60,796 bases of DNA. Source: Ignavibacteriota bacterium. Lineage in GTDB: Bacteria > Bacteroidota > Ignavibacteria > Tepidaquicellales > Tepidaquicellaceae. A program made the translations under genes and the position numbers. Positions 1-60,796 of this stretch are shown piece by piece. Under the pieces are notes generated by a model. The model worked only from the letters and a program-made list of their open reading frames with translations. It was not told the DNA's origin and did no database searches. The stretch is taken from contig JAPLFJ010000002.1 in assembly GCA_026390735.1 (NCBI GenBank), forward strand, positions 1 through 60,796, read 5' to 3'. Position 1 is the first letter of the stretch. Every line of letters starts with the position of its first letter.

Positions 1-99
1 TTGTCTAAAAAGTGGAATATGCCTGTTCAAAAATGGGCTTTTATAATTGCACATTTATCTGTGATTTTTAAAGATAGAATTGCTAAATTAATATTGTGA
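1..99 (+). pseudogene. IS256/mutator-type transposase, C-terminal end (cut by window edge)
   Basis: Frame 1 is open from the first base to a TGA at 97-99 and encodes about 32 residues. The pattern (KKWNMPVQKWA followed by a short segment ending FKDRIAKL) is what I recall for the extreme C-terminus of IS256/mutator-family transposases, which usually have a W-x(3)-V-x(2)-W stretch close to the end. The rest of the gene lies upstream of the window, so I cannot tell whether the element is intact. The bases just after the stop resemble an IS256-type terminal inverted repeat, which supports the reading. Confidence is moderate because only about 30 residues are visible. Confidence 0.6.
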
Positions 100-111
100 T
101 GTTTTTTTATA

Positions 112-136
112 TTTACACAAAAAATTTTACACCCTC
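112..136. repeat. Probable right terminal inverted repeat of the IS256-like element
   Basis: The segment starts TTTACACAAAAA, continues into TTTTACACCCTC, and lies 12 bases after the transposase stop. IS256-family ends commonly carry such TTTACAC-type repeats just outside the transposase gene. The left end is outside the window, so the repeat cannot be paired and no target-site duplication can be assigned. Confidence 0.45.
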
Positions 137-578
137 TTTAAAATAATTGTAGATTTAAGTTGTAAAAATAAAATAAACAACTCAACTTTACATAATCCAT
201 ATTTTTATACCTGAAAATTGATTGTTTTAACCTGTGTGCAGGCTTGATTCGGCCTTGGATACGAGAAAATTTAATGTTTTCAGGCACGTTCAGGTCCACT
301 TCTCGTATGTTTCTCGTATGTTTCTCGTTCACCTTGCGCTCTAACTTGCTCCCAGATAGGTATGTTTCTCGTATATTTCAGGTTTGAGTCTATTGATAAC
401 ACTATCTCAAATTATTTACCCTGATATTATTTCATTAATAAAGAGTTAAAGTAAATTCTAGCAAAGCATTTTAAAGCAATGTTTTCTCAATATAAAATTC
501 TACATAAATAACTTGCTTTTATGTTATCTGAGTGTTAATTTATTGTAACCTTTAAAAACTAAAATAAGGAAAAACAAA
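137..578. other. Intergenic region between IS edge and barrel gene; 11-bp phased words
   Basis: No credible gene is seen in these 440 bases. From about 280 to 389 the sequence falls into an 11-base rhythm. CTCGTATGTTT occurs at 302 and 313, and a close copy (CTCGTATATTT) occurs in the same phase at 368. CAGG-starting words occur at 281, 291 and 379. The remainder is AT-rich and ends in a candidate promoter for the barrel gene. Confidence 0.6.
513..541 (+). promoter_or_regulatory. Candidate promoter TTGCTT-17-TAATTT
   Basis: TTGCTT (513-518) is separated by 17 bases from TAATTT (536-541). This would start transcription about 30 bases upstream of the ATG at 579. A TAATTT box also occurs at two other candidate promoters in this window (3078 and 56529). 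It is a pattern match only. Confidence 0.4.
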
Positions 579-1262
579 ATGAAGAAAGTATTATTACTTG
601 TTCTTGCAGTATTATTCGTCACAAGTGCATCTTTTGCACAGATTAACAAAAACTGGGATGGAACAAAACCTGAAGTGTATCAGGGTGCAAAAGGATTTGT
701 ATTCTCGTAGACACCTTTTCAGTCAAATCTTGGTGGTGCACCAGCAGGATCATATTCAGGTTATAATATCGCAACAGACCAAATAATAGTTACTAATTTG
801 GCTGGTGTTGGTTTTAGATATTTTGTGACACAGAATATCTCATTAACCGGTGGTCTTAACTTCGGTTCTGCCTCACAGACAGGTGCCGACACAAGTGGTT
901 TTGATTATTCATCGTCAACATTCGGTATCTCAGTAGATGGTGATTATCATTTCAAATCATTGTACAGTGTATCACCTTACTTTGGTGTAAACATTAACTA
1001 CGGTATGGCAAGCGATAAAATTACAACAAAGACCGCAGCCGCAGTTGAAACAAAAATATCAGGTGGAGTTTTTGGTGCAGGATTAAATTTTGGATTTGAC
1101 TGGTATTTTACACCGGGTATTGCTCTTGGTGGTAAATATACATTAGGTTTTAATTCAATTAGTGCAAAAGAAAAAACCACAGGATCAACAACAATTACTT
1201 ATCCAAAAGGATCTTTTATTGGAACAGGTACAGGTTCTTTCCAGCTTAAAGTTAACTTCTAA
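579..1262 (+). pseudogene. Outer-membrane beta-barrel protein interrupted by one in-frame TAG
   Basis: The frame from ATG 579 gives a clear signal peptide (MKKVLLLVLAVLFVTSASFA, then Q), followed by about 22 residues. It then meets a TAG at 708-710 (codon 44) and continues without any other stop to 1262. The downstream part has the alternating, Gly/aromatic-rich strands of a small outer-membrane barrel (GVGFRYFVTQNISLTGGLNF) and ends in Phe, as many barrels do. Without the stop it would be about 227 residues, the size of OmpW/OmpX-like porin-family barrels. TAG is a normal terminator elsewhere in the window, for example at 24847, so recoding is unlikely. Either this is a recent nonsense mutation in a gene beside an insertion sequence, or it is a base-call error. 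A TAT or TAC Tyr codon would repair it. Confidence 0.75.
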
Positions 1263-1286
1263 AATCAATTTGAAATTATAATTTAA

Positions 1287-1322
1287 AGGGCTGTGTACTT
1301 AAATACACAGCCCTTTTTATAT
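1287..1322. terminator. Bidirectional terminator hairpin
   Basis: GGGCTGTGTA and TACACAGCCC form a perfect stem with a short loop, flanked by A-rich and T-rich sides. It lies between the convergent ends of the barrel gene and aspartate kinase and can serve both. Confidence 0.85.
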
Positions 1323-1341
1323 ATATACTCAAAACTCTTAC

Positions 1342-2724
1342 TTATCCTATAAATTCTTTGTGTAATGCATTTATCACTTCTTTCAGTTCGTCTTTTGGTA
1401 CTATTATATATATAGCAACTTCAGATGCCCCTGCCGATGCCATTTCGACGTTTACTTTCTCATTTGATATGGAGTTGAGGATTCTGCCGAAAATACCGCG
1501 TTTCTTTAATAGACCTTCACCGATTACTGCAATTAGAGCAATATTCCTTACAAAGTCTATCTTCTCTATTATCTTTCCTTTAAAAGAATTCAGGATTTCA
1601 ACAGCATCTTCTGCATCCTTGTTCTCTATTAATAGATTAATAGTTGTTTGCGAACTTACTGTTGCAAAAATATTAATATTGCTGGCAGATAATGCATCTC
1701 CTATATTTCTTATTAATCCTGGTTTGTATCCGATCCCTGTTCCGTGAATCCTTATCATGGAAATATTTTCGTTCTGGGAAATACTCTTTACTATGTTTTC
1801 TTCTATGTATGCGTCAGGTAATATTAATGTACCTTTGTTCTTCGGGTCAAGTAGATTCTTTACCGAAATCGGAATTTCAAGTGGGGCTATCGGTTCAATC
1901 GTTAAAGGATGCAGTACCTTTTTTCCGAAGTATGATAGTTCCGCAGCTTCAAAGTATGAAAGTTTTTCGATTACGTTTGTGTTGTTAACAAAATCCGGGT
2001 CTGCACTCGTGAAGCCGTTATCGAGTTTCCATATCTCAAGTTCTGTTGCATCAAACCCGAATGCAATCACTGATGCAGTGTAATCGGCACCGCCTCTTCC
2101 GAACGTTGTTACTTTTCCTTCGGGTGTACTCCCGAAAAAGCCCGTAAATATTGGGATTACGCCCGAGTTGAAAATATTGTGTGCGAGAAAATTAAAGTTT
2201 CTTTTAAACTCTTCAAGGTCGACCGTTGCGTTTTCATAATTTTCGTCGGTAATCAATCCGATTTTGTCTGTCTCTACAACGTTCGACTGCGTGCCGTTGT
2301 CTTCAAGCACTCCGGAAATAATCGATGCAGATATTCTTTCCCCGTAACTTAATATGTATGCTCTTACTGCGTCAGTAATCTCTTCTGTGTAACAGACTCC
2401 GTAAAGAAGCCTTTCTACTTTTTTAATAAGTACTGTTATTTCCTGAATCGTTTTATTGAAGACTTTATCGTTCTTGATAGACTCCTGTGCGACGTTGTAA
2501 TGGTATTCTGTTAGTACGCTTATTGTATCGCTTACGTTTGTTTCTTTCCCTTTTGCTTTGTTAATTCCGTTGATTAATAAGTCCGTCATTCCCTCCATGG
2601 CAGATACAACCACTACAGGAAAACTTTTTTCAGAAATAATAATCTCAACAACTTTCAGAATATTCTGCGAACCGTTAAGACAGTCGCCTCCGAATTTTAA
2701 TACTTTTATGATATTCTTTTCCAC
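1342..2724 (-). CDS. lysC: Aspartate kinase, monofunctional
   Basis: The protein phosphorylates L-aspartate with ATP, the first step toward lysine, threonine, methionine and diaminopimelate. Its 460 residues match the monofunctional class. The N-terminal amino-acid-kinase domain begins with KFGG at residues 10-13, although the usual Thr-Ser after it is replaced by Asp-Cys. A later FGRGGADYTAS stretch matches the conserved FGRGGSD active-site loop. The last ~150 residues look like the paired ACT domains that bind feedback effectors (for example SSQTTINLLIE). It is transcribed away from the ribosomal cluster and stands alone. The Asp-Cys replacement near the start is worth noting, but the family assignment is not in doubt. 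Confidence 0.92.
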   Translation of the reverse strand: MEKNIIKVLKFGGDCLNGSQNILKVVEIIISEKSFPVVVVSAMEGMTDLLINGINKAKGKETNVSDTISVLTEYHYNVAQESIKNDKVFNKTIQEITVLIKKVERLLYGVCYTEEITDAVRAYILSYGERISASIISGVLEDNGTQSNVVETDKIGLITDENYENATVDLEEFKRNFNFLAHNIFNSGVIPIFTGFFGSTPEGKVTTFGRGGADYTASVIAFGFDATELEIWKLDNGFTSADPDFVNNTNVIEKLSYFEAAELSYFGKKVLHPLTIEPIAPLEIPISVKNLLDPKNKGTLILPDAYIEENIVKSISQNENISMIRIHGTGIGYKPGLIRNIGDALSASNINIFATVSSQTTINLLIENKDAEDAVEILNSFKGKIIEKIDFVRNIALIAVIGEGLLKKRGIFGRILNSISNEKVNVEMASAGASEVAIYIIVPKDELKEVINALHKEFIG

Positions 2725-3145
2725 TTTTATGAATGATATAAATTATATTATATAAAATTACAAATAATAAACGACGTATATAATGTAAATTTTTGGGATT
2801 ACTATCGTATTTGGGGATTGCCGCGTATTAGGCAGGGGGAGGGCAGGCCAATCGGAGACCAATCATAGACTAATCATAGGCCAATTAGAGACCAAGATAT
2901 AATCAGGAGTATTCCGGCAGAATCAGAATTCTAAAAGTATATTAATTAATAATTTGATTATTATAAATAATTTTATTAAATTGTGAGTTCTCTAGAAAGA
3001 CTAAAATATCAAACTTATACTTCGCAGATAGTAAATTATACTGCTATTCTTGTATTGACTTATTATTAAAAAATTGTTAATTTGTGGATTGTACTTTTTA
3101 GGTAATATTACATTCAAATTTAGATAAATACTTGATTATATATAA
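2725..3145. other. Divergent intergenic region lysC/rplB with 11-bp tandem words
   Basis: These 420 bases separate lysC from the ribosomal cluster and hold no convincing gene. At 2848-2902 four near-identical 11-base words follow each other (CCAATCGGAGA, CCAATCATAGA, CTAATCATAGG, CCAATTAGAGA), and just upstream GGCAGG recurs 11 bases apart (2831 and 2842). The rest is AT-rich and includes a candidate promoter for rplB. Confidence 0.7.
3055..3083 (+). promoter_or_regulatory. Candidate promoter of the ribosomal cluster, TTGACT-17-TAATTT
   Basis: TTGACT (3055-3060) and TAATTT (3078-3083) are 17 bases apart and about 60 bases upstream of rplB. This fits a housekeeping-type promoter driving the cluster. 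It is a motif match only. Confidence 0.45.
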
Positions 3146-3973
3146 ATGGCATTAAGAAAGTTAAAACCAATGACGCCGGCAACAAGGTACTACTCGATAT
3201 CTTCATTCGAGGAGATTACCAAGTCAACACCGGAAAAATCATTACTGGCACCGCTTAAAAAATCGGGCGGTAGGAATAACCATGGAAGAGTAACATCGAG
3301 GCACAGAGGCGGTGGACATAAAAGAAGATATAGAATTATCGATTTTAAGAGAACGAATGCTGAGGAAGCGAAAGTTATCGCTATTGAATACGATCCGAAC
3401 AGGACAGCAAGAATCGCATTAATTCAGTATGCTGATGGTAAAAAAGCTTATGTAGTTGCTACTGACGGTTTAAAAGTTGGAGAAGTTATACAATCGTCAA
3501 ACGAAGCCGATATTAAAGCAGGTAATACGATGGATATACATTCGATTCCGGTAGGAACATTTATCCACAGCATTGAAATGAAACCTGGAAAAGGTGCGCA
3601 AATTGCAAGAAGTGCAGGGACATCCGGTCAGATAGTTGCTAAAGACGTAAAATATTGTCAGGTGAAAATGCCCTCTGGTGAAGTTAGAATGATTAAGAGC
3701 GAATGTAAAGCAACAATTGGTGTAGTTAGTAACACAGATCATGAAAATATTAGTATAGGTAAAGCAGGAAGATCGAGATGGATGGGAAAAAGACCACACG
3801 TCAGAGGTGTAGCTATGAATCCTGTAGATCACCCAATGGGTGGTGGTGAAGGTAAAACATCAGGCGGCGGACATCCTGTCAGCCCGTGGGGTTTACCTGC
3901 AAAAGGTTATAAAACGAGAAAAAAGAAGAATCTTTCTGATAAATACATTGTTAAAAAAAGGAATAGAAAATGA
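3146..3973 (+). CDS. rplB: Ribosomal protein uL2
   Basis: This 275-residue protein has the full length and signatures of L2, including the [12 protein letters not shown] stretch near residue 53 and the C-terminal [18 protein letters not shown] loop that reaches the peptidyl-transferase centre. It is the first gene of the cluster here: rpsJ, rplC, rplD and rplW, which normally precede it, are absent. Its stop overlaps the rpsS start (ATGA), indicating translational coupling. Confidence 0.98.
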
Positions 3974-4260
3974 CAAGATCCTATAAAAAAGGAGCCTATC
4001 TAGATTTTAAGCTAGTTGATAAAGTTGAAAAACTTAACGAAAAGAATCAAAAGAAGGTAGTAAAGACCTGGGCAAGAGCCTGTACAATTACACCAGATTT
4101 TATCGGTCATACTTTTGCAGTTCATAACGGCAATAAGTTCATTCCCGTTTTCGTATCAGAAAATATGGTAGGCCATAAATTAGGTGAATTTTCACACACA
4201 AGAACATTCAGAGCCCATTCAGGTCAAAGAAAAGAAGAGAAAGCAGGAGGTGCAAAGTAA
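3970..4260 (+). CDS. rpsS: Ribosomal protein uS19
   Basis: This 96-residue small-subunit head protein contacts S13 and the A-site tRNA region. The motifs [14 protein letters not shown] and [13 protein letters not shown] are diagnostic. The ATG overlaps the rplB stop by four bases, and the gene is followed three bases later by rplV, so the three are tightly coupled. Confidence 0.98.
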
Positions 4261-4263
4261 TTT

Positions 4264-4617
4264 ATGGAAGCCAGAGCAATTAAAAGATACATTCCGACAT
4301 CACCAAGAAAAATGAGATTACTGGTTGATTTAATCAGAAATATGTCTGTAGAAGACGGAATTAATACATTAAAGTTTTCAAAAAAACACCCTGCAAAAGT
4401 AATCGAACAGACATTGATTTCGGCTTATTCGAACCTTGTCCGTAAATTAGATACAGGCAGATTAGATAAGAAAGAAGTTATCATTATAGAAGCGTATGTT
4501 AACGGCGGACCCGTATTGAAAAGAATGTTGCCGGCACCACAGGGCAGAGCATACAGAGTCAGAAAACGTTCGGCACATTTGACCTTAGTGGTTGAAAACA
4601 TTGAAGAAAAGAATTAA
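4264..4617 (+). CDS. rplV: Ribosomal protein uL22
   Basis: This 117-residue protein lines the nascent-peptide exit tunnel. The N-terminal RYIPTSPRKMRLLVDLIR stretch and the C-terminal hairpin (RMLPAPQGRAYRVRKRSAH) are characteristic of L22. It starts with ATG three bases after rpsS. Confidence 0.97.
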   Translation: MEARAIKRYIPTSPRKMRLLVDLIRNMSVEDGINTLKFSKKHPAKVIEQTLISAYSNLVRKLDTGRLDKKEVIIIEAYVNGGPVLKRMLPAPQGRAYRVRKRSAHLTLVVENIEEKN

Positions 4618-4642
4618 TAATTTAAATATTTAAGGAGATTTT

Positions 4643-5272
4643 TTGGGACAAAAGACACATCCGGTTGGTTTTAGATTAGGCGTCATAAATACCTGGGACT
4701 CTAATTGGTATGATGAGAAAAGTTTTGCTCAAAAGCTTAAAGAAGATTCACAGATAAGAAATTACCTCAAGAAAAGACTTGAGAAGGCTGGTGTAGCAAA
4801 AGTGTATATAGAAAGAACTTTGAAAAAAATCACTCTTACTATTAGTACTTCAAGACCAGGTTTTGTGATTGGAAAGAGCGGAAAAGAAATTACTCAGTTA
4901 GAAGAGGAAATCAAGAAAATCACAAGCAAGGAAGTTAAGATCAATGTTGAGGAAATTAAAAAACCGGAACTGAATGCGCATTTGGTCGCAGAAAATATTG
5001 CCGGTCAGATTGCCAACAGAGTATCTTTTAGAAGAGCTATGAAGGGTGCAATTACGGCTTCGATGAGAATGGGTGCAGAAGGTATTAAAGTTATGTGCGG
5101 CGGTAGATTAGGCGGCGCTGAAATAGCCAGATCCGAACAGTATAAAGAAGGAAGAGTCCCTCTTCAGACATTAAGAGCGGATATAGATTATGCATCGGTA
5201 ACTTCACATACAATTTACGGGGCAATTGGCGTAAAAGTGTGGATTTGCAGAGGCGAAAAACATTCAAAATAA
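4643..5272 (+). CDS. rpsC: Ribosomal protein uS3 (TTG start)
   Basis: This 209-residue protein of the 30S mRNA entry site opens [13 protein letters not shown], as S3 proteins do, and holds the KH-domain motif [13 protein letters not shown]. The start is TTG at 4643, preceded four bases upstream by AGGAGA, and no ATG is available at the conserved N-terminus. The C-terminus ([15 protein letters not shown]) is complete and short, without the tail found in many S3 proteins. Confidence 0.97.
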
Positions 5273-5298
5273 AGTTAATAAATCGGAGTATATAAATT

Positions 5299-5709
5299 AT
5301 GTTAATGCCCAAGAGGGTTAAATTCAGAAAAACCCAGAAAGGAAACCGTAGAGGAAAAGCAGGCAGAGGAAATCTGGTGGCTTTTGGTTCATTCGGTATG
5401 AAAGCGATGGAAGCAGCCTGGATTACAGACAGACAAATAGAGGCAGCGAGAATAGCGCTAACAAGGTTTATGAAGAGAGATGGTAAAGTCTGGATAAGAA
5501 TATTTCCTGATAAGCCTGTAACTAAGAAACCTGCAGAAACAAGAATGGGTAAGGGAAAAGGAGCCCCTGAATATTGGGTTGCTGTTATCCAGCCGGGAAA
5601 GATTATGTTTGAAGTAGATGGTGTAACTCCTGAGATAGCGGAAGAAGCATTCAGGTTGGCATCGCATAAACTTCCTATTAAAACAAAATTTGTAAAAAGA
5701 TTAATCTAA
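5299..5709 (+). CDS. rplP: Ribosomal protein uL16
   Basis: This 136-residue large-subunit protein near the A site matches L16 from [16 protein letters not shown] to the end. The conserved [15 protein letters not shown] segment is present. The ATG at 5299 gives the MLMPKR start seen in the family. Confidence 0.98.
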
Positions 5710-5718
5710 TTAGAAAAT

Positions 5719-5931
5719 ATGAAGTTTTATCAAATAAAAGATATGACAACTGAGGATCTGAGACACAATCTGAAAGATTCTTATGAGGCATTAGAGAATT
5801 ACAGGTTCCAGCATGCTTCCGGACAACTGGAAAACTACAAGTCATTAACGAACACAAAAAGAGATATTGCAAAGATACTTACAGTGCTGAAACAAAGAGA
5901 ATTAGCAGAAACAAAGAATTTAAAGAAATAA
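5719..5931 (+). CDS. rpmC: Ribosomal protein uL29
   Basis: This small helical protein (70 residues) at the exit-tunnel rim docks trigger factor and SRP. The order rplP-rpmC-rpsQ and the pattern of helices (DLRHNLKDSYEALENYRFQHASG, read in two blocks) support L29. The segment with KRDIAKILTVLKQRE is the conserved C-terminal helix. Confidence 0.93.
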   Translation: MKFYQIKDMTTEDLRHNLKDSYEALENYRFQHASGQLENYKSLTNTKRDIAKILTVLKQRELAETKNLKK

Positions 5932-5945
5932 CAACTTATATCTGA

Positions 5946-6239
5946 ATGAGCGAAGAAAAAAATTTGGAGCAAGCCGAAGTTAAGAAAAGAACAGCCAATA
6001 GGAAATCAAGAATTGGCGTTATAATTAGCAATAAAATGGAGAAATCTGTAGTAGTTGCTATCGAAAAAAGAGTCCAGCATCCGTTGTACAAGAAGTTTTT
6101 CAAGAAAACAACGAAATTTATGGCACACGATGAAAAGAATGAAGGCGGCATTGGTGACAAAGTTAAGATAATGGAAACAAGACCATTGAGCAAGAACAAG
6201 CGCTGGAGACTTGTTGAGATAATAGAAAAAGCGAAATAA
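5946..6239 (+). CDS. rpsQ: Ribosomal protein uS17
   Basis: This 97-residue 30S primary-binding protein has the OB-fold pattern [18 protein letters not shown], then [19 protein letters not shown] and the [16 protein letters not shown] end, all standard for S17. The first ~20 residues are an acidic/basic extension relative to typical S17. Confidence 0.96.
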
Positions 6240-6269
6240 TTTATAAAATAAGTAAAGATAAATTAAATT

Positions 6270-6638
6270 ATGATTCAGGAAGAAACAAATCTTACGGTTG
6301 CAGATAATTCAGGAGCGAAATCTGTCAGATGTATCAGGGTTCTGGGCGGCTCGGACAGAAGATATGCCAGTTTAGGCGATATAATTGTCGTATCCGTAAA
6401 ATCCGCTATACCGGGTGGTACGGTTAAAAAAGGTGAAGTATCCCGTGCGGTTATCGTAAGAACAGTTAAAGAAGTTAAAAGAAAAGACGGCAGTTGTATA
6501 AGGTTTGATGAGAATGCAGCAGTATTACTGAATGCCAATAATGAACCAAGAGGAACACGTATCTTCGGCCCTGTCGCAAGAGAATTACGTGAAAAGCAGT
6601 ATATGAAGATTATATCTTTAGCACCCGAAGTTATTTAA
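6270..6638 (+). CDS. rplN: Ribosomal protein uL14
   Basis: This 122-residue protein at the subunit interface is full length and begins [18 protein letters not shown], with [15 protein letters not shown] and the [11 protein letters not shown] end, which identify L14 without ambiguity. Confidence 0.98.
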
Positions 6639-6663
6639 ATGATTCAGAAAAAAGCGATTTAAA

Positions 6664-7002
6664 ATGATAAAAACAAGACTCAAGAAAAACGATTTAGTTA
6701 AAGTATTAAGCGGTAACTCAAAAGGTACTACCGGAAAAATACTTTTTATAGACAAAACAAAAGGCAGAGTTATAGTCGAAGGTGTCAATATTGTTCATAA
6801 ACACCAGAAAGCAACTCAGAAAAATCCTCAGGGCGGTATCATCAAAAGAGAAGCTCCGATTAACATTACTAACGTTGAACTTATGTGTCCTAAGACAAAT
6901 AAGCAGACACGTATCGGAATGGAAGTCGTTACGGATACTGTAACCGGTAAGTCTAAAAGGATGAGATTAAGCAAAAAATCAGGTGAAATTATAATTAGTT
7001 AA
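6664..7002 (+). CDS. rplX: Ribosomal protein uL24
   Basis: This 112-residue assembly-initiator protein of the large subunit carries the KOW motif [19 protein letters not shown] near its N-terminus and the [19 protein letters not shown] segment typical of L24. It lies between rplN and rplE as usual. Confidence 0.97.
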
Positions 7003-7006
7003 TAAA

Positions 7007-7657
7007 ATGGCAAAAACTAAGGAAGACAGAAAAAAAGATGCCGACGTTTCGGATAAAAAAGCTAAAGGCAAAAAAGGCGGCGCAGAAACTGATGGAAATT
7101 TTAAGGAAGAAAAAGTTCCTGTAAGATTACTCGAGTTCTACAGATCAAAGATTGTTCCTGAACTTATGAAAAAGTATAGTTACAAGAATAAGATGCAGGC
7201 ACCTAAGTTAACGAAGATTGTTATGAACAGTGGTGTTGGCGCAGCAGTAGTAGAACCGAAACTGATAGATACAACTGTCAAAGATTATGAAGCTATCACA
7301 GGTCAGAAACCAACGATAGTAAAGGCAAAAAAATCTGTATCTAATTTCAAGTTAAGAGAAGGAATGAACATTGGTGTCAGAGTTACTTTAAGAAATGACA
7401 GAATGTTTGAGTTTCTTGACAGGTTTATTAATGTAGCAATACCAAGAATAAGAGACTTCAGAGGATTATCAGATAAGAGTTTTGACGGAAGAGGAAATTA
7501 TTCGATGGGTGTTAAAGAACAAATTATTTTTCCTGAAATTAATGTAGATGGAATATCAAAAATGACCGGGATGGATGTAACATTTGTAACGACGGCAAAA
7601 ACAGACGAAGAAGCGTACGATTTATTAAAAGGATTCGGAATACCGTTTAACAAATAA
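7007..7657 (+). CDS. rplE: Ribosomal protein uL5 with charged N-terminal extension
   Basis: This protein contacts 5S rRNA and the P-site tRNA. The L5 core begins near residue 40 ([17 protein letters not shown]) and contains [13 protein letters not shown], then [16 protein letters not shown] and [14 protein letters not shown]. At 216 residues it is about 35 longer than usual because of a Lys/Asp-rich N-terminal extension. No ATG is visible at the point where the standard core starts, so the extension is probably real. A tail of this kind may touch rRNA. Confidence 0.96.
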
Positions 7658-7676
7658 ATTATTTTAAATAGAATAA

Positions 7677-7946
7677 ATGGCAAAAAAATCACATATCGCA
7701 AGGCAAGAAAGAAGAAAATTGATAGTTGCTAAATATGCAGAGAAAAGAAAAGAGTTAAAAGAAAAAGGTGATTATGAAGCATTATCAAAACTTCCAAGAG
7801 ATAGCAGTGCAACAAGGTTGCATAACAGATGTTCGATGACAGGCAGATCGCGTAGTTATTACAGAAAGTTTGGAGTCTCGCGTCTTGTGTTCAGAGAGTT
7901 GGCCTTGCAGGGAAAAATTCCCGGAGTAATTAAATCAAGCTGGTAA
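7677..7946 (+). CDS. rpsN: Ribosomal protein uS14, zinc-free long form
   Basis: This 89-residue S14 lacks the two CxxC pairs of the short zinc form. The C-terminal half ([19 protein letters not shown] and [17 protein letters not shown]) is typical. It occupies the standard place between rplE and rpsH. Confidence 0.97.
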
Positions 7947-7970
7947 AAATTAAACAGGAGATATTTTAGA

Positions 7971-8369
7971 ATGTCAATGACAGATCCAATAGCGGACTTT
8001 TTAACAAGGGTTAGAAACGCGATAGGAGCCGGAAAGAAAACAGTAGATATACCGGCATCAAATATAAAGAAGGGTATTGCGGAAATAATGAAGAAAACTC
8101 ATTTTATCAGCGATTATTCTTTGATTGAAACAGACGGAGTAAAGAAATTTATATCTCTGAAGTTAAAATACAATGATGGTGTAAGTGTAATAGAGGGTCT
8201 TAGAAGAATCAGTAAACCCGGTATTAGAACTTATAAAGATTCTGAAAATATTCCGAGAGTCAGAAACGGCCTTGGAATAGCAGTGATTTCAACATCAAAA
8301 GGGTTAATGACTGATAAACAGGCAAGAGCTCAGAAAATTGGTGGTGAAGTAATTTGCGAAATTTGGTAA
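7971..8369 (+). CDS. rpsH: Ribosomal protein uS8
   Basis: This 132-residue 30S central-domain protein opens MSMTDPIADFLTRVRNA and ends with GLMTDKQARAQKIGGEVIC, both standard for S8. An AGGAGA Shine-Dalgarno sequence lies upstream. In enterobacteria S8 represses the spc operon, but no S8-binding mimic was searched for here. Confidence 0.97.
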   Translation: MSMTDPIADFLTRVRNAIGAGKKTVDIPASNIKKGIAEIMKKTHFISDYSLIETDGVKKFISLKLKYNDGVSVIEGLRRISKPGIRTYKDSENIPRVRNGLGIAVISTSKGLMTDKQARAQKIGGEVICEIW

Positions 8370-8396
8370 TAATTAAAAAATCGAAAATTTAGAAAT

Positions 8397-8936
8397 ATGA
8401 GTAGAATAGGCAAAAAGCTGATTGAAATTCCCGGAAATGTTAAAGTTGATATTAAAGATACACATATCACTGTAACCGGACCTAAAGGTACATTGAGTAT
8501 GGATATCACCGGAGATATAAACGTAAAAATCGAGGGTACTGAATTAACATTTACGAGAGATAATGATATTAAGAAGAATAAAGCATTACATGGATTATAC
8601 AGGGCTTTATTAATGAACATGATTATTGGTGTTACGGACGGATACAGCAAGAAACTGGAACTCGTTGGTGTTGGTTATAAGGCAGAATTAAGAGGAAACA
8701 TGCTGGTACTGGCTTTGGGTTATTCTCACCCGATTATATTCTCGGCTCCTGCAGATGTGAAACTTGAAGTCCCGATTCCGACAAATATTCTTATAAGTGG
8801 AATAGATAAACAATTGGTTGGCGCAGTTGCTTCAAAAATTCGCTCGTTCAGAGAACCTGAACCATACAAGGGTAAAGGCATTAAGTACGATACTGAAAAG
8901 GTCAGAAGAAAAGCAGGAAAAACTGCAGCAAAGTAA
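8397..8936 (+). CDS. rplF: Ribosomal protein uL6
   Basis: This 179-residue two-domain protein sits near the factor-binding site. It shows the MSRIGKKLIEIP start and the C-terminal EPEPYKGKGIKYDTEKVRRK motif of L6. Order and spacing are standard. Confidence 0.98.
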   Translation: MSRIGKKLIEIPGNVKVDIKDTHITVTGPKGTLSMDITGDINVKIEGTELTFTRDNDIKKNKALHGLYRALLMNMIIGVTDGYSKKLELVGVGYKAELRGNMLVLALGYSHPIIFSAPADVKLEVPIPTNILISGIDKQLVGAVASKIRSFREPEPYKGKGIKYDTEKVRRKAGKTAAK

Positions 8937-8963
8937 ATTTTTAAAAGTTTAAATTTAGAACAC

Positions 8964-9329
8964 GTGAATAAGAGACATTTAACCAACAGACAAAAGATAA
9001 AATTCAGAATTAGAAAAAGAGTTAACGGTACACCTGAAAGACCAAGATTGATGGTTTTCAGAAGTTTATCACATATTTATGCTAATTTAATTGATGATGT
9101 CAACGGAGTAACAATATTCTCAGTTTCATCAACACAAAAAGAACTTGCCGGGAAAATATTATCAATAAAAGGAAGAACAGCTCAGTCAAAAGAAATAGGA
9201 AAAGCACTGGCAGAAAAAGCCAAAGCTAAAAATATTGAAGCTGTCGTCTTTGACAGAAATGGTTACTTATATCACGGTAGAGTAAAAGCTTTAGCAGACG
9301 GTGCAAGAGAAGGTGGTTTAAAGTTTTAA
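8964..9329 (+). CDS. rplR: Ribosomal protein uL18 (GTG start)
   Basis: This 5S-rRNA-binding protein of 121 residues has [20 protein letters not shown] and the C-terminal [20 protein letters not shown] block typical of L18. GTG at 8964 is the only start that fits the conserved N-terminus. A tRNA gene follows instead of rpsE, which is unusual. Confidence 0.96.
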
Positions 9330-9364
9330 TTAAATTTTTTATATTTAATAATTTAGAGTTACTT

Positions 9365-9435
9365 TCTCGGATCGTCTAATGGCAGGACAGCGGCCTTTGG
9401 AGCCGTTAGTGGAGGTTCGACTCCTCCTCTGAGAA
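9365..9435 (+). tRNA. tRNA-Gln (anticodon TTG)
   Basis: A full cloverleaf can be drawn. The acceptor is TCTCGGA/TCTGAGA, the anticodon stem is GCGGC/GCCGT with loop CTTTGGA (anticodon TTG, reading CAA), and the T arm is GGAGG-TTCGACT-CCTCC. The discriminator is A at 9435, and CCA is not encoded. The gene sits between rplR and rpsE in the same orientation, so it may be cut out of the ribosomal-protein transcript as well as made from its own promoter. Confidence 0.93.
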
Positions 9436-9449
9436 CGAATAAATAAATG

Positions 9450-9488
9450 ACTTGACATTAACGTTTGTTTTCATAATTATTGTCAAGT
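9450..9488 (+). promoter_or_regulatory. Inverted repeat and possible promoter between tRNA-Gln and rpsE
   Basis: ACTTGACA (9450-9457) and TGTCAAGT (9481-9488) are perfect inverted copies, followed by TCTTTT. The left arm contains TTGACA (9452-9457) with TAATTA 16 bases on (9474-9479). The segment can therefore be read either as a weak terminator after the tRNA or as a promoter restarting transcription for rpsE. I cannot choose between them from sequence alone. Confidence 0.45.
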
Positions 9489-9573
9489 TCTTTTAAATAA
9501 AAACTTTATATCGGCATCATTTTGATGTTAAATATAAGGTAGTTAACAAAAAGCGAAAAAATAATTTAGTTTA

Positions 9574-10083
9574 ATGGCGAAAAAATACATAAAGGCAAGC
9601 GAACTCGAATTAAAAGAAAAGTTAGTCTACATAGGCAGAGTTGCGAAGGTTGTAAAAGGTGGTAGAAGGTTTAGTTTCAGTGCAGTCAGCGTAGTTGGTG
9701 ATGGAAAAGGACACGTTGGAATTGGATTGGGAAAAGCCAATGAAGTAACCGATGCAATCAGAAAAAGTGTGGAAGATGCAAGAAAAAGCATTATCTCTGT
9801 TCCTTTAAGAAAAGGAACATTGCCATACGAAATCATAGGTAAATATGGTGCAGCAAAGGTTTTGTTGAAACCGGCTTCCCCTGGAACAGGTTTAATCGCA
9901 GGTGGCGGTGTAAGAGCAGTTCTTGAATCTGTTGGTGTACAGGACGTTTTAACTAAATTATTAGGTTCGTCAAACCCGCATAATGTAGTTAAGGCAACAG
10001 TCAGCGCATTAAAGAACCTCAAAGATGCAAAAATGATTGCAGATAAACGCGGTATCGGCTTAGCAGAACTTTTTTCAATGTAA
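9574..10083 (+). CDS. rpsE: Ribosomal protein uS5
   Basis: This 169-residue protein at the mRNA entry channel helps decoding fidelity. It has the [16 protein letters not shown] motif of the dsRNA-binding fold and the [19 protein letters not shown] block typical of S5. It resumes the spc order after the tRNA insertion. Confidence 0.98.
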
Positions 10084-10099
10084 ATGAATTATAACATAA

Positions 10100-10285
10100 A
10101 TGGAAAACAATTTAAAAATAACACAGACAAAAAGTATAATAGACCAAACTGTAAGACAAAAAAGGACTATTGAAGCATTGGGTTTAGGCAGACCTAATTA
10201 TTCAGTCGTTAAAAAAGATACACCGCAAATAAGAGGAATGATTGAAAAAGTGAAACATTTGGTGAAAATAGAAGTATTACAATAA
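10100..10285 (+). CDS. rpmD: Ribosomal protein uL30
   Basis: This 61-residue protein fits bacterial L30, with the core LKITQTKSIIDQTVRQKRTI and an IRGMIEKVKHLVKIE end. It lies directly after rpsE as expected. The next gene should be rplO but is instead a barrel protein. Confidence 0.95.
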   Translation: MENNLKITQTKSIIDQTVRQKRTIEALGLGRPNYSVVKKDTPQIRGMIEKVKHLVKIEVLQ

Positions 10286-10357
10286 AAAGTTTTCAGCAAT
10301 ATGAGGTATAAATTACAGTTAAAAACTATTTAAAAAACAAAAATGAAAGGTAACAAA

Positions 10358-11611
10358 ATGAAATTTGCAAAATTACTCTCAGTTGTATTGTTTGCAGTTA
10401 TGCTTTTAACTTCTGTATCCTATGGACAAAGTATTTCCAGTGGAACAGCAAGATATGAAGCATTAGGATACAATCCTTTTATAAAGGATGCATCCATAGA
10501 TATTAATAGAAATCCGGCATGGACAACCGTCTACAGAAATTATACATTCGGTGACATCGGAAGAAATGCAGTTGGTACAGATCAATACCAGTTAACTGAC
10601 CAATTTGGTGCAGTAAACTTTGGAGTATCAAAAGATGTTGCTTTAGGTTTGGTTTTAAACAAATATGAAGACAACTGGACAGATTTCCCTGCTGCTATCG
10701 ACACAGTTTTAGGTATAAAGAGACCTGTAGTTCCTTTAAAAATAACTTTAGGCTGGCAGATGTCACCTAAGTTTGCATTAGGTTTCGCACCGTATTATGC
10801 AGCATGGTCAAGTGAACAGCAATTTACAGCAGTAACAGATATTACCAAGTTAAGCTCAAGTTCATTAGGAGCAACAGTTGGTTTACTCTCGAAACTTGAA
10901 AATGGCTGGATTGAAGGCGCTGTTGATGCAAAATTCAATAGTTACAAAAGTGATGTAACAGTAGGAACAACTAATACTGTACAGAATAATCAGGGTGGAA
11001 TGAACCTTTCATTCTTCACCAGAGGATTCTTCTTAATAAATAAATCAATGGGATTAAACTTAGTTCCTTACTTAGCTTTCTCAACATCAAGCTGGAATCC
11101 TATCGCAGTTCCTACATCTTTAGGTTATCCTGACAACCAGTTTTCAACCATGAATTTAGGTGGTGGTATTGGTGTTAATATGCCTGTATTTGATAATGGT
11201 TTATTAGCCGGTGGATTATCTTTTGGTTATAGTTCACTTTCAGATAAATCAGCTCTTAGCTCAGGTAGAAATATTACAAATACAGCTTTTGTATTACCAG
11301 CATTTAACTTAGGTCTTGAATGGCCGTTTACTGACTGGATGACAGGCAGAGTTGGATATTCAAGAGCAGTAGCATCAGTAAAGAATAACGTTGAAACAAC
11401 AATTGGAACAGCAGTTACCACATATACAAAGGGAACAGCAGTTTCATCACCTGACCAGACAATTACAACAGGTTTAGGTTTCCATTTCAATAGATTCAGC
11501 ATTGATGGAACAGTTGGTGAAAAATTATTCAAAGATGGTTTCTATATAGTAACAGGAAAAATAAACGAATTATTCGGAATGTTATCAGCATCTTACAACT
11601 TTGGAAAGTAA
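10358..11611 (+). CDS. Outer-membrane beta-barrel protein inserted in the spc operon
   Basis: I do not recognise a named family. The product has a signal peptide (MKFAKLLSVVLFAVMLLTSV, cut near SYGQ) and about 395 residues of Gly- and aromatic-rich alternating strands (ALGYNPFIKDASIDINRNPAW near the start; repeated LGLxxN/ALGFAPYYAAW-like strands), ending ASYNFGK. I chose ATG 10358 rather than ATG 10343 because AAAGGTAAC precedes it at ribosome-binding distance and it starts at the signal peptide. FadL- or porin-like transport is possible but unproven. The gene lies between rpmD and rplO on the same strand and is closed by a strong hairpin terminator, so it behaves like a self-contained cassette inside the ribosomal operon. 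Confidence 0.8.
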   Translation: MKFAKLLSVVLFAVMLLTSVSYGQSISSGTARYEALGYNPFIKDASIDINRNPAWTTVYRNYTFGDIGRNAVGTDQYQLTDQFGAVNFGVSKDVALGLVLNKYEDNWTDFPAAIDTVLGIKRPVVPLKITLGWQMSPKFALGFAPYYAAWSSEQQFTAVTDITKLSSSSLGATVGLLSKLENGWIEGAVDAKFNSYKSDVTVGTTNTVQNNQGGMNLSFFTRGFFLINKSMGLNLVPYLAFSTSSWNPIAVPTSLGYPDNQFSTMNLGGGIGVNMPVFDNGLLAGGLSFGYSSLSDKSALSSGRNITNTAFVLPAFNLGLEWPFTDWMTGRVGYSRAVASVKNNVETTIGTAVTTYTKGTAVSSPDQTITTGLGFHFNRFSIDGTVGEKLFKDGFYIVTGKINELFGMLSASYNFGK

Positions 11612-11642
11612 GATTCTTTTAAATATATAAAAAGTAGTTTAA

Positions 11643-11675
11643 AAGACCCCTTGCTTGTTACAAGGGGTCTTATTA
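11643..11675 (+). terminator. Rho-independent-type terminator before rplO
   Basis: AGACCCCTTG (11644-11653) and CAAGGGGTCT (11661-11670) form a perfect GC-rich stem with a 7-base loop, followed by TATTATTAG. The tail is only moderately T-rich. Only 20 bases separate it from rplO, so read-through must feed the downstream ribosomal genes unless an unseen promoter overlaps the hairpin. Confidence 0.8.
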
Positions 11676-11695
11676 TTAGATAAATTTAAAAACAA

Positions 11696-12154
11696 ATGAA
11701 CATACTCAGTAACTTAAAATACGCAGAAGGCTCGAGAAAAAAGAGAAAAAGAGTCGGTAGAGGTCAGGGTTCCGGAATTGGCGGTACTTCCACAAGAGGC
11801 GAAAACGGAGCAAAGTCACGTTCAGGAAATAAATACAGAGCTTGGTTTGAAGGCGGTCAGATGCCGCTTCAAAGAAGAGTTCCTAAGTTCGGATTTAAAA
11901 ACATAAACAGAGTTGAGTATAACGTTTTAAATCTTGGCGGTATTCAGAAACTTATCGATGAAGGTAAGATTAAGGAAACTGCAGTAGACATAAAATATTT
12001 TCTTGATTTTGGTTTTGTGAAGGATTCCCGTAAACCATTGAAAATTCTTGGTAACGGTGAATTAAAGTCTAAACTTGAGATCTCAGCAAACTCATTTAGC
12101 AAATCAGCAAAAGATAAAATCGAAAACCTCGGAGGAAAAGCCATCATAATATGA
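11696..12154 (+). CDS. rplO: Ribosomal protein uL15
   Basis: This 152-residue assembly protein opens with the Lys/Gly-rich N-terminal arm (KRKRVGRGQGSGIGGTSTRG), contains FEGGQMPLQRRVPKFGF, and ends GGKAIII, all typical of L15. The stop overlaps the secY start (ATGA). Confidence 0.97.
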   Translation: MNILSNLKYAEGSRKKRKRVGRGQGSGIGGTSTRGENGAKSRSGNKYRAWFEGGQMPLQRRVPKFGFKNINRVEYNVLNLGGIQKLIDEGKIKETAVDIKYFLDFGFVKDSRKPLKILGNGELKSKLEISANSFSKSAKDKIENLGGKAIII

Positions 12155-13485
12155 GCGGTTTCGTAGAAAATTTCAGGAATATATTCAAGATAGAAGAACT
12201 CAGAACGAGAATCTTCTTTACTATTGCCTTGTTGGTAGTAGTTAGAATTGGTGCCCACATAACTTTACCAGGTATAGATGCTTCTATACTCGCTGAAGCA
12301 AACAAGAATTCAAATGCAGGCGGTTTATTCGGTCTGTATGATATGTTTGTAGGTGGAGCATTCAGTAAGGCCGCAGTATTTTCATTGGGAATAATGCCTT
12401 ACATCAGTGCATCTATTATAATACAGTTATTAGGTGCAGTATTTCCATACTTCCAGAAACTTCAGAAAGAAGGTGAAGAAGGCAGGAAAAAAATAAATCA
12501 GTTAACAAGATTAGGCACTATACCCGTTGCAGCATTACAGGCATGGGGTATCAGTGTTCAGCTTGCAAGCCGTAGAGCAGGGGATTTGCACATTATCAGT
12601 CCTGAAGTTTCTATGTTTGTGTTTACAATGGCTACAGTTGTTTTCTTAACAGCTGGTACTATTTTGTTAATGTGGTTTGGTGAACAGATTACGGAAAGAG
12701 GTATTGGAAACGGTATTTCCCTTATTATATTTATTGGTATAATAGACAGATTCCCTTATTCAATATTTGATGAATACCAGATTATTGCATCGGGTGTACG
12801 AAACATTTTGATTGAAGTTGTGTATGTAGCAGGATTTGTATTTATCATTGCCGGTGTAATTGCCGTTACAATAGCTACTCGAAAGATTCCTGTACAATAC
12901 GCAAAAAGGGTTGTAGGTAGAAAAGTTTTTGGCGGTGTCACGCAGTACATACCTTTAAAGGTTAATCAGGCTGGTGTTATGCCGTTAATTTTTGCTCAGT
13001 CAATAATGTTTATTCCGAGCACAGTTTTATCATTTTTCCCTAATAGTGATTTTATGCAGTCTGTTGCAAAGTACTTTGAATATCAAAGTTACTTTTATTC
13101 GTTTATTTACGCAATGTTGATAATATTTTTCACGTATTTCTACACAGCTATAGCGTTTAATCCAAAAGACGTTGCTGAGAATATGAGAAAACAGGGTGGG
13201 TTTATTCCGGGGGTCAGACCAGGAAGGCCTACATCTGATTTTATAGATAATATATTAACGAAGATTACATTACCTGGGTCTATATTTTTAGCTATAATTG
13301 CTATTATACCATCATTTTTAATGAAACTTGGTATCAGTAACGGATTAGCTCAGTTTTTTGGCGGAACAAGTTTATTGATTATAGTTGGTGTGGCACTGGA
13401 TACATTACAGCAGATAGAGTCGCATTTATTGATGAGGCACTACGATGGATTTATGAAAGGTACTAAATTAAAATCCAGAAGGTAA
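12151..13485 (+). CDS. secY: Preprotein translocase subunit SecY
   Basis: SecY forms the protein-conducting channel with SecE/SecG in the inner membrane. At 444 residues, with about ten hydrophobic segments, it is full length. Diagnostic stretches are the plug region near GLYDMFVGGAFSKA, GEQITERGIGNGISLIIF, and FNPKDVAENMRKQGGFIPG. It is translationally coupled to rplO by a four-base overlap. Confidence 0.98.
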   Translation: MSGFVENFRNIFKIEELRTRIFFTIALLVVVRIGAHITLPGIDASILAEANKNSNAGGLFGLYDMFVGGAFSKAAVFSLGIMPYISASIIIQLLGAVFPYFQKLQKEGEEGRKKINQLTRLGTIPVAALQAWGISVQLASRRAGDLHIISPEVSMFVFTMATVVFLTAGTILLMWFGEQITERGIGNGISLIIFIGIIDRFPYSIFDEYQIIASGVRNILIEVVYVAGFVFIIAGVIAVTIATRKIPVQYAKRVVGRKVFGGVTQYIPLKVNQAGVMPLIFAQSIMFIPSTVLSFFPNSDFMQSVAKYFEYQSYFYSFIYAMLIIFFTYFYTAIAFNPKDVAENMRKQGGFIPGVRPGRPTSDFIDNILTKITLPGSIFLAIIAIIPSFLMKLGISNGLAQFFGGTSLLIIVGVALDTLQQIESHLLMRHYDGFMKGTKLKSRR

Positions 13486-13496
13486 TTGTAATTTAG

Positions 13497-14258
13497 ATGT
13501 CATTAATAAAAAGTGAAGAAGAAATAGAGTTGATGAGAGTAAGCAACAGTATTGTTGCTGAAACTTTAAGGCACATAAAGAAATTTGTTGAAGCTGGTGT
13601 TACGACTAAAGAGTTAGACGGAGAAATAGAAAAATTTATACTGAGCAATGATGCAAAACCTGCTTTTAAAGGTTATGGTGGAACAAGGAAGAGAAATGGA
13701 TTTCCTGCGAGTGCCTGCATCTCGATTAATGAAGAAGTAGTTCATGGGATTCCTTCGGAAAGAAAACTCGAAAATGGTGATATAGTATCAATTGATGTTG
13801 GTGTATTAAAAAATGGTTATTATGGTGATTCAGCCTATACGTTCGCAGTAGGTGAAATCAATGCTAAGAAAAAAAGTTTACTTAAGATAACAGAAGAATC
13901 TTTATACAAAGGAATAGCAAAGGCATCGGCTGGAAACAGTATAAATGATATAGCGGTTGCAATACAGACGTATGTTGAAGGATCAGGATATGGAATTGTC
14001 AGGGATTTAGTCGGACATGGGATTGGTAAGAATTTGCACGAGGAACCTGCAGTACCGAATTTTTACATTACTTCGAGTAATTTTAAACTCAGAGCAGGAA
14101 TGACGATAGCAATAGAACCAATGGTAAATTATGGCACTTATGGAGTTAAAACTTTGTGTGATGGATGGACAATAATTACAAGAGATGGTGAACCATCTGC
14201 CCATTTCGAGCATACGATACTGATTACTGAAAGAGAAGCAGAAATATTAACATTATAA
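13497..14258 (+). CDS. map: Methionine aminopeptidase, type I
   Basis: The enzyme removes N-terminal Met from new proteins using a two-metal centre. Metal ligands of the family are visible in order: Asp in SIDVGV, Asp in YGDSAYTF, His in [12 protein letters not shown], Glu in AIEPMV, and Glu in the final HFEHTIL. At 253 residues it is a plain type I enzyme. It follows secY directly, with no adk between them as in many other bacteria. Confidence 0.96.
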
Positions 14259-14265
14259 AATACAT

Positions 14266-14484
14266 TTGGTTAAACAGGATTCAATAAAAGTAGATGGTGT
14301 GATTTTGGAAATTCTACCCAATACTACTTTCAAAGTAAAGCTGGAAAACGGGCATGAAATTTTAGCGCATATATCGGGTAAGATGAGAATGCACTACATA
14401 AGAATTCTGCAAGGCGACAAGGTAAGCGTTGAACTGTCACCTTACGATTTAACAAAAGGAAGAATAACTTACAGGTACAAATAA
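14266..14484 (+). CDS. infA: Translation initiation factor IF-1 (TTG start)
   Basis: This 72-residue OB-fold protein binds the 30S A site. [20 protein letters not shown] and [16 protein letters not shown] followed by [11 protein letters not shown] are textbook IF-1. The start is TTG at 14266, seven bases after map, and no in-frame ATG exists at the N-terminus. Confidence 0.97.
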
Positions 14485-14503
14485 AAAATTAATTCTATAG
14501 TAT

Positions 14504-14617
14504 ATGAAAGTCAGAAGTTCTGTAAAGAAAATGTGTGATAAGTGTAAGATAATCAAACGCAAAGGCGTAGTAAGAGTTATATGCACTAATCCAAAACACA
14601 AACAGCGTCAGGGATAA
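14504..14617 (+). CDS. rpmJ: Ribosomal protein bL36, zinc form
   Basis: This 37-residue gene is easily missed because of its size. The translation starts [20 protein letters not shown] and continues to [11 protein letters not shown]. The Cys11, Cys14, Cys27 and His32 zinc ligands are all present. The order infA-rpmJ-rpsM is conserved in bacteria. Confidence 0.97.
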
Positions 14618-14649
14618 TTTTAATAATTAATAAATAACAGGAGTATAAA

Positions 14650-15030
14650 TTGGCAAGAATAGCAGGTGTTGACCTTCCGAGAAACAAAAGGGTAGTAATA
14701 GGATTAACCTCTATATTCGGCATTGGTGTATCGACATCAAAATCGATTTTAAGTAAACTTGGTATCAGCGAGCATACCAAAGTTTCAGCTTTAACAGATG
14801 ATGAAGTAAATAAGATAAGAACAGAGATTGGATTTATAAAGATCGAAGGAGCATTGAAATCCGAAGTTCAGATGAACATCAAAAGGTTGATAGATATCGG
14901 AACTTACAGAGGCAAAAGACACAGAAGAGGATTACCTGTTAGAGGTCAGAGAACTCGTACCAATGCAAGAACAAGAAAAGGTAAGAGAAAGACAGTTGCA
15001 GGAAAGAAGAAAGCCGCAGCTAAGAAGTAA
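14650..15030 (+). CDS. rpsM: Ribosomal protein uS13 (TTG start)
   Basis: This 126-residue head protein bridges to the 50S and contacts P-site t[22 protein letters not shown] at the start and [19 protein letters not shown] near the end are diagnostic. The start is TTG at 14650, preceded by AGGAG. The tail ends in a short Lys/Ala-rich run. Confidence 0.97.
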
Positions 15031-15070
15031 TATAAAAACAGAATTTTTAAATAATTAATATTTAACAGAT

Positions 15071-15457
15071 TTGGCAAAAACCGTAAAAAAGACGAAGAAG
15101 AAAGTTCTGGTTGAATCAACCGGAGTGGCAAGAATCAGAGCAACATTCAATAACGTTATAGTTACTCTGACTGATTCCTACGGAAATACAATATCCTGGG
15201 CATCTTCTGGGAAAATGGGATTCAAAGGTTCGAAGAAAAACACACCGTTCGCAGCACAGTTAACAGCTGAAGCCGCAGCGAAAGAAGCCTGTGATCTTGG
15301 ATTAAAAAAGGTTGAAGTTTTAATCAAAGGCGTTGGTTCCGGCAGAGATGCTGCAGTCCGTGCACTGAATACAGCAGGGCTGGAAATAACTTCGATTAAG
15401 GATATTACACCACTGCCGCATAACGGTTGCAGACCTCCAAAGAAAAGAAGAGTTTAA
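15071..15457 (+). CDS. rpsK: Ribosomal protein uS11 (TTG start)
   Basis: This 128-residue platform protein contains [36 protein letters not shown] and [17 protein letters not shown], all standard S11 blocks. TTG at 15071 is the only start that fits. The N-terminus carries a Lys-rich extension of about 15 residues. Confidence 0.97.
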
Positions 15458-15490
15458 AAAATTTTATTATAATTAAAGAGAAAATTATAA

Positions 15491-16120
15491 ATGGCAAGAT
15501 ATACTGATGCAAGTTGTAAACTCTGCAGAAGAGAAAGAACTAAGTTGTTTTTAAAAGGCGTTAAATGTTTTACCGATAAATGCCCTATAGAATCAAGAAA
15601 TTATCCTCCGGGTCAGCATGGAATGAGCAAAAGACCGCGGACATCTGACTATTTGGTTCAGTTAAGAGAAAAACAAAAAATCCGTAAAACATATGGATTG
15701 CTGGAAAAACAATTCAGAGGTTATTTCTCCGAAGCCGCCAAACGTAAAGGAATCACAGGCGAGAACCTGGTCAAAATTCTCGAAAGCAGATTTGATAATA
15801 CTTTATACAGAATAGGTCTCGCTCCGTCGCGTAAAGCTGCAAGACAATTGATACTTCATAAGCATCTGACTGTAAACGGAAATATTGTAAATATTCCTTC
15901 TTATATGTTAAAAGCCGGCGATGTAGTAACTGTCAGAGAAAAAAGTAAAAAATTACCTGCTTTCCACGATGCAATGAAAAGAATGAAAGATAATATGATT
16001 CCTTCATGGTTAAACCTGGATAAGGCCAGCATGTCAGGAAAATATTTACACGTTCCTGAGAGAACTGAAGTTCCGTTTATCGGCAACGAGCAGTTAGTAG
16101 TTGAGTTGTATTCGAAATAA
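15491..16120 (+). CDS. rpsD: Ribosomal protein uS4, zinc form
   Basis: This 209-residue primary 16S-binding protein has its N-terminal zinc-binding cysteines visible (CKLCRRE then CFTDKCPIE). The S4 RNA-binding domain lies at about residues 95-160 (ESRFDNTLYRIGLAPSRKAA). In enterobacteria S4 represses the alpha operon, in which it also sits here. Confidence 0.98.
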   Translation: MARYTDASCKLCRRERTKLFLKGVKCFTDKCPIESRNYPPGQHGMSKRPRTSDYLVQLREKQKIRKTYGLLEKQFRGYFSEAAKRKGITGENLVKILESRFDNTLYRIGLAPSRKAARQLILHKHLTVNGNIVNIPSYMLKAGDVVTVREKSKKLPAFHDAMKRMKDNMIPSWLNLDKASMSGKYLHVPERTEVPFIGNEQLVVELYSK

Positions 16121-16142
16121 AATTTAATATAAATACTATATA

Positions 16143-17138
16143 ATGAAAATTAATCATTTACATTTACCGGAGAAGGTAATTAAAGAAGAGTCCACTTATA
16201 CCGAAACTTTTGGAAGGTTTATTTTGCAGCCGCTTGAAAGAGGATACGGTGTTACAATTGGTAATGCTTTAAGAAGGGTTCTTGTATCTTCTCTTCCCGG
16301 AACAGCTATAATTGCTATTAAGGTTAACGATATACATCACGAGTTTTCTACTATTAAAGGTGTGGTCGAAGATCTTTCAGAAATTATTTTAAATCTGAAG
16401 GAAGTCCGCTTTAAAGATTTGACCGGTAAATCTTCTAAGATTGAATTTAAAATTTCCGGACCCGCAGAATTGAAGGCAAAGCATATTCAGGAAGCAACAG
16501 CAGATTTTGAAATATTAAACCCTGATTTGCACATTGCAACCTTGAATAAAGAAGGCGTTATGGATGTTGAGTTAAGAATCGGAACAGGCATCGGTTATGT
16601 ACCGTCTGAAGAGAATAAGAAACATGATTTACCGCTTGGGTTTATTTCAACGGATTCTTTGTTTTCACCGGTATTAAACGTAAACTATATTATCGAAAAT
16701 ACACGCGTAGCACAAAGAACAGATTATGAGAAATTAATACTCGATGTAACAACCAATGGTGCTATGGAACCTGAAATGTCAATAATAATCGCTTCACGCA
16801 TATTAAAAGATCATATTCAGTTATTCTTAAACCTGAGTCCTGATGCTGAAATCAGAGATACTGAAGAAGAAGTTAAAGATGAACAGTTTGAGAATATTAA
16901 GAAGATATTGTTGACACCTGTTGATGAACTTGATTTATCAGTAAGGTCACAGAATTGCTTACGTTCTGCAAACATAAGGAATATCGCAGAATTAGTAGGT
17001 AAACAGGAATCTGATATGCTTCACTATAGAAATTTTGGAAGAAAATCTTTAGCTGAACTTGGAGATTTAATCGAGAGTTTTGGCTTAACATTTGGAATGG
17101 ACGTTGATAAATATATCGGCGAAGAAAAGAAGAAATAA
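16143..17138 (+). CDS. rpoA: RNA polymerase alpha subunit
   Basis: This 331-residue protein dimerises to start polymerase assembly. The N-terminal domain shows RGYGVTIGNALRRVLVSSLPG. The C-terminal domain is complete with the helix-hairpin-helix region (VDELDLSVRSQNCLRSANI and NFGRKSLAELGDLIESFGL), so UP-element and activator contacts should be possible. It lies between rpsD and rplQ as usual. Confidence 0.98.
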   Translation: MKINHLHLPEKVIKEESTYTETFGRFILQPLERGYGVTIGNALRRVLVSSLPGTAIIAIKVNDIHHEFSTIKGVVEDLSEIILNLKEVRFKDLTGKSSKIEFKISGPAELKAKHIQEATADFEILNPDLHIATLNKEGVMDVELRIGTGIGYVPSEENKKHDLPLGFISTDSLFSPVLNVNYIIENTRVAQRTDYEKLILDVTTNGAMEPEMSIIIASRILKDHIQLFLNLSPDAEIRDTEEEVKDEQFENIKKILLTPVDELDLSVRSQNCLRSANIRNIAELVGKQESDMLHYRNFGRKSLAELGDLIESFGLTFGMDVDKYIGEEKKK

Positions 17139-17180
17139 ATTGCTTCAGTTAATATTTTGAAAACAAATATTTTGTAAAGA

Positions 17181-17777
17181 ATGGAACACAGAAAAAAAGG
17201 TAGAAAATTAAACAGAACTGCGAGTCATAGAAAAGCATTGTTCATGAATCTTTGTATTTCTCTGATTAAACATAAAAGAATAACAACAACTCTGGCAAAA
17301 GCAAAAGATCTGAGACTTTATGTAGAACCATTGCTTACTAAAGCAAAGAATGCTGCAAAAAATCCTGAACTTTATGTCCATTATGCAAGAGAAATCAGAA
17401 AATTTCTTAAAGATAAAGAAGCAATTAATATTCTTTTAAAAGAAGTAGGACCGAAACTGTTGAACCGTAACGGTGGTTATACAAGAGTTCTTAAAAGCGG
17501 CTTCAGATTAGGTGACGGCGGTGAACGTGGAATTATTGAGTTAGTTGACTTTGGAATAGCAGATAAAGCAAAAACAGAGACAGGTAAAACCGCTGCTAAG
17601 GCACCTGCAAAAAAAACAGTAGCAAAAAAAGTTAAGACAGATGCTGTTGATGAAAAGAAATCTGATAAACCTGCAAAGAAAACTGCAGTGAAGAAAACAA
17701 AAGCAGCTAAGGAAGAAAAACCGGTTAAGAAAACTGCTGCGAAAAAAACTGTAACAAAGAAGAAAAAAGAAGATTAA
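17181..17777 (+). CDS. rplQ: Ribosomal protein bL17 with long Lys/Ala-rich tail
   Basis: The first ~125 residues are normal L17 (MEHRKKGRKLNRTASHRKAL at the start; NGGYTRVLKSGFRLGDGGE later). The remaining ~70 residues form a low-complexity tail built from KKTAAKK, KKTVAKK and PAKK-like units. This resembles histone-H1-like tails and is probably disordered and rRNA- or DNA-binding. Total length is 198 residues against about 120-130 in most bacteria. It is the last gene of the cluster and is followed by a terminator. Confidence 0.95.
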   Translation: MEHRKKGRKLNRTASHRKALFMNLCISLIKHKRITTTLAKAKDLRLYVEPLLTKAKNAAKNPELYVHYAREIRKFLKDKEAINILLKEVGPKLLNRNGGYTRVLKSGFRLGDGGERGIIELVDFGIADKAKTETGKTAAKAPAKKTVAKKVKTDAVDEKKSDKPAKKTAVKKTKAAKEEKPVKKTAAKKTVTKKKKED

Positions 17778-17801
17778 TAATTATAATTCTCGTTGGAAAT
17801 T

Positions 17802-17836
17802 AAACGGCTGCTGATTGCTTAGCAGCCGTTTTTATT
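17802..17836 (+). terminator. Terminator of the ribosomal cluster
   Basis: AAACGGCTGCT and AGCAGCCGTTT form an 11-bp stem with an 8-base loop, followed by a T-rich tail. This is a strong intrinsic terminator 25 bases after rplQ. Confidence 0.9.
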
Positions 17837-18206
17837 TATAAAGGATTCATTACTCCTTTCTGTTTCAAAATATCCTGTACTTAACCAGTGCTGAAAGAGA
17901 TTTAACTTCAGTAAACAGGCTTCACGTCTGCACGCGCTACTTTCATATCTTAAAATATAATTTCACGGATTATAGCCTAAGCCAAATAACAGGGCTCTGC
18001 TTAGCAGATATGTTGCAACTTAAAACAGGATATTTCAAAATTACGTATACACATTAATATTTAATAGAAAAATTTTAGCATTTAATTAATACTACAAATT
18101 TATTACTTTTGAGTAAACATTTTTATCGTTAATTCTTTAGGTAAACAACCTTATTCTAAAGTTTTCAGGGAAGAGTTAATGAATTTCAATTAATTTTTAA
18201 ATAACA
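17837..18206. other. Intergenic region, nothing recognised
   Basis: These 370 bases have no gene-like frame and no clear repeat or RNA structure that I can see by eye. The last ~150 bases are very AT-rich and presumably hold the promoter of engB. Confidence 0.6.
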
Positions 18207-18818
18207 ATGAAGATTAATTCTGCTGAGTTTATTACAAGTATTTATGATTTAAGAACATTGCCAAAATCTGTTTTACCGGAATTTGTATTTGTCGGTAGGT
18301 CAAATGTTGGTAAATCTTCTATGGTAAATAAGGTTTGCAATAGAAAGAGTTTAGCCAAAATAGGCTCCGTCCCGGGAAAAACACGTCAGTTAAATTATTT
18401 CCTTATTAATGAGGAATTTTATCTTGTAGACCTGCCTGGTTATGGTTATGCAAAAGTTCCTGAACAAATTCGTGCAGGCTGGAGAAAATTGGTTGAAGAA
18501 TATGTTAGCGACAGACAGAACGTCAGCATGGTCTTTGTTCTTATTGATGCACGACACGAACCCACTTACCTTGATGAGTTGATGGTAACCTGGCTGGAAT
18601 ACTATGAAATTCCATACGTCATCGTACTCACAAAATCTGATAAGATTTCAAAGAATAAAATGGAGAAACAAATATACAGATGTTCAAAGATAGTCAATAA
18701 TGACGACCTTTGTATCGATTATATACCGTTTTCCATCATTACAGGTGAAGGCAGAAATGAAATTCTTGCCCTGGTTTCCAAATGCTTGAAGAACCCCAGA
18801 ATAAGAGAAGTGGAATAA
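18207..18818 (+). CDS. engB: Ribosome-biogenesis GTPase EngB/YsxC
   Basis: This 203-residue TRAFAC GTPase is needed for late 50S assembly. The P-loop GRSNVGKSS is at residues 30-38, the G3 motif is DLPGYGYAKV, and the G4 motif is TKSDK. Length and motif order match YihA/YsxC. It stands just downstream of the ribosomal cluster but is separated from it by a terminator and a long gap. Confidence 0.96.
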   Translation: MKINSAEFITSIYDLRTLPKSVLPEFVFVGRSNVGKSSMVNKVCNRKSLAKIGSVPGKTRQLNYFLINEEFYLVDLPGYGYAKVPEQIRAGWRKLVEEYVSDRQNVSMVFVLIDARHEPTYLDELMVTWLEYYEIPYVIVLTKSDKISKNKMEKQIYRCSKIVNNDDLCIDYIPFSIITGEGRNEILALVSKCLKNPRIREVE

Positions 18819-18858
18819 TCTTCTCTGCACGGGATTCTGATTAATTAAACCAATTTTA

Positions 18859-19791
18859 TTGCCGGAAAAAATTAAAATACTGGTTGCCGATAAGATAGAC
18901 CTTACTCATCTCAAAATACTTAATAATAAATGTTTTGATATAACCCTTAAAATGGGTATGTCAGACACAGACCTTTTAAATTATACTTACGTTAATAAAT
19001 TCAATGTCCTCCTTATCAAGTCCAGGAGAAGAATAGATAAAACATTCCTTTCACGCTGTGGATTTGAAACCATTGGTACTGCATCCAAAGGAACTGATCA
19101 TATTGATACAGATTACGCAAAGAAGAGGAACATTCTTATCCTGAATTCAGAAACAGGTAACACACTTTCTGCTGCCGAGCATACGTTTGCTCTAATCCTT
19201 GGTGCAATTAAAAAAACCCATTATTCTGACGAACTTGTCAGGCAGGGAAAATTTACTTTTTGGGATTATAAGAGGCAGACGTTGAACGGAAAAAAAATCG
19301 GGGTTATAGGTACAGGGAAGGTTGGTCTTAAAGTAGCCCATTTTGCTGAATCTTTCGGCATGAAAATTCTGGCAAATGATATTGATCCGAACGTAAGAAA
19401 CTTCAATAAGCATTTGAAATATTACGATATAAACTATCTCCTTAGAAATTCGGATATTATTACTGTACATATTCCAATGAATGAAAGTAACAAAATGTTC
19501 ATAAACAAAGAAAGTATTGACATTATGAAAAATTATGTTATATTCGTAAATACGTCAAGGGGTGGTGTCGTGGATGAGCGGAAACTGATAAAAAAGCTGA
19601 AAAAGGAAAATAAATTTTTCGCGGCTCTGGATGTATTTAATAATGAGCCGGAAATTGATAAAGAGTTTATGAAACTGAAAAACGTAATATTGACAAATCA
19701 TGTGGCTGGTAAGACCCTGGAGGGCGAGCAAGGTATTGGAAACGAATTGTTTATGCAAGTCAAAAATGTATACAGAAAATATCAGCAGTAA
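18859..19791 (+). CDS. D-2-hydroxyacid dehydrogenase, SerA/PdxB-like (TTG start)
   Basis: This is an NAD-dependent dehydrogenase of 310 residues. The nucleotide-binding motif GVIGTGKVG and the catalytic set of the family are visible: Arg in NTSRGGVVDE, Glu in FNNEPEID, and His in LTNHVAG. The substrate-domain segment GTASKGTDHIDTDYAKK resembles PdxB (erythronate-4-phosphate dehydrogenase), while NTLSAAEHTFALIL resembles SerA. There is no ACT regulatory domain. It could be 3-phosphoglycerate dehydrogenase, PdxB or a related reductase. pdxJ in the same window makes a role in vitamin B6 synthesis possible, but I cannot decide. The start is TTG at 18859. Confidence 0.85.
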   Translation: MPEKIKILVADKIDLTHLKILNNKCFDITLKMGMSDTDLLNYTYVNKFNVLLIKSRRRIDKTFLSRCGFETIGTASKGTDHIDTDYAKKRNILILNSETGNTLSAAEHTFALILGAIKKTHYSDELVRQGKFTFWDYKRQTLNGKKIGVIGTGKVGLKVAHFAESFGMKILANDIDPNVRNFNKHLKYYDINYLLRNSDIITVHIPMNESNKMFINKESIDIMKNYVIFVNTSRGGVVDERKLIKKLKKENKFFAALDVFNNEPEIDKEFMKLKNVILTNHVAGKTLEGEQGIGNELFMQVKNVYRKYQQ

Positions 19792-19855
19792 CGAAATGCT
19801 GGTTTTTCACTTGACATATGACAAAATTGTTAAATTTCAATTACGAAATTATATA

Positions 19856-19884
19856 TTGACAAGATTTTATAATAGTATTATATT
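19856..19884 (+). promoter_or_regulatory. Strong promoter candidate TTGACA-17-TATATT
   Basis: TTGACA (19856-19861) and TATATT (19879-19884) are 17 bases apart, 49 bases upstream of the secreted-protein ATG. It is the best -35/-10 match I noticed in the window. A second TTGACA occurs at 19811. Confidence 0.55.
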
Positions 19885-19932
19885 GATTATATAAATTTTT
19901 TAAAATTCCTAAAATTAAAAGGAGATAAAAAA

Positions 19933-21792
19933 ATGCTAAAAAGACTACTTTTAGTTGCATTGGTTGCTTTAATCGGTTTTAGCACCGTAAGCGCACAATT
20001 CAACAAAGCAGAATTAAATTTCTTGAACACACCGTTTAAGGTACAGGTAAATGGTGACGCAGTATCTGGAGTCAGAGTTGACGGAAAACCAAGCACATAC
20101 GGTTTACCTTCAGTTGCAGATTTCATGAGAAAGTTCAAAGCTTCACAAGATAAATCAACTTCAGCAGTAACAGTAACTTTAGTTGATGTCGGTGCAAGGT
20201 CAATTTATGATTTATGCTCAAATGGTGTTCCTGAAAACATTTGGCAGGATCCTAATATACCTGCAAACATTCATGCAGTATTTGTAACTTCACCTGCAGG
20301 AGATCCAAGTTTTGCAGTCAGACTTGCAAAATACTACTTATCAACAGACTTCGGTGCAACATGGTCATTCATAGCCGACGTTCCTACAGTAAGAGCAGGT
20401 TTCCCTGCGATTACAGGTTTCTCTGATGGTTCAGCATTAATATTCAACCACAGTGCAGACGGTGGTGGAACAGTAAGAGGTCAGGCATTCAAAGACGCAG
20501 CAGCAGGTCTTGGTTCATTCACAAGATTAGATGCTCCGGGTAATGTTGGTCCATACATTTGGGTAAGAGGAGTAGCAACAACAAACTTATCACTTGCAAA
20601 CAAATTCGTCATGATCGGTTCAATGAACGGTTCCGATACTACACGTTACAACACTTGCACAGGCGTTGATGCAACACCTGGAACATGGCTCGGCTGGACA
20701 TCTTTACCTTCAGGTGATCAGGCAGAAACATATTCATTGGCAAGAGCAACAAACGGTAACATTGGTCTTTTATACAAAAACAGTGATGCCGCATTCGGTA
20801 CAGAATACGGTTGTGTCTATTTCAGAGAATCAACAAACGGTGGTACATCATTCGGTGCAGAAACAAAGATTTTCCAGGCAAACTTCACAGCTACAGGTGA
20901 TAGTTTAGGTGCCTTAAGAGGTCTTTCATTAGTATATGCAGGAAATTCACCAAAGGCAGCATTTGAAACAATTACATTGAGCAAATCTACAGTTGGTAGT
21001 TATTATCCTGGATTAAACGCAAAAATCAGATTCTGGTCAACATCGTTACCGGGAACTGATCCAAACAGAAGTATAGTTCTCGCAGATACCAACTCAGTCG
21101 GATACCATCCGTACATTGGCGTTGGTGACGTTATGGGCGCACTTTGCCGTCCAAGTATTGGTGTCTCTGCAGACGGTAATGCATTATTCTGTGCATTCCA
21201 GGTACCATCAGCAATATTCGGTGGTTCTTCAGATACAACAGCATTCATGAACTTATACTTAACAGGTTCAATCAATGGTGGTTCAACTTGGTTAGCACCT
21301 GCAAAACTCAATCCTTCAACTCCTGTAAAGGACTGGAGATGGGTCAGCGTTTCAAAATCTAACTCTAAAGTCGGAACAGACTACTATTGCTACATGACAT
21401 GTAACAAAGACAGTATCCCTGGCTCATACGTTAACGGTGTCGGTAATGGTGAATCACTTTCACAATACTGGTTCATGAAAGCAAAAGTATCTTTCGTATC
21501 AGTTAACACAATCTCAACAGAAGTACCTGCAACATATTCATTATCGCAGAACTATCCAAATCCGTTCAACCCAACAACAAACATTAAGTTTGCAGTAAGT
21601 AAAGCAGGATTTGTAAACCTGAAAGTCTATGATTTAGCAGGTAGAGAAATTTCTTCATTAGTGAATGAAAATTTATCAGCAGGAACTTATAGTTATACAT
21701 TCGATGCATCTAAATTATCAAGTGGTATCTATTTCTATACATTGAAAGCAAACGATTTCTCGGAAACAAAGAAAATGATGTTAATTAAATAA
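19933..21792 (+). CDS. Secreted BNR/Asp-box-like protein with T9SS sorting domain
   Basis: This 619-residue protein has a signal peptide (MLKRLLLVALVALIGFSTVS) and Asp-box-like turns (STDFGATWS, STNGGTSFG, SINGGSTW) typical of sialidase-like beta-propellers. At the C-terminus is a type-A T9SS sorting domain: YPNPFNPTTNIKF, then VYDLAGREI, ASKLSSGIYFYTL and a final KMMLIK. I infer export to the surface or medium. The substrate is unknown, and without clear catalytic residues I do not call it a sialidase. An AGGAGA Shine-Dalgarno and a near-consensus promoter suggest high expression. Confidence 0.85.
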   Translation: MLKRLLLVALVALIGFSTVSAQFNKAELNFLNTPFKVQVNGDAVSGVRVDGKPSTYGLPSVADFMRKFKASQDKSTSAVTVTLVDVGARSIYDLCSNGVPENIWQDPNIPANIHAVFVTSPAGDPSFAVRLAKYYLSTDFGATWSFIADVPTVRAGFPAITGFSDGSALIFNHSADGGGTVRGQAFKDAAAGLGSFTRLDAPGNVGPYIWVRGVATTNLSLANKFVMIGSMNGSDTTRYNTCTGVDATPGTWLGWTSLPSGDQAETYSLARATNGNIGLLYKNSDAAFGTEYGCVYFRESTNGGTSFGAETKIFQANFTATGDSLGALRGLSLVYAGNSPKAAFETITLSKSTVGSYYPGLNAKIRFWSTSLPGTDPNRSIVLADTNSVGYHPYIGVGDVMGALCRPSIGVSADGNALFCAFQVPSAIFGGSSDTTAFMNLYLTGSINGGSTWLAPAKLNPSTPVKDWRWVSVSKSNSKVGTDYYCYMTCNKDSIPGSYVNGVGNGESLSQYWFMKAKVSFVSVNTISTEVPATYSLSQNYPNPFNPTTNIKFAVSKAGFVNLKVYDLAGREISSLVNENLSAGTYSYTFDASKLSSGIYFYTLKANDFSETKKMMLIK

Positions 21793-21824
21793 TTAATTGA
21801 GTATTTTTAATTAATAAATTTACA

Positions 21825-21870
21825 GCAACCCTCAAAAGCAGTAGAAATTGCTTAAGAGGGTTGCATTTTT
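21825..21870 (+). terminator. Terminator after the BNR-like protein
   Basis: GCAACCCTC (21825-21833) and GAGGGTTGC (21856-21864) form a 9-bp stem followed by ATTTTT. Confidence 0.85.
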
Positions 21871-21897
21871 AAAAATAAATCTTATTCGGAGGGAAAA

Positions 21898-24849
21898 ATG
21901 AGGGATAATACAATTTTAAGGATTATTTCCCTTTTTCTATTTACATTCTTGCTTATCTTACCCATAAGCGTTTTTGCACAGTCAACTGGCTCAATAGGTG
22001 GTCGTGTTACTGATGTCAAAAACGGTTCTCCTCTCGGTGGAGCAGTCATCAAAATTGAGGGCTCTAACATGGGTGCAATAGCAGATGATAACGGAGAATA
22101 TGTTATCTTAAACGTTGATGTAGGTTCCTATACATTATTAGGTTCGTTCATGGGTTATGAGACGAAAAAAGTAACAGGTGTTAGAGTATCCGTTGATGGC
22201 AGGTCAAAGGCAAACTTTGAACTTGGCACAGGCAGTGAAATTACTACTGATGTAGTAGTTATCGAAGCCGAAAGAAAAGGTATTGATGTAGAACAAAGCG
22301 GAAGAATTATAGAAACAGAAAATATAAAGAATTCCGGTACACGTGGAATCACAAACATCGTCTCAAAAACAGCAGGTGTTGTTCAGGACGAAAGAGGTGG
22401 TTCTATTAATATTCGCGGCGGTCGTAGCAACGAAAGTGTTATTATCGTTGACGGTGTCGAAACAACCAACCCGCTTGACGGGTCTTCAAGAGCATTCGTT
22501 CCAAATAACCTCTTGCAGGAAATTACTGTATTAACAGGTGGTTTCGGTGCAGAGTACGGTAACGTACTTTCCGGCGTTATTAACGTTTCAACAAAAAGCG
22601 GTACGTCTAAATACTCTGGTTCTGTTGAAGCCATTACTGATGAATTCGCAGGCAGATGGATAGATACAAAATCACAGGGTTATAATCTGTACAACGTTAA
22701 CCTTGGTGGTCCGCTTATTCCAACAAAGGAACTTGCACAGGTTCTTAATGTTTTCTTAAGTTATGAAAAAACTTTCCAGAGAATTACAATCGGTTCCTGG
22801 GTTCTTGACCGTTTACCGACTATAGTTCCAAACGGTACACTCAAAGATAACGAACAGGGAACACAGTCCTTTAACGGTAGGTTTAATGTTAACCTTTCTG
22901 AATTAAAGGGTGGCAAAATTCCTGTCAATTTAAGGTTCGGTGCAACTTACAATCTGACTAATGGCAGAGTACTTTATGGCTCAAACATCTATAATAGTAT
23001 AGATGGCAACCCATTGAGTTCTACCTATGGTCAGGTATTAAGCAACTCAAACAGAAACCCGGTTACTACTGGTATCGACCAGCAGTACTTTGGCAGAATT
23101 TCTGTTACCCCATCCCCCAAATTCTTCTTTGAATTGCAGGGAAGTTATTTTAAATCATATTCCGAACAGGCAGACCCGATTTTCGGCGATCAGATAACAC
23201 ATTACGGTGATACAATATATAATCCGTTATTAACCGTTTATGGTTTAAGAAATGGCCAGACAATCGGAACTGATCCTAATACTTCTTACTTATACCAGAG
23301 ACTTGGTAACGTTATAGACGTTTATCAGAAACTCGATGTAAGTTATTTCAGCTCTAAGCTTGATGCTACATGGGCTTTACTTTCAAAGAATTATGGCGAC
23401 CACGAAGTTAAATTTGGTGGTGAATACAAATACAATACGTTAAGGCGTTTAACTATCAACCCTGCAGCAACTGCAGACCAGACAGTTCAGAACGTTCTTG
23501 ACAGATACTATGGTACAAACATGGCCAGATTGAAAACATATGGTTATACCATATACGATCAGTTTAATGGCGTTACTACTCTTGTAGCAGACGAAAATAA
23601 CAAGGAAGTAGGAACAGCAGCAAAACATCCTATCACTGGTGGTTTCTACGTCAGAGATAAAGTTAGTTTTGCAGACTTTAACTTTAACGGCGGTGTCAGA
23701 GTCGACTTCTTTGACGTTAACGATAAAGTGTTCAAAAGTCTTGCAACAGATATAGTAGGTCCTGACGGACTTGTAGCAACTGCTGATGACTTCACAGACA
23801 GTAAAATGGATTTCTTTGTTAGTCCAAGACTTGGATTCTCATTCCCTATTACTGACAAAATTATCTTCGTGGCTCAGTACGGTAAGATGGTTCAGTTACC
23901 ACAGTTGAACCTTCTTTATGTCAATCAGGCTACAATGCAGAGATTCTTATCTACAGCATTACAGGATGTAATCGAAAACTCATCTTTGAAACCAACCAAG
24001 TTAACACAGTATGAAATTGGTTTCAAACAGCAGGTTGGTGATTATATCAATCTTGGTGTAACTGCATTCTATAAAGAAGCAGTTGATCAAATCGGTGCAG
24101 GTAGAATAAAAGCAACAACTGACGGTAAAGTACCTGTCGGTTTTGTAACTTATTTAAACAATGACTTCTCAATATCAAGAGGTTTTGATTTTTATTTGTC
24201 AATGAGAAGATGGAATAGAATGTCTGTTGACCTTGCGTACACATTATCGTATGCAACTGGAACAGGTTCAGACCCATTCTCAAAGACATCTTTGGCTAAT
24301 GATGCAACTCAGGAGTTACCACAGTTTGTGTATCCTTTGGATTATGACCAGAGACATACAGGAAGTGTTAACTTTGACTACAGATTTGGCGGAGATGAAG
24401 ACGTTCCAAAAGGATTCATGGGAAAAGTATTAAGAAATGCTGGAATGAACTTTTTGTTTAGTTTCAACAGTGGCAGACCTTATACTGCAAGAACAGTCTC
24501 CAATACAGCAACAGGTACAGCAGGTGATTATGTTCTTTCTGCAAAGAATGAATTATACCGTGACTGGAACTTCAGGTTAGACTTTAGGGTTGATAAAACC
24601 GTTCCTGTCTGGAAGACAAACTGGAATTTCTACGTTTATGTCATCAATTTACTGAATACTGAAATCATAAATAATACTTTTGATGGTACAGGTAAACCAA
24701 ATGATAATGGATTCCTGAATACACCTACAGGTGCTTCCAGGTATGAAAACGATCCGGTGTTCAGAAAATTATGGCCGGAAAGAGTGAATTTCTTGTCTAA
24801 CTATGGTCCACCGAGACAAGTAAGATTTGGTGTTAACATTAGTTTCTAG
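21898..24849 (+). CDS. TonB-dependent receptor with carboxypeptidase-regulatory-like N-domain
   Basis: This 983-residue outer-membrane receptor takes up substrates with energy from TonB. After a signal peptide come a CarboxypepD_reg-like domain (residues ~30-115: GGRVTDVKNGSPLGGAVIKI), a plug domain (INIRGGRSNESVIIVDGVE; FGAEYGNVLSGVINVSTKSG) and a long barrel ending VRFGVNISF with a terminal Phe. No classical TonB box is obvious to me. It starts a three-gene run with the 1143-residue secreted protein and the PorV-like barrel (gaps of about 40-60 bases), so the three probably act together. Substrate is unknown. Confidence 0.92.
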   Translation: MRDNTILRIISLFLFTFLLILPISVFAQSTGSIGGRVTDVKNGSPLGGAVIKIEGSNMGAIADDNGEYVILNVDVGSYTLLGSFMGYETKKVTGVRVSVDGRSKANFELGTGSEITTDVVVIEAERKGIDVEQSGRIIETENIKNSGTRGITNIVSKTAGVVQDERGGSINIRGGRSNESVIIVDGVETTNPLDGSSRAFVPNNLLQEITVLTGGFGAEYGNVLSGVINVSTKSGTSKYSGSVEAITDEFAGRWIDTKSQGYNLYNVNLGGPLIPTKELAQVLNVFLSYEKTFQRITIGSWVLDRLPTIVPNGTLKDNEQGTQSFNGRFNVNLSELKGGKIPVNLRFGATYNLTNGRVLYGSNIYNSIDGNPLSSTYGQVLSNSNRNPVTTGIDQQYFGRISVTPSPKFFFELQGSYFKSYSEQADPIFGDQITHYGDTIYNPLLTVYGLRNGQTIGTDPNTSYLYQRLGNVIDVYQKLDVSYFSSKLDATWALLSKNYGDHEVKFGGEYKYNTLRRLTINPAATADQTVQNVLDRYYGTNMARLKTYGYTIYDQFNGVTTLVADENNKEVGTAAKHPITGGFYVRDKVSFADFNFNGGVRVDFFDVNDKVFKSLATDIVGPDGLVATADDFTDSKMDFFVSPRLGFSFPITDKIIFVAQYGKMVQLPQLNLLYVNQATMQRFLSTALQDVIENSSLKPTKLTQYEIGFKQQVGDYINLGVTAFYKEAVDQIGAGRIKATTDGKVPVGFVTYLNNDFSISRGFDFYLSMRRWNRMSVDLAYTLSYATGTGSDPFSKTSLANDATQELPQFVYPLDYDQRHTGSVNFDYRFGGDEDVPKGFMGKVLRNAGMNFLFSFNSGRPYTARTVSNTATGTAGDYVLSAKNELYRDWNFRLDFRVDKTVPVWKTNWNFYVYVINLLNTEIINNTFDGTGKPNDNGFLNTPTGASRYENDPVFRKLWPERVNFLSNYGPPRQVRFGVNISF

Positions 24850-24890
24850 AATCAACTTGAAAATTTTTTTAAACAAAATTTGAGTTTATT

Positions 24891-27800
24891 ATGAAATTTT
24901 ATAAATATAAGATAATAATACTCCTGTTTATTTTGGCAGTAAGTTCTATCAGTATGGCAAAGCCGAGAGTTACAATTGGCAGTAATCCATACCGCATGAG
25001 TCCCGATGTTGTTGTATTGCAAAGAATCGTTTTGAATGCTAACAACATTGCGTCCTACTTCCAGAATACGGGTATTTTTGATCAGAATACTACCTCGGGT
25101 AATACTGCGGGTCTCGAATGGCCCAAAGGCTCAGGAAGAACTGCAAGTTTTACAGCAGGTCTTTCATTAGGTTGTGGTATTAATGGTCAGTATGCACAGG
25201 TTATGGCATCTTACAAAGGTGAGTATGCTCCTGGGCATTATAAATCAGATGGCACCTGGGAAACCACAGGTGACTTTAAAATGTACAGTGTTAGACTCGG
25301 AGATGGTCCGTTAAGCAATCCTGATTATGCCAACTGGTATAAAATGGTCCCTTACGGTGCTCCTTATAAAGATATGAACAATAATCATCAGTATGATGAT
25401 GGTATCGACATTCCGGGAATGTCTAATTCAGGGATGACAATATTTGAATGTATGGGTGATGGTGACGTTTCTCAGAGAAGTCCTGGTGAAGGTTTTGGTG
25501 GTGGTATAAACACTCCTTTACTCGGCGCAGAAATTCACCTCACTTCCTGGGCATATACAACACCTGGTCTTGAAGATTTACAGTTCATTAATTATGTAAT
25601 TCTCAATAAAGGCTTATATCCATGGGATTCAACGTTCATGGGCATAGTTGTTGACCCTGATTTAGGTGATGCAACAGATGACTATATCGGCTGCGATGTA
25701 AACCTGAACCTCGGTTATTGCTATAACGGTGATGACAATGACGGTAACGGTGCACCTCCAACATACGGTGCGGCTCCTCCGGCATTTGGTATGGATTATT
25801 TTAAGAGTCCGATTTATAAAGACCCTTCATCACCAAATTTTGGTGATACATTGGGTATGACTTCTTTCGTATACTTTACAAATACAGGAAGTTCACCTCC
25901 GCCTTGCGAATCTGACCCTAACGGCGAACCGATTCCGGCTTACACAATGTTACAGGGGATGAAAAAGGACAGGTCTCCTTTCCTAGACCCAACACAGAAT
26001 CCACCTGCAGTAACAAAGTTCTGTTACCCTGGTGATCCTGAAACAGGTACAGGCTGGACAGAATCAAAAGGTTCGGTCACAAACTGCGGTGGAATAACTG
26101 GTACAACATTAACAACTAACCCGTCAGGCGACAGAAGATTTATCTTCAATTCTGGCGCACTTGATTTCAGAATGATGCCTGGTGATACACAGAATATCGT
26201 AGTAGCTCAGTTTGTAGCAAGAGGTTCTTCAAACAAGAATTCTGTTACAAAATTAAAATCATTGAGCAAAACAGCAAAAATAATCTATGATAATAATTTC
26301 AACGTAACACCTCCACCTCCACCTCCACAGGTGAATGTTTCTTACACACCTCTGGTAAACGGATTATGTAATGTTACATTGTCCTGGGGTGATATCTCTG
26401 AATCTTACAATTATTGGGATACAATATTCTATTCAGCAAACGATTCCAATATTTATAAGTTCGAAGGTTACGAAATTTATGAAATAAATAAGTTTGCAAA
26501 TCAGTTACCCGACTTTACAAAACCTTACACAGTAGATCCGAGTGTATTAAGACTCGTAAATGCATTTGACGTAAGGAATAATATTGGTCTGGTTATTGAT
26601 ACATTCTCAACAGGAACAATCGTGAGCAATAATGAAGTGTATGCTCCGTTCCCGATTGTACCTCCGTTTAATATGGTCACTCCTACAGGATTCCCGAATA
26701 AGGGTCTTCAGAGGAGTATTACTCTCACTTCAACTCAATTCTCTTCTAACTATGCAGGACAGTCAAGTTTTGTCTATGGTCAGGAATATCAGTTTGCAGT
26801 TGTAGCATACGGAGTAAGTTCTTCGTCTCATTTAAAAAGAGGATTTAAAGTAATCAGAAACTCTATTGGGACACAGATATTTAAAGTAAGACCAACTGCT
26901 CCTCCTGCTGGTACAGTATTCGCATTGAAAAATGGTGATACATTAAATACCAACATGAAAGACCTTGGACTTACACCTGTAATCAGAAACTCAAATTTAT
27001 TGCTCGATGCAACTTACAGAGTACAGTTCAGTACTGACAGTACTTATAATCTGATGAGAAAATTGGCAGGAGCAACAAAATATGATACAGTAAAAACAAA
27101 CCTTCTGGCTACAAATTTCAAGTCAACAACTGATGAAGCTTCAAGAACAATCGATGGTGTTTTATTGAATGTTCAGAAAATCAGATTCAGCGGCTCTGCT
27201 CCTAACTATGTAGGAAATGTTGGTATCTTAAAAGATAATTCATCGACATTAACTCCCGATAGTATTCAGAACAGAGTTAAAGGCTGGGAATGGTCCAATC
27301 CTGTGAATCCTTTCTTAACAGGAAGTAAGTTCCAGAGAGATGCTTCGAGATACTGGCAGTCACGTTCTCAGTCGGTATCCTATCCTATGGCAGGTACATT
27401 TACTAACTTAAGATCAGCTTTAACACCTGATCAGTTAAGAAAAGTAACTATTCAATGGACTGCGCCTGGACAAGGACAGTTTGCATATTACTATCAGGAT
27501 ACATCTTTGATTTCTGATAATTATTTTGTTTACAAAGGAATGCAGCCTGTTCCGTTCAAGGTATTTGTTGATACTTTGATAGTAGAAGACCCGACAATCC
27601 CGTCTTTCAGAGTTGAAAGACGTCAGGTTAACTGTGCTTTTGTTGAATCTGCGGACTCAATTAATGGTCCAAGGACATTCACAAATGGCTGGAATCCATC
27701 TACAGACACTTTAGGTGGAAAATTGTTGCTCTATACTTTCGCAACAAGTTACGATACAACTATCACTACACCATATAAGGTAAGAAACTTATTCTTACAG

Positions 27801-28322
27801 CAATCACAATTTGATATTATGTTTGTCTGGTCTCCAAGGCTCGTCAGTATTGGCGGCAAAGGAAACCCTGGTGAAGAATTCTATCTGTATCCGTACACAG
27901 CAACCAGAAAGTTCTACAACGGTACAGCACCATTAATCTATGAATTTACTACTAAGAAACCTGCGTTTGGTGATATGACTTCAGCCAAGAATGAGATGGA
28001 CAAGATTAGAGCTGTCCCAAATCCATACTATGGATTCTCTACACTTGACAGGAGTAGTTCCGATAAATTTGTGACATTTACACATTTACCTTTAAATTGT
28101 GCTATCAAGATTTACACCCTTAACGGTGATTTGATAAAAACAATTACGAAGACAGGAACAGGAGACCCTACATTTAATTCAACGATTGAATGGAATCTCC
28201 AGAATGAAGAGAAAGTACCTGTAGCATCTGGTATTTACGTAGCATTGATCGATGCTCCGAACATTGGAACAAAGATCTTAAAACTTGCTATATTTACGTC
28301 ACAAGAAAGAATTAATTTCTAA
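24891..28322 (+). CDS. Large secreted protein with C-terminal FlgD/T9SS-like domain
   Basis: I do not recognise a functional family. The 1143 residues begin with a signal peptide (KIIILLFILAVSSISMA). A long region with metal-loop-like Asp/Asn stretches follows (DMNNNHQYDDGIDIPG; NGDDNDGNGAPP). A Pro run (TPPPPPPQ, near residue 475) leads into fibronectin-like segments, and the C-terminus has AVPNPYYGFS, then IKIYTLNGDLIKTI and VASGIYVALID. That last part is the PNP...G-IY pattern of FlgD-Ig/T9SS-type sorting domains. It lies between the TonB receptor and the PorV-like gene, which suggests a surface lipoprotein-like or receptor-partner role by analogy with SusD. That is inference only. Confidence 0.8.
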   Translation: MKFYKYKIIILLFILAVSSISMAKPRVTIGSNPYRMSPDVVVLQRIVLNANNIASYFQNTGIFDQNTTSGNTAGLEWPKGSGRTASFTAGLSLGCGINGQYAQVMASYKGEYAPGHYKSDGTWETTGDFKMYSVRLGDGPLSNPDYANWYKMVPYGAPYKDMNNNHQYDDGIDIPGMSNSGMTIFECMGDGDVSQRSPGEGFGGGINTPLLGAEIHLTSWAYTTPGLEDLQFINYVILNKGLYPWDSTFMGIVVDPDLGDATDDYIGCDVNLNLGYCYNGDDNDGNGAPPTYGAAPPAFGMDYFKSPIYKDPSSPNFGDTLGMTSFVYFTNTGSSPPPCESDPNGEPIPAYTMLQGMKKDRSPFLDPTQNPPAVTKFCYPGDPETGTGWTESKGSVTNCGGITGTTLTTNPSGDRRFIFNSGALDFRMMPGDTQNIVVAQFVARGSSNKNSVTKLKSLSKTAKIIYDNNFNVTPPPPPPQVNVSYTPLVNGLCNVTLSWGDISESYNYWDTIFYSANDSNIYKFEGYEIYEINKFANQLPDFTKPYTVDPSVLRLVNAFDVRNNIGLVIDTFSTGTIVSNNEVYAPFPIVPPFNMVTPTGFPNKGLQRSITLTSTQFSSNYAGQSSFVYGQEYQFAVVAYGVSSSSHLKRGFKVIRNSIGTQIFKVRPTAPPAGTVFALKNGDTLNTNMKDLGLTPVIRNSNLLLDATYRVQFSTDSTYNLMRKLAGATKYDTVKTNLLATNFKSTTDEASRTIDGVLLNVQKIRFSGSAPNYVGNVGILKDNSSTLTPDSIQNRVKGWEWSNPVNPFLTGSKFQRDASRYWQSRSQSVSYPMAGTFTNLRSALTPDQLRKVTIQWTAPGQGQFAYYYQDTSLISDNYFVYKGMQPVPFKVFVDTLIVEDPTIPSFRVERRQVNCAFVESADSINGPRTFTNGWNPSTDTLGGKLLLYTFATSYDTTITTPYKVRNLFLQQSQFDIMFVWSPRLVSIGGKGNPGEEFYLYPYTATRKFYNGTAPLIYEFTTKKPAFGDMTSAKNEMDKIRAVPNPYYGFSTLDRSSSDKFVTFTHLPLNCAIKIYTLNGDLIKTITKTGTGDPTFNSTIEWNLQNEEKVPVASGIYVALIDAPNIGTKILKLAIFTSQERINF

Positions 28323-28380
28323 ATTAAAATTGAAATCCAATGAAAAAGGATTTAATTAAAAATTTAAGGAGATTTTCAAA

Positions 28381-29427
28381 ATGAAATTGAGTCAAACTAA
28401 AATAATACTAATCTTATTGGTAGTTATGTTTGCAGCAAGCATCTCGTATGCTGGTCCCAGAAAAAAATATGGAACTTCGGCTGCTCCTGAACTGCTGATA
28501 CCGGTTGGCTCAGTCGGAACATCACTCCTAGGCTCGAATATGTCATACATCTCAGGTGTAGACGCAATGTATTGGAACCCAGCTGGACTTGCAAGTATCA
28601 ATTCCAGAACAGGAGAGGTAATGTTCTCGCATGTTAATTATTTCGCTGGTATGAAGCTTGAATACGTCAGTGTTGCATCAAAAGTTGGTAGCCTTGGTGT
28701 AATAGGTGCAGGTATAAAATCTTTTAATATTGGTGAATTTGAACAGACAACCGAAATAGCTCCGGATGGTACCGGAACAATATTTAAACCTACCTATATT
28801 ACCGCAAATTTGAGTTTTGCCCGTCAGATGACCGACAGAATTCGTTTTGGCACGAATGTTAAGGTTATCAGTGAATCTGTTGCAGATGTATCTGCCAGCG
28901 GTTTTGCTTTTGATTTTGGTATTCAGTACAAAGGTGGTGAAACCGGTTTTAACTTTGGTATTGCAATCAAAAACTTAGGGTCAACTATGAGATTTAATGG
29001 TCCTGGGCTTGATAGAACAATTCAGGGTGTGAACGGTCAGATATCTACTCAAAGAGTCGTGTTGCAGGATTTCGATCTTCCGACAGCTCTCGATATGGGT
29101 ATCTCTTGGGGTAAAATGTTTAAGAACGATATGGGCGTCACCGTTGGTGCAAGCTTTACAAACAACAGCTTTACCAGCGACGAGTTCAAATTCGGTCTTG
29201 ATTGTACCTACAAGAATATATTGTACATAAGAGGTTCGTACAATGTATTAGTTGATAAAGAAAGCGGAAAAGAACTCTCAATGTTCGGTCCATCAATAGG
29301 TGCTGGTCTCCATTATCCTGTTGGAGGAGTCAATTTGGGATTTGACTATGCTTACAGATTTATTAACTCAGAAGCTAGCGCATTCAACAGTACTAACCAA
29401 TTCTTTACTGTTAGTTTAGGATTCTAG
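28381..29427 (+). CDS. PorV/PorQ-family outer-membrane barrel
   Basis: The 348-residue product has a signal peptide and the family pattern GAxxxxLGSNMSYISGVDAMYWNPAGLA near residue 60 (seen as SGVDAMYWNPAGLAS), then strands rich in alternating aromatics and a terminal LGF. PorV and relatives are T9SS partners that hand cargo to surface modification or anchor it. The gene ends the TonB-receptor run and is followed by a strong terminator. AAGGAGA precedes the ATG. It could equally be a locus-specific barrel of the same superfamily rather than the general PorV. Confidence 0.85.
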   Translation: MKLSQTKIILILLVVMFAASISYAGPRKKYGTSAAPELLIPVGSVGTSLLGSNMSYISGVDAMYWNPAGLASINSRTGEVMFSHVNYFAGMKLEYVSVASKVGSLGVIGAGIKSFNIGEFEQTTEIAPDGTGTIFKPTYITANLSFARQMTDRIRFGTNVKVISESVADVSASGFAFDFGIQYKGGETGFNFGIAIKNLGSTMRFNGPGLDRTIQGVNGQISTQRVVLQDFDLPTALDMGISWGKMFKNDMGVTVGASFTNNSFTSDEFKFGLDCTYKNILYIRGSYNVLVDKESGKELSMFGPSIGAGLHYPVGGVNLGFDYAYRFINSEASAFNSTNQFFTVSLGF

Positions 29428-29444
29428 TATTTGTTTTTATAAAT

Positions 29445-29478
29445 AAAAGGTAATCATAGTCTCTATGGTTACCTTTTT
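29445..29478 (+). terminator. Terminator after the PorV-like gene
   Basis: AAAGGTAATCATAG and TATGGTTACCTTT form a stem with one mismatched or wobble position and a short loop, followed by a run of T. It closes the three-gene receptor operon. Confidence 0.88.
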
Positions 29479-29532
29479 TTGTTAATTTGTTTTCTTGATG
29501 AATTAACTTTAACAATAACAGAAATATCAATT

Positions 29533-30915
29533 ATGAAAAAGCAAAAACTATTTTTCGTCGTTTTCTTTATTCTTACATTTTTTGGCAATTCCTATTCGGC
29601 TGTTAACTTCTATTTTGACGCTGATTATTCGGTCTTCAGAAGTACATCCACAAAATCAATTGTAGAAGTTTACTTTTCTTTTACTCAGAACAGTCTGCTT
29701 TATGTTAAATCAGGAAGTGATTTTGTAGGTGTCGGAAACACACAGATAATTATTGTCGACCAGTCTAATTCATCGGAAGTTTTCAATGAAATTTATGGAC
29801 TCCAGTCAGTCGTTAAAGATACTTCAAAGTCAAAATTAGTTAGTCGCTTAATAGGACAACAAAACCTTACCGTCCCGGTTGGCAATTATGAAATAACATT
29901 CATAGGCTCTGATAAGAACGATCAGTCAAAAAGAGATACTATTAAACTCGTTCTCAATCTAAAACCGTTTGAAGATACAAAGGCGTCTTTAAGTTCTTTA
30001 CAGCTTTCTTCAATGATAGATAAGTCAAACGATAAGACAAGTATATTTTATAAAAATGGTGTTGAAATAACACCCAACCCTAATCTTTTATTCGGTAATA
30101 ACTTAAACAAAGTTTATTATTACACAGAAGTTTATTTTCCGGCAGTTGATTTTAAAACCGACAGTTCGATGGTTATAATAAACATTAGTGACCTCTCAGG
30201 TAACGTTCTTTCTGAAAAGAGGAAAAATGTAAATATTAAAAATGAAGTTTATGCTGAAACAGGTTTCTTTAACGTAGATTCCCTGCCTACAGGTTCATAC
30301 GTTATGAGAATATCATTAACCGATAATCCTGCAAATAAAAAGATTGTAAGGGAAAAGAAATTTTATATTTTTAATACTGTAAAGAAAGAAAACTTTTCCG
30401 TAATCTACGAAAAAGATTTTCTGCAGTCCGAATTCGTAACACTCCGCGAAGATCAGGTTGAAGATGAGTTTAGTAAGATAATTTACATAAGGTCGTCTAT
30501 TGAAAACAAAGAATGGGAAAACCTCAGGACTCTTGACGATAAAAGAAAGTTTCTTTTTAATTTCTGGAAAAGAAGAGACCCTAATCTCTTAACTCCAAGG
30601 AATGAAGCAAGAGATGATTATTTTAAAAGAATTAAAGAAGCAAATAAACTCTATAAACAAAGTTTTACCGACGGATGGAAGTCGGACAGAGGCAGAATCT
30701 ACGTTATTTATGGCGTTCCTACTGACGTAGATAAGCACTTTATGGAGACTGATATAAGAAACTATGAAATCTGGACCTACGATTATGTCGAGGGAGGTAC
30801 AATGTGCGTATTTGCCGAAATTGCAACATCTGGTGAAGGTTCGTACTTTCTGGTCCATTCCACCATGCGGAATGAATTCAGGGATCCAAACTGGTTAACG
30901 AAACTTAAAAAATAA
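29533..30915 (+). CDS. GWxTD domain-containing secreted protein
   Basis: The product of 460 residues starts with a signal peptide (MKKQKLFFVVFFILTFFGNS). I chose ATG 29533 over the longer frame from 29479 because the signal peptide begins there and the preceding codons overlap the terminator. The C-terminal third carries the GWxTD-type motif (here GWKSDRGRIYVIYG, followed by YEIWTYDY), a domain common in Bacteroidota and Acidobacteriota with no assigned biochemical role. It is followed one base later by the YbbR gene. Confidence 0.87.
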   Translation: MKKQKLFFVVFFILTFFGNSYSAVNFYFDADYSVFRSTSTKSIVEVYFSFTQNSLLYVKSGSDFVGVGNTQIIIVDQSNSSEVFNEIYGLQSVVKDTSKSKLVSRLIGQQNLTVPVGNYEITFIGSDKNDQSKRDTIKLVLNLKPFEDTKASLSSLQLSSMIDKSNDKTSIFYKNGVEITPNPNLLFGNNLNKVYYYTEVYFPAVDFKTDSSMVIINISDLSGNVLSEKRKNVNIKNEVYAETGFFNVDSLPTGSYVMRISLTDNPANKKIVREKKFYIFNTVKKENFSVIYEKDFLQSEFVTLREDQVEDEFSKIIYIRSSIENKEWENLRTLDDKRKFLFNFWKRRDPNLLTPRNEARDDYFKRIKEANKLYKQSFTDGWKSDRGRIYVIYGVPTDVDKHFMETDIRNYEIWTYDYVEGGTMCVFAEIATSGEGSYFLVHSTMRNEFRDPNWLTKLKK

Positions 30916-30916
30916 G

Positions 30917-31843
30917 ATGAAAAGGAATATTTTTATTCTTATAAATACATTTATCTTTTCAGTCTTGATCTGGGCTTATGTCAATTTAAACCTTACGTAT
31001 ACAATTGAGTCTTCAATACCCCTGCAGATAAAATCAGGAAAATCTCAGGGGGTTTCAAATGAAATACCTAACAATCTCGACGTTGTGCTGAAAGGAAAAG
31101 GCTGGGGTCTGATGAAAGTATTAATTTCAAAGAACCTGATATACTATCTTGACCTGACTGCTTTTAAAAAAGATACAAAGATAGACCTGATGCAGGGTGT
31201 TGGTGACATTATTAATCTTCCTTCCGATGTTTATGTGCAGAGTATTAACCCAAATTTTATCGATGTATCATTCGATAATACTATCTCACGTATGATAAAA
31301 GTAAAGAATAATACATCTGTTCAGACCAGAGAAAGATATACTGTCATCGGTGGTGTGAAAATATCTCCCGATTCTGTGAGGGTATCTGGTGCAAGTTCTA
31401 TCGTTATGAAAATTAAATATGTCCAGACTGAGAGTATTGTTTTTAAGGATGTCAATACAAACATCAGCAGGGATGTAAAGCTGATAGATTCCCTTGGTAA
31501 TCAGGTGAAGATTGATCCTTTGGTAGTAAACGTTAGTTATAGGCTGGAGTTGTCTGCTGAAAAAACTTTTGAGGATATTGATGTTAATGTCTACGGCGTG
31601 CCTATCGACAAGGATGTGCTTATCGTTCCTCCGAAAATATCCATATCTCTCAGAGGCGGAGTGGAGGAACTCTCGAAACTTACTTCAAAAGATATTAAGA
31701 TTGGAATTAACTTTAAGCAGATTGAATCTGATGAACAGGGTGAAGTTGAACCTACGATTGAATTATCCGATGTATTTACTTTGATTAAAGTCGAACCGCA
31801 GAGGTTCCAGTATATTATTAAGAAAAAGCAGCAGGAAAATTGA
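30917..31843 (+). CDS. YbbR-domain membrane-anchored protein
   Basis: This 308-residue protein has one N-terminal membrane helix (NIFILINTFIFSVLIWAYVN) and then repeated ~80-residue YbbR-like beta domains outside the membrane. In Firmicutes the YbbR protein CdaR regulates the c-di-AMP synthase CdaA. No cdaA is seen here, so the partner is open. The gene sits tightly between the GWxTD gene and the CPBP gene, whose TTG start overlaps its stop. Confidence 0.83.
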   Translation: MKRNIFILINTFIFSVLIWAYVNLNLTYTIESSIPLQIKSGKSQGVSNEIPNNLDVVLKGKGWGLMKVLISKNLIYYLDLTAFKKDTKIDLMQGVGDIINLPSDVYVQSINPNFIDVSFDNTISRMIKVKNNTSVQTRERYTVIGGVKISPDSVRVSGASSIVMKIKYVQTESIVFKDVNTNISRDVKLIDSLGNQVKIDPLVVNVSYRLELSAEKTFEDIDVNVYGVPIDKDVLIVPPKISISLRGGVEELSKLTSKDIKIGINFKQIESDEQGEVEPTIELSDVFTLIKVEPQRFQYIIKKKQQEN

Positions 31844-32562
31844 TATCTTACTTTAAAAATGAGTTTCGGGCGTTAATTAAAGAAACAAAAAATCTTGATT
31901 TTAAGACAGTATATATCTTTATATCTGTCGCCATTATAGTCTTTCTGTCTTTAACTGTTGCAAGCCCTTCTTTCTATTATGACCATTTCGGTAAAAACAG
32001 ACTTGAGTCGCGTATCTATTGGTTTCTGCTCGATGGTTCTTTTATGTTCTTAATTCCTGTAATCTCAATTAAACTTGTTTTTAAGAAAAAGTTAAGTGAT
32101 TTTGGTTTTACCCTTGGAGATAAAAAATTTGGTATTATTACTTCTGCCGTATTTTTCTCGTTCATGTTTATAATAGTGATGGTAGTTTCTTCTTCCGTCG
32201 AGTTTAAAATTGCATACCCGCAGGGCGGCGAAGCTCTAAGGAATAATTATCAGTTGCTTTTCTTTTATGAATTATGCATTCTTGTGTATATGCTCGGCTG
32301 GGAATTCCTCTGGAGAGGGTATATGCTGTTTGGACTTAAGGAAAAACTGGGATTCTATACTATATTTATTCAAATGATTCCTTTTTTTATCTTGCATAAA
32401 GGAAAACCTGAGATTGAGCTGTTTGCTTCTATACTTGCAGGTATAATACTTGGAATTCAGGCGTTAAGAAGCAGGTCTTTTATTTACAGCTGGATATTGC
32501 ATTGGCTTGTAATGGTCTCAATCGATGTGATTTCAGTATTAAGGTATAATTATAATTTTTAA
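31840..32562 (+). CDS. CPBP/Abi-family membrane protease-like protein (TTG start)
   Basis: This 240-residue protein has about six hydrophobic segments. The first family motif is present in a variant form, WEFLWRGYML, where the canonical EExxxR has Trp in place of the first Glu. A later HKGKPEIE and a C-terminal WILHWL supply His candidates for the second and third motifs. The family (Rce1-like) cleaves or modifies membrane proteins, but activity with the altered first motif is uncertain. The start TTG at 31840 overlaps the ybbR stop by four bases. Confidence 0.78.
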   Translation: MISYFKNEFRALIKETKNLDFKTVYIFISVAIIVFLSLTVASPSFYYDHFGKNRLESRIYWFLLDGSFMFLIPVISIKLVFKKKLSDFGFTLGDKKFGIITSAVFFSFMFIIVMVVSSSVEFKIAYPQGGEALRNNYQLLFFYELCILVYMLGWEFLWRGYMLFGLKEKLGFYTIFIQMIPFFILHKGKPEIELFASILAGIILGIQALRSRSFIYSWILHWLVMVSIDVISVLRYNYNF

Positions 32563-32584
32563 AATATAAATAGTTCATTCTGAT

Positions 32585-33301
32585 ATGAAATTAGCAGTAA
32601 ATATTGATCACGTAGCAACTCTGCGTGAAGCCAGAGGAGAAATTGAGCCGGATCCTGTTATAGCAGCAGGGATTTGTGAACTTGCGGGCGCTGAAGGCAT
32701 TGTATGCCATCTCAGAGAAGACAGAAGGCATATAAACGACCGTGACGTAAGATTGCTTCGGGAAGTCGTTAAAACCAAACTTGACCTTGAAATGGCAGCT
32801 ACCGATGAGATGGTTAAAATTGCCTGCGAAATATTGCCCGACCTTGTTACTTTAGTGCCTGAGAACAGGAAAGAATTAACAACCGAAGGTGGACTGAATA
32901 TTTCAGCAATGAAGTCAAGACTTACTGACGTCATCGATGAATTAAAAGCAAAAGAAATTTTAATAAGTCTGTTTATTGACCCGGAACCTGATGCACTTGA
33001 CCTTGCACTTGAAGTAGGTGCTGATATTATTGAATTCCATACGGGTAAATATGCAAACTCTATAGATGAAAAATCACAGTTGAAAGAACTGGCAAAAATC
33101 GGAACAGTATCAAGAATGGCTTCCGAAATGGGATTAATAGTAACTGCAGGGCACGGGTTGAATTATTATAATATTCAGCCTTTCCTGAATATTCCTGAAA
33201 TAAGGGAAATCAGTATCGGACATGCTATTATTTCAAGGGCTGTTTTCACTGGACTGCAGAGAGCAGTTGAAGATATGATAAAAATTGTTTCTAAAATCTG
33301 A
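32585..33301 (+). CDS. pdxJ: Pyridoxine 5'-phosphate synthase
   Basis: The enzyme joins 1-deoxyxylulose 5-phosphate and aminoacetone phosphate to make pyridoxine phosphate. The 238 residues match Pdx[17 protein letters not shown] at the start, [11 protein letters not shown]-like segment (here [13 protein letters not shown]), FIDPEP, and GHGLNYYN with ISIGHAII near the end. It sits between a CPBP protein and lptB, with small gaps on both sides, in one probable operon. Confidence 0.97.
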
Positions 33302-33305
33302 TATT

Positions 33306-34073
33306 ATGGCGAGTAAACTTAAAGCAATTGAATTAGTAAAAGAATATAAAAAGCGTGTAGTTGTTAGTAAGGTTTCTGTAGAAGTAAAGCAGGGTGAAAT
33401 CGTCGGACTTCTCGGACCTAACGGAGCCGGCAAAACTACTACGTTTTATATGATTTGCGGAATGATAAAACCAAAGTCAGGTGAAATAGAACTTGATGGA
33501 GATGATATTTCCAAATATCCTATGTATAAACGTGCTCAGGCTGGTATCGGATACCTTCCTCAGGAACCGTCAATTTTCCGTAAGATGACAGTTAAAGAAA
33601 ATATTCTTGCCATTCTTCAGTTTATGAAACTCGATAAGGATGAGGCGGAAGAGAAATGCGAAAAACTTATTAGTGATTTTAGTTTAAAGAAAATAGAAGA
33701 TTCAAAAGGCTATACACTTTCAGGTGGAGAGAGACGCAGGACAGAAATAGCCCGTGCACTTGCTTCTGACCCGAAGTTTATTCTTCTCGATGAACCATTC
33801 GCTGGAATCGACCCGATTGCTTCCGAGGATATTATGAAGATTGTTGCTAAATTAAAAGACAGAGGAATAGGTATTCTGATTACTGACCACAATGTTCACG
33901 AAACTCTGTCTATCGTGGACAGAGCATACATTCTGATAGAAGGAAAAATATTCCGCTCTGGCTCTGCTGATGAATTGGCTTCCGATGAAATGGTTAAAAA
34001 ACTTTATCTTGGTGAGAATTTCACTCTCGACAGATATCTGTTAGAATCTAAAAACACAAACAAAACTTCTTAA
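33306..34073 (+). CDS. lptB: LPS export ABC transporter ATPase LptB
   Basis: LptB powers extraction of lipopolysaccharide from the inner membrane with LptF/LptG. The 255-residue protein has Walker [10 protein letters not shown], signature LSGGERRR, Walker [13 protein letters not shown] and the switch His in ITDHNV. The LSGGERRR plus FAGIDP combination is typical of LptB rather than LivF/LivG. ATG 33306 is preferred because the longer frame at 33285 overlaps pdxJ and adds residues not expected in the family. Confidence 0.95.
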
Positions 34074-34100
34074 CCCCGTTTATGAATCGGGATTAAGAAG
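34066..34100. terminator. Hairpin between convergent lptB and fmdB-like genes
   Basis: CTTCTTAACCCCG (34066-34078) and CGGGATTAAGAAG (34088-34100) form a 13-bp stem with one mismatch. It overlaps the lptB stop and separates two convergent units. The poly-T tract is weak on both sides. Confidence 0.65.
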
Positions 34101-34114
34101 CTATAATTCCTGGA

Positions 34115-34423
34115 TTACTTATCTTTACTGCTCTTATTCTCTTTCTTCGCAGGTTTATCTTCTTTGGTATTACTGCTGCTTAAATCAGATGAACTTTCCG
34201 TGTTGGTACTTCCCGAAGTAGTAGAAGGGGAAACCTTCTTCTTTGCATAATCAGTTAAATAAAACCCCGTACCTTTGAATATTAATCCTGCAGGCATACT
34301 CACTAATTTCTTTAAAGCCTTGTGCCCGCATTCGGGACAAAGCGTCATTGGGTCGTCTTTCATCGATTGAAAAAACTCAAATGTGTTGTTACAGTGTTCA
34401 CATTTATAATCATATGTTGGCAT
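34115..34423 (-). CDS. FmdB-like zinc-ribbon protein with Ser/Lys-rich tail
   Basis: This 102-residue protein begins MPTYDYKCEHCNNTFEFFQS and has a second CPECGH pair, the four-Cys zinc ribbon of the FmdB/CxxC_CXXC_SSSS family of putative regulatory proteins. The last ~45 residues are low-complexity Ser/Thr then Lys/Glu. It starts nine bases after the end of the tubulin-like gene on the same strand, so the two are probably co-transcribed. Function is unknown. Confidence 0.87.
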   Translation of the reverse strand: MPTYDYKCEHCNNTFEFFQSMKDDPMTLCPECGHKALKKLVSMPAGLIFKGTGFYLTDYAKKKVSPSTTSGSTNTESSSDLSSSNTKEDKPAKKENKSSKDK

Positions 34424-34431
34424 TGTTTATC

Positions 34432-37400
34432 TTATAAGTTTAATAATTTCTTCTTGGCTGTTTCATACTCTTCCTGAGTAATCAGGTTCTCGTCTAAGGC
34501 TTTCTTCATTTCCTTAAGTTTATCATAACTGAAAGAAGTATTTTCAGTCTGAGTATTAATACTTTGTTTTTGAGTTAAGTTCTCATTCAGTAATTCACTT
34601 ACCTTTAAAATCCTTTTTAGTCTGTCACCTGATAATCTTGAAAAACTGTCCGGACTGAGTTTTAGTTTTTTGATTCTCTGTATGTATTCATTCCTCGATT
34701 CGATAGGTATTAAGTCTTCTACTTCTTTTGCTAATTCTCTCACTATCTTGTACTGGAACGTCTCATTCTTCTTCTTCGCCTTACCGGAAATCTCGATTTC
34801 CTCTAATTTATATACCTTTTCGTAGTAATATTCGAATATTAATAATAATTCGGCGTACTTATCTTTTGCTATAAGTTCTTTCTTTATTCCGTCTGCCCTC
34901 TTTAATATTTTCTCTCTTAATGAATCGTGTCCGTCTTCTTCGAATAAACGGTTTATTAATCGCGACTCTATTCCAAGCTGCTCAGTCCTTTTCACTGTTA
35001 TACCTTCTGGTAATGTATACTTATAAATTGCCCGTTTATCTCCGTTTGAGTTATCAGTCTCTATATCTATTTCAAACATATCAAATATCAGTGCCAGTAT
35101 AAATGCTTTGTATGATTCATCTAGTCTCTTTCTTTCCTCAACCGAGAGAGGGATGATGTCATTATATATATAGTAGTTCTTGTTGATGTGCAGGTCTATG
35201 TTTGTATTCTTTGACAAATTCTTGTAGTATGTTCTCATTTCTTCTGAAATAGTATAGGAATAGAAAAGAGGGAACCCTGCCCATTCCGTATAGAAAGTGA
35301 TGGATGAATTGTCCGCGGAATCCTTGAACTCTACTGCGTTACCCGCGATGGAATGAATAAGGTTCTTGAACTTGCCAAATGAATTTGTGTTTGTTCTGAT
35401 ACCGATGTAAAACTTCTTCGCTGAATCATCAAGTTTAAACCTTCCTGGTATTTCGTTTATCCTTAACCACGGGAATGACTGTGACAGCATCCCTCTGATT
35501 TTAGATTCGCTTCTCAGTATTTCTTTCTCGAACAGTATTTCTGTGATGTTGTAGTCGTCGCGTATCCCTTCAAATTGCTTCCTGGCAAACTTCAGCATAC
35601 TGCTCTCAACTATCTTTGCGTCGCTGTCTTTTAGTATGTTTACTATGTCCGTAACATCAGAGGCATTCAGTTCTTTCAGTAAATCAAAAGCAAGAATTTT
35701 TATCCTGTCTGTCGCGCTTTGCCCGCTTCCTATATACCTTAAATAATAATCGTTCTTAACGTCATCGGGTTCGTAAATGTGAAGGTTGAAACTCGTATCC
35801 TGTTTCTGTATAAAGTATTCGTATTTCTTCCTGAAGTTTTCCTTCAGTATCCCAAGATTTCCCGTCAGTTTGTTAATGTCGCTGATTAATCCCGTGAATA
35901 ATATCTTTCCGTCGTCTGTCTTTGTTCCTTTTTCAATAAGCCCCAGCATTCTCTGGCATATTTCCTTCGCATAATATCTCGAGTGAAGTTTTATCAGTGC
36001 GTTATAATATTCATCGAGCACCTTAAGGAGTTTCTCTAAAGTCCCTTCCATGGCGGATTTCCGCATGATGTTGATTTTAGACCTTGATTCGTCTTCCCTT
36101 AAATCCTGCATCCTGCTCTTTACTTCTGCTTCAAGTCTTGATATTAATATCTGTAAATCCTTTATCTCTTTGTCAAATGTTGGTATGTAATCGAAGTTGC
36201 CGTTCGTAAGTATAAACTGTAACCTTCTTAATAAACTTATTGAATAGAATACACCTCTCGTTGAATCGTTTATTAAAGAGTTTATTTTCTTCTCAAGGTT
36301 ACCTGTTATGTTTCTGTCCCTGTCACCGATTATATTCTGTATTATGCTGTTTCTGTTCGCATATATCTGAGAATAAAACAAGCCTTTCCGGGTTACATCA
36401 TTATCATCCTTGAAGTTTGTGTCAAATTTCTGCTTTTCATTCGTGATGTACGCAGACCATTTGTCACCGCGTTTACCGCTTATGAGGTCGTTCTTGAGGT
36501 TGTTTAAAAATGTTTTTATCTGCGACTGTATAGAAGATTTTTCTCCCATACTGTAAAGTGAATTCAGTATCTGATGTTTACTGCTCGATTCTGCAATTCC
36601 GAGTTCGGGTAAAAATTCTTCCCGTAAGTGTTCGTCTATACTGCTCTGCGAACCTTCGGCATACGTTAAATAATAGTTTATTATGTCTTCGCATAACTTA
36701 TAAGCACAGGCAAGTATGATTCTGTCAATAGGTATGGATATTGTTGCCTGACCGAGTGTTGAGTACTTTCTGGAGAATGTGTTTTCTGTTACTGTGTTGT
36801 CGTCCGGAAATAATCTTTGCTTATACTGTACTAAATTAACCCTTACTCCTCTTTTGTAGTTCGCAAAATCAGAATTGGAAAAATCCTGGAATATTGTATC
36901 TGCAATCATTTTGTAAATGTCCCTGTTGCTCATTTCAGACAGCGAGAGGTTCTTGCAGTTTTCTCCGTCAATTAAATATACATCGTCATAAACCCCCGGC
37001 TGGAATTTATTATGCTCATTCTTCTTCCATGCAACATTGAACGGATTCTTAAGGTTATAATATTCTAACTCCATTAATGCGGAATATCCGTTTGCATAAA
37101 CTCTTTCCTTGCCGTAACCCTGATAAATCTTTGGGAGTACAATGTACGATGACGATATTGCCTGATTCCTGAATAAATGCCTGATTAAAAAACCAAAGTC
37201 CAGGAACATTCCCGAACCCGTACCGCCGCTGACTGATGTTATTACGTAAACATTTATCTTCTCAGTGTTTACGTTCTTTATGTTGTGTTTGTCTTTTACA
37301 ATATTAATAGAGCGTGAATCTGTAATCGTTGATTTTGCAGAACTGAGTTTATATACTATTTCATCGTAATTATGAAATAATGCAAGTCTTGCTGCAGGTC

Positions 37401-37827
37401 TTATCTGGCCAGCTCCTGTGTTCATCGTTCCGAGTTTACCGATTTCTCCAGTTGTGTTCAGCCATTCTTTTATATTTGGTACATCGTTAATTCTGTGAAT
37501 ATAATCTGACGGATTAACAGGGTTAAAAACTTTTTCCGATGGCTTGAAATCTATATCGTTAATAAGATAATCTCTTTCTCTTGCAATTCCGCTTTCTTCG
37601 GCAGGTGCATTATCTGTATCTATGTACAAATATGAAGTAATAGGGAAGTCGTCCAGCGAACCGTATTTCTCAACAAACTGTCTCCTGATTCGCAGTAATA
37701 CTTCTTTTCCTGTACCTCCAAGCCCTATAAGGATTGTAGGCATAAACTCCTGAGTCTTCAACTCTAATGAACCTTTCTCAATCGTTACTGGTTCATTCTG
37801 TTCCGGTAATTTAAATGGATCTGCCAT
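34432..37827 (-). CDS. Giant tubulin/FtsZ-like protein with C-terminal SHOCT-like motif
   Basis: This 1131-residue protein appears to belong to the tubulin-like (Tubulin_2 type) family. Residues 30-45 hold a Gly-rich nucleotide-binding turn (ILIGLGGTGKEVL). GAGQIRPAARLALF lies at 138-151, and the tubulin signature appears as SVSGGTGSGM at 198-207, followed by FLDFGFLIR. The ~800-residue middle is charged and probably helical, with no recognised domain. The last ~33 residues (YDKLKEMKKALDENLITQEE, then a Lys-rich end) match the short C-terminal SHOCT motif. Such proteins have been proposed to act in membrane remodelling. No membrane segment is obvious. Neighbours are an FmdB-like ribbon and an MFS transporter, with no vWA or kinase gene nearby. 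Confidence 0.82.
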   Translation of the reverse strand: MADPFKLPEQNEPVTIEKGSLELKTQEFMPTILIGLGGTGKEVLLRIRRQFVEKYGSLDDFPITSYLYIDTDNAPAEESGIARERDYLINDIDFKPSEKVFNPVNPSDYIHRINDVPNIKEWLNTTGEIGKLGTMNTGAGQIRPAARLALFHNYDEIVYKLSSAKSTITDSRSINIVKDKHNIKNVNTEKINVYVITSVSGGTGSGMFLDFGFLIRHLFRNQAISSSYIVLPKIYQGYGKERVYANGYSALMELEYYNLKNPFNVAWKKNEHNKFQPGVYDDVYLIDGENCKNLSLSEMSNRDIYKMIADTIFQDFSNSDFANYKRGVRVNLVQYKQRLFPDDNTVTENTFSRKYSTLGQATISIPIDRIILACAYKLCEDIINYYLTYAEGSQSSIDEHLREEFLPELGIAESSSKHQILNSLYSMGEKSSIQSQIKTFLNNLKNDLISGKRGDKWSAYITNEKQKFDTNFKDDNDVTRKGLFYSQIYANRNSIIQNIIGDRDRNITGNLEKKINSLINDSTRGVFYSISLLRRLQFILTNGNFDYIPTFDKEIKDLQILISRLEAEVKSRMQDLREDESRSKINIMRKSAMEGTLEKLLKVLDEYYNALIKLHSRYYAKEICQRMLGLIEKGTKTDDGKILFTGLISDINKLTGNLGILKENFRKKYEYFIQKQDTSFNLHIYEPDDVKNDYYLRYIGSGQSATDRIKILAFDLLKELNASDVTDIVNILKDSDAKIVESSMLKFARKQFEGIRDDYNITEILFEKEILRSESKIRGMLSQSFPWLRINEIPGRFKLDDSAKKFYIGIRTNTNSFGKFKNLIHSIAGNAVEFKDSADNSSITFYTEWAGFPLFYSYTISEEMRTYYKNLSKNTNIDLHINKNYYIYNDIIPLSVEERKRLDESYKAFILALIFDMFEIDIETDNSNGDKRAIYKYTLPEGITVKRTEQLGIESRLINRLFEEDGHDSLREKILKRADGIKKELIAKDKYAELLLIFEYYYEKVYKLEEIEISGKAKKKNETFQYKIVRELAKEVEDLIPIESRNEYIQRIKKLKLSPDSFSRLSGDRLKRILKVSELLNENLTQKQSINTQTENTSFSYDKLKEMKKALDENLITQEEYETAKKKLLNL

Positions 37828-37918
37828 ATATTTTATACGTAAATTATATGAAATTAATCATATCTGATTTTATAAAATAGTGAAAAGGTACTAAAATAAT
37901 CATTGGAAAAAACCGTCC

Positions 37919-39172
37919 CTATTGTTTGTCTTTTAACTGTAGCTTCCGCAACGAAGGAAAGGTGAATGACGATACACCGACTACAGCTAATGTCATCAGC
38001 CCGCCGAATATAACCGAAGGTACTACTCCAATAAGTTTAGCTGCCAATCCTGATTCAAATGCACCTATTTCATTCGATGAACCTATAAATATACTGTTAA
38101 CCGCAGAAACCCGGCCCTTCATATCATCAGGTGTGTATAATTGCAGTATTGTCTGCCTTATCACAACACTTATTGTGTCAAACATTCCACTCAATGCAAG
38201 TGCCGTTACTGAAAGGTAAAAACTTTTTGATATGGCAAATAATAATATTGCTAATCCAAACGCTGCTACACTGAAGAACAAATATTTTCCTGTATTCTTT
38301 AATGGCGGATGTTTTGTCAGGTATAAAGCCATTATTACAGCTCCAACCGATGGAGCAGCCCTCAGAATTCCAAGTCCCTTTGGACCTGCATCCAGAATCT
38401 CAGATGCAAAGACAGGTAACAATGCCGTTGCCCCGCCGAATAAAACAGCAAATAAATCCAGTGTCATAGAACCTAATACAACTTTCTTGTTGAACACAAA
38501 TTTCATTCCAGATGTCAGTTTCTCAAATATTGACATATCCTTTATAACCGGTTTCGGTTTGGGTTTAATCAGTGAAATAAACGTAATCGCAAGAAAAACA
38601 AAACTGATAATTATTAAGTATGTTACGTTTATACCGAAGAAGCCGTAAACAAACCCTCCGATTGCAGGACCGCTGATTGCACCTATCTGCCATATTGAAA
38701 TATTCCAGCTTACAGCAAAAGGATACACACTTTTATCCACTAATTGTCCAAGCAGTGCCTGAGAAGCCGGCATATAAAATCCTCTGGATATTCCCGTAAT
38801 GAAAATTATGCAATACATAAGGAATACTTTCTGGCTGACTATAAGTGGGAAAATAGCCGATGATACCAGGAATAACGATACCGAACAAATAAACATTAAA
38901 GCATAAGCGAATGTAAGTACTTTCTTCCTGTCACGGCTGTCTACAATGGCGCCTGATATTAATGCTGTTATTATAGAAGGGATCGCTTCAGTCAGTCCGG
39001 CTAAGCCAAGCGCAAACGGGTCTTTTGTGAGTTCATACATCTGCCAGCCAATGACAACGGATTGCATTAAAATGGCAATCGTAAACATTAATCTTGCCGA
39101 TATGAAACTTAAGAATTCTTTATTCCTGAATAATGCTTTTTCCGTCACAGGGATATAATGCTGATTGAACAC
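37919..39172 (-). CDS. MFS transporter (DHA3/EntS-like)
   Basis: This 417-residue membrane protein has about twelve hydrophobic segments. The MFS loop-2/3 motif appears as GAIVDSRDRKKVL. The pattern and the GPAIGGFVYG segment resemble the MFS_3/EntS group of exporters, whose substrates include siderophores and drugs. The substrate here is unknown. The annotated start overlaps the preceding Cys-rich gene by 28 bases, so the two are translationally linked or the true start lies slightly further in. Confidence 0.88.
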   Translation of the reverse strand: MFNQHYIPVTEKALFRNKEFLSFISARLMFTIAILMQSVVIGWQMYELTKDPFALGLAGLTEAIPSIITALISGAIVDSRDRKKVLTFAYALMFICSVSLFLVSSAIFPLIVSQKVFLMYCIIFITGISRGFYMPASQALLGQLVDKSVYPFAVSWNISIWQIGAISGPAIGGFVYGFFGINVTYLIIISFVFLAITFISLIKPKPKPVIKDMSIFEKLTSGMKFVFNKKVVLGSMTLDLFAVLFGGATALLPVFASEILDAGPKGLGILRAAPSVGAVIMALYLTKHPPLKNTGKYLFFSVAAFGLAILLFAISKSFYLSVTALALSGMFDTISVVIRQTILQLYTPDDMKGRVSAVNSIFIGSSNEIGAFESGLAAKLIGVVPSVIFGGLMTLAVVGVSSFTFPSLRKLQLKDKQ

Positions 39173-39438
39173 TTTTCAGTTACTTCAGCATTCTTTGTTT
39201 CGTAGTTAATGTCTGCAATTTTACCTTCCGGGTATTCTGTTATCAGTATTTCGCATTTAAGCTTTGTATCGCAGGAACAGAAAAAATCGTTTGTGCATAA
39301 ATACTTTCTCTCAGTACCGTCTTCTTTTTCAGTCTTGCCGTATGGGTCAAAGACAAGGTCTCTTCCTTCAAAGGAATGAGATTTATGGCATTCTTTGCAC
39401 TTTAACTTTAAATTTCCTTTTCTGATGAATCGAACCAT
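39145..39438 (-). CDS. Small Cys-rich protein, possible zinc ribbon
   Basis: I do not recognise this 97-residue protein. It has Cys at 14, 17, 48, 54, 56 and 62 (CKEC, LCTNDFFCSC, KC), compatible with a zinc-binding fold, and a GRDLVFDPYGK segment. It is upstream of and overlaps the MFS transporter gene on the same strand. The reading frame is open with an ATG, and the Cys spacing argues for a real protein, but the family is unknown. Confidence 0.6.
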   Translation of the reverse strand: MVRFIRKGNLKLKCKECHKSHSFEGRDLVFDPYGKTEKEDGTERKYLCTNDFFCSCDTKLKCEILITEYPEGKIADINYETKNAEVTEKCSISIISL

Positions 39439-39491
39439 TGTTGAGATTATTATTGAGTTATTGTATTGGTTTTTCGGTAAGTTTAAATTGT

Positions 39492-39520
39492 CATCCTTCC
39501 TGTGTTAAACGGGAAGGATG
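39492..39520 (-). terminator. Hairpin after the enoyl-ACP reductase gene
   Basis: Read on the minus strand, CATCCTTCC and GGAAGGATG form a 9-bp stem with an 11-base loop, 12 bases after the stop at 39533. The trailing T-run is weak. Confidence 0.6.
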
Positions 39521-39532
39521 CAATAATTATTA

Positions 39533-40330
39533 TTAGAATCCGCTTATTGTTTCACCGCCGTCGATGTGGACTATACATCCTGTCATCCAGTGTGAATTGC
39601 GTTTGTAATTGTCCAGTATGAAATTCGCGATATCCTTAGGTAACGTAAGTTTGCCCTGTGGGTTTCTCATTAATGCCATCTTGATAAGTTCGTCATTCTT
39701 TGGAATTTTTCTTAATGCAGGAGTATCCGTAACACCGGCCAGTAAAGCATTAACAGCTATTTCTCTCTGTCCGAGTTCAAGTGCTAACTGACGTACGTGA
39801 GATTCAAGGCATGCTTTTGCCGCAGAAACCGCACCGTAAAATTCAATTACTCTCGAACCGCCCGATGATGTCATTGCATATATCTTACCGCCCGGTTTCA
39901 TTAAATCTCTTTTTAAAACATCCTGTGTCCAGTAAACCAGACTGTGTGCCATTACATCAACAGTCATTTCCATCTGTTTCATGTTTATCTGGTCATTGCC
40001 GTCTTCCGATACAAATTTCCTTAATGTTCCGAAAGCAAGAGAGTGTACTATAACTTTAATAGTTGGATTTTCTTTGTTCTTAAATATCTCTAAAACTTCA
40101 TTTAAAACATATTCACGCTTTTGAATGTCCGCAGCATTTATGTTGTAAAAATGCGCATCAACTCCATAAGACCTGATTTCTTCTATCTCTTTCTCCACGT
40201 CAGGCATCGTTGTTGCTCTATCAAGGTGAACGCCGATTATGTTCACACCGTCCTTCGCAAGAGTTAACGCGATTTCTTTTCCGAAACCGCTCGATGCTCC
40301 CAGAATTAGTGCATAATATGTATTATTCAT
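39533..40330 (-). CDS. Enoyl-ACP reductase, FabL-like SDR
   Basis: This 265-residue short-chain dehydrogenase probably catalyses the last step of fatty-acid elongation, reducing enoyl-ACP. The N-terminal GASSGFGKE replaces the FabI-type glycine pattern, and the catalytic Tyr and Lys are spaced YGAVSAAK (Tyr-x6-Lys), the spacing of enoyl reductases rather than the Tyr-x3-Lys of other SDRs. The C-terminal half (ELGQREIAVNALLAGVTDTP, IDGGETI) most resembles Bacillus FabL. It lies in the same strand block as accB and accC, which supports a fatty-acid role. Confidence 0.83.
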   Translation of the reverse strand: MNNTYYALILGASSGFGKEIALTLAKDGVNIIGVHLDRATTMPDVEKEIEEIRSYGVDAHFYNINAADIQKREYVLNEVLEIFKNKENPTIKVIVHSLAFGTLRKFVSEDGNDQINMKQMEMTVDVMAHSLVYWTQDVLKRDLMKPGGKIYAMTSSGGSRVIEFYGAVSAAKACLESHVRQLALELGQREIAVNALLAGVTDTPALRKIPKNDELIKMALMRNPQGKLTLPKDIANFILDNYKRNSHWMTGCIVHIDGGETISGF

Positions 40331-40338
40331 TATTTTAT

Positions 40339-40854
40339 TTATTTACTTTTTAAAGCTATAATGCTCATAATCAAACTGACTATGAACAGAAAAATTAATA
40401 CTGTCATAAATGGTGCCGATGACCATAAACCTGCCATTATACCCCATACTATAAATATCCATATAACAGTTACGATAAAGAACAAATTCCAGCTTAGCAG
40501 TAAAGACTGCCTCGTTGATTTTGTTTTATGGAACGTCTTGAATAACGTCTTCACAAACAAAAAGAAAAAGAAAAATGCCCCCGCTATTGATAACAATATG
40601 TAAACGAATAATGTTGTATTCGTAAACCTTACATTTTCTTTCTCGGATGCATTTATCAGCGAATCTGTCTTTATTACTGTCTTTGTTGTGGTATCTATTT
40701 GATTGATTATCTTGGACGTATCAATCTGAACAGTGTTTATCTTAGATGTATCACCCGCGGCCTTCTTTGTGTTAAGTGAATCGGTCTTCTTATTCTGTGA
40801 ATATCCAAGTACCGATATACTTAAAAGTATTATTAGTAATATTCTTCTGAACAT
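40339..40854 (-). CDS. Small membrane protein of unknown function
   Basis: I do not recognise this family. The 171 residues comprise a signal-like N-terminus (FRRILLIILLSISVLGYS), a ~60-residue Thr/Asp/Lys-rich linker with repeated DTSKI-type units, and three hydrophobic segments in the C-terminal half (LFVYILLSIAGAFFFFFLFV; FFIVTVIWIFIVWGIMAGLW; VLIFLFIVSLIMSIIAL). It lies eight bases upstream of the FabL-like gene and 13 bases downstream of accC, so it is probably in the fatty-acid operon. Confidence 0.7.
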   Translation of the reverse strand: MFRRILLIILLSISVLGYSQNKKTDSLNTKKAAGDTSKINTVQIDTSKIINQIDTTTKTVIKTDSLINASEKENVRFTNTTLFVYILLSIAGAFFFFFLFVKTLFKTFHKTKSTRQSLLLSWNLFFIVTVIWIFIVWGIMAGLWSSAPFMTVLIFLFIVSLIMSIIALKSK

Positions 40855-40867
40855 ATTTGTATATACG

Positions 40868-42211
40868 TTAAACTTCTATTTCTTCCCTCTTCTCAAGGAA
40901 GTTAGTATCGTAATCGTTAGCAATGAAATTCTTGTCAGTTAATATTTTACTGAAAAGTGGTGTCGTTGTCTTTACACCCTCAATAATAAATTCATCAAGT
41001 GCCCTTAACATCCTTGTAATGGCTTCTTCTCTCGTGTTTGCAAGTACAATAAGCTTTCCTATCATTGAATCATAATACGCTGGTATTAAGTATCCTGAAT
41101 AACAGTGTGTGTCTATTCTGATACCGTGTCCGCCCGGGGCATTGAATGCCGTTATTAATCCTGGGGATGACTGAAAATTCTTATCAGGGTCTTCTGCGTT
41201 GATTCTTACTTCGATTGCATGCCCGAATAATTTTTGTTTCTTCTTCGTTATCTTTTCACCTGCCGCAATTTTAATCTGTTCTTTTACCAGGTCTAATCCC
41301 GAAACAGCTTCTGTTATCGGATGTTCTACCTGTATACGTGTGTTCATTTCCATGAAGTAGAAGTCCCTGTTCTTGTCAACAAGAAATTCTATCGTTCCAA
41401 GACTTTCATAATTTACTGTCTGTGCGGCTTTAATAGCAGCATCTGCCATTCTTTCTCTTAACTCTTCGCTTAATATCGGTGAAGGTGATTCTTCGATTAA
41501 CTTCTGATGTCTTCTTTGTATCGTACAGTCTCTTTCGCCTACGTGAACAATGTTACCGTATTTGTCGCCCATAATCTGAAACTCCACGTGTCTTGGATTC
41601 TCAACAAGTTTCTCTACGTACATGCTGTCGTCGCCAAACGCCGCCATTGCTTCACTCTTTGCTACGCTTAATGCATTTTCAAGATGGCTCGCTTCACGAA
41701 CGATTCTCATTCCTTTGCCGCCTCCGCCTGCTGATGCTTTCAGCATAATAGGGTATCCGACTTTATCGGCTGCTTCTGCTGCCGTTTCGTAATCTGTAAA
41801 TTTGCCGTCACTTCCGGGAACGAGAGGTACTCCTGCTGCCTTCATTAATTCCTTTGCAACAGACTTGTCACCCATCTTTGTTATCATTTCAGGCGTCGGT
41901 CCAATAAATACTATATTTGAATCCGCACATATCTCCGCAAATTCCGCATTCTCTGCAAGAAATCCATAACCGGGATGAATCGCATCGGCGTTGGTAATCT
42001 CTGCTGCTGAAATTATTTTTGGTATGCTTAAATAACTTTGTGATGCCTGTGGAGGTCCGATACAAACTGCTTCATCTGCAAACCTTACGTGCAGTGAGTT
42101 TTTGTCTGCTGTTGAATATACTGCAACAGTTTTTATTCCGAGCTCTTTACAAGTCCTGATTATCCTTAACGCAATCTCACCTCTGTTTGCAATTAATATT
42201 TTATTAAACAT
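40868..42211 (-). CDS. accC: Biotin carboxylase subunit of acetyl-CoA carboxylase
   Basis: The enzyme carboxylates biotin on AccB using ATP and bicarbonate. The 447 residues show [19 protein letters not shown] at the start, the Gly-rich ATP loop [23 protein letters not shown], and [18 protein letters not shown]. It lies downstream of accB on the same strand, the usual pair. Confidence 0.97.
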
Positions 42212-42239
42212 ATACTCTTCCTTTTAAAATGTTATTAAA

Positions 42240-42713
42240 TTAGTCCTTCTCGATTAACATCAACGGCTGATCATATTCCACTGCTGTTCCGTTTTCTACT
42301 AATATTTTTACAACTTTACCTGATACTTCCGATTCAATTTCATTCATTAATTTCATTGCTTCGATTATGCAGATTACATCTCCTGTTTTTACACTGTCAC
42401 CGGGCTTTACGTATGGGTCTGCATCCGGTGATGGTGTTCTGTAGAATGTCCCCACCATCGGAGACCTTACTTCGTAAAGATTTTCACCCAGTTTTTCTTC
42501 CGTCTTTTCTGTGCTTACCGTTACTGCAGGTGCTGATTGCTGTAAAGGTGCTGCGAGTGGCTGTGAAACCATCTGTGTCATTCCTGAAAACACTTTCGGA
42601 CGTGGTTTTGAAAGTCTTAACTTAGTTCCTTCTTCTTCAATCTCTATTTCTGCAAGTTCGCTGGAATCCAGCATTTTTATAACTTTTTGTAAGTATTTAA
42701 GGTCCATTTTCAT
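42240..42713 (-). CDS. accB: Biotin carboxyl carrier protein
   Basis: This 157-residue carrier holds biotin for acetyl-CoA carboxylase. The C-terminal biotinyl domain has the EAMKLMNE motif with Lys121 as the predicted modified residue. The N-terminal ~35 residues and the Ala/Pro/Gln-rich linker (about 45-75) are normal for AccB. It is 28 bases upstream of accC. Confidence 0.97.
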
Positions 42714-42739
42714 TTATTATGTTTAATTTAATTAAAATT

Positions 42740-43303
42740 TTATCTTTTTACTCTTTCTATGTATTCCCTGGTTCTTATATCTATTTTTATTAATTCCCCT
42801 TCATCTATGAATAAAGGTACATTAACTTCTACACCTGATTCCAGTGTAACAATTTTTGTTGCATTCGTGGATGTGTTTCCTTTCACTGCAGGTGGTGCTG
42901 ATATAACCTCCAATGTTATATGCGGTGGCATAACAAGGGATAATGCATCCCCGTTATGGAAAACAATCTGTACTTCCTGACCGGGCTTCAAAAATTCACC
43001 CTGATCGCCTACTAACTCTTCTGATAGACTAGTCTGTTCATAAGTCTCGTTTTCCATAAAATAATAACCCGTTACGTCTTTATAAAGAAACTGGTAAACT
43101 GTCTGTTCTAATCTTTCTATAATGATTTCTTCGCCTGAACGGAATCTGTTCTCAATCATTTTGCCGTTCTTAAGGTGCCTCATCTTTACCTGAAAAAATG
43201 CACCGCCTTTTCCCGGCGTTCTGTGCTCTACCTGTAGTATTTGATGTAAATCGTTGTTAAAATTTATGATAACACCGTTTTTTAAATCTGATGTATTCGC
43301 CAT
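42740..43303 (-). CDS. efp: Translation elongation factor P
   Basis: EF-P relieves ribosome stalling at proline runs. The 187-residue protein has the three-domain length and the loop HRTPGKGGAFFQVK with Lys32 at the position modified in many species. The Pro run in the secreted protein at 24891 (six Pro) is one likely client in this window. The gene heads the efp-accB-accC block, an order common in bacteria. Confidence 0.97.
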   Translation of the reverse strand: MANTSDLKNGVIINFNNDLHQILQVEHRTPGKGGAFFQVKMRHLKNGKMIENRFRSGEEIIIERLEQTVYQFLYKDVTGYYFMENETYEQTSLSEELVGDQGEFLKPGQEVQIVFHNGDALSLVMPPHITLEVISAPPAVKGNTSTNATKIVTLESGVEVNVPLFIDEGELIKIDIRTREYIERVKR

Positions 43304-43471
43304 GATTAAATCTTCGTTAAATTTTTATTGTTTCCGTATTTTTATAATTGACAAATATACGGAAATCGATTGGCAAAATCAATTTAAGATAAGTATATTT
43401 TTTAATTTGAATTTTGTTAGTTTTTTGAGTATTTTGATTAAAAATCAAACAAAATTTAATAAATTTAATAA

Positions 43472-44476
<1,005 letters not shown>

Positions 44477-44513
44477 TTTTGTAAAACTATTAATTAACTT
44501 TTTCACTACTTGC

Positions 44514-44540
44514 AAGCCGTCTTATTAGACGGCTTTTTTA
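44514..44540 (+). terminator. Terminator of gapA
   Basis: AAGCCGTC and GACGGCTT form an 8-bp stem with a TTATTA loop, followed by TTTTTA. Confidence 0.9.
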
Positions 44541-44806
44541 TACTCTCTGAATGTAAGTTCACTCCTCTGACGCGTGTCTAACCCGTATGCAATGCGTATG
44601 TAACGCGTTAAAAACGCGTATTAACTCCATACTACAACCATTCTGGCTCCCTTCAAGTAGTATTCAGCATATAGAACCTTTAATACCAATTTGTCCCGGG
44701 CATACTTATTCCCCCTTTTCTCCGTACTCTCTCCGTACTCTCTCCGTGCAGATAATCAGTTATTTTAGGATTTAATCTTTAAATTCTTTTATGGAAATTA
44801 ATCCCA
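44541..44806. repeat. Intergenic region with two 11-bp tandem-word arrays
   Basis: At 44571-44636 six consecutive 11-base words can be cut (CGCGTGTCTAA, CCCGTATGCAA, TGCGTATGTAA, CGCGTTAAAAA, CGCGTATTAAC, TCCATACTACA), sharing a CGTAT-type core. At 44720-44752 three more follow (CTCCGTACTCT twice, then CTCCGTGCAGA). Between them is non-repetitive sequence. No gene or RNA structure is seen. Confidence 0.8.
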
Positions 44807-46261
44807 ATGAATTTCCTCAGAAAGAATATTGAACTAAGTATTTTGCTTATCACTATCCTGGCAGTAGCAGTCTGGCAGATTGTGTTCATTATACAACTCC
44901 CCGACGGCGATACAGATGCCTACGCACATTTTATAATCGCAAGGGACGTCGTCAGAAATTGGTCTAACTTAAGCCTCCACTGGGTCTGGCTTCCTCTTTT
45001 CCATTATATCGGTGTCTTCTTCGTTCTTATAGGTTCTGAAATGCAGTCTATCAGATACATAAATGTTATTGTCTGGAAGGCTATTCCTTTACTCCTTTAC
45101 TTTAACTTAAAGAAGAAAGAACCTGAATCCTTAATCCCTGTTTCAGCGGCATTGCTTACGGCATTGTCTCCGATTGGTATTCTGATGGGAACTACAGCCC
45201 AGCCCGAACCTCTCTTCGCATTGCTGATTCTGTTATTCATTATTTCTTTCGATAAAGGAAAATTCATTATCTCTGCATTTATTCTCGCAATTTCGTGTAT
45301 GCTGCGTTATGAGGCCTGGGCTGTGCTTATGGGAATCGCTCTTTACATACTTATAAGCATCATAAAAGAAAAGAGTCTGAAGTTATCAGCGTTTAAAAAG
45401 TCTTATTCAGTATACTACGTAATATTACTTCCTGCACTTACAATAATATGCTGGTCTGTCCTTCGTTATCTTTCAGACGGACAATGGTTCGTATTCCTGC
45501 ACGGCACTCAGAAATTTGCCTCCGATGCCCTAAAGCAAAACAATTCCATAGACGGTGGTATATTTGGTCTTATAAAAGACTTATTCTTCTATCCTTTCTG
45601 GATTCCTTTTATCTTCACAGGGATAACAGTATTGCTCGCTCCTCTCGGGCTTAAAAAGTTCTATCCTGAAAACAAAGTTCTGTTCGTCACCGGTATCAGC
45701 ATTCTTATCTTCATTTCTGTCAGCTGGATGATGAAGGCAAACCTCGGTTTGAACAGGCACTTCACATCAATCATACCGTTCTATTCTGTTATGGCAGCAG
45801 ACGGATTGTACATCTTAAATGAATATTCCAAAAAGTATAAATTGTTTAAATCAGGAAAACTTATTCCTCTTGCAGCATCCGTCATAATCCTGGTATACAG
45901 TGTAATGTGGCTGTATATATGGCGTATTAATAATGAAACTTCCTTTGTCGATAGAAAAGCAGCAGTCTCATTCTTAAGCAGGATTTATAATACTGAATCA
46001 GATAAGAATATACTGATACTAAGTAACGAACCTGTTGTGGAAGTCCTGAGCAGAATAGACTATAAATTATTCGACCATTTCTGGATGGAGGACAACAAAG
46101 AAACCTCGGATTATATCCTGCACCTTAAAAAGACTAATAAAAACTTTTACATAATCACAAACTCCAAACTGGAACAGTTCCTTAAACAATTCGGAGTCGT
46201 TATCTTTGAATCAGCTCTGGACACAAAGAATCCTGACAGAATTATCATACTAAAGATTTAA
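44807..46261 (+). CDS. Membrane glycosyltransferase, GT39/ArnT-like
   Basis: This 484-residue protein has about ten hydrophobic segments and an early periplasmic loop with the acidic residues PDGDTDAYAHFIIARD, the place where polyprenyl-phosphate-dependent mannosyl/arabinosyl transferases (GT39/GT83) keep their catalytic Asp. It most likely transfers a sugar from a lipid carrier to a lipid or protein outside the inner membrane. Donor and acceptor are unknown. It is a single gene bounded by repeats upstream and a tRNA downstream. Confidence 0.72.
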   Translation: MNFLRKNIELSILLITILAVAVWQIVFIIQLPDGDTDAYAHFIIARDVVRNWSNLSLHWVWLPLFHYIGVFFVLIGSEMQSIRYINVIVWKAIPLLLYFNLKKKEPESLIPVSAALLTALSPIGILMGTTAQPEPLFALLILLFIISFDKGKFIISAFILAISCMLRYEAWAVLMGIALYILISIIKEKSLKLSAFKKSYSVYYVILLPALTIICWSVLRYLSDGQWFVFLHGTQKFASDALKQNNSIDGGIFGLIKDLFFYPFWIPFIFTGITVLLAPLGLKKFYPENKVLFVTGISILIFISVSWMMKANLGLNRHFTSIIPFYSVMAADGLYILNEYSKKYKLFKSGKLIPLAASVIILVYSVMWLYIWRINNETSFVDRKAAVSFLSRIYNTESDKNILILSNEPVVEVLSRIDYKLFDHFWMEDNKETSDYILHLKKTNKNFYIITNSKLEQFLKQFGVVIFESALDTKNPDRIIILKI

Positions 46262-46354
46262 ATCCCTTTTCAAAATTGTGTTCGTAGGTTCTCTTCCCTT
46301 ATGGTTTGATTTTTACCTCAAAATCTATTACTTTTGTTGTTTATTATTAATTCA

Positions 46355-46428
46355 GGGCGATTAGCTCAGCTGGTTAGAGCACCTCGTTTACACCGAGGGG
46401 GTCTGAGGTTCGAATCCTTAATCGCCCA
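46355..46428 (+). tRNA. tRNA-Val (anticodon TAC)
   Basis: The cloverleaf is complete: acceptor GGGCGAT/ATCGCCC, D arm AGCTCAGCTGGTTAGAGC, anticodon stem CCTCG/CGAGG with loop TTTACAC (anticodon TAC), T arm TGAGG-TTCGAAT-CCTTA. The discriminator is A at 46428, and CCA is not encoded. Confidence 0.96.
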
Positions 46429-46530
46429 CTTTACAAGGAGGTTGTTGATTCTTGCGGTATGGGTCTTCAATCTTTTATTTTATAGATTACTTTATAACTT
46501 TATAAATGATTTGAAAATTTAAACCGCCGG

Positions 46531-47562
46531 ATGAAGAGTAAGTTATATTTTCTTAGCACCGTTCTCGCAATTTTTCTTATCAATCTTGTAAAAGATTCTA
46601 TAGACCCATACTATTACACAATCCTTATTTACATAGGTATCAATATCATTCTCGCTTCAAGTTTAAATTTAATCAACGGTTTTACAGGTCAGTTCTCTCT
46701 CGGTCATGCTGGTTTTATGGCTATAGGCGGTTATCTTTCGATTTCAATGTCAACTTACTTTGCTCCTTTCTTCGCAAATCTTTTCGGTGCTGGAGTATTC
46801 GGCGAGAATATGACTTTCTTAACCGTTATGATCTTAGGCGGACTCGCTGCCGCGGCAATAGGCCTCCTTGTCGGCGTGCCTTCTCTCAGGTTAAAAGGGG
46901 ATTACCTGGCAATCGTTACTCTCGGATTCTCGGAAATCATTCGTGTACTTATTCAGGGCATGGACTTCATCGGTGCTTCCCAGGGTTTCAGAGGTGTCTA
47001 CCAGTATAGCAATGGCGTAAAGAGTCTGCAAATGCTCGACAATACCCAGGACTCATTTATATTCTATGGTGTTCCTAAATATACAAACTTCTTCTGGACG
47101 TTCTTTATAGCGGCATTCATTGTTTACTTTATTTATAACCTCATTAATTCTACTTATGGCAAAGGTTTCCTTGCCGTTAAAGATGATGAAGTTGCTGCAG
47201 AATCAATGGGAATAAATACTACTAAGTTTAAAGTTATCGCATTCGTCAGCGGTGCATTCTTTGCAGGTGTTGCAGGTGCGCTTTATGGTCATTTTAATTT
47301 ATACTTAAATCCTGAAGATTTTAATTTCCTTAAATCAGTTGAAATAGTTGCTATAGTTATTCTCGGTGGTATGGGAAGTATTCCTGGTGTGATAATAGCG
47401 GCTGTAATTTTAACAATACTGCCGGAATTACTAAGAGGTATATCTGAATATAGAATGATTGTTTATGCTTTATTGCTTATCATTATGATGCTCACAAGAC
47501 CGCAGGGAATATTTGGTACTAAATTCAAATTTAAAAGAAAGAAAAAAGTTGAGTCTGCTTAA
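46531..47562 (+). CDS. livM: Branched-chain amino acid ABC transporter permease LivM
   Basis: This 343-residue membrane permease shows the family stretch INGFTGQFSLGHAGFMAIGGY and the late GALYGHFNLYLNPEDFN and VIVILGGMGSIPG-like segments. It is followed by livG and livF. livH and a periplasmic binding protein gene, usually adjacent, are not in the window. The substrate class (hydrophobic amino acids, urea or similar) is inferred from the family. Confidence 0.93.
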   Translation: MKSKLYFLSTVLAIFLINLVKDSIDPYYYTILIYIGINIILASSLNLINGFTGQFSLGHAGFMAIGGYLSISMSTYFAPFFANLFGAGVFGENMTFLTVMILGGLAAAAIGLLVGVPSLRLKGDYLAIVTLGFSEIIRVLIQGMDFIGASQGFRGVYQYSNGVKSLQMLDNTQDSFIFYGVPKYTNFFWTFFIAAFIVYFIYNLINSTYGKGFLAVKDDEVAAESMGINTTKFKVIAFVSGAFFAGVAGALYGHFNLYLNPEDFNFLKSVEIVAIVILGGMGSIPGVIIAAVILTILPELLRGISEYRMIVYALLLIIMMLTRPQGIFGTKFKFKRKKKVESA

Positions 47563-48322
47563 GATAAATAACGTTACTATGAAGTTCGGCGGATTAACGA
47601 GCATTGATGCTCTTAATGCCGAAGTGAATGATAATGAACTCGTCGGGCTGATAGGTCCGAACGGAGCAGGCAAGACTACTGTGTTCAACGTTATCACGAG
47701 TGTGTACAAACCTACTTTGGGTGAAGTTTTGTTTCAGGATAAATCTTTAAAGAATTACAAAACAAACCAGATAGCACATCTCGGTATCTGCAGAACATTC
47801 CAGAATATAAGACTTTTCAAGAGTCTAAGCGTAAAGGATAACGTCAGGGTTTCATTCGGTGTCAGGTTAAAAGCAGGTTTCTTTTCATCTGTAATGCAGC
47901 TTAACAAATTCAGCAAAGAAGAAAAGGAAATTGATAACAGGATAGATGAACTTCTCGAATTGTTTAACCTTCACGACGTTAAAGATGAAGAAGCAATTTC
48001 TTTGCCATACGGTGACCAGCGTAAAGTTGAGATCGTCAGGGCACTCGCAACTGACCCGAAGCTTTTATTGCTCGATGAACCCGCAGCAGGAATGAACCCA
48101 AGTGAGAAATCTGATTTAATGAAACTTATAAGAGACGTAAAAGATAAATTCAGGATATCTATTTTGCTTATTGAACACGATATGAAAGTTGTTATGGGAA
48201 TCTGCGAAAGGATATATGTACTCGAGTACGGAAAGAAGATTGCAGAAGGTCTTCCATCTGAAATACAAAACAATGAAAAAGTTATTGAAGCTTATTTAGG
48301 AGATACCAAGACACATGCTTAA
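47549..48322 (+). CDS. livG: ABC transporter ATPase LivG
   Basis: This ATPase of 257 residues has Walker [10 protein letters not shown], a signature given here as SLPYGDQRKVEIVRAL, and Walker B LLLLDEPAAGMNP. The PAAGMNP sequence is typical of LivG. I prefer TTG 47549 (MSLLKINNVTMKFGG) over the ATG at 47513, because the longer frame only adds residues encoded inside livM. It overlaps livM by 14 bases and livF by eight. Confidence 0.93.
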   Translation: MSLLKINNVTMKFGGLTSIDALNAEVNDNELVGLIGPNGAGKTTVFNVITSVYKPTLGEVLFQDKSLKNYKTNQIAHLGICRTFQNIRLFKSLSVKDNVRVSFGVRLKAGFFSSVMQLNKFSKEEKEIDNRIDELLELFNLHDVKDEEAISLPYGDQRKVEIVRALATDPKLLLLDEPAAGMNPSEKSDLMKLIRDVKDKFRISILLIEHDMKVVMGICERIYVLEYGKKIAEGLPSEIQNNEKVIEAYLGDTKTHA

Positions 48323-49022
48323 GATAGAAAATCTTGTAGTAAACTACGGAGCGATTAAAGCTATTAAAGGAATTAATGTCGAAGTTAAGAAAGGAGAAAT
48401 AGTCACTTTAATCGGTGCCAACGGCGCAGGTAAATCTACAATTCTCCGTGCTATTTCATCTATCTTAAAACCCGCATCGGGGAAGATTCTTCTGGAGGGA
48501 AAAGACATCGCAGGTATGCCTCCTCATAAGATTGTAGAACACGGAGTCTCTCAGGCCCCTGAAGGCAGAATGATTTTCTCTAACCTGACAGTTCAGGAAA
48601 ACCTCGATATGGGCGCTTATACAAGAAAAGACAAAGATAATATTAAGTACGACCTCGAGCTTATTTTTAAACTCTTTCCCCGTTTGAAGGAAAGACTCAA
48701 ACAGCCTGGCGGTACGCTCAGCGGCGGTGAACAGCAGATGCTCGCTATTTCCCGTGCTCTTATGTCAAAACCAAAATTATTACTGCTCGATGAACCATCA
48801 CTCGGAATTGCACCTATACTGGTGAAACAGATATTCGAGAAGATTAAAGCACTTAAAGACGCAACAGGACTTACTATTTTACTCGTCGAACAGAATGCTA
48901 ACCTTGCATTGTCAATTTCCAACTACGCCTATGTCCTGGAAACAGGTGACATAAAACTTGAAGGTGAAGCAAAAGAATTAGCCAGCAATCCAGAAGTTAG
49001 GAAAGCTTATTTGGGCGAATAA
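48315..49022 (+). CDS. livF: ABC transporter ATPase LivF
   Basis: This 235-residue ATPase has Walker A GANGAGKST, signature LSGGEQQMLAISRAL, and Walker B LLLDEPSLGIAPILV. PSLGLAP/PSLGIAP and APEGRMIF-type segments are hallmarks of LivF. It overlaps livG and completes the livMGF set. Confidence 0.94.
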   Translation: MLKIENLVVNYGAIKAIKGINVEVKKGEIVTLIGANGAGKSTILRAISSILKPASGKILLEGKDIAGMPPHKIVEHGVSQAPEGRMIFSNLTVQENLDMGAYTRKDKDNIKYDLELIFKLFPRLKERLKQPGGTLSGGEQQMLAISRALMSKPKLLLLDEPSLGIAPILVKQIFEKIKALKDATGLTILLVEQNANLALSISNYAYVLETGDIKLEGEAKELASNPEVRKAYLGE

Positions 49023-49089
49023 TTGTTTTATTTTAACTATTTTTGTAATACCTCTAAATAGTAAATTACCAATTTAAACATATAATTAT

Positions 49090-50250
49090 ATGGATTTGAA
49101 ATTAGCAAAGAGAATGGGAAACCTCGGAACCGAAACAGCATTTGAGGTTTTAGCAAAAGCAAAGAAATTAGAAGCCGAAGGTAAGCACATTATTCACCTT
49201 GAAATCGGTGAACCCGATTTCCCTACGCCAGATAACATCAGTCAGGCAGCAATTAAAGCTATACAAGCTGGTGATACACATTATACTCCGTCAAACGGAA
49301 TTCTTCCTCTTAGAGAATCTATCGCGAGATATATGACAAGAACTAGAGGTATTGAATTTCATCCTGACGAAGTTGTTATGATGCCGGGAGGAAAACCAGT
49401 TATGTTTTTTGCAATTATCGCACTCGTTAATGAAGGCGATGAAGTTATCTATCCAAATCCGGGATTCCCGATTTATGAATCCATGATTAAATTTATGGGA
49501 GGTGTACCCGTTCCTATTCCTTTAAAAGAAGATAAAGGTTTTGCTTTCGACCCTGAAGATTTAAGAAAATTAATAACACCAAAAACAAAGTTATTAATAA
49601 TGAACACTCCGCAAAATCCTACTGGAGGTATTTTAAAGAAAGAAGCTATCGAAAAGATTGCTGAAATCATTAAGGATAAAGATATCTGGGTATTAAGTGA
49701 TGAAATCTACAGCCGCTTGATTTTCACAGGTGACCATTTCAGTATTACACAGGTTCCGGGCTTCAAAGACAGAACAATCATTCTCGACGGTTTCTCAAAG
49801 TACTATGCAATGACAGGCTGGAGAGCTGGTTTCGGTGTAATGAACAAAGAACTCGCTCCAATGATTTCAAAGCTCATGACAAACAGTAATTCCTGTACTA
49901 ACGCATTTGTACAAAAAGGATGTATCGAAGCACTCGAAGGCCCTCAGGATTCTGTAGACCAGATGAAAGCAGAATTCCTCGCACGCAGGGACATCATTGT
50001 TGACGGATTAAACTCAATTCCCGGGTTCTCCTGTATAGTTCCTGACGGCGCTTTCTATGCCTTCCCGAACATCACAAAGACCGGTTATAACTCTAGAGAT
50101 TTATGTGACCATTTACTCTACAAAGGAAACGTTGCAGCCTTATCAGGTACGGCTTTCGGTGAGTATGGCGAAGGTTACTTGAGATTCTCATACGCAAACT
50201 CAAGAGATAACATCAAAGAAGCAATCAAAAGAATAAAGTCAGTATTATAA
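49090..50250 (+). CDS. PLP-dependent aminotransferase, class I/II (AspC-like)
   Basis: The 386-residue protein has the fold-type I landmarks: IHLEIGEPDFPTPDNI, THYTPSNGILPLRESIARYM, NTPQNPTGG, and the PLP Lys in ILDGFSKYYAMTGWRAGF. It belongs with aspartate/aromatic or branched-chain-like aminotransferases, and the exact substrate cannot be fixed. It follows the amino-acid transporter genes but is separated by 67 bases. Confidence 0.9.
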   Translation: MDLKLAKRMGNLGTETAFEVLAKAKKLEAEGKHIIHLEIGEPDFPTPDNISQAAIKAIQAGDTHYTPSNGILPLRESIARYMTRTRGIEFHPDEVVMMPGGKPVMFFAIIALVNEGDEVIYPNPGFPIYESMIKFMGGVPVPIPLKEDKGFAFDPEDLRKLITPKTKLLIMNTPQNPTGGILKKEAIEKIAEIIKDKDIWVLSDEIYSRLIFTGDHFSITQVPGFKDRTIILDGFSKYYAMTGWRAGFGVMNKELAPMISKLMTNSNSCTNAFVQKGCIEALEGPQDSVDQMKAEFLARRDIIVDGLNSIPGFSCIVPDGAFYAFPNITKTGYNSRDLCDHLLYKGNVAALSGTAFGEYGEGYLRFSYANSRDNIKEAIKRIKSVL

Positions 50251-50264
50251 TAAAGTATTTAAAG

Positions 50265-50305
50265 AAAACCCGCAGTCAGACACAAAGTCCGGCTGCGGGT
50301 TTTTC
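50265..50305. terminator. Terminator between aminotransferase and 5'-nucleotidase
   Basis: AACCCGCAG and CTGCGGGTT form a 9-bp stem. An inner CCGG arm may extend the pairing, and TTTTTC follows. Since the next gene is convergent, it can act both ways. Confidence 0.88.
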
Positions 50306-50339
50306 ATTTGTAACCTTTAGGTTTTGTGATCGTCAGTTT

Positions 50340-52202
50340 CTATTTAATCAAAACAAACCTTTTAGTCTGTACAAATCCATCAGTCTCTAGCTTGTAAAAA
50401 TAAACTCCGGTCGATAAATTATTCCCGTTAAACCTTATGCTGTATTCTCCGGCTTTCTGTTCCTTATTTACCAGTGTTGATAATTCTCTTCCCGTTATAT
50501 CATATACCTTTATTCTTACGTATCCGTTTTTAGGCAAGGAATACTTTATAATCGTTTCTGAGTTAAAAGGATTCGGGTAATTGTTATACAATTTATAACC
50601 TTTAGCCTGTGTTATTCCGTTTCCTGTGCCTGTTATGCTTACTTCTTTTATTCTGCCCTGTGATACATAGTTTAATGATTCAAACCTGCTGGTAAACTCC
50701 GCAAGTGCCGTATATTCGGGTTTCCCGGTCGGAATTATCTCTGTTACCTGTATTCCAAGCTGATTCAATGCACCGAATAATCCGCTGTTCACGGTTACTG
50801 AATAATTTGTGCTCAATGAAAATGCAGTATCGATCACAAACATGCTCGACTGTATTAATTTCTCACCCGGGGGTAAAGAATTATCATAGTCAAACTTCAA
50901 TCCCGAAAACTGTGGGAAGAAACTCAGGTTGTCAGGTGCCGTTAAAAATATCAGTTCAAGTGCCCTCTTTAGTTCAAACCCTGTGATTGAGAACTTTACA
51001 AGGGTGAAACCAAGTCCTGAAACATTGTCATACCCGTAAGGAATGGCTCTGAATAAATCATTACCTACAATAGCACCGCTGTAAATCTTCTCGTCCATCA
51101 GTCCTTTTGCGGTTATGGAAATCTGTGTGCCTGTGAAATCTCTGTAAGCATCTGTTACTAAATTTCCAAGCGGAGAGTCCCTGAAAGAACTCTGTGTATC
51201 CCATTCGGGACTTATGTCCTGCGAAGCATTTGAAATAGTTTTATCGTAAACTTCACCAAACTGTGAAATCACACCTTCCTTAAGGGAATTAATGTACAAC
51301 TTTGTTCTCAGATGCTCCGGGACAGACTGATTCACATCTATCGCCTGATAACTTTTATAATTAACGATTCCGTTGGTATACGTAAATTTCAGTTTTCCCA
51401 GGTTGTCGTAATGATCTCCCGGATGGCATATAATTGTATTAAACCCTGCAGGATTAGGTACGAATAAGGGCTGGGTCATAAGCGAGTGGTCGTGACCGCC
51501 AAGAATAATGTGTATCCCCGGAACAGTTGATGCGAGTATGTTATCGTATGAAGCCCCGATATGCGACAAACAAACTATTACATTGCAGCCCTGTGCGTAC
51601 AATGTCTGAACAGTTGAAGCTGCTTTTTCCAATATGCTGTCACTGATAACAACAGGGGCAGGATTGCTCGAAGGGTCAGGGAAAGTTAAACCAAAAACTC
51701 CTACCTTAACACCGTCATAATCTTTTATGATGTATGGAGTAATGAAATTATTCAGTGCAGGGAAACCCGCCAGGTTCAGATTAGCTGATAAAACCGGTAT
51801 ACTGTTATTCTGAAACCCTGTAACCATAGACTGATACAGTACCTGCGGCCCAAGGTCAAACTCGTGATTACCAACTGCGATTGCATTTGCACCCAGCCTG
51901 CTGAGCATTTCAAATTCAATGCTTCCAAGATATTTATTGAAAAATAAATCTCCTGTAAACATATCACCCGAATGATAAAACAAAACGTTTGTATCTGTGC
52001 CTTTGATGTTGTTTACTAATGTGAATAACCTTGCAAATCCTCCGTGGGTGTATTCTAAAGAAGTATTCTTTGTTCCTGAACCAAGCAGGTATGAATGTGA
52101 GTCACTAACGTGTAAAATCGTAAAAGGGATCTCACGGCTCATTAAATTACTGCTTAAAAATGTCAGTACACAAACAATTAATATTGGAAGTATGCGTTTC
52201 AT
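50340..52202 (-). CDS. 5'-nucleotidase-family phosphoesterase with T9SS sorting domain
   Basis: This 620-residue secreted enzyme probably hydrolyses nucleotides or related phosphoesters. After the signal peptide the metallophosphoesterase domain shows HVSDSHSYLL, GDMFTGDLFF, GNHEFDLG and LGGHDHS (metal ligands). A 5'-nucleotidase C-terminal domain follows (SFRDSPLGNLVTDAYRDFTG). The end is a T9SS type-A sorting domain with YPNPFNSETIIKYS, VYDITGRELS, and STGVYFYKLE. I infer surface release or attachment by T9SS and a phosphate- or nucleoside-scavenging role. Confidence 0.92.
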   Translation of the reverse strand: MKRILPILIVCVLTFLSSNLMSREIPFTILHVSDSHSYLLGSGTKNTSLEYTHGGFARLFTLVNNIKGTDTNVLFYHSGDMFTGDLFFNKYLGSIEFEMLSRLGANAIAVGNHEFDLGPQVLYQSMVTGFQNNSIPVLSANLNLAGFPALNNFITPYIIKDYDGVKVGVFGLTFPDPSSNPAPVVISDSILEKAASTVQTLYAQGCNVIVCLSHIGASYDNILASTVPGIHIILGGHDHSLMTQPLFVPNPAGFNTIICHPGDHYDNLGKLKFTYTNGIVNYKSYQAIDVNQSVPEHLRTKLYINSLKEGVISQFGEVYDKTISNASQDISPEWDTQSSFRDSPLGNLVTDAYRDFTGTQISITAKGLMDEKIYSGAIVGNDLFRAIPYGYDNVSGLGFTLVKFSITGFELKRALELIFLTAPDNLSFFPQFSGLKFDYDNSLPPGEKLIQSSMFVIDTAFSLSTNYSVTVNSGLFGALNQLGIQVTEIIPTGKPEYTALAEFTSRFESLNYVSQGRIKEVSITGTGNGITQAKGYKLYNNYPNPFNSETIIKYSLPKNGYVRIKVYDITGRELSTLVNKEQKAGEYSIRFNGNNLSTGVYFYKLETDGFVQTKRFVLIK

Positions 52203-52386
52203 AAGTTTATTGTTATATACAATATAATGATTTTTCTTTAAATACGGAATAACTTTTTTTAAGTTACGGTTATAATTTATGCCTCATACGTTTATTTTAT
52301 CGCTTATAGTTGCCCCTATCGATTTTATTGTTCTTTTATTTCAACTTTTAAATTTTTAATTTAAACTAAATTAAGCCGGACATACT

Positions 52387-53679
52387 TTGAAGAATCATTT
52401 TTCCGTAGGTCTTATATTCTTTTTATTTATTACTGCAAACTATAGCCCGTCTCAGACAGGCTGGGTGACGCAGTCCGTTCCGACAGGAACTTATTCTCTT
52501 ACGTCAGTCTATCCTGTAAATCAAAACGTATGTTTCGCAACTGCTGAATACAGTATATCAACTGAAAATTATTATGCAATATATAAAACAACTAACAGCG
52601 GTGATAATTGGCTTCAGGTATCCAGTGGCTCAGGCTGGTTTCTTAAGAATATAAAATTTGTTGATAGTCTTACAGGCTTTGTCTGCGGAGGATTGAACAG
52701 ATTGTATATGACAGAAAACCAGTACGGTAAGTGTGTTTTTAAAACTACTAACGGAGGACAGAACTGGAATGTAGTGTTCAACCTTATATCCATTCCGGGT
52801 TCTGAAATGGAAATTAATGATATGTGCTTCCTGAATGCGAGCACAGGCTGGGTTTCTTCAAGAGACGGCTCAGTATTGAAAACTACTAATGGCGGTATTA
52901 ACTTCGCTGCATATTATACTATCCCTGTTTTTAAAAAATCTGCAGTCTCTTTTTCGGGTAATATGAATGGCTGGGTCGTTGGGGATTCAGGCAGAGTGGC
53001 ATACACTGTTAACGGTGGTGTTAACTGGACAGTCCTGAACAAACTAACAACAAACCATTTTAAATCTGTTGTTTTTCTTAATCTGTACACGGGTTATCTA
53101 TGCGGGAACAACGGTAACATTTATAAATCTACCGATGCAGGATTAAACTGGACTTTGCAGATATCGGGAGTTTCTGCAAACCTGAACTCTGTTTACTTCC
53201 TGAATCCGGATACGGGCTGGGTAGCAGGTATTAACACAGTTCTTAAAACCACAAACGGCGGATTGAACTGGATTAATCAGTACAGCAGTACAACTTCGCT
53301 GAACAGTGTCCGTTTTTTAAACTCACAAATGGGCTGGGCCTGCGGCGGTAATAAAATGCTCTATACTAATTCAGGCGGGGTTGTAAACGTAAAGGAAATA
53401 TCTTCCTTAAAACCATCCGCGTATAAACTATACAACAATTATCCAAACCCATTTAATCCGTCAACCAGAATCAGAATTGATGTAACTGTTGAAAACCCTG
53501 CAATCCTGAAAGTATATGACAATCTCGGCAGGGAAGTCATAACACTGCTGGACAAAGCAATGAAACCAGGTACATACGAAATCGAATTCAATGCCTCCAA
53601 CCTCTCCTCAGGCATTTATTATTATAACCTCTCGTCTCCTAATTATTCCTCCACAAAGCCCATGGTCTTAATAAAGTAG
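52387..53679 (+). CDS. Secreted YCF48/BNR-repeat protein with T9SS sorting domain (TTG start)
   Basis: The 430-residue product has a signal peptide and at least six repeats of the pattern TTNxGxNW (examples: TTNSGDNWLQV, TTNGGQNWNVV, STDAGLNWTLQ, TTNGGLNWINQ), each followed by a GWxxG-like turn (TGWVSSRDG, MNGWVVGDSG). This is a YCF48-like beta-propeller. The C-terminus is a T9SS type-A domain (YPNPFNPSTRIRI; NLSSGIYYYNL; final MVLIK). The function of such propellers is usually unknown. The start is TTG at 52387, the only one that keeps the signal peptide. Confidence 0.87.
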   Translation: MKNHFSVGLIFFLFITANYSPSQTGWVTQSVPTGTYSLTSVYPVNQNVCFATAEYSISTENYYAIYKTTNSGDNWLQVSSGSGWFLKNIKFVDSLTGFVCGGLNRLYMTENQYGKCVFKTTNGGQNWNVVFNLISIPGSEMEINDMCFLNASTGWVSSRDGSVLKTTNGGINFAAYYTIPVFKKSAVSFSGNMNGWVVGDSGRVAYTVNGGVNWTVLNKLTTNHFKSVVFLNLYTGYLCGNNGNIYKSTDAGLNWTLQISGVSANLNSVYFLNPDTGWVAGINTVLKTTNGGLNWINQYSSTTSLNSVRFLNSQMGWACGGNKMLYTNSGGVVNVKEISSLKPSAYKLYNNYPNPFNPSTRIRIDVTVENPAILKVYDNLGREVITLLDKAMKPGTYEIEFNASNLSSGIYYYNLSSPNYSSTKPMVLIK

Positions 53680-53706
53680 TTTCGGCAATTCCTTCTCTTA
53701 ATTTTT

Positions 53707-53770
53707 AACCCTGATATATAATCAGTGTAAATCAGTTTATATCAGTAATATCAGTGTGCAAGTCTTTTTA
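53707..53770. repeat. Dispersed intergenic repeat, copy A
   Basis: AACCCTGATATATAATCAGT is followed by ATCAG words at 53721, 53731, 53741 and 53750, and an AGTCTTTTTAA end. It shares its words with two further copies, around lexA (54603) and upstream of the alpha-2-macroglobulin-like gene (56077). Confidence 0.6.
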
Positions 53771-53786
53771 ATTCCTTCTTTTTCTA

Positions 53787-53815
53787 TTGACACTCATATT
53801 AAAATATGCCATATT
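53787..53815 (+). promoter_or_regulatory. lexA promoter with palindromic operator candidate
   Basis: TTGACA (53787-53792) and CATATT (53810-53815) are 17 bases apart. The spacer holds a perfect inverted repeat CATATT-AA-AATATG (53795-53808). A palindrome between -35 and -10 upstream of lexA is what autorepression by LexA would need. The -10 lies so close to the ATG at 53821 that the message would be nearly leaderless. Confidence 0.45.
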
Positions 53816-53820
53816 GAATT

Positions 53821-54447
53821 ATGGAAAAGAAACTTACTAAGAAACAGCAGAAGATTTTAGAATTTATTCTAAAGTTCACGGAGGAAAATTCATACCCTCC
53901 GACTTTAAAGGAAATAGCCGGAAAGTTTAAGATTACAATCGGCACTATACAGGACCACGTTTCTGCATTGCAGAGAAAGCAATACCTCGAAAAGAAGCCT
54001 GATACTGCAAGAGGATTCAAGGTTGTTAAGACTTCTGCGGGTAATAAAGTTACTCCGAAGTCTGATATGAACTACATACCTCTTTACGGCTCGGTAGCAG
54101 CAGGCGAACCTATATTTGCCAGTGATAACATTCAGGGATATGTCACGATGGAGAAAAGCCCAAAGGGTCATCACATCCATTTTGCATTAAAGGTAAAAGG
54201 TGACAGTATGACAGATGCAGGTATCTACGACGGCGATATAGTTATCGTAAGAAAACAGGACGATGCAGATAACGGCGACATCGTTATTGCTCTTATCGAA
54301 GATGAAGCAACAGTGAAAACTCTGCGCAATAATAAAATCAAAGCCTACCTTGAAGCAGCAAACCCAAGGTACAAGGCAATCATGAGTCAACCATTCTCCG
54401 TAATCGGAAAAGTAATAGAACTCCGCAGACAATATCTGAACACATAA
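53821..54447 (+). CDS. lexA: LexA repressor (SOS response)
   Basis: LexA represses DNA-damage genes until RecA triggers its self-cleavage. The 208-residue protein has a winged-helix DNA-binding domain (LTKKQQKILEFILKF; PPTLKEIAGKFK). The cleavage bond Ala94-Gly95 lies in GSVAAGEP, and the catalytic pair is Ser129 in KGDSMTDAGI and Lys166 in DEATVKTL. All needed residues are present. A palindrome in its promoter may be its operator. Confidence 0.96.
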   Translation: MEKKLTKKQQKILEFILKFTEENSYPPTLKEIAGKFKITIGTIQDHVSALQRKQYLEKKPDTARGFKVVKTSAGNKVTPKSDMNYIPLYGSVAAGEPIFASDNIQGYVTMEKSPKGHHIHFALKVKGDSMTDAGIYDGDIVIVRKQDDADNGDIVIALIEDEATVKTLRNNKIKAYLEAANPRYKAIMSQPFSVIGKVIELRRQYLNT

Positions 54448-54468
54448 ACTTATAACACAATATTATAT

Positions 54469-54501
54469 AACACAAAAGCCGGTCTCAACCGGCTTTGTGT
54501 T
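54469..54501 (+). terminator. Long palindromic terminator after lexA
   Basis: GCCGG-TCTCAA-CCGGC is the core, extended outward by AACACAAA on the left and TTTGTGTT on the right with one bulged A. The stem is unusually long and lacks a clear T-run, so termination may be weaker than it looks. Confidence 0.7.
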
Positions 54502-54602
54502 AATGTAAACCCTCTCCACAACTGTCATTCCTGAGTGCTTTTAGCATTAATCTCTACTTCTAAGATCTTTCTTTTATTAATTTCATTTAATAGTATCTAC
54601 TC

Positions 54603-54655
54603 CTAGTATCAGTGAAAATCAGTCACATCAGTGAAATGTTGTGTCAATCTTTTCT
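54603..54655. repeat. Dispersed intergenic repeat, copy B
   Basis: ATCAG words stand at 54608, 54618 and 54627, then ATGTTGTGTCAATCTTTT. The last part is nearly identical to copy C (ATGTTGTGCCAATCTTTT), while the ATCAG words match copy A. Confidence 0.6.
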
Positions 54656-55948
54656 TTAAATCCCTACTCTCTTAAATATAAAATCTATACTCTTCTGCGA
54701 TTTCCTGTAATCAAACACCTCATCCAGTTCTTTACTACTTAAATATTTCATCACTTCAGAAGAACCCTCAACCAGTTTCCTGAACTCCACCTTCGTTTCC
54801 CAGCACTTCATCGCAATCGTCTGCACAATCTTATAAGCATCTTCGCGTCTCATCTTTTTATCAATCAATTTTAAAAGCAAAGTCTGCGAGAATATAAGCC
54901 CCTTCGTCAGTTCCAGATTCTTCTTAATGTTCTTTTCGTAAATTGTCACGTTCTCTACCAGTGTAGTAAACTTATGAAGCATATAATCCAGCAGTATAGT
55001 CGAGTCAGGCATTATAATCCTTTCAACTGAGGAATGCGATATATCCCTCTCGTGCCACAGCGGAATATTCTCCATCGCAGCGAGTGAATTTCCACGAATC
55101 ACCCTTGCCAGACCTGAAAGCTGCTCCGACGTAATCGGATTCTTCTTATGCGGCATCGCAGACGAACCCTTCTGTCCTTTCGTAAAACTCTCTTCAAGTT
55201 CAAGCACTTCAGTTTTTTGCAGATGCCTGATTTCTGTTGCGTATTTATCAATGCACGACGCTATTATTGCCAGTGTTGACAGATAATGTGCATGTCTGTC
55301 TCTTTGTAAAATCTGTGTTGATATCTTTGTTGACTTCAGTCCCAGTTTCCTGCATACATATTCTTCCACTTTCGGGGAAATATGCTCGTACGTTCCCACG
55401 GCTCCCGAAATCTGTCCGACAGATATCGTCTCTATCGCATCTTTCATTCTTTTAATATTACGGTTGTTCTCATCAAACCATAATGCAAACTTCAGTCCCA
55501 GAGTAATCGGCTCTGCGTGAATACCGTGAGTCCTGCCAATCATCGTTAACTTCTTATACTTTCTTGCTTTCTTTTTCAATGCATCGCGAAGCTTCAGTAA
55601 ATCCTTTAAAATTATTTCACCCGCCTGTTTCATCTGAACTGAAAGGGCAGTATCCAGTACATCCGAACTCGTCATACCCATATGAATAAACCTTGAATCA
55701 ATACCAACGTACGATGCCACGTTAGTCAGGAAAGCAATCACATCATGCTTCACAGTCTCTTCAATCTTCAGAACCTTCTTCGTATCGAAGTTCGCCTTCT
55801 TCTTAATCACTGCAAGCGATTTTGCAGGAATCAGTCCAAGTTTGCACTGAGCTTCACAGGCAAGAATCTCCACATCAAGCCACACCCTGAACTTATTCTC
55901 ATCCGACCATATCTTTGCTGCTTCTTCCCTTGAATATCTTGGTATCAT
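54656..55948 (-). CDS. purB: Adenylosuccinate lyase
   Basis: The enzyme acts twice in purine synthesis, releasing fumarate from SAICAR and from adenylosuccinate. The 430-residue protein has MIPRYSREEAAKIW at the start, the TSSDVLDTALS and GRTHGIHAEPITLG segments, and the fumarase/aspartase-superfamily signature GSSAMPHKKNP. I chose ATG 55948 because family proteins begin MIPRYS; an ATG eleven codons upstream would add only an AT-rich, non-conserved stretch. Confidence 0.96.
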   Translation of the reverse strand: MIPRYSREEAAKIWSDENKFRVWLDVEILACEAQCKLGLIPAKSLAVIKKKANFDTKKVLKIEETVKHDVIAFLTNVASYVGIDSRFIHMGMTSSDVLDTALSVQMKQAGEIILKDLLKLRDALKKKARKYKKLTMIGRTHGIHAEPITLGLKFALWFDENNRNIKRMKDAIETISVGQISGAVGTYEHISPKVEEYVCRKLGLKSTKISTQILQRDRHAHYLSTLAIIASCIDKYATEIRHLQKTEVLELEESFTKGQKGSSAMPHKKNPITSEQLSGLARVIRGNSLAAMENIPLWHERDISHSSVERIIMPDSTILLDYMLHKFTTLVENVTIYEKNIKKNLELTKGLIFSQTLLLKLIDKKMRREDAYKIVQTIAMKCWETKVEFRKLVEGSSEVMKYLSSKELDEVFDYRKSQKSIDFIFKRVGI

Positions 55949-56076
55949 ATAATTGTATTTAAGTTTTATTGTAGAAAACAAATATATTAATTACGCATAA
56001 CTTTTAAAAGCATATTATATCCACTGATAATTAAATTCTAAAAAATATTTGTTAACACAGAATTGTTTCTATCTCT

Positions 56077-56142
56077 AACCCTGAAAAATAATCAGTGCAA
56101 ATCAACTCTTCCATTTCTTATGTTGTGCCAATCTTTTTATCT
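56077..56142. repeat. Dispersed intergenic repeat, copy C
   Basis: AACCCTGAAAAATAATCAGT is nearly the same as the start of copy A, and ATGTTGTGCCAATCTTTT nearly the same as the end of copy B. The three copies lie within 2.4 kb and flank lexA and purB. Confidence 0.6.
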
Positions 56143-56180
56143 TTACTCTGTGTACTCCATGAACCTGCTAAACCAATCAG

Positions 56181-56220
56181 TTTCAAAATGAGAAAATCTG
56201 TCTCAAAATGAGAAAATTAA
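56181..56220 (+). promoter_or_regulatory. Tandem activator-binding-like sites
   Basis: TTTCAAAATGAGAAAATCTG (56181-56200) and TCTCAAAATGAGAAAATTAA (56201-56220) are direct repeats. The core of the second, TCTCAAAATGAGA, is a perfect inverted repeat (TCTCA-AAA-TGAGA); the first differs by one base. They lie about 45-85 bases upstream of a -24/-12 promoter, which is where enhancer-binding proteins for sigma-54 act. Confidence 0.6.
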
Positions 56221-56262
56221 AATCCTCACCTTGCGATTCCATTCAAAATTCGCACAATATCT

Positions 56263-56279
56263 TTGGCACACAAATTGAT
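56263..56279 (+). promoter_or_regulatory. Sigma-54-type (-24/-12) promoter
   Basis: TTGGCAC is followed by five bases and TTGAT. The GG (56265-56266) and the G of the -12 element (56277) are ten bases apart, exactly the sigma-54 spacing, and only the -12 C is changed to A. The start of transcription would be near 56290. No other -24/-12 match was noticed elsewhere in the window, but no scan was run. Confidence 0.62.
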
Positions 56280-56289
56280 ATTTAATTAT

Positions 56290-56426
56290 CGATTGGTTTT
56301 AAATAAGAGGAAAATTCATCCATAATTAAAATCTTATTTTAATTATGTTTCTTCACGACAGAATCCTTTGTTAAGTAAGAGGAAGTCATCCAGAGCCTTT
56401 GAGTTCATCTCAAGGGCTTTTTTTAT
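56290..56426 (+). ncRNA. Predicted small regulatory RNA with two repeated modules
   Basis: The transcript predicted from the -24/-12 promoter to the T-run is about 135 nt. It has two modules, each a purine-rich segment followed by a hairpin. Module 1 is TAAGAGGAA-AATTCATCC (56304-56321), then a perfect 12-bp stem CATAATTAAAAT/ATTTTAATTATG with a CTT loop (56321-56347). Module 2 is TAAGAGGAA-GTCATCC (56376-56391), then a 10-bp stem AGCCTTTGAG/CTCAAGGGCT with a TTCAT loop and seven T. The repeated AGAGGAA and TCATCC segments would stay single-stranded, as target-binding seeds do. No convincing ORF fits; a nine-codon frame from 56345 starts inside the hairpin. Confidence 0.6.
56394..56426 (+). 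terminator. Terminator of the predicted small RNA
   Basis: AGCCTTTGAG (56394-56403) pairs with CTCAAGGGCT (56409-56418) with one G-T pair, and T continues to 56424. It is a strong intrinsic terminator that follows no protein gene on this strand, which is the main reason for proposing an RNA gene upstream. Confidence 0.88.
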
Positions 56427-56506
56427 TGTTTCAGAATTGCTTTATATATACATCGCGGACCTCATTCTAATTTTCCCAACTGAATTTAACGTATTAAATA
56501 CATATT

Positions 56507-56534
56507 TTGTGTTTCAGGGAACACATTTTAATTT
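56507..56534 (+). promoter_or_regulatory. Candidate promoter TTGTGT-16-TAATTT
   Basis: TTGTGT (56507-56512) and TAATTT (56529-56534) lie 43 bases upstream of the ATG at 56577. The TAATTT box repeats that of two other candidate promoters in the window. Confidence 0.35.
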
Positions 56535-56576
56535 ACCGTAGTATATATATAAAATTAACCTTTTAATTAATACAAT

Positions 56577-59500
56577 ATGAAAAAATTAGCATTCGTACTG
56601 GTCTTGTTTGTAACTTTGTTTGCATTCAGTAAAACAAATTCACAGACTGCGCCGCAGGTTTATGATTATGACTCAAAGTGGAAAGCAATCGATTCGCTTT
56701 ACAATTACGGACTTCCTGAATCTGGTATGAAGATTCTTGATGAAGTATATGCTCAGGCGAAAAGTGAAAACAATACTCCTAACTTTGTAAGGGCTATATT
56801 GTACAAGTTTAAACTTACTCAGTACAACGAAGAAGACTCTTTCTTCAAAAGACTTGAAGAAATGAAAGCCGAAGAAAGCGTTGCAGCTTTTCCGATTAAA
56901 CAATTCCTGAACTCATTAATAGGTGATATGTTCTGGACTTACTACCAGAACAACAGGTATAACTTACTCGGACGTACGAATGTAGTCAACTATAAACTCG
57001 ATGACATTAAAACCTGGGATGCTAAAAAAATAATTGAACAGGCAATATTTTATTATAAGAACTCATTATTAGAACCCGAAAGACTTCAGCAGGTGAACAT
57101 AGAAGTTTATAACGATATGCTGAACAATTATGTGTACGATAAGTACGTACCAACCGGCAGAAAATACCGCCCTACTCTTTATGATTTTCTCGCATTCAAA
57201 GCAATCGGATTCTTCTCCAATAAAGAAGCAGGCGTTACAAGACCTGCAGAACAGTTTTTATTGAACGACCCGATTTATCTCAGCGATGCAAAAGAATTCG
57301 CTGCACTCGATATTACCACGAGCGATGTTTTCTCATTCGATTTTTATGCAACAAATATTTTAAAAGATTTAATTAAGTTTCACCTTGCAGACGGCAACGT
57401 AGATGCATTTGTCGATGCCGATTTAATGCGTATTAATTTCGTGTACAGTAATTCCGGCAATGCCGAAAAGGAAAGTCTTTACCTGAAGGCACTCGAAAAC
57501 CTTCATAATAAGTACATAAATTATCCTGTTTCAACTTCCGTTGCTTACGATATCGCAGAAGTCTACCAGACAAGAGGTGCAAAGTATGTGCCGGGAATAG
57601 CCGATAACTTCAGGGAGGATTATAAACTCGCTTATCACATCTGCAGGGAAGCAATTGACAGGTTCCCTGAATCTGACGGTGCACAGAACTGCCGTGCAGT
57701 TATTACGAGTCTGGAAACAAAGTCTTTAGCAGTTTCTCTGGAAGCGTACAACGTTCCCGATAAGCCGTTCCGTACACTTGCAACTTACAGAAACGTAAAT
57801 AAACTTTATTATAAAATAGTCGAAACTTCTTACGGCGAAATAAAGAGTATAGAAGAAGAGTATTACAAGATTAATGATTACAGTAAATACCAGACAGGAA
57901 TCATCAATAAGTTCAGGAGCAGAGATGCAGTCCAGAACTTTGCAGTAAACCTTCCGGAAGACGGAGACTTTCAGCCTCATAAGGCAGAAGTTAAAATTCC
58001 TGCACTGCCGTCGGGAGTATATGTTCTGCTCGTAGGTTCAGAGGAAACTTTCTCTTACAAGGAAAACGCAGTATCTTTCTGTCTGCTGAACATAAACAAC
58101 ATAAGTTACATCAACAAAACAAACAATAAGCACGATATAGAGTTCTTCGTCTTAAACCGTGACACAGGTAATCCGCTCGAAGGTGCAGATGCAACTATGT
58201 ACGTAGAGAAGTACGATTACAACGTATCAAGGTATGCGTACGACAAAGTATCAGATTTCACAACAAACAAAGACGGCTACTTCGCTATCAACAATATTAA
58301 GCAGTCAAGAAGATTCTATCTTGATATAAATTATCAGGGTCAGACACTTTCGACCAAGGGTTACAATTTCGGATATGGGTACAACTATCTTCAGGATGCT
58401 TTCTATCAGGATGTATACAGTGAAAAGGACCCAAGACCTTACACACAAACTTATTTTTTCATAGACCGTTCAATCTACAGGCCTGGTCAGACACTTTTCT
58501 TTAAAGGCTTAGTAATTGAATCAAAAGGGGAAGACAGAAACATAAAGGTTAATGAAAGTGTAAAAGTTGAACTCTATGATGTTAACTATCAGAAAGTTTC
58601 CGAACAGAGTTTTATGACGAATGAATTCGGTACAATTAACGGGAAGTTTACATTACCGACATCAGGACTTAATGGTCAGATGCACATACAGACTTCAGTC
58701 AATAATGGGAATGCATATTTTTCAGTGGAAGATTATAAGAGGCCGAAGTTTGAAGTAACTTTTAATCCTATAAAAGGGGCTTATAAACTTGGGGAAATGA
58801 TTCCTGTGAAAGGAGTGGCGAAATCTTATGCTGGTGCTAATCTGGATAATGTGGCGGTGAAGTACAGGGTAGTAAGAAAGACTTTTTATCCGAGATGGTA
58901 TTATGACTGGTATTCATACTATGGGAGTGTGACTAATTCAAGTGATGTGGAAATTCTTAATGGTACGACTACTACTAACGGTAGCGGTGAGTTTGAAGTG
59001 AATTTTAAGGCAATCCCTGACCAGACAGTTTCGAAGGATTTTAAGCCATACTTTAATTATAAGGTTATTGCTGATGTAACAGATGTTAACGGTGAAACAC
59101 ATTCACAGGAAACGATGGTATCAGTTGGGTACAATTCATTACTGCTGAACGTAGCCATGAATCCTAACGTAGATAAGAACGGTGAGACAAAGTTTAAACT
59201 TTCAACGACTAACCTTAACGGTGAGAAAGAACCTACAGAAGGGAACATTACAATATATAAACTAAAGAGTCCTGAAAAGGTGTTCCGCAGCAGGCTGTGG
59301 TCAAAGCCAGATAAGTTTACGATGACAAAGGAAGAGTATTACAGGGATTTTCCGTATGATGAATACAGCGATGAAGGGAACTATACAAAATGGGATAAGG
59401 AGTTGAAGGCTTATGATGGAAGGTTTAATACTGGGGAGGATTCATTGGTTGACCTGAGTGTGATGGGGGGATGGAATCAGGGGAAGTATTTGCTGGAGAT

Positions 59501-60796
59501 GACGGCAAAGGATAAATACGGTGAGGAAGTGGTGGAGAAGGTTTATTTTAATGCATATAGTACGGGGGAAACAACAATGCCGTTTACGGGCTTCAGTAAT
59601 TTTATAGATAAGAAGAATGTTTGTGAGCCAGGTGAGAAGGCAGAGTTTATATTCGGAACATCAATGACTGATACAAAGGTACTATTTGAAGTGGAAGGCA
59701 AGGAAGGAATGATAAAAAGGGAATGGGTGACGCTGAACAATAACCAGAGATATTTTGATATTCCGATTGTTGAATCTTACAGAGGCGGTATAGCATACAA
59801 CCTTGTGTTCGTGAGAGGAAGCAGGATAGTATCTCAGGCAGGAAGTGTTTACGTACCGTTTACGAACAAGATGCTTGATGTAACGTTTGAGACATTCAGG
59901 AATAAACTATTGCCAGGAGAGAATGAGCAGTGGAAGATAAAGGTGAGAGGTAAGAGCGGAGAGAGGGTGGCGGCAGAAATGGTGGCGACAATGTACGATG
60001 CATCGCTGGATGCAATAAAGGTTCATAACTGGGATTTTGGTCTGAATAATTATTATTTCTATAAGCCATATAATTCTAACTGGGGGAATAGTGTTTGCTT
60101 TAATTCATACAGCGGTAGTGTTTATCAGGAGAACTGGAATAAGTATGTTTATGGCAGTAGTGTGGTTTATGATTTTCTGAATTACTTTGGTGCTTCTTTG
60201 AGTTCGGGGTACGGTTATGGATATTATCAGATGGATGGTATGACGATGAAGTCTGAGACGAGAGGTGAGGTTTCTGATAAGGAGGAGAGCGTTCAGTTTG
60301 AAAAGAAGGATGCTCCTGTGAAGGTTTCTGATAATAGGAAGACTGGTAAGGGTGATGTGGATGAGAAGTTAGAGGAGTCGAAGGCACCTGTGAATGAAAA
60401 GGGTAAAGAGATTACAAGTGTTGTTCCGAGAAGAGATTTCCGCGAGACTGTTTTCTTTAATCCTGATTTGCGGACTGATGAGAATGGTGATTTGACGATT
60501 AGTTTTACGATGCCTGATGCTTTGACTAAGTGGAAGATGATGGGGTTTGCGCATACGAAGGATTTGAAGAGTGGGTTTGTGACGAATGAACTGATTACGC
60601 AGAAGGAACTGATGGTGACACCGAATGTTCCGAGATATTTCAGAGAAGATGATAGGGTGGTGATTTCTGCGAAGGTGACGAATTTGTCGGGGAAGGATTT
60701 GGAGGGTGAGGCGGATTTGTTTTTGTTTGATGCTTTGACGATGAAGGTGGTGGATGAGCAGTTTAAGAATACGGGGGCGAGTAAGAGGTTTGAGGT
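56577..60796 (+). CDS. Alpha-2-macroglobulin-like protein, 3' end beyond window
   Basis: The frame stays open from ATG 56577 to the last base, over 1400 residues, so the gene is partial. A signal peptide (MKKLAFVLVLFVTLFAFSKT) is followed by a ~450-residue helical N-terminal part, then macroglobulin-type domains (IDRSIYRPGQTLFFKG is the MG2 hallmark; KYKVIADVTDVNGETH-like strand further on). After a Lys/Glu-rich linker comes the A2M domain start (RRDFRETVFFNPDLRTDENG, then PDALTKWKMMGFAH). Bacterial relatives trap proteases in the periplasm. Whether the thioester Cys-x-x-Gln exists cannot be seen. Base composition turns clearly G-rich from about 58.7 kb. Confidence 0.9.
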   Translation, partial: MKKLAFVLVLFVTLFAFSKTNSQTAPQVYDYDSKWKAIDSLYNYGLPESGMKILDEVYAQAKSENNTPNFVRAILYKFKLTQYNEEDSFFKRLEEMKAEESVAAFPIKQFLNSLIGDMFWTYYQNNRYNLLGRTNVVNYKLDDIKTWDAKKIIEQAIFYYKNSLLEPERLQQVNIEVYNDMLNNYVYDKYVPTGRKYRPTLYDFLAFKAIGFFSNKEAGVTRPAEQFLLNDPIYLSDAKEFAALDITTSDVFSFDFYATNILKDLIKFHLADGNVDAFVDADLMRINFVYSNSGNAEKESLYLKALENLHNKYINYPVSTSVAYDIAEVYQTRGAKYVPGIADNFREDYKLAYHICREAIDRFPESDGAQNCRAVITSLETKSLAVSLEAYNVPDKPFRTLATYRNVNKLYYKIVETSYGEIKSIEEEYYKINDYSKYQTGIINKFRSRDAVQNFAVNLPEDGDFQPHKAEVKIPALPSGVYVLLVGSEETFSYKENAVSFCLLNINNISYINKTNNKHDIEFFVLNRDTGNPLEGADATMYVEKYDYNVSRYAYDKVSDFTTNKDGYFAINNIKQSRRFYLDINYQGQTLSTKGYNFGYGYNYLQDAFYQDVYSEKDPRPYTQTYFFIDRSIYRPGQTLFFKGLVIESKGEDRNIKVNESVKVELYDVNYQKVSEQSFMTNEFGTINGKFTLPTSGLNGQMHIQTSVNNGNAYFSVEDYKRPKFEVTFNPIKGAYKLGEMIPVKGVAKSYAGANLDNVAVKYRVVRKTFYPRWYYDWYSYYGSVTNSSDVEILNGTTTTNGSGEFEVNFKAIPDQTVSKDFKPYFNYKVIADVTDVNGETHSQETMVSVGYNSLLLNVAMNPNVDKNGETKFKLSTTNLNGEKEPTEGNITIYKLKSPEKVFRSRLWSKPDKFTMTKEEYYRDFPYDEYSDEGNYTKWDKELKAYDGRFNTGEDSLVDLSVMGGWNQGKYLLEMTAKDKYGEEVVEKVYFNAYSTGETTMPFTGFSNFIDKKNVCEPGEKAEFIFGTSMTDTKVLFEVEGKEGMIKREWVTLNNNQRYFDIPIVESYRGGIAYNLVFVRGSRIVSQAGSVYVPFTNKMLDVTFETFRNKLLPGENEQWKIKVRGKSGERVAAEMVATMYDASLDAIKVHNWDFGLNNYYFYKPYNSNWGNSVCFNSYSGSVYQENWNKYVYGSSVVYDFLNYFGASLSSGYGYGYYQMDGMTMKSETRGEVSDKEESVQFEKKDAPVKVSDNRKTGKGDVDEKLEESKAPVNEKGKEITSVVPRRDFRETVFFNPDLRTDENGDLTISFTMPDALTKWKMMGFAHTKDLKSGFVTNELITQKELMVTPNVPRYFREDDRVVISAKVTNLSGKDLEGEADLFLFDALTMKVVDEQFKNTGASKRFE

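Follow-up and report, generated by a model that had tools for sequence, protein, structure and literature searches.

In an Ignavibacteriota bacterium, a purB-type gene on the minus strand (54656-55951; NCBIfam purB) is separated from an alpha-2-macroglobulin-type gene (from 56577 onward; Pfam A2M and MG2) by a gap that raises the question of whether it holds a small RNA transcribed under sigma-54 control, as had been proposed in a first-pass annotation, and of how such an RNA would act. The gap lies in a window of 60,796 nt, i.e. the whole stretch of DNA analysed, from genome G000, which is one of five genomes of the same genus (G000-G004). As judged from the sequence, the gap is very probably a sigma-54-controlled small-RNA transcription unit. 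The full reading, in which a small RNA controlled by sigma-54 and an activator would act in trans, with base-pairing as the most likely mode, is given a probability of about 0.78.

Intergenic region and predicted transcript

The elements of the gap follow one another in the order palindrome pair, 50 bp spacer, -24/-12 promoter, about 135 bases and intrinsic terminator (Table 1). The two tandem activator-like sites of the first-pass annotation were recovered as 13-bp palindromes of the TCTCA-N3-TGAGA type, and nowhere else in the window is the tandem pair matched with 3 or fewer mismatches (shuffle mean 0.02). The -24/-12 promoter was likewise confirmed, with exact GG-N10-G spacing. The motif by itself is common, with 12 matches in the window at up to one mismatch versus 9.3 expected, and alone it was dropped as evidence. 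The promoter in the gap is the sole exact match, and its significance stems from its fixed position behind the enhancer pair, an arrangement that recurs genome-wide. One intrinsic terminator was found in 55900-56700 versus 0.2 expected, and no ORF of at least 50 residues was listed within the RNA, the sole overlap being a TTG frame (56368-56541) that reads through the terminator. The earlier description of a strong terminator with no protein gene ahead of it stands, and there is no conserved ORF.

Table 1. Predicted features of the intergenic region and related loci. Positions are those of the window unless a genome or locus is given.
Feature	Position	Strand	Remark
Enhancer site 1, TTTCAAAATGAGA, palindromic putative activator site	56181-56193	+	13/13 bases identical in G004 ortholog
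Enhancer site 2, TCTCAAAATGAGA, 20 bp after site 1	56201-56213	+	11/13 identical in G004 ortholog
Sigma-54 -24/-12 promoter, TGGCACACAAATTGAT, GG-N10-G exact	56264-56279	+	14/16 identical in G004 ortholog
Predicted small RNA, ~135 nt	about 56289-56424	+	Ends inferred: start 12 nt past the -12 G, end at the T-run
Module copy 1, TAAGAGGAA	56304-56312	+	GAGGAAA (56307-56313) predicted paired with UUUCUUC (56348-56354)
Hairpin 1 core, CAUAAUUAAAAU-CUU-AUUUUAAUUAUG	56321-56347	+	G004 version shorter, of other sequence, still folds a stem
Hairpin 2, UCCUUU-GUUAAGUA-AGAGGA, overlapping module copy 2	56364-56383	+	8-nt loop identical in G004 ortholog
Module copy 2, TAAGAGGAAGTCATCC	56376-56391	+	Second TAAGAGGAA-N(0-3)-TCATCC copy
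Intrinsic terminator, AGAGCCTTTGAG-TTCAT-CTCAAGGGCTTT and T-run	56392-56424 (hairpin 56392-56420)	+	29/33 identical in G004 ortholog
Second sigma-54 RNA candidate	G000:C68:59334-59524 (L048:3335-3525)	+	Promoter at 59334; core just before terminator
Third non-coding RNA candidate, ~200 nt	G000:C68 near 172864 (L118:2365 to ~2140); G004 L168:2108	- (L118, L168)	
Membrane peptide family	L115:2064-2445; L165:66-299; L117:1251-1358; L174; L182; L198; L200	- (L115, L165)	

Copies of TAAGAGGAA-N(0-3)-TCATCC occur at 56304-56321 and 56376-56391 and nowhere else in the window (shuffle mean 0.01). Both copies reported earlier are therefore present, but in the ortholog from genome G004 the first retains TAAGAGGAA without TCATCC, and TCATCC is found there in one copy only. 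Unusual stability was predicted for the fold of 56290-56430 (z -3.6; the other stable-fold value was z -4.6). The conserved segments predicted to stay unpaired comprise the larger part of the 5' leader, the loop of hairpin 2 (8 nt) and a short linker ahead of the terminator. In the G004 version, part of the 5' leader may pair in the predicted fold.

A DNA search of 59 genomes revealed one near-full ortholog, in G004 (77% over 244/271 bases), which sits in the same gene neighbourhood with the alpha-2-macroglobulin-type gene downstream in the same direction; the other matches were many places with the enhancer or the enhancer and promoter part only. When the window is compared with G004, 23/23 positions are identical in 56290-56312 and 43/45 in 56347-56391, against 28/50 in the enhancer-promoter spacer, 112/152 in the stretch past the terminator and 62-64% at the third codon positions of the flanking genes. 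Selection therefore appears to act on the RNA. Hairpin 1 differs in length and sequence between the two versions, and with two aligned sequences there is little covariation.

The first-pass annotation had called for conservation in related genomes and a covariance model. The window RNA and its G004 ortholog both fold a stem at hairpin 1, but conservation is narrow, the RNA being found in one of four congeners. No ortholog was found in G001, G002 and G003 by DNA and model searches, which gave weak model matches only, and under strict filters the model found no match at a convincing score in the 54 genomes outside the genus. Model matches at E <=1 occurred in 22/59 genomes; at 11/18 loci among the matches listed, the match was, by eye, the terminator behind a lysine-rich frame, and the weak matches were dropped as homologs.

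On contig 69 of the own genome, the model also matched two gene 3' ends (E 7.6e-5 and 2.9e-4). A hairpin, TTCCTTTGTTAAGTTAAAGGAA, lies at the 3' ends of two genes of this contig (G000:C69:25752-25773, L119:2753-2774, minus strand; and 22934-22955, L179:2435-2456, minus strand) and resembles hairpin 2 of the window RNA with 3 mismatches and that of the G004 ortholog with 2. As a widespread repeat it was dropped, since there were eight matches at <=3 mismatches in 6/29 genomes (backward control, 1), namely two with 0 mismatches, the G004 ortholog with 2, and the window RNA and four others with 3.

With Rfam at gathering score, the whole window gave two tRNAs only, and 56150-56500 at E <=10 gave seven sub-threshold matches with no Qrr, GlmY/GlmZ, CrcZ/CrcY, NrsZ or Pxr among them.

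Enhancer-promoter module, candidate activator and regulon

Both rpoN and NtrC-type regulators, which the first-pass annotation had suggested to search for, are present in the genome. The rpoN product includes all three sigma-54 Pfam domains and scored 401.5 against NCBIfam rpoN_sigma (cut-off 277.35). Activator genes number about a dozen: PF00158 was matched 17 times, in 12 cases with an E value no higher than 2.1e-50.

The enhancer pair, at up to 2 mismatches and with 20-bp spacing only, was found in 10 of 148 genomes: 23 sites in G000, 19 in G004, 9 in G009, 5 in G002, 2 each in G011, G019 and G028, and 1 each in G003, G119 and G136. A site in G001 has 19-bp spacing and was therefore counted as zero. 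The backward control pattern gave one site among the 148 genomes, in G067, and none in G000, G004 and G009. With 3 mismatches allowed, 26 pairs were found in the own genome (control, 0).

A set of 63 pairs from six genomes (spacing 19 or 20 bp, <=2 mismatches) was taken from loci chosen by an enhancer match or by a BLAST match to the enhancer region of the window, which cover all 26 own-genome places and part of the G004 sites. A sigma-54 promoter lies 40-115 bp from the enhancer in 61 of these pairs, as compared with 177/5000 random positions in the same loci; the two pairs without a promoter are in G002 and G011, one each. The enhancer-promoter gaps of the 61 pairs fall into classes of 50-53 (35 pairs), 60-64 (14), 71-73 (4), 82-85 (2), 92-96 (3) and 106-107 bp (3), which are spaced by ~10.5 bp, i.e. 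one helical turn, the significance of this phasing being overstated because orthologous sites were counted separately. Phasing of this kind would be required by an activator that always occupies the same face of the DNA.

A candidate NtrC-type activator of 451 residues (G000:C60:700-2055) with a receiver, an AAA domain and a Fis-type HTH is encoded next to a receiver/HisKA/HATPase histidine kinase gene, and an enhancer pair with a promoter starts 442 bp past its stop codon. The protein scored below the NCBIfam cut-offs of LuxO, GlrR, NtrC, AtoC and PEP_resp_reg. Orthologs of >=63% identity were found in 12/59 genomes (for G008, a partial match of 65% over 289 residues was accepted), and the best match outside these genomes is 51% (G052). 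The 12 genomes include all 8 of the 59 that have enhancer pairs with 20-bp spacing (Fisher p 2e-7, the genomes not being independent); G119 and G136 lie outside the 59.

At 7 of the 11 ortholog loci examined, which exclude G008, an enhancer pair and a promoter lie no more than 450 bp behind the activator gene, and at five of these seven a small membrane peptide follows the promoter. Of the remaining two, the contig ends in the own genome, and the short frame found first in G001 is of a different type. There is a weak enhancer pair behind the activator gene in G026 and, as judged by eye, remnants only in G019 and G028. In G023 the contig ends within the locus, and there is no enhancer pair behind the 51% relative in G052. 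From the genetic association, it is likely that the contig 60 activator acts at the palindromes.

The array is intact in G004, where the activator gene is followed by enhancer, peptide, receiver, enhancer, peptide, receiver and a TPR-like protein. In the own genome, the end of contig 60 and the start of contig 50 carry inverted ends, CACTACTGTCCCGTT, flanked by ATATAATTT (L112:1-163, minus strand; L117:1-180, plus strand). An insertion element seems to lie here just behind the sigma-54 promoter 3' of the activator gene, the locus in G004 being uninterrupted.

Taken together, the complete rpoN, the recurring phased module, the co-located activator and the conserved RNA strongly support, at the sequence level, the proposal of a small RNA controlled by sigma-54 and an activator.

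As judged by eye, the regulon would consist mainly of exported proteins, short membrane peptides and receivers, together with two further candidate non-coding RNAs, and most targets begin with a signal peptide or a lipoprotein signal. These products fit the general link of sigma-54 to the cell exterior drawn in PMC3162934. In a Pfam scan of 30 proteins, of which 26 are regulon products, some cut by the locus end, a type IX sorting tail (Por_Secre_tail) was found in 6/26 regulon products, one just at the cut-off, and no PEP-CTERM tail was matched among the 30. Among the regulon products, a receiver and a TPR protein were also recognised, besides matches to HAD phosphatase (G000 and G002), endonuclease I (G009), PAP2, DUF3089, trypsin-like, Phenol_MetA_deg and carotenoid-synthesis models; 7 of the 26 had no match at E <=0.001. 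Two calcineurin-type phosphoesterases were among the regulon products scanned, and similar N-termini occur in more.

The apparently exported phosphatases and endonuclease I sit in the regulon of G000 (L047, L113, L050) and G009 (L186, L187). The nuclease and phosphatases hint at a physiological role in scavenging extracellular phosphate or DNA. Single-span membrane peptides of 32-42 residues (as ...ISFMVGIIMVVSLLVTGFIVK) are found under the same enhancer, in tandem or before receiver genes (Table 1); two of them gave no match in NCBIfam.

Proposed mode of action and alternative readings

From the computed module, its recurrence and phasing, the activator association, the conservation and the fold, activator binding, transcription and a base-pairing mode may be inferred as follows. 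Sigma-54 RNA polymerase would wait at the promoter until the phosphorylated NtrC-type activator encoded on contig 60 binds the palindromes (56181-56213) and opens it. As the activator and the sigma-54 switch would be shared, production of the ~135-nt RNA would coincide with that of the regulon, with its exported and surface proteins, receivers and short membrane peptides. The RNA would fold into two hairpins and the terminator, and most probably act in trans via the unpaired conserved 5' leader CGAUUGGUUUUAAAUAA, the hairpin-2 loop GUUAAGUA and the linker AUCC, base-pairing with messages and adjusting them during the same response.

At least two further RNAs, likewise lacking a conserved ORF, appear to be controlled by the same enhancer-promoter switch (Table 1). 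The second RNA ends in AGAGU-n-CCCCAAAUUACCCUUUACUUAAUU (n is absent in some species) and a terminator. Its 24-nt core CCCCAAATTACCCTTTACTTAATT is invariant in 5/5 genomes of the genus, where each copy sits behind an enhancer pair and promoter, and at <=3 mismatches it was found in none of the other 54 of the 59 genomes. An exact scan for the core in the GTDB collection (84,980 species), from which records near the genome of the window may be left out, gave four records, of which three bear the title Ignavibacteria(e) and the fourth that of a Bacteroidetes bacterium. In both species the third RNA has a strong structure, in which at least one paired change was seen by eye, and it has no Rfam match at gathering score. 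TCATCC was rejected as a motif common to the regulon RNAs, being predicted to be paired in a stem of the third RNA.

Before an ABC-F gene, G001 and G003 carry an intergenic element that is weak in G002 (L176:2080-2270, plus strand; L177:1930-2003, minus strand; L223) and is lacking at this place in G000 and G004. In G001 and G003, 18 consecutive pairs are possible between the element and the invariant core of the second RNA (0/300 shuffles as long); the G002 version is a weak match to the core (19/300 shuffles by energy). The model of the window RNA picked up the element of G001 and G003, but only weakly (E 0.012 and 0.9).

These data bear on a further possibility, considered unlikely, namely that the window RNA serves the second RNA as a partner or decoy, much as GlmY/GlmZ or sponge RNAs do. 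The segment GUUAAGUAAG, comprising the loop and stem edge of hairpin 2, can form 10 consecutive pairs, G-U counted, with the invariant core; the run holds in both species with both RNAs and was reached by 7/300 and 5/300 shuffles. In addition, G001 and G003, in which no window RNA was found, have the element with the 18-nt core complement. However, the core-only pairing energy is ordinary in the own genome (57/300 shuffles as good) and somewhat better in G004 (13/300), the G002 site is weak, and full-length pairing of the two RNAs was dropped, 103/300 and 151/300 shuffles being as good. Because shuffles reach the core pairing energy that often, RNA-RNA antagonism is kept only as a bold and unlikely reading. 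By this reading, one two-component/sigma-54 system would control a type IX export regulon and mutually base-pairing RNAs, and the window RNA would be a fast-evolving decoy of the second RNA, replaced in sister species by another intergenic RNA, with a logic like that of GlmY/GlmZ and of independent origin.

RsmY and CrcZ titrate RNA-binding proteins, and the window RNA might titrate a CsrA-like or other protein in this manner via its two purine modules. Both AGAGGAA copies are kept in both species, and the TTCCTTTGTTAAGTTAAAGGAA hairpin in the two gene 3' ends of contig 69 could be a shared binding site. CsrA sites are characterised by the loop motif ANGGA, whereas the sequence here is GAGGA, and both copies are predicted to be mostly paired, with the conserved partners UUUCUUC and UCCUUU, so that the GGA motifs fall in stems and not in hairpin loops; furthermore, there are only two copies. 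Titration is thus quite unlikely, and the earlier suggestion that the AGAGGAA segments serve as seeds or protein-titrating repeats was not upheld. The 5' leader and the hairpin-2 loop would be better pairing candidates than the purine segments.

Alternatively, the RNA would be the terminated 5' leader of the alpha-2-macroglobulin-type gene, with readthrough as its point. The same gene lies downstream in the same direction in G004, and the stretch from the terminator to the gene is also fairly conserved between the window and G004 (112/152 identical, 74%). Against this, a strong intrinsic terminator intervenes before 56577; many other regulon targets start 14-130 bp behind their promoter with no intervening terminator like that of the window; and the homologs in G001, G002 and G003 (53-62% identical) have no enhancer site with <2 mismatches in the stretches examined, some of which are short. 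A leader is therefore distinctly improbable.

That the transcript encodes a short peptide, as might be thought from the membrane peptides among the regulon targets and from a 9-codon ATG frame beginning in hairpin 1, is highly improbable, since the 14-nt and 1-nt length differences between the window and G004 shift the frame (MFLHDRILC* versus a 31-codon frame) and therefore disfavour a conserved reading frame, and there is neither a membrane-peptide pattern nor codon-frame conservation.

By the preferred reading of a trans-acting sigma-54-controlled RNA, uncultured Ignavibacteria would have a small RNA together with its candidate switch, made up of a kinase, an activator, an enhancer code and a promoter, and its regulon of exported proteins would be readable. 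With the strict enhancer rule, targets can be listed in these genomes by sequence alone, and the interest lies mainly in the regulon and the RNA set around the window RNA.

Comparison with known systems

Qrr RNAs are short hairpin RNAs with a terminator, and CrcZ/CrcY (CbrB), NrsZ (NtrC) and Pxr (Myxococcus) are further small RNAs linked to RpoN or NtrC-type control. CrcZ titrates a protein via many A-rich repeats, whereas the window RNA has two purine copies, which are predicted to be paired. To our knowledge, enhancer-driven small RNAs are known mainly from Proteobacteria. In the accessible parts of the open-licence literature on Ignavibacteria with sigma-54 or small RNA, no such RNA is described, and nothing was found in the open-licence literature joining type IX secretion, RpoN and an enhancer binding protein.

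Two 13-bp enhancer sites of the 5-3-5 type at a sigma-54 promoter are reported for LuxO (TTGCAWWWTGCAA) and SypG (TTCTCANNNTGMDWN) in PMC10162802. The layout of the gap is like that of the LuxO-activated Qrr of Vibrio in having a sigma-54 promoter and two such sites, and the half-site TCTCA resembles that of SypG, which is a likeness only. Unlike Qrr, the window RNA has no Rfam match and belongs to another phylum, and the candidate activator reached 382.7 bits in NCBIfam versus a LuxO cut-off of 800.

In the GlmY/GlmZ system of Enterobacteriaceae, a two-component system with a sigma-54 activator leads to an envelope-linked small RNA, according to PMC6075780. The present system differs from it (QseF/GlrR) in that the RNA has no Rfam match, the candidate activator scored 317.1 versus a GlrR cut-off of 763, and the partner RNA is putative. 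The resemblance to Qrr or GlmY/GlmZ noted at first holds for the layout but not for the RNA family or the activator. The likeness to Qrr, GlmY and CrcZ would be that a sigma-54 activator fires a small RNA, membership in any of these groups not being supported.

The PrsK/PrsR/PrsT system (Haft 2006, PMC1569441) includes a histidine kinase, a sigma-54 response regulator and a TPR protein, and the PEP-CTERM regulon has a recurring enhancer and -24/-12 motif before many genes for sorted export proteins. Similarly, the kinase and activator genes occur together here, and the receiver genes behind the activator gene precede a TPR gene. The candidate activator differs from PrsR in its score of 396.2 versus a PEP_resp_reg cut-off of 502.6, and the regulon differs from that of PEP-CTERM in having type IX tails where Pfam finds any sorting tail and in including candidate non-coding RNAs. 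The design mirrors PrsK/PrsR of PEP-CTERM bacteria and would make it possible to test whether type IX export is under RNA control.
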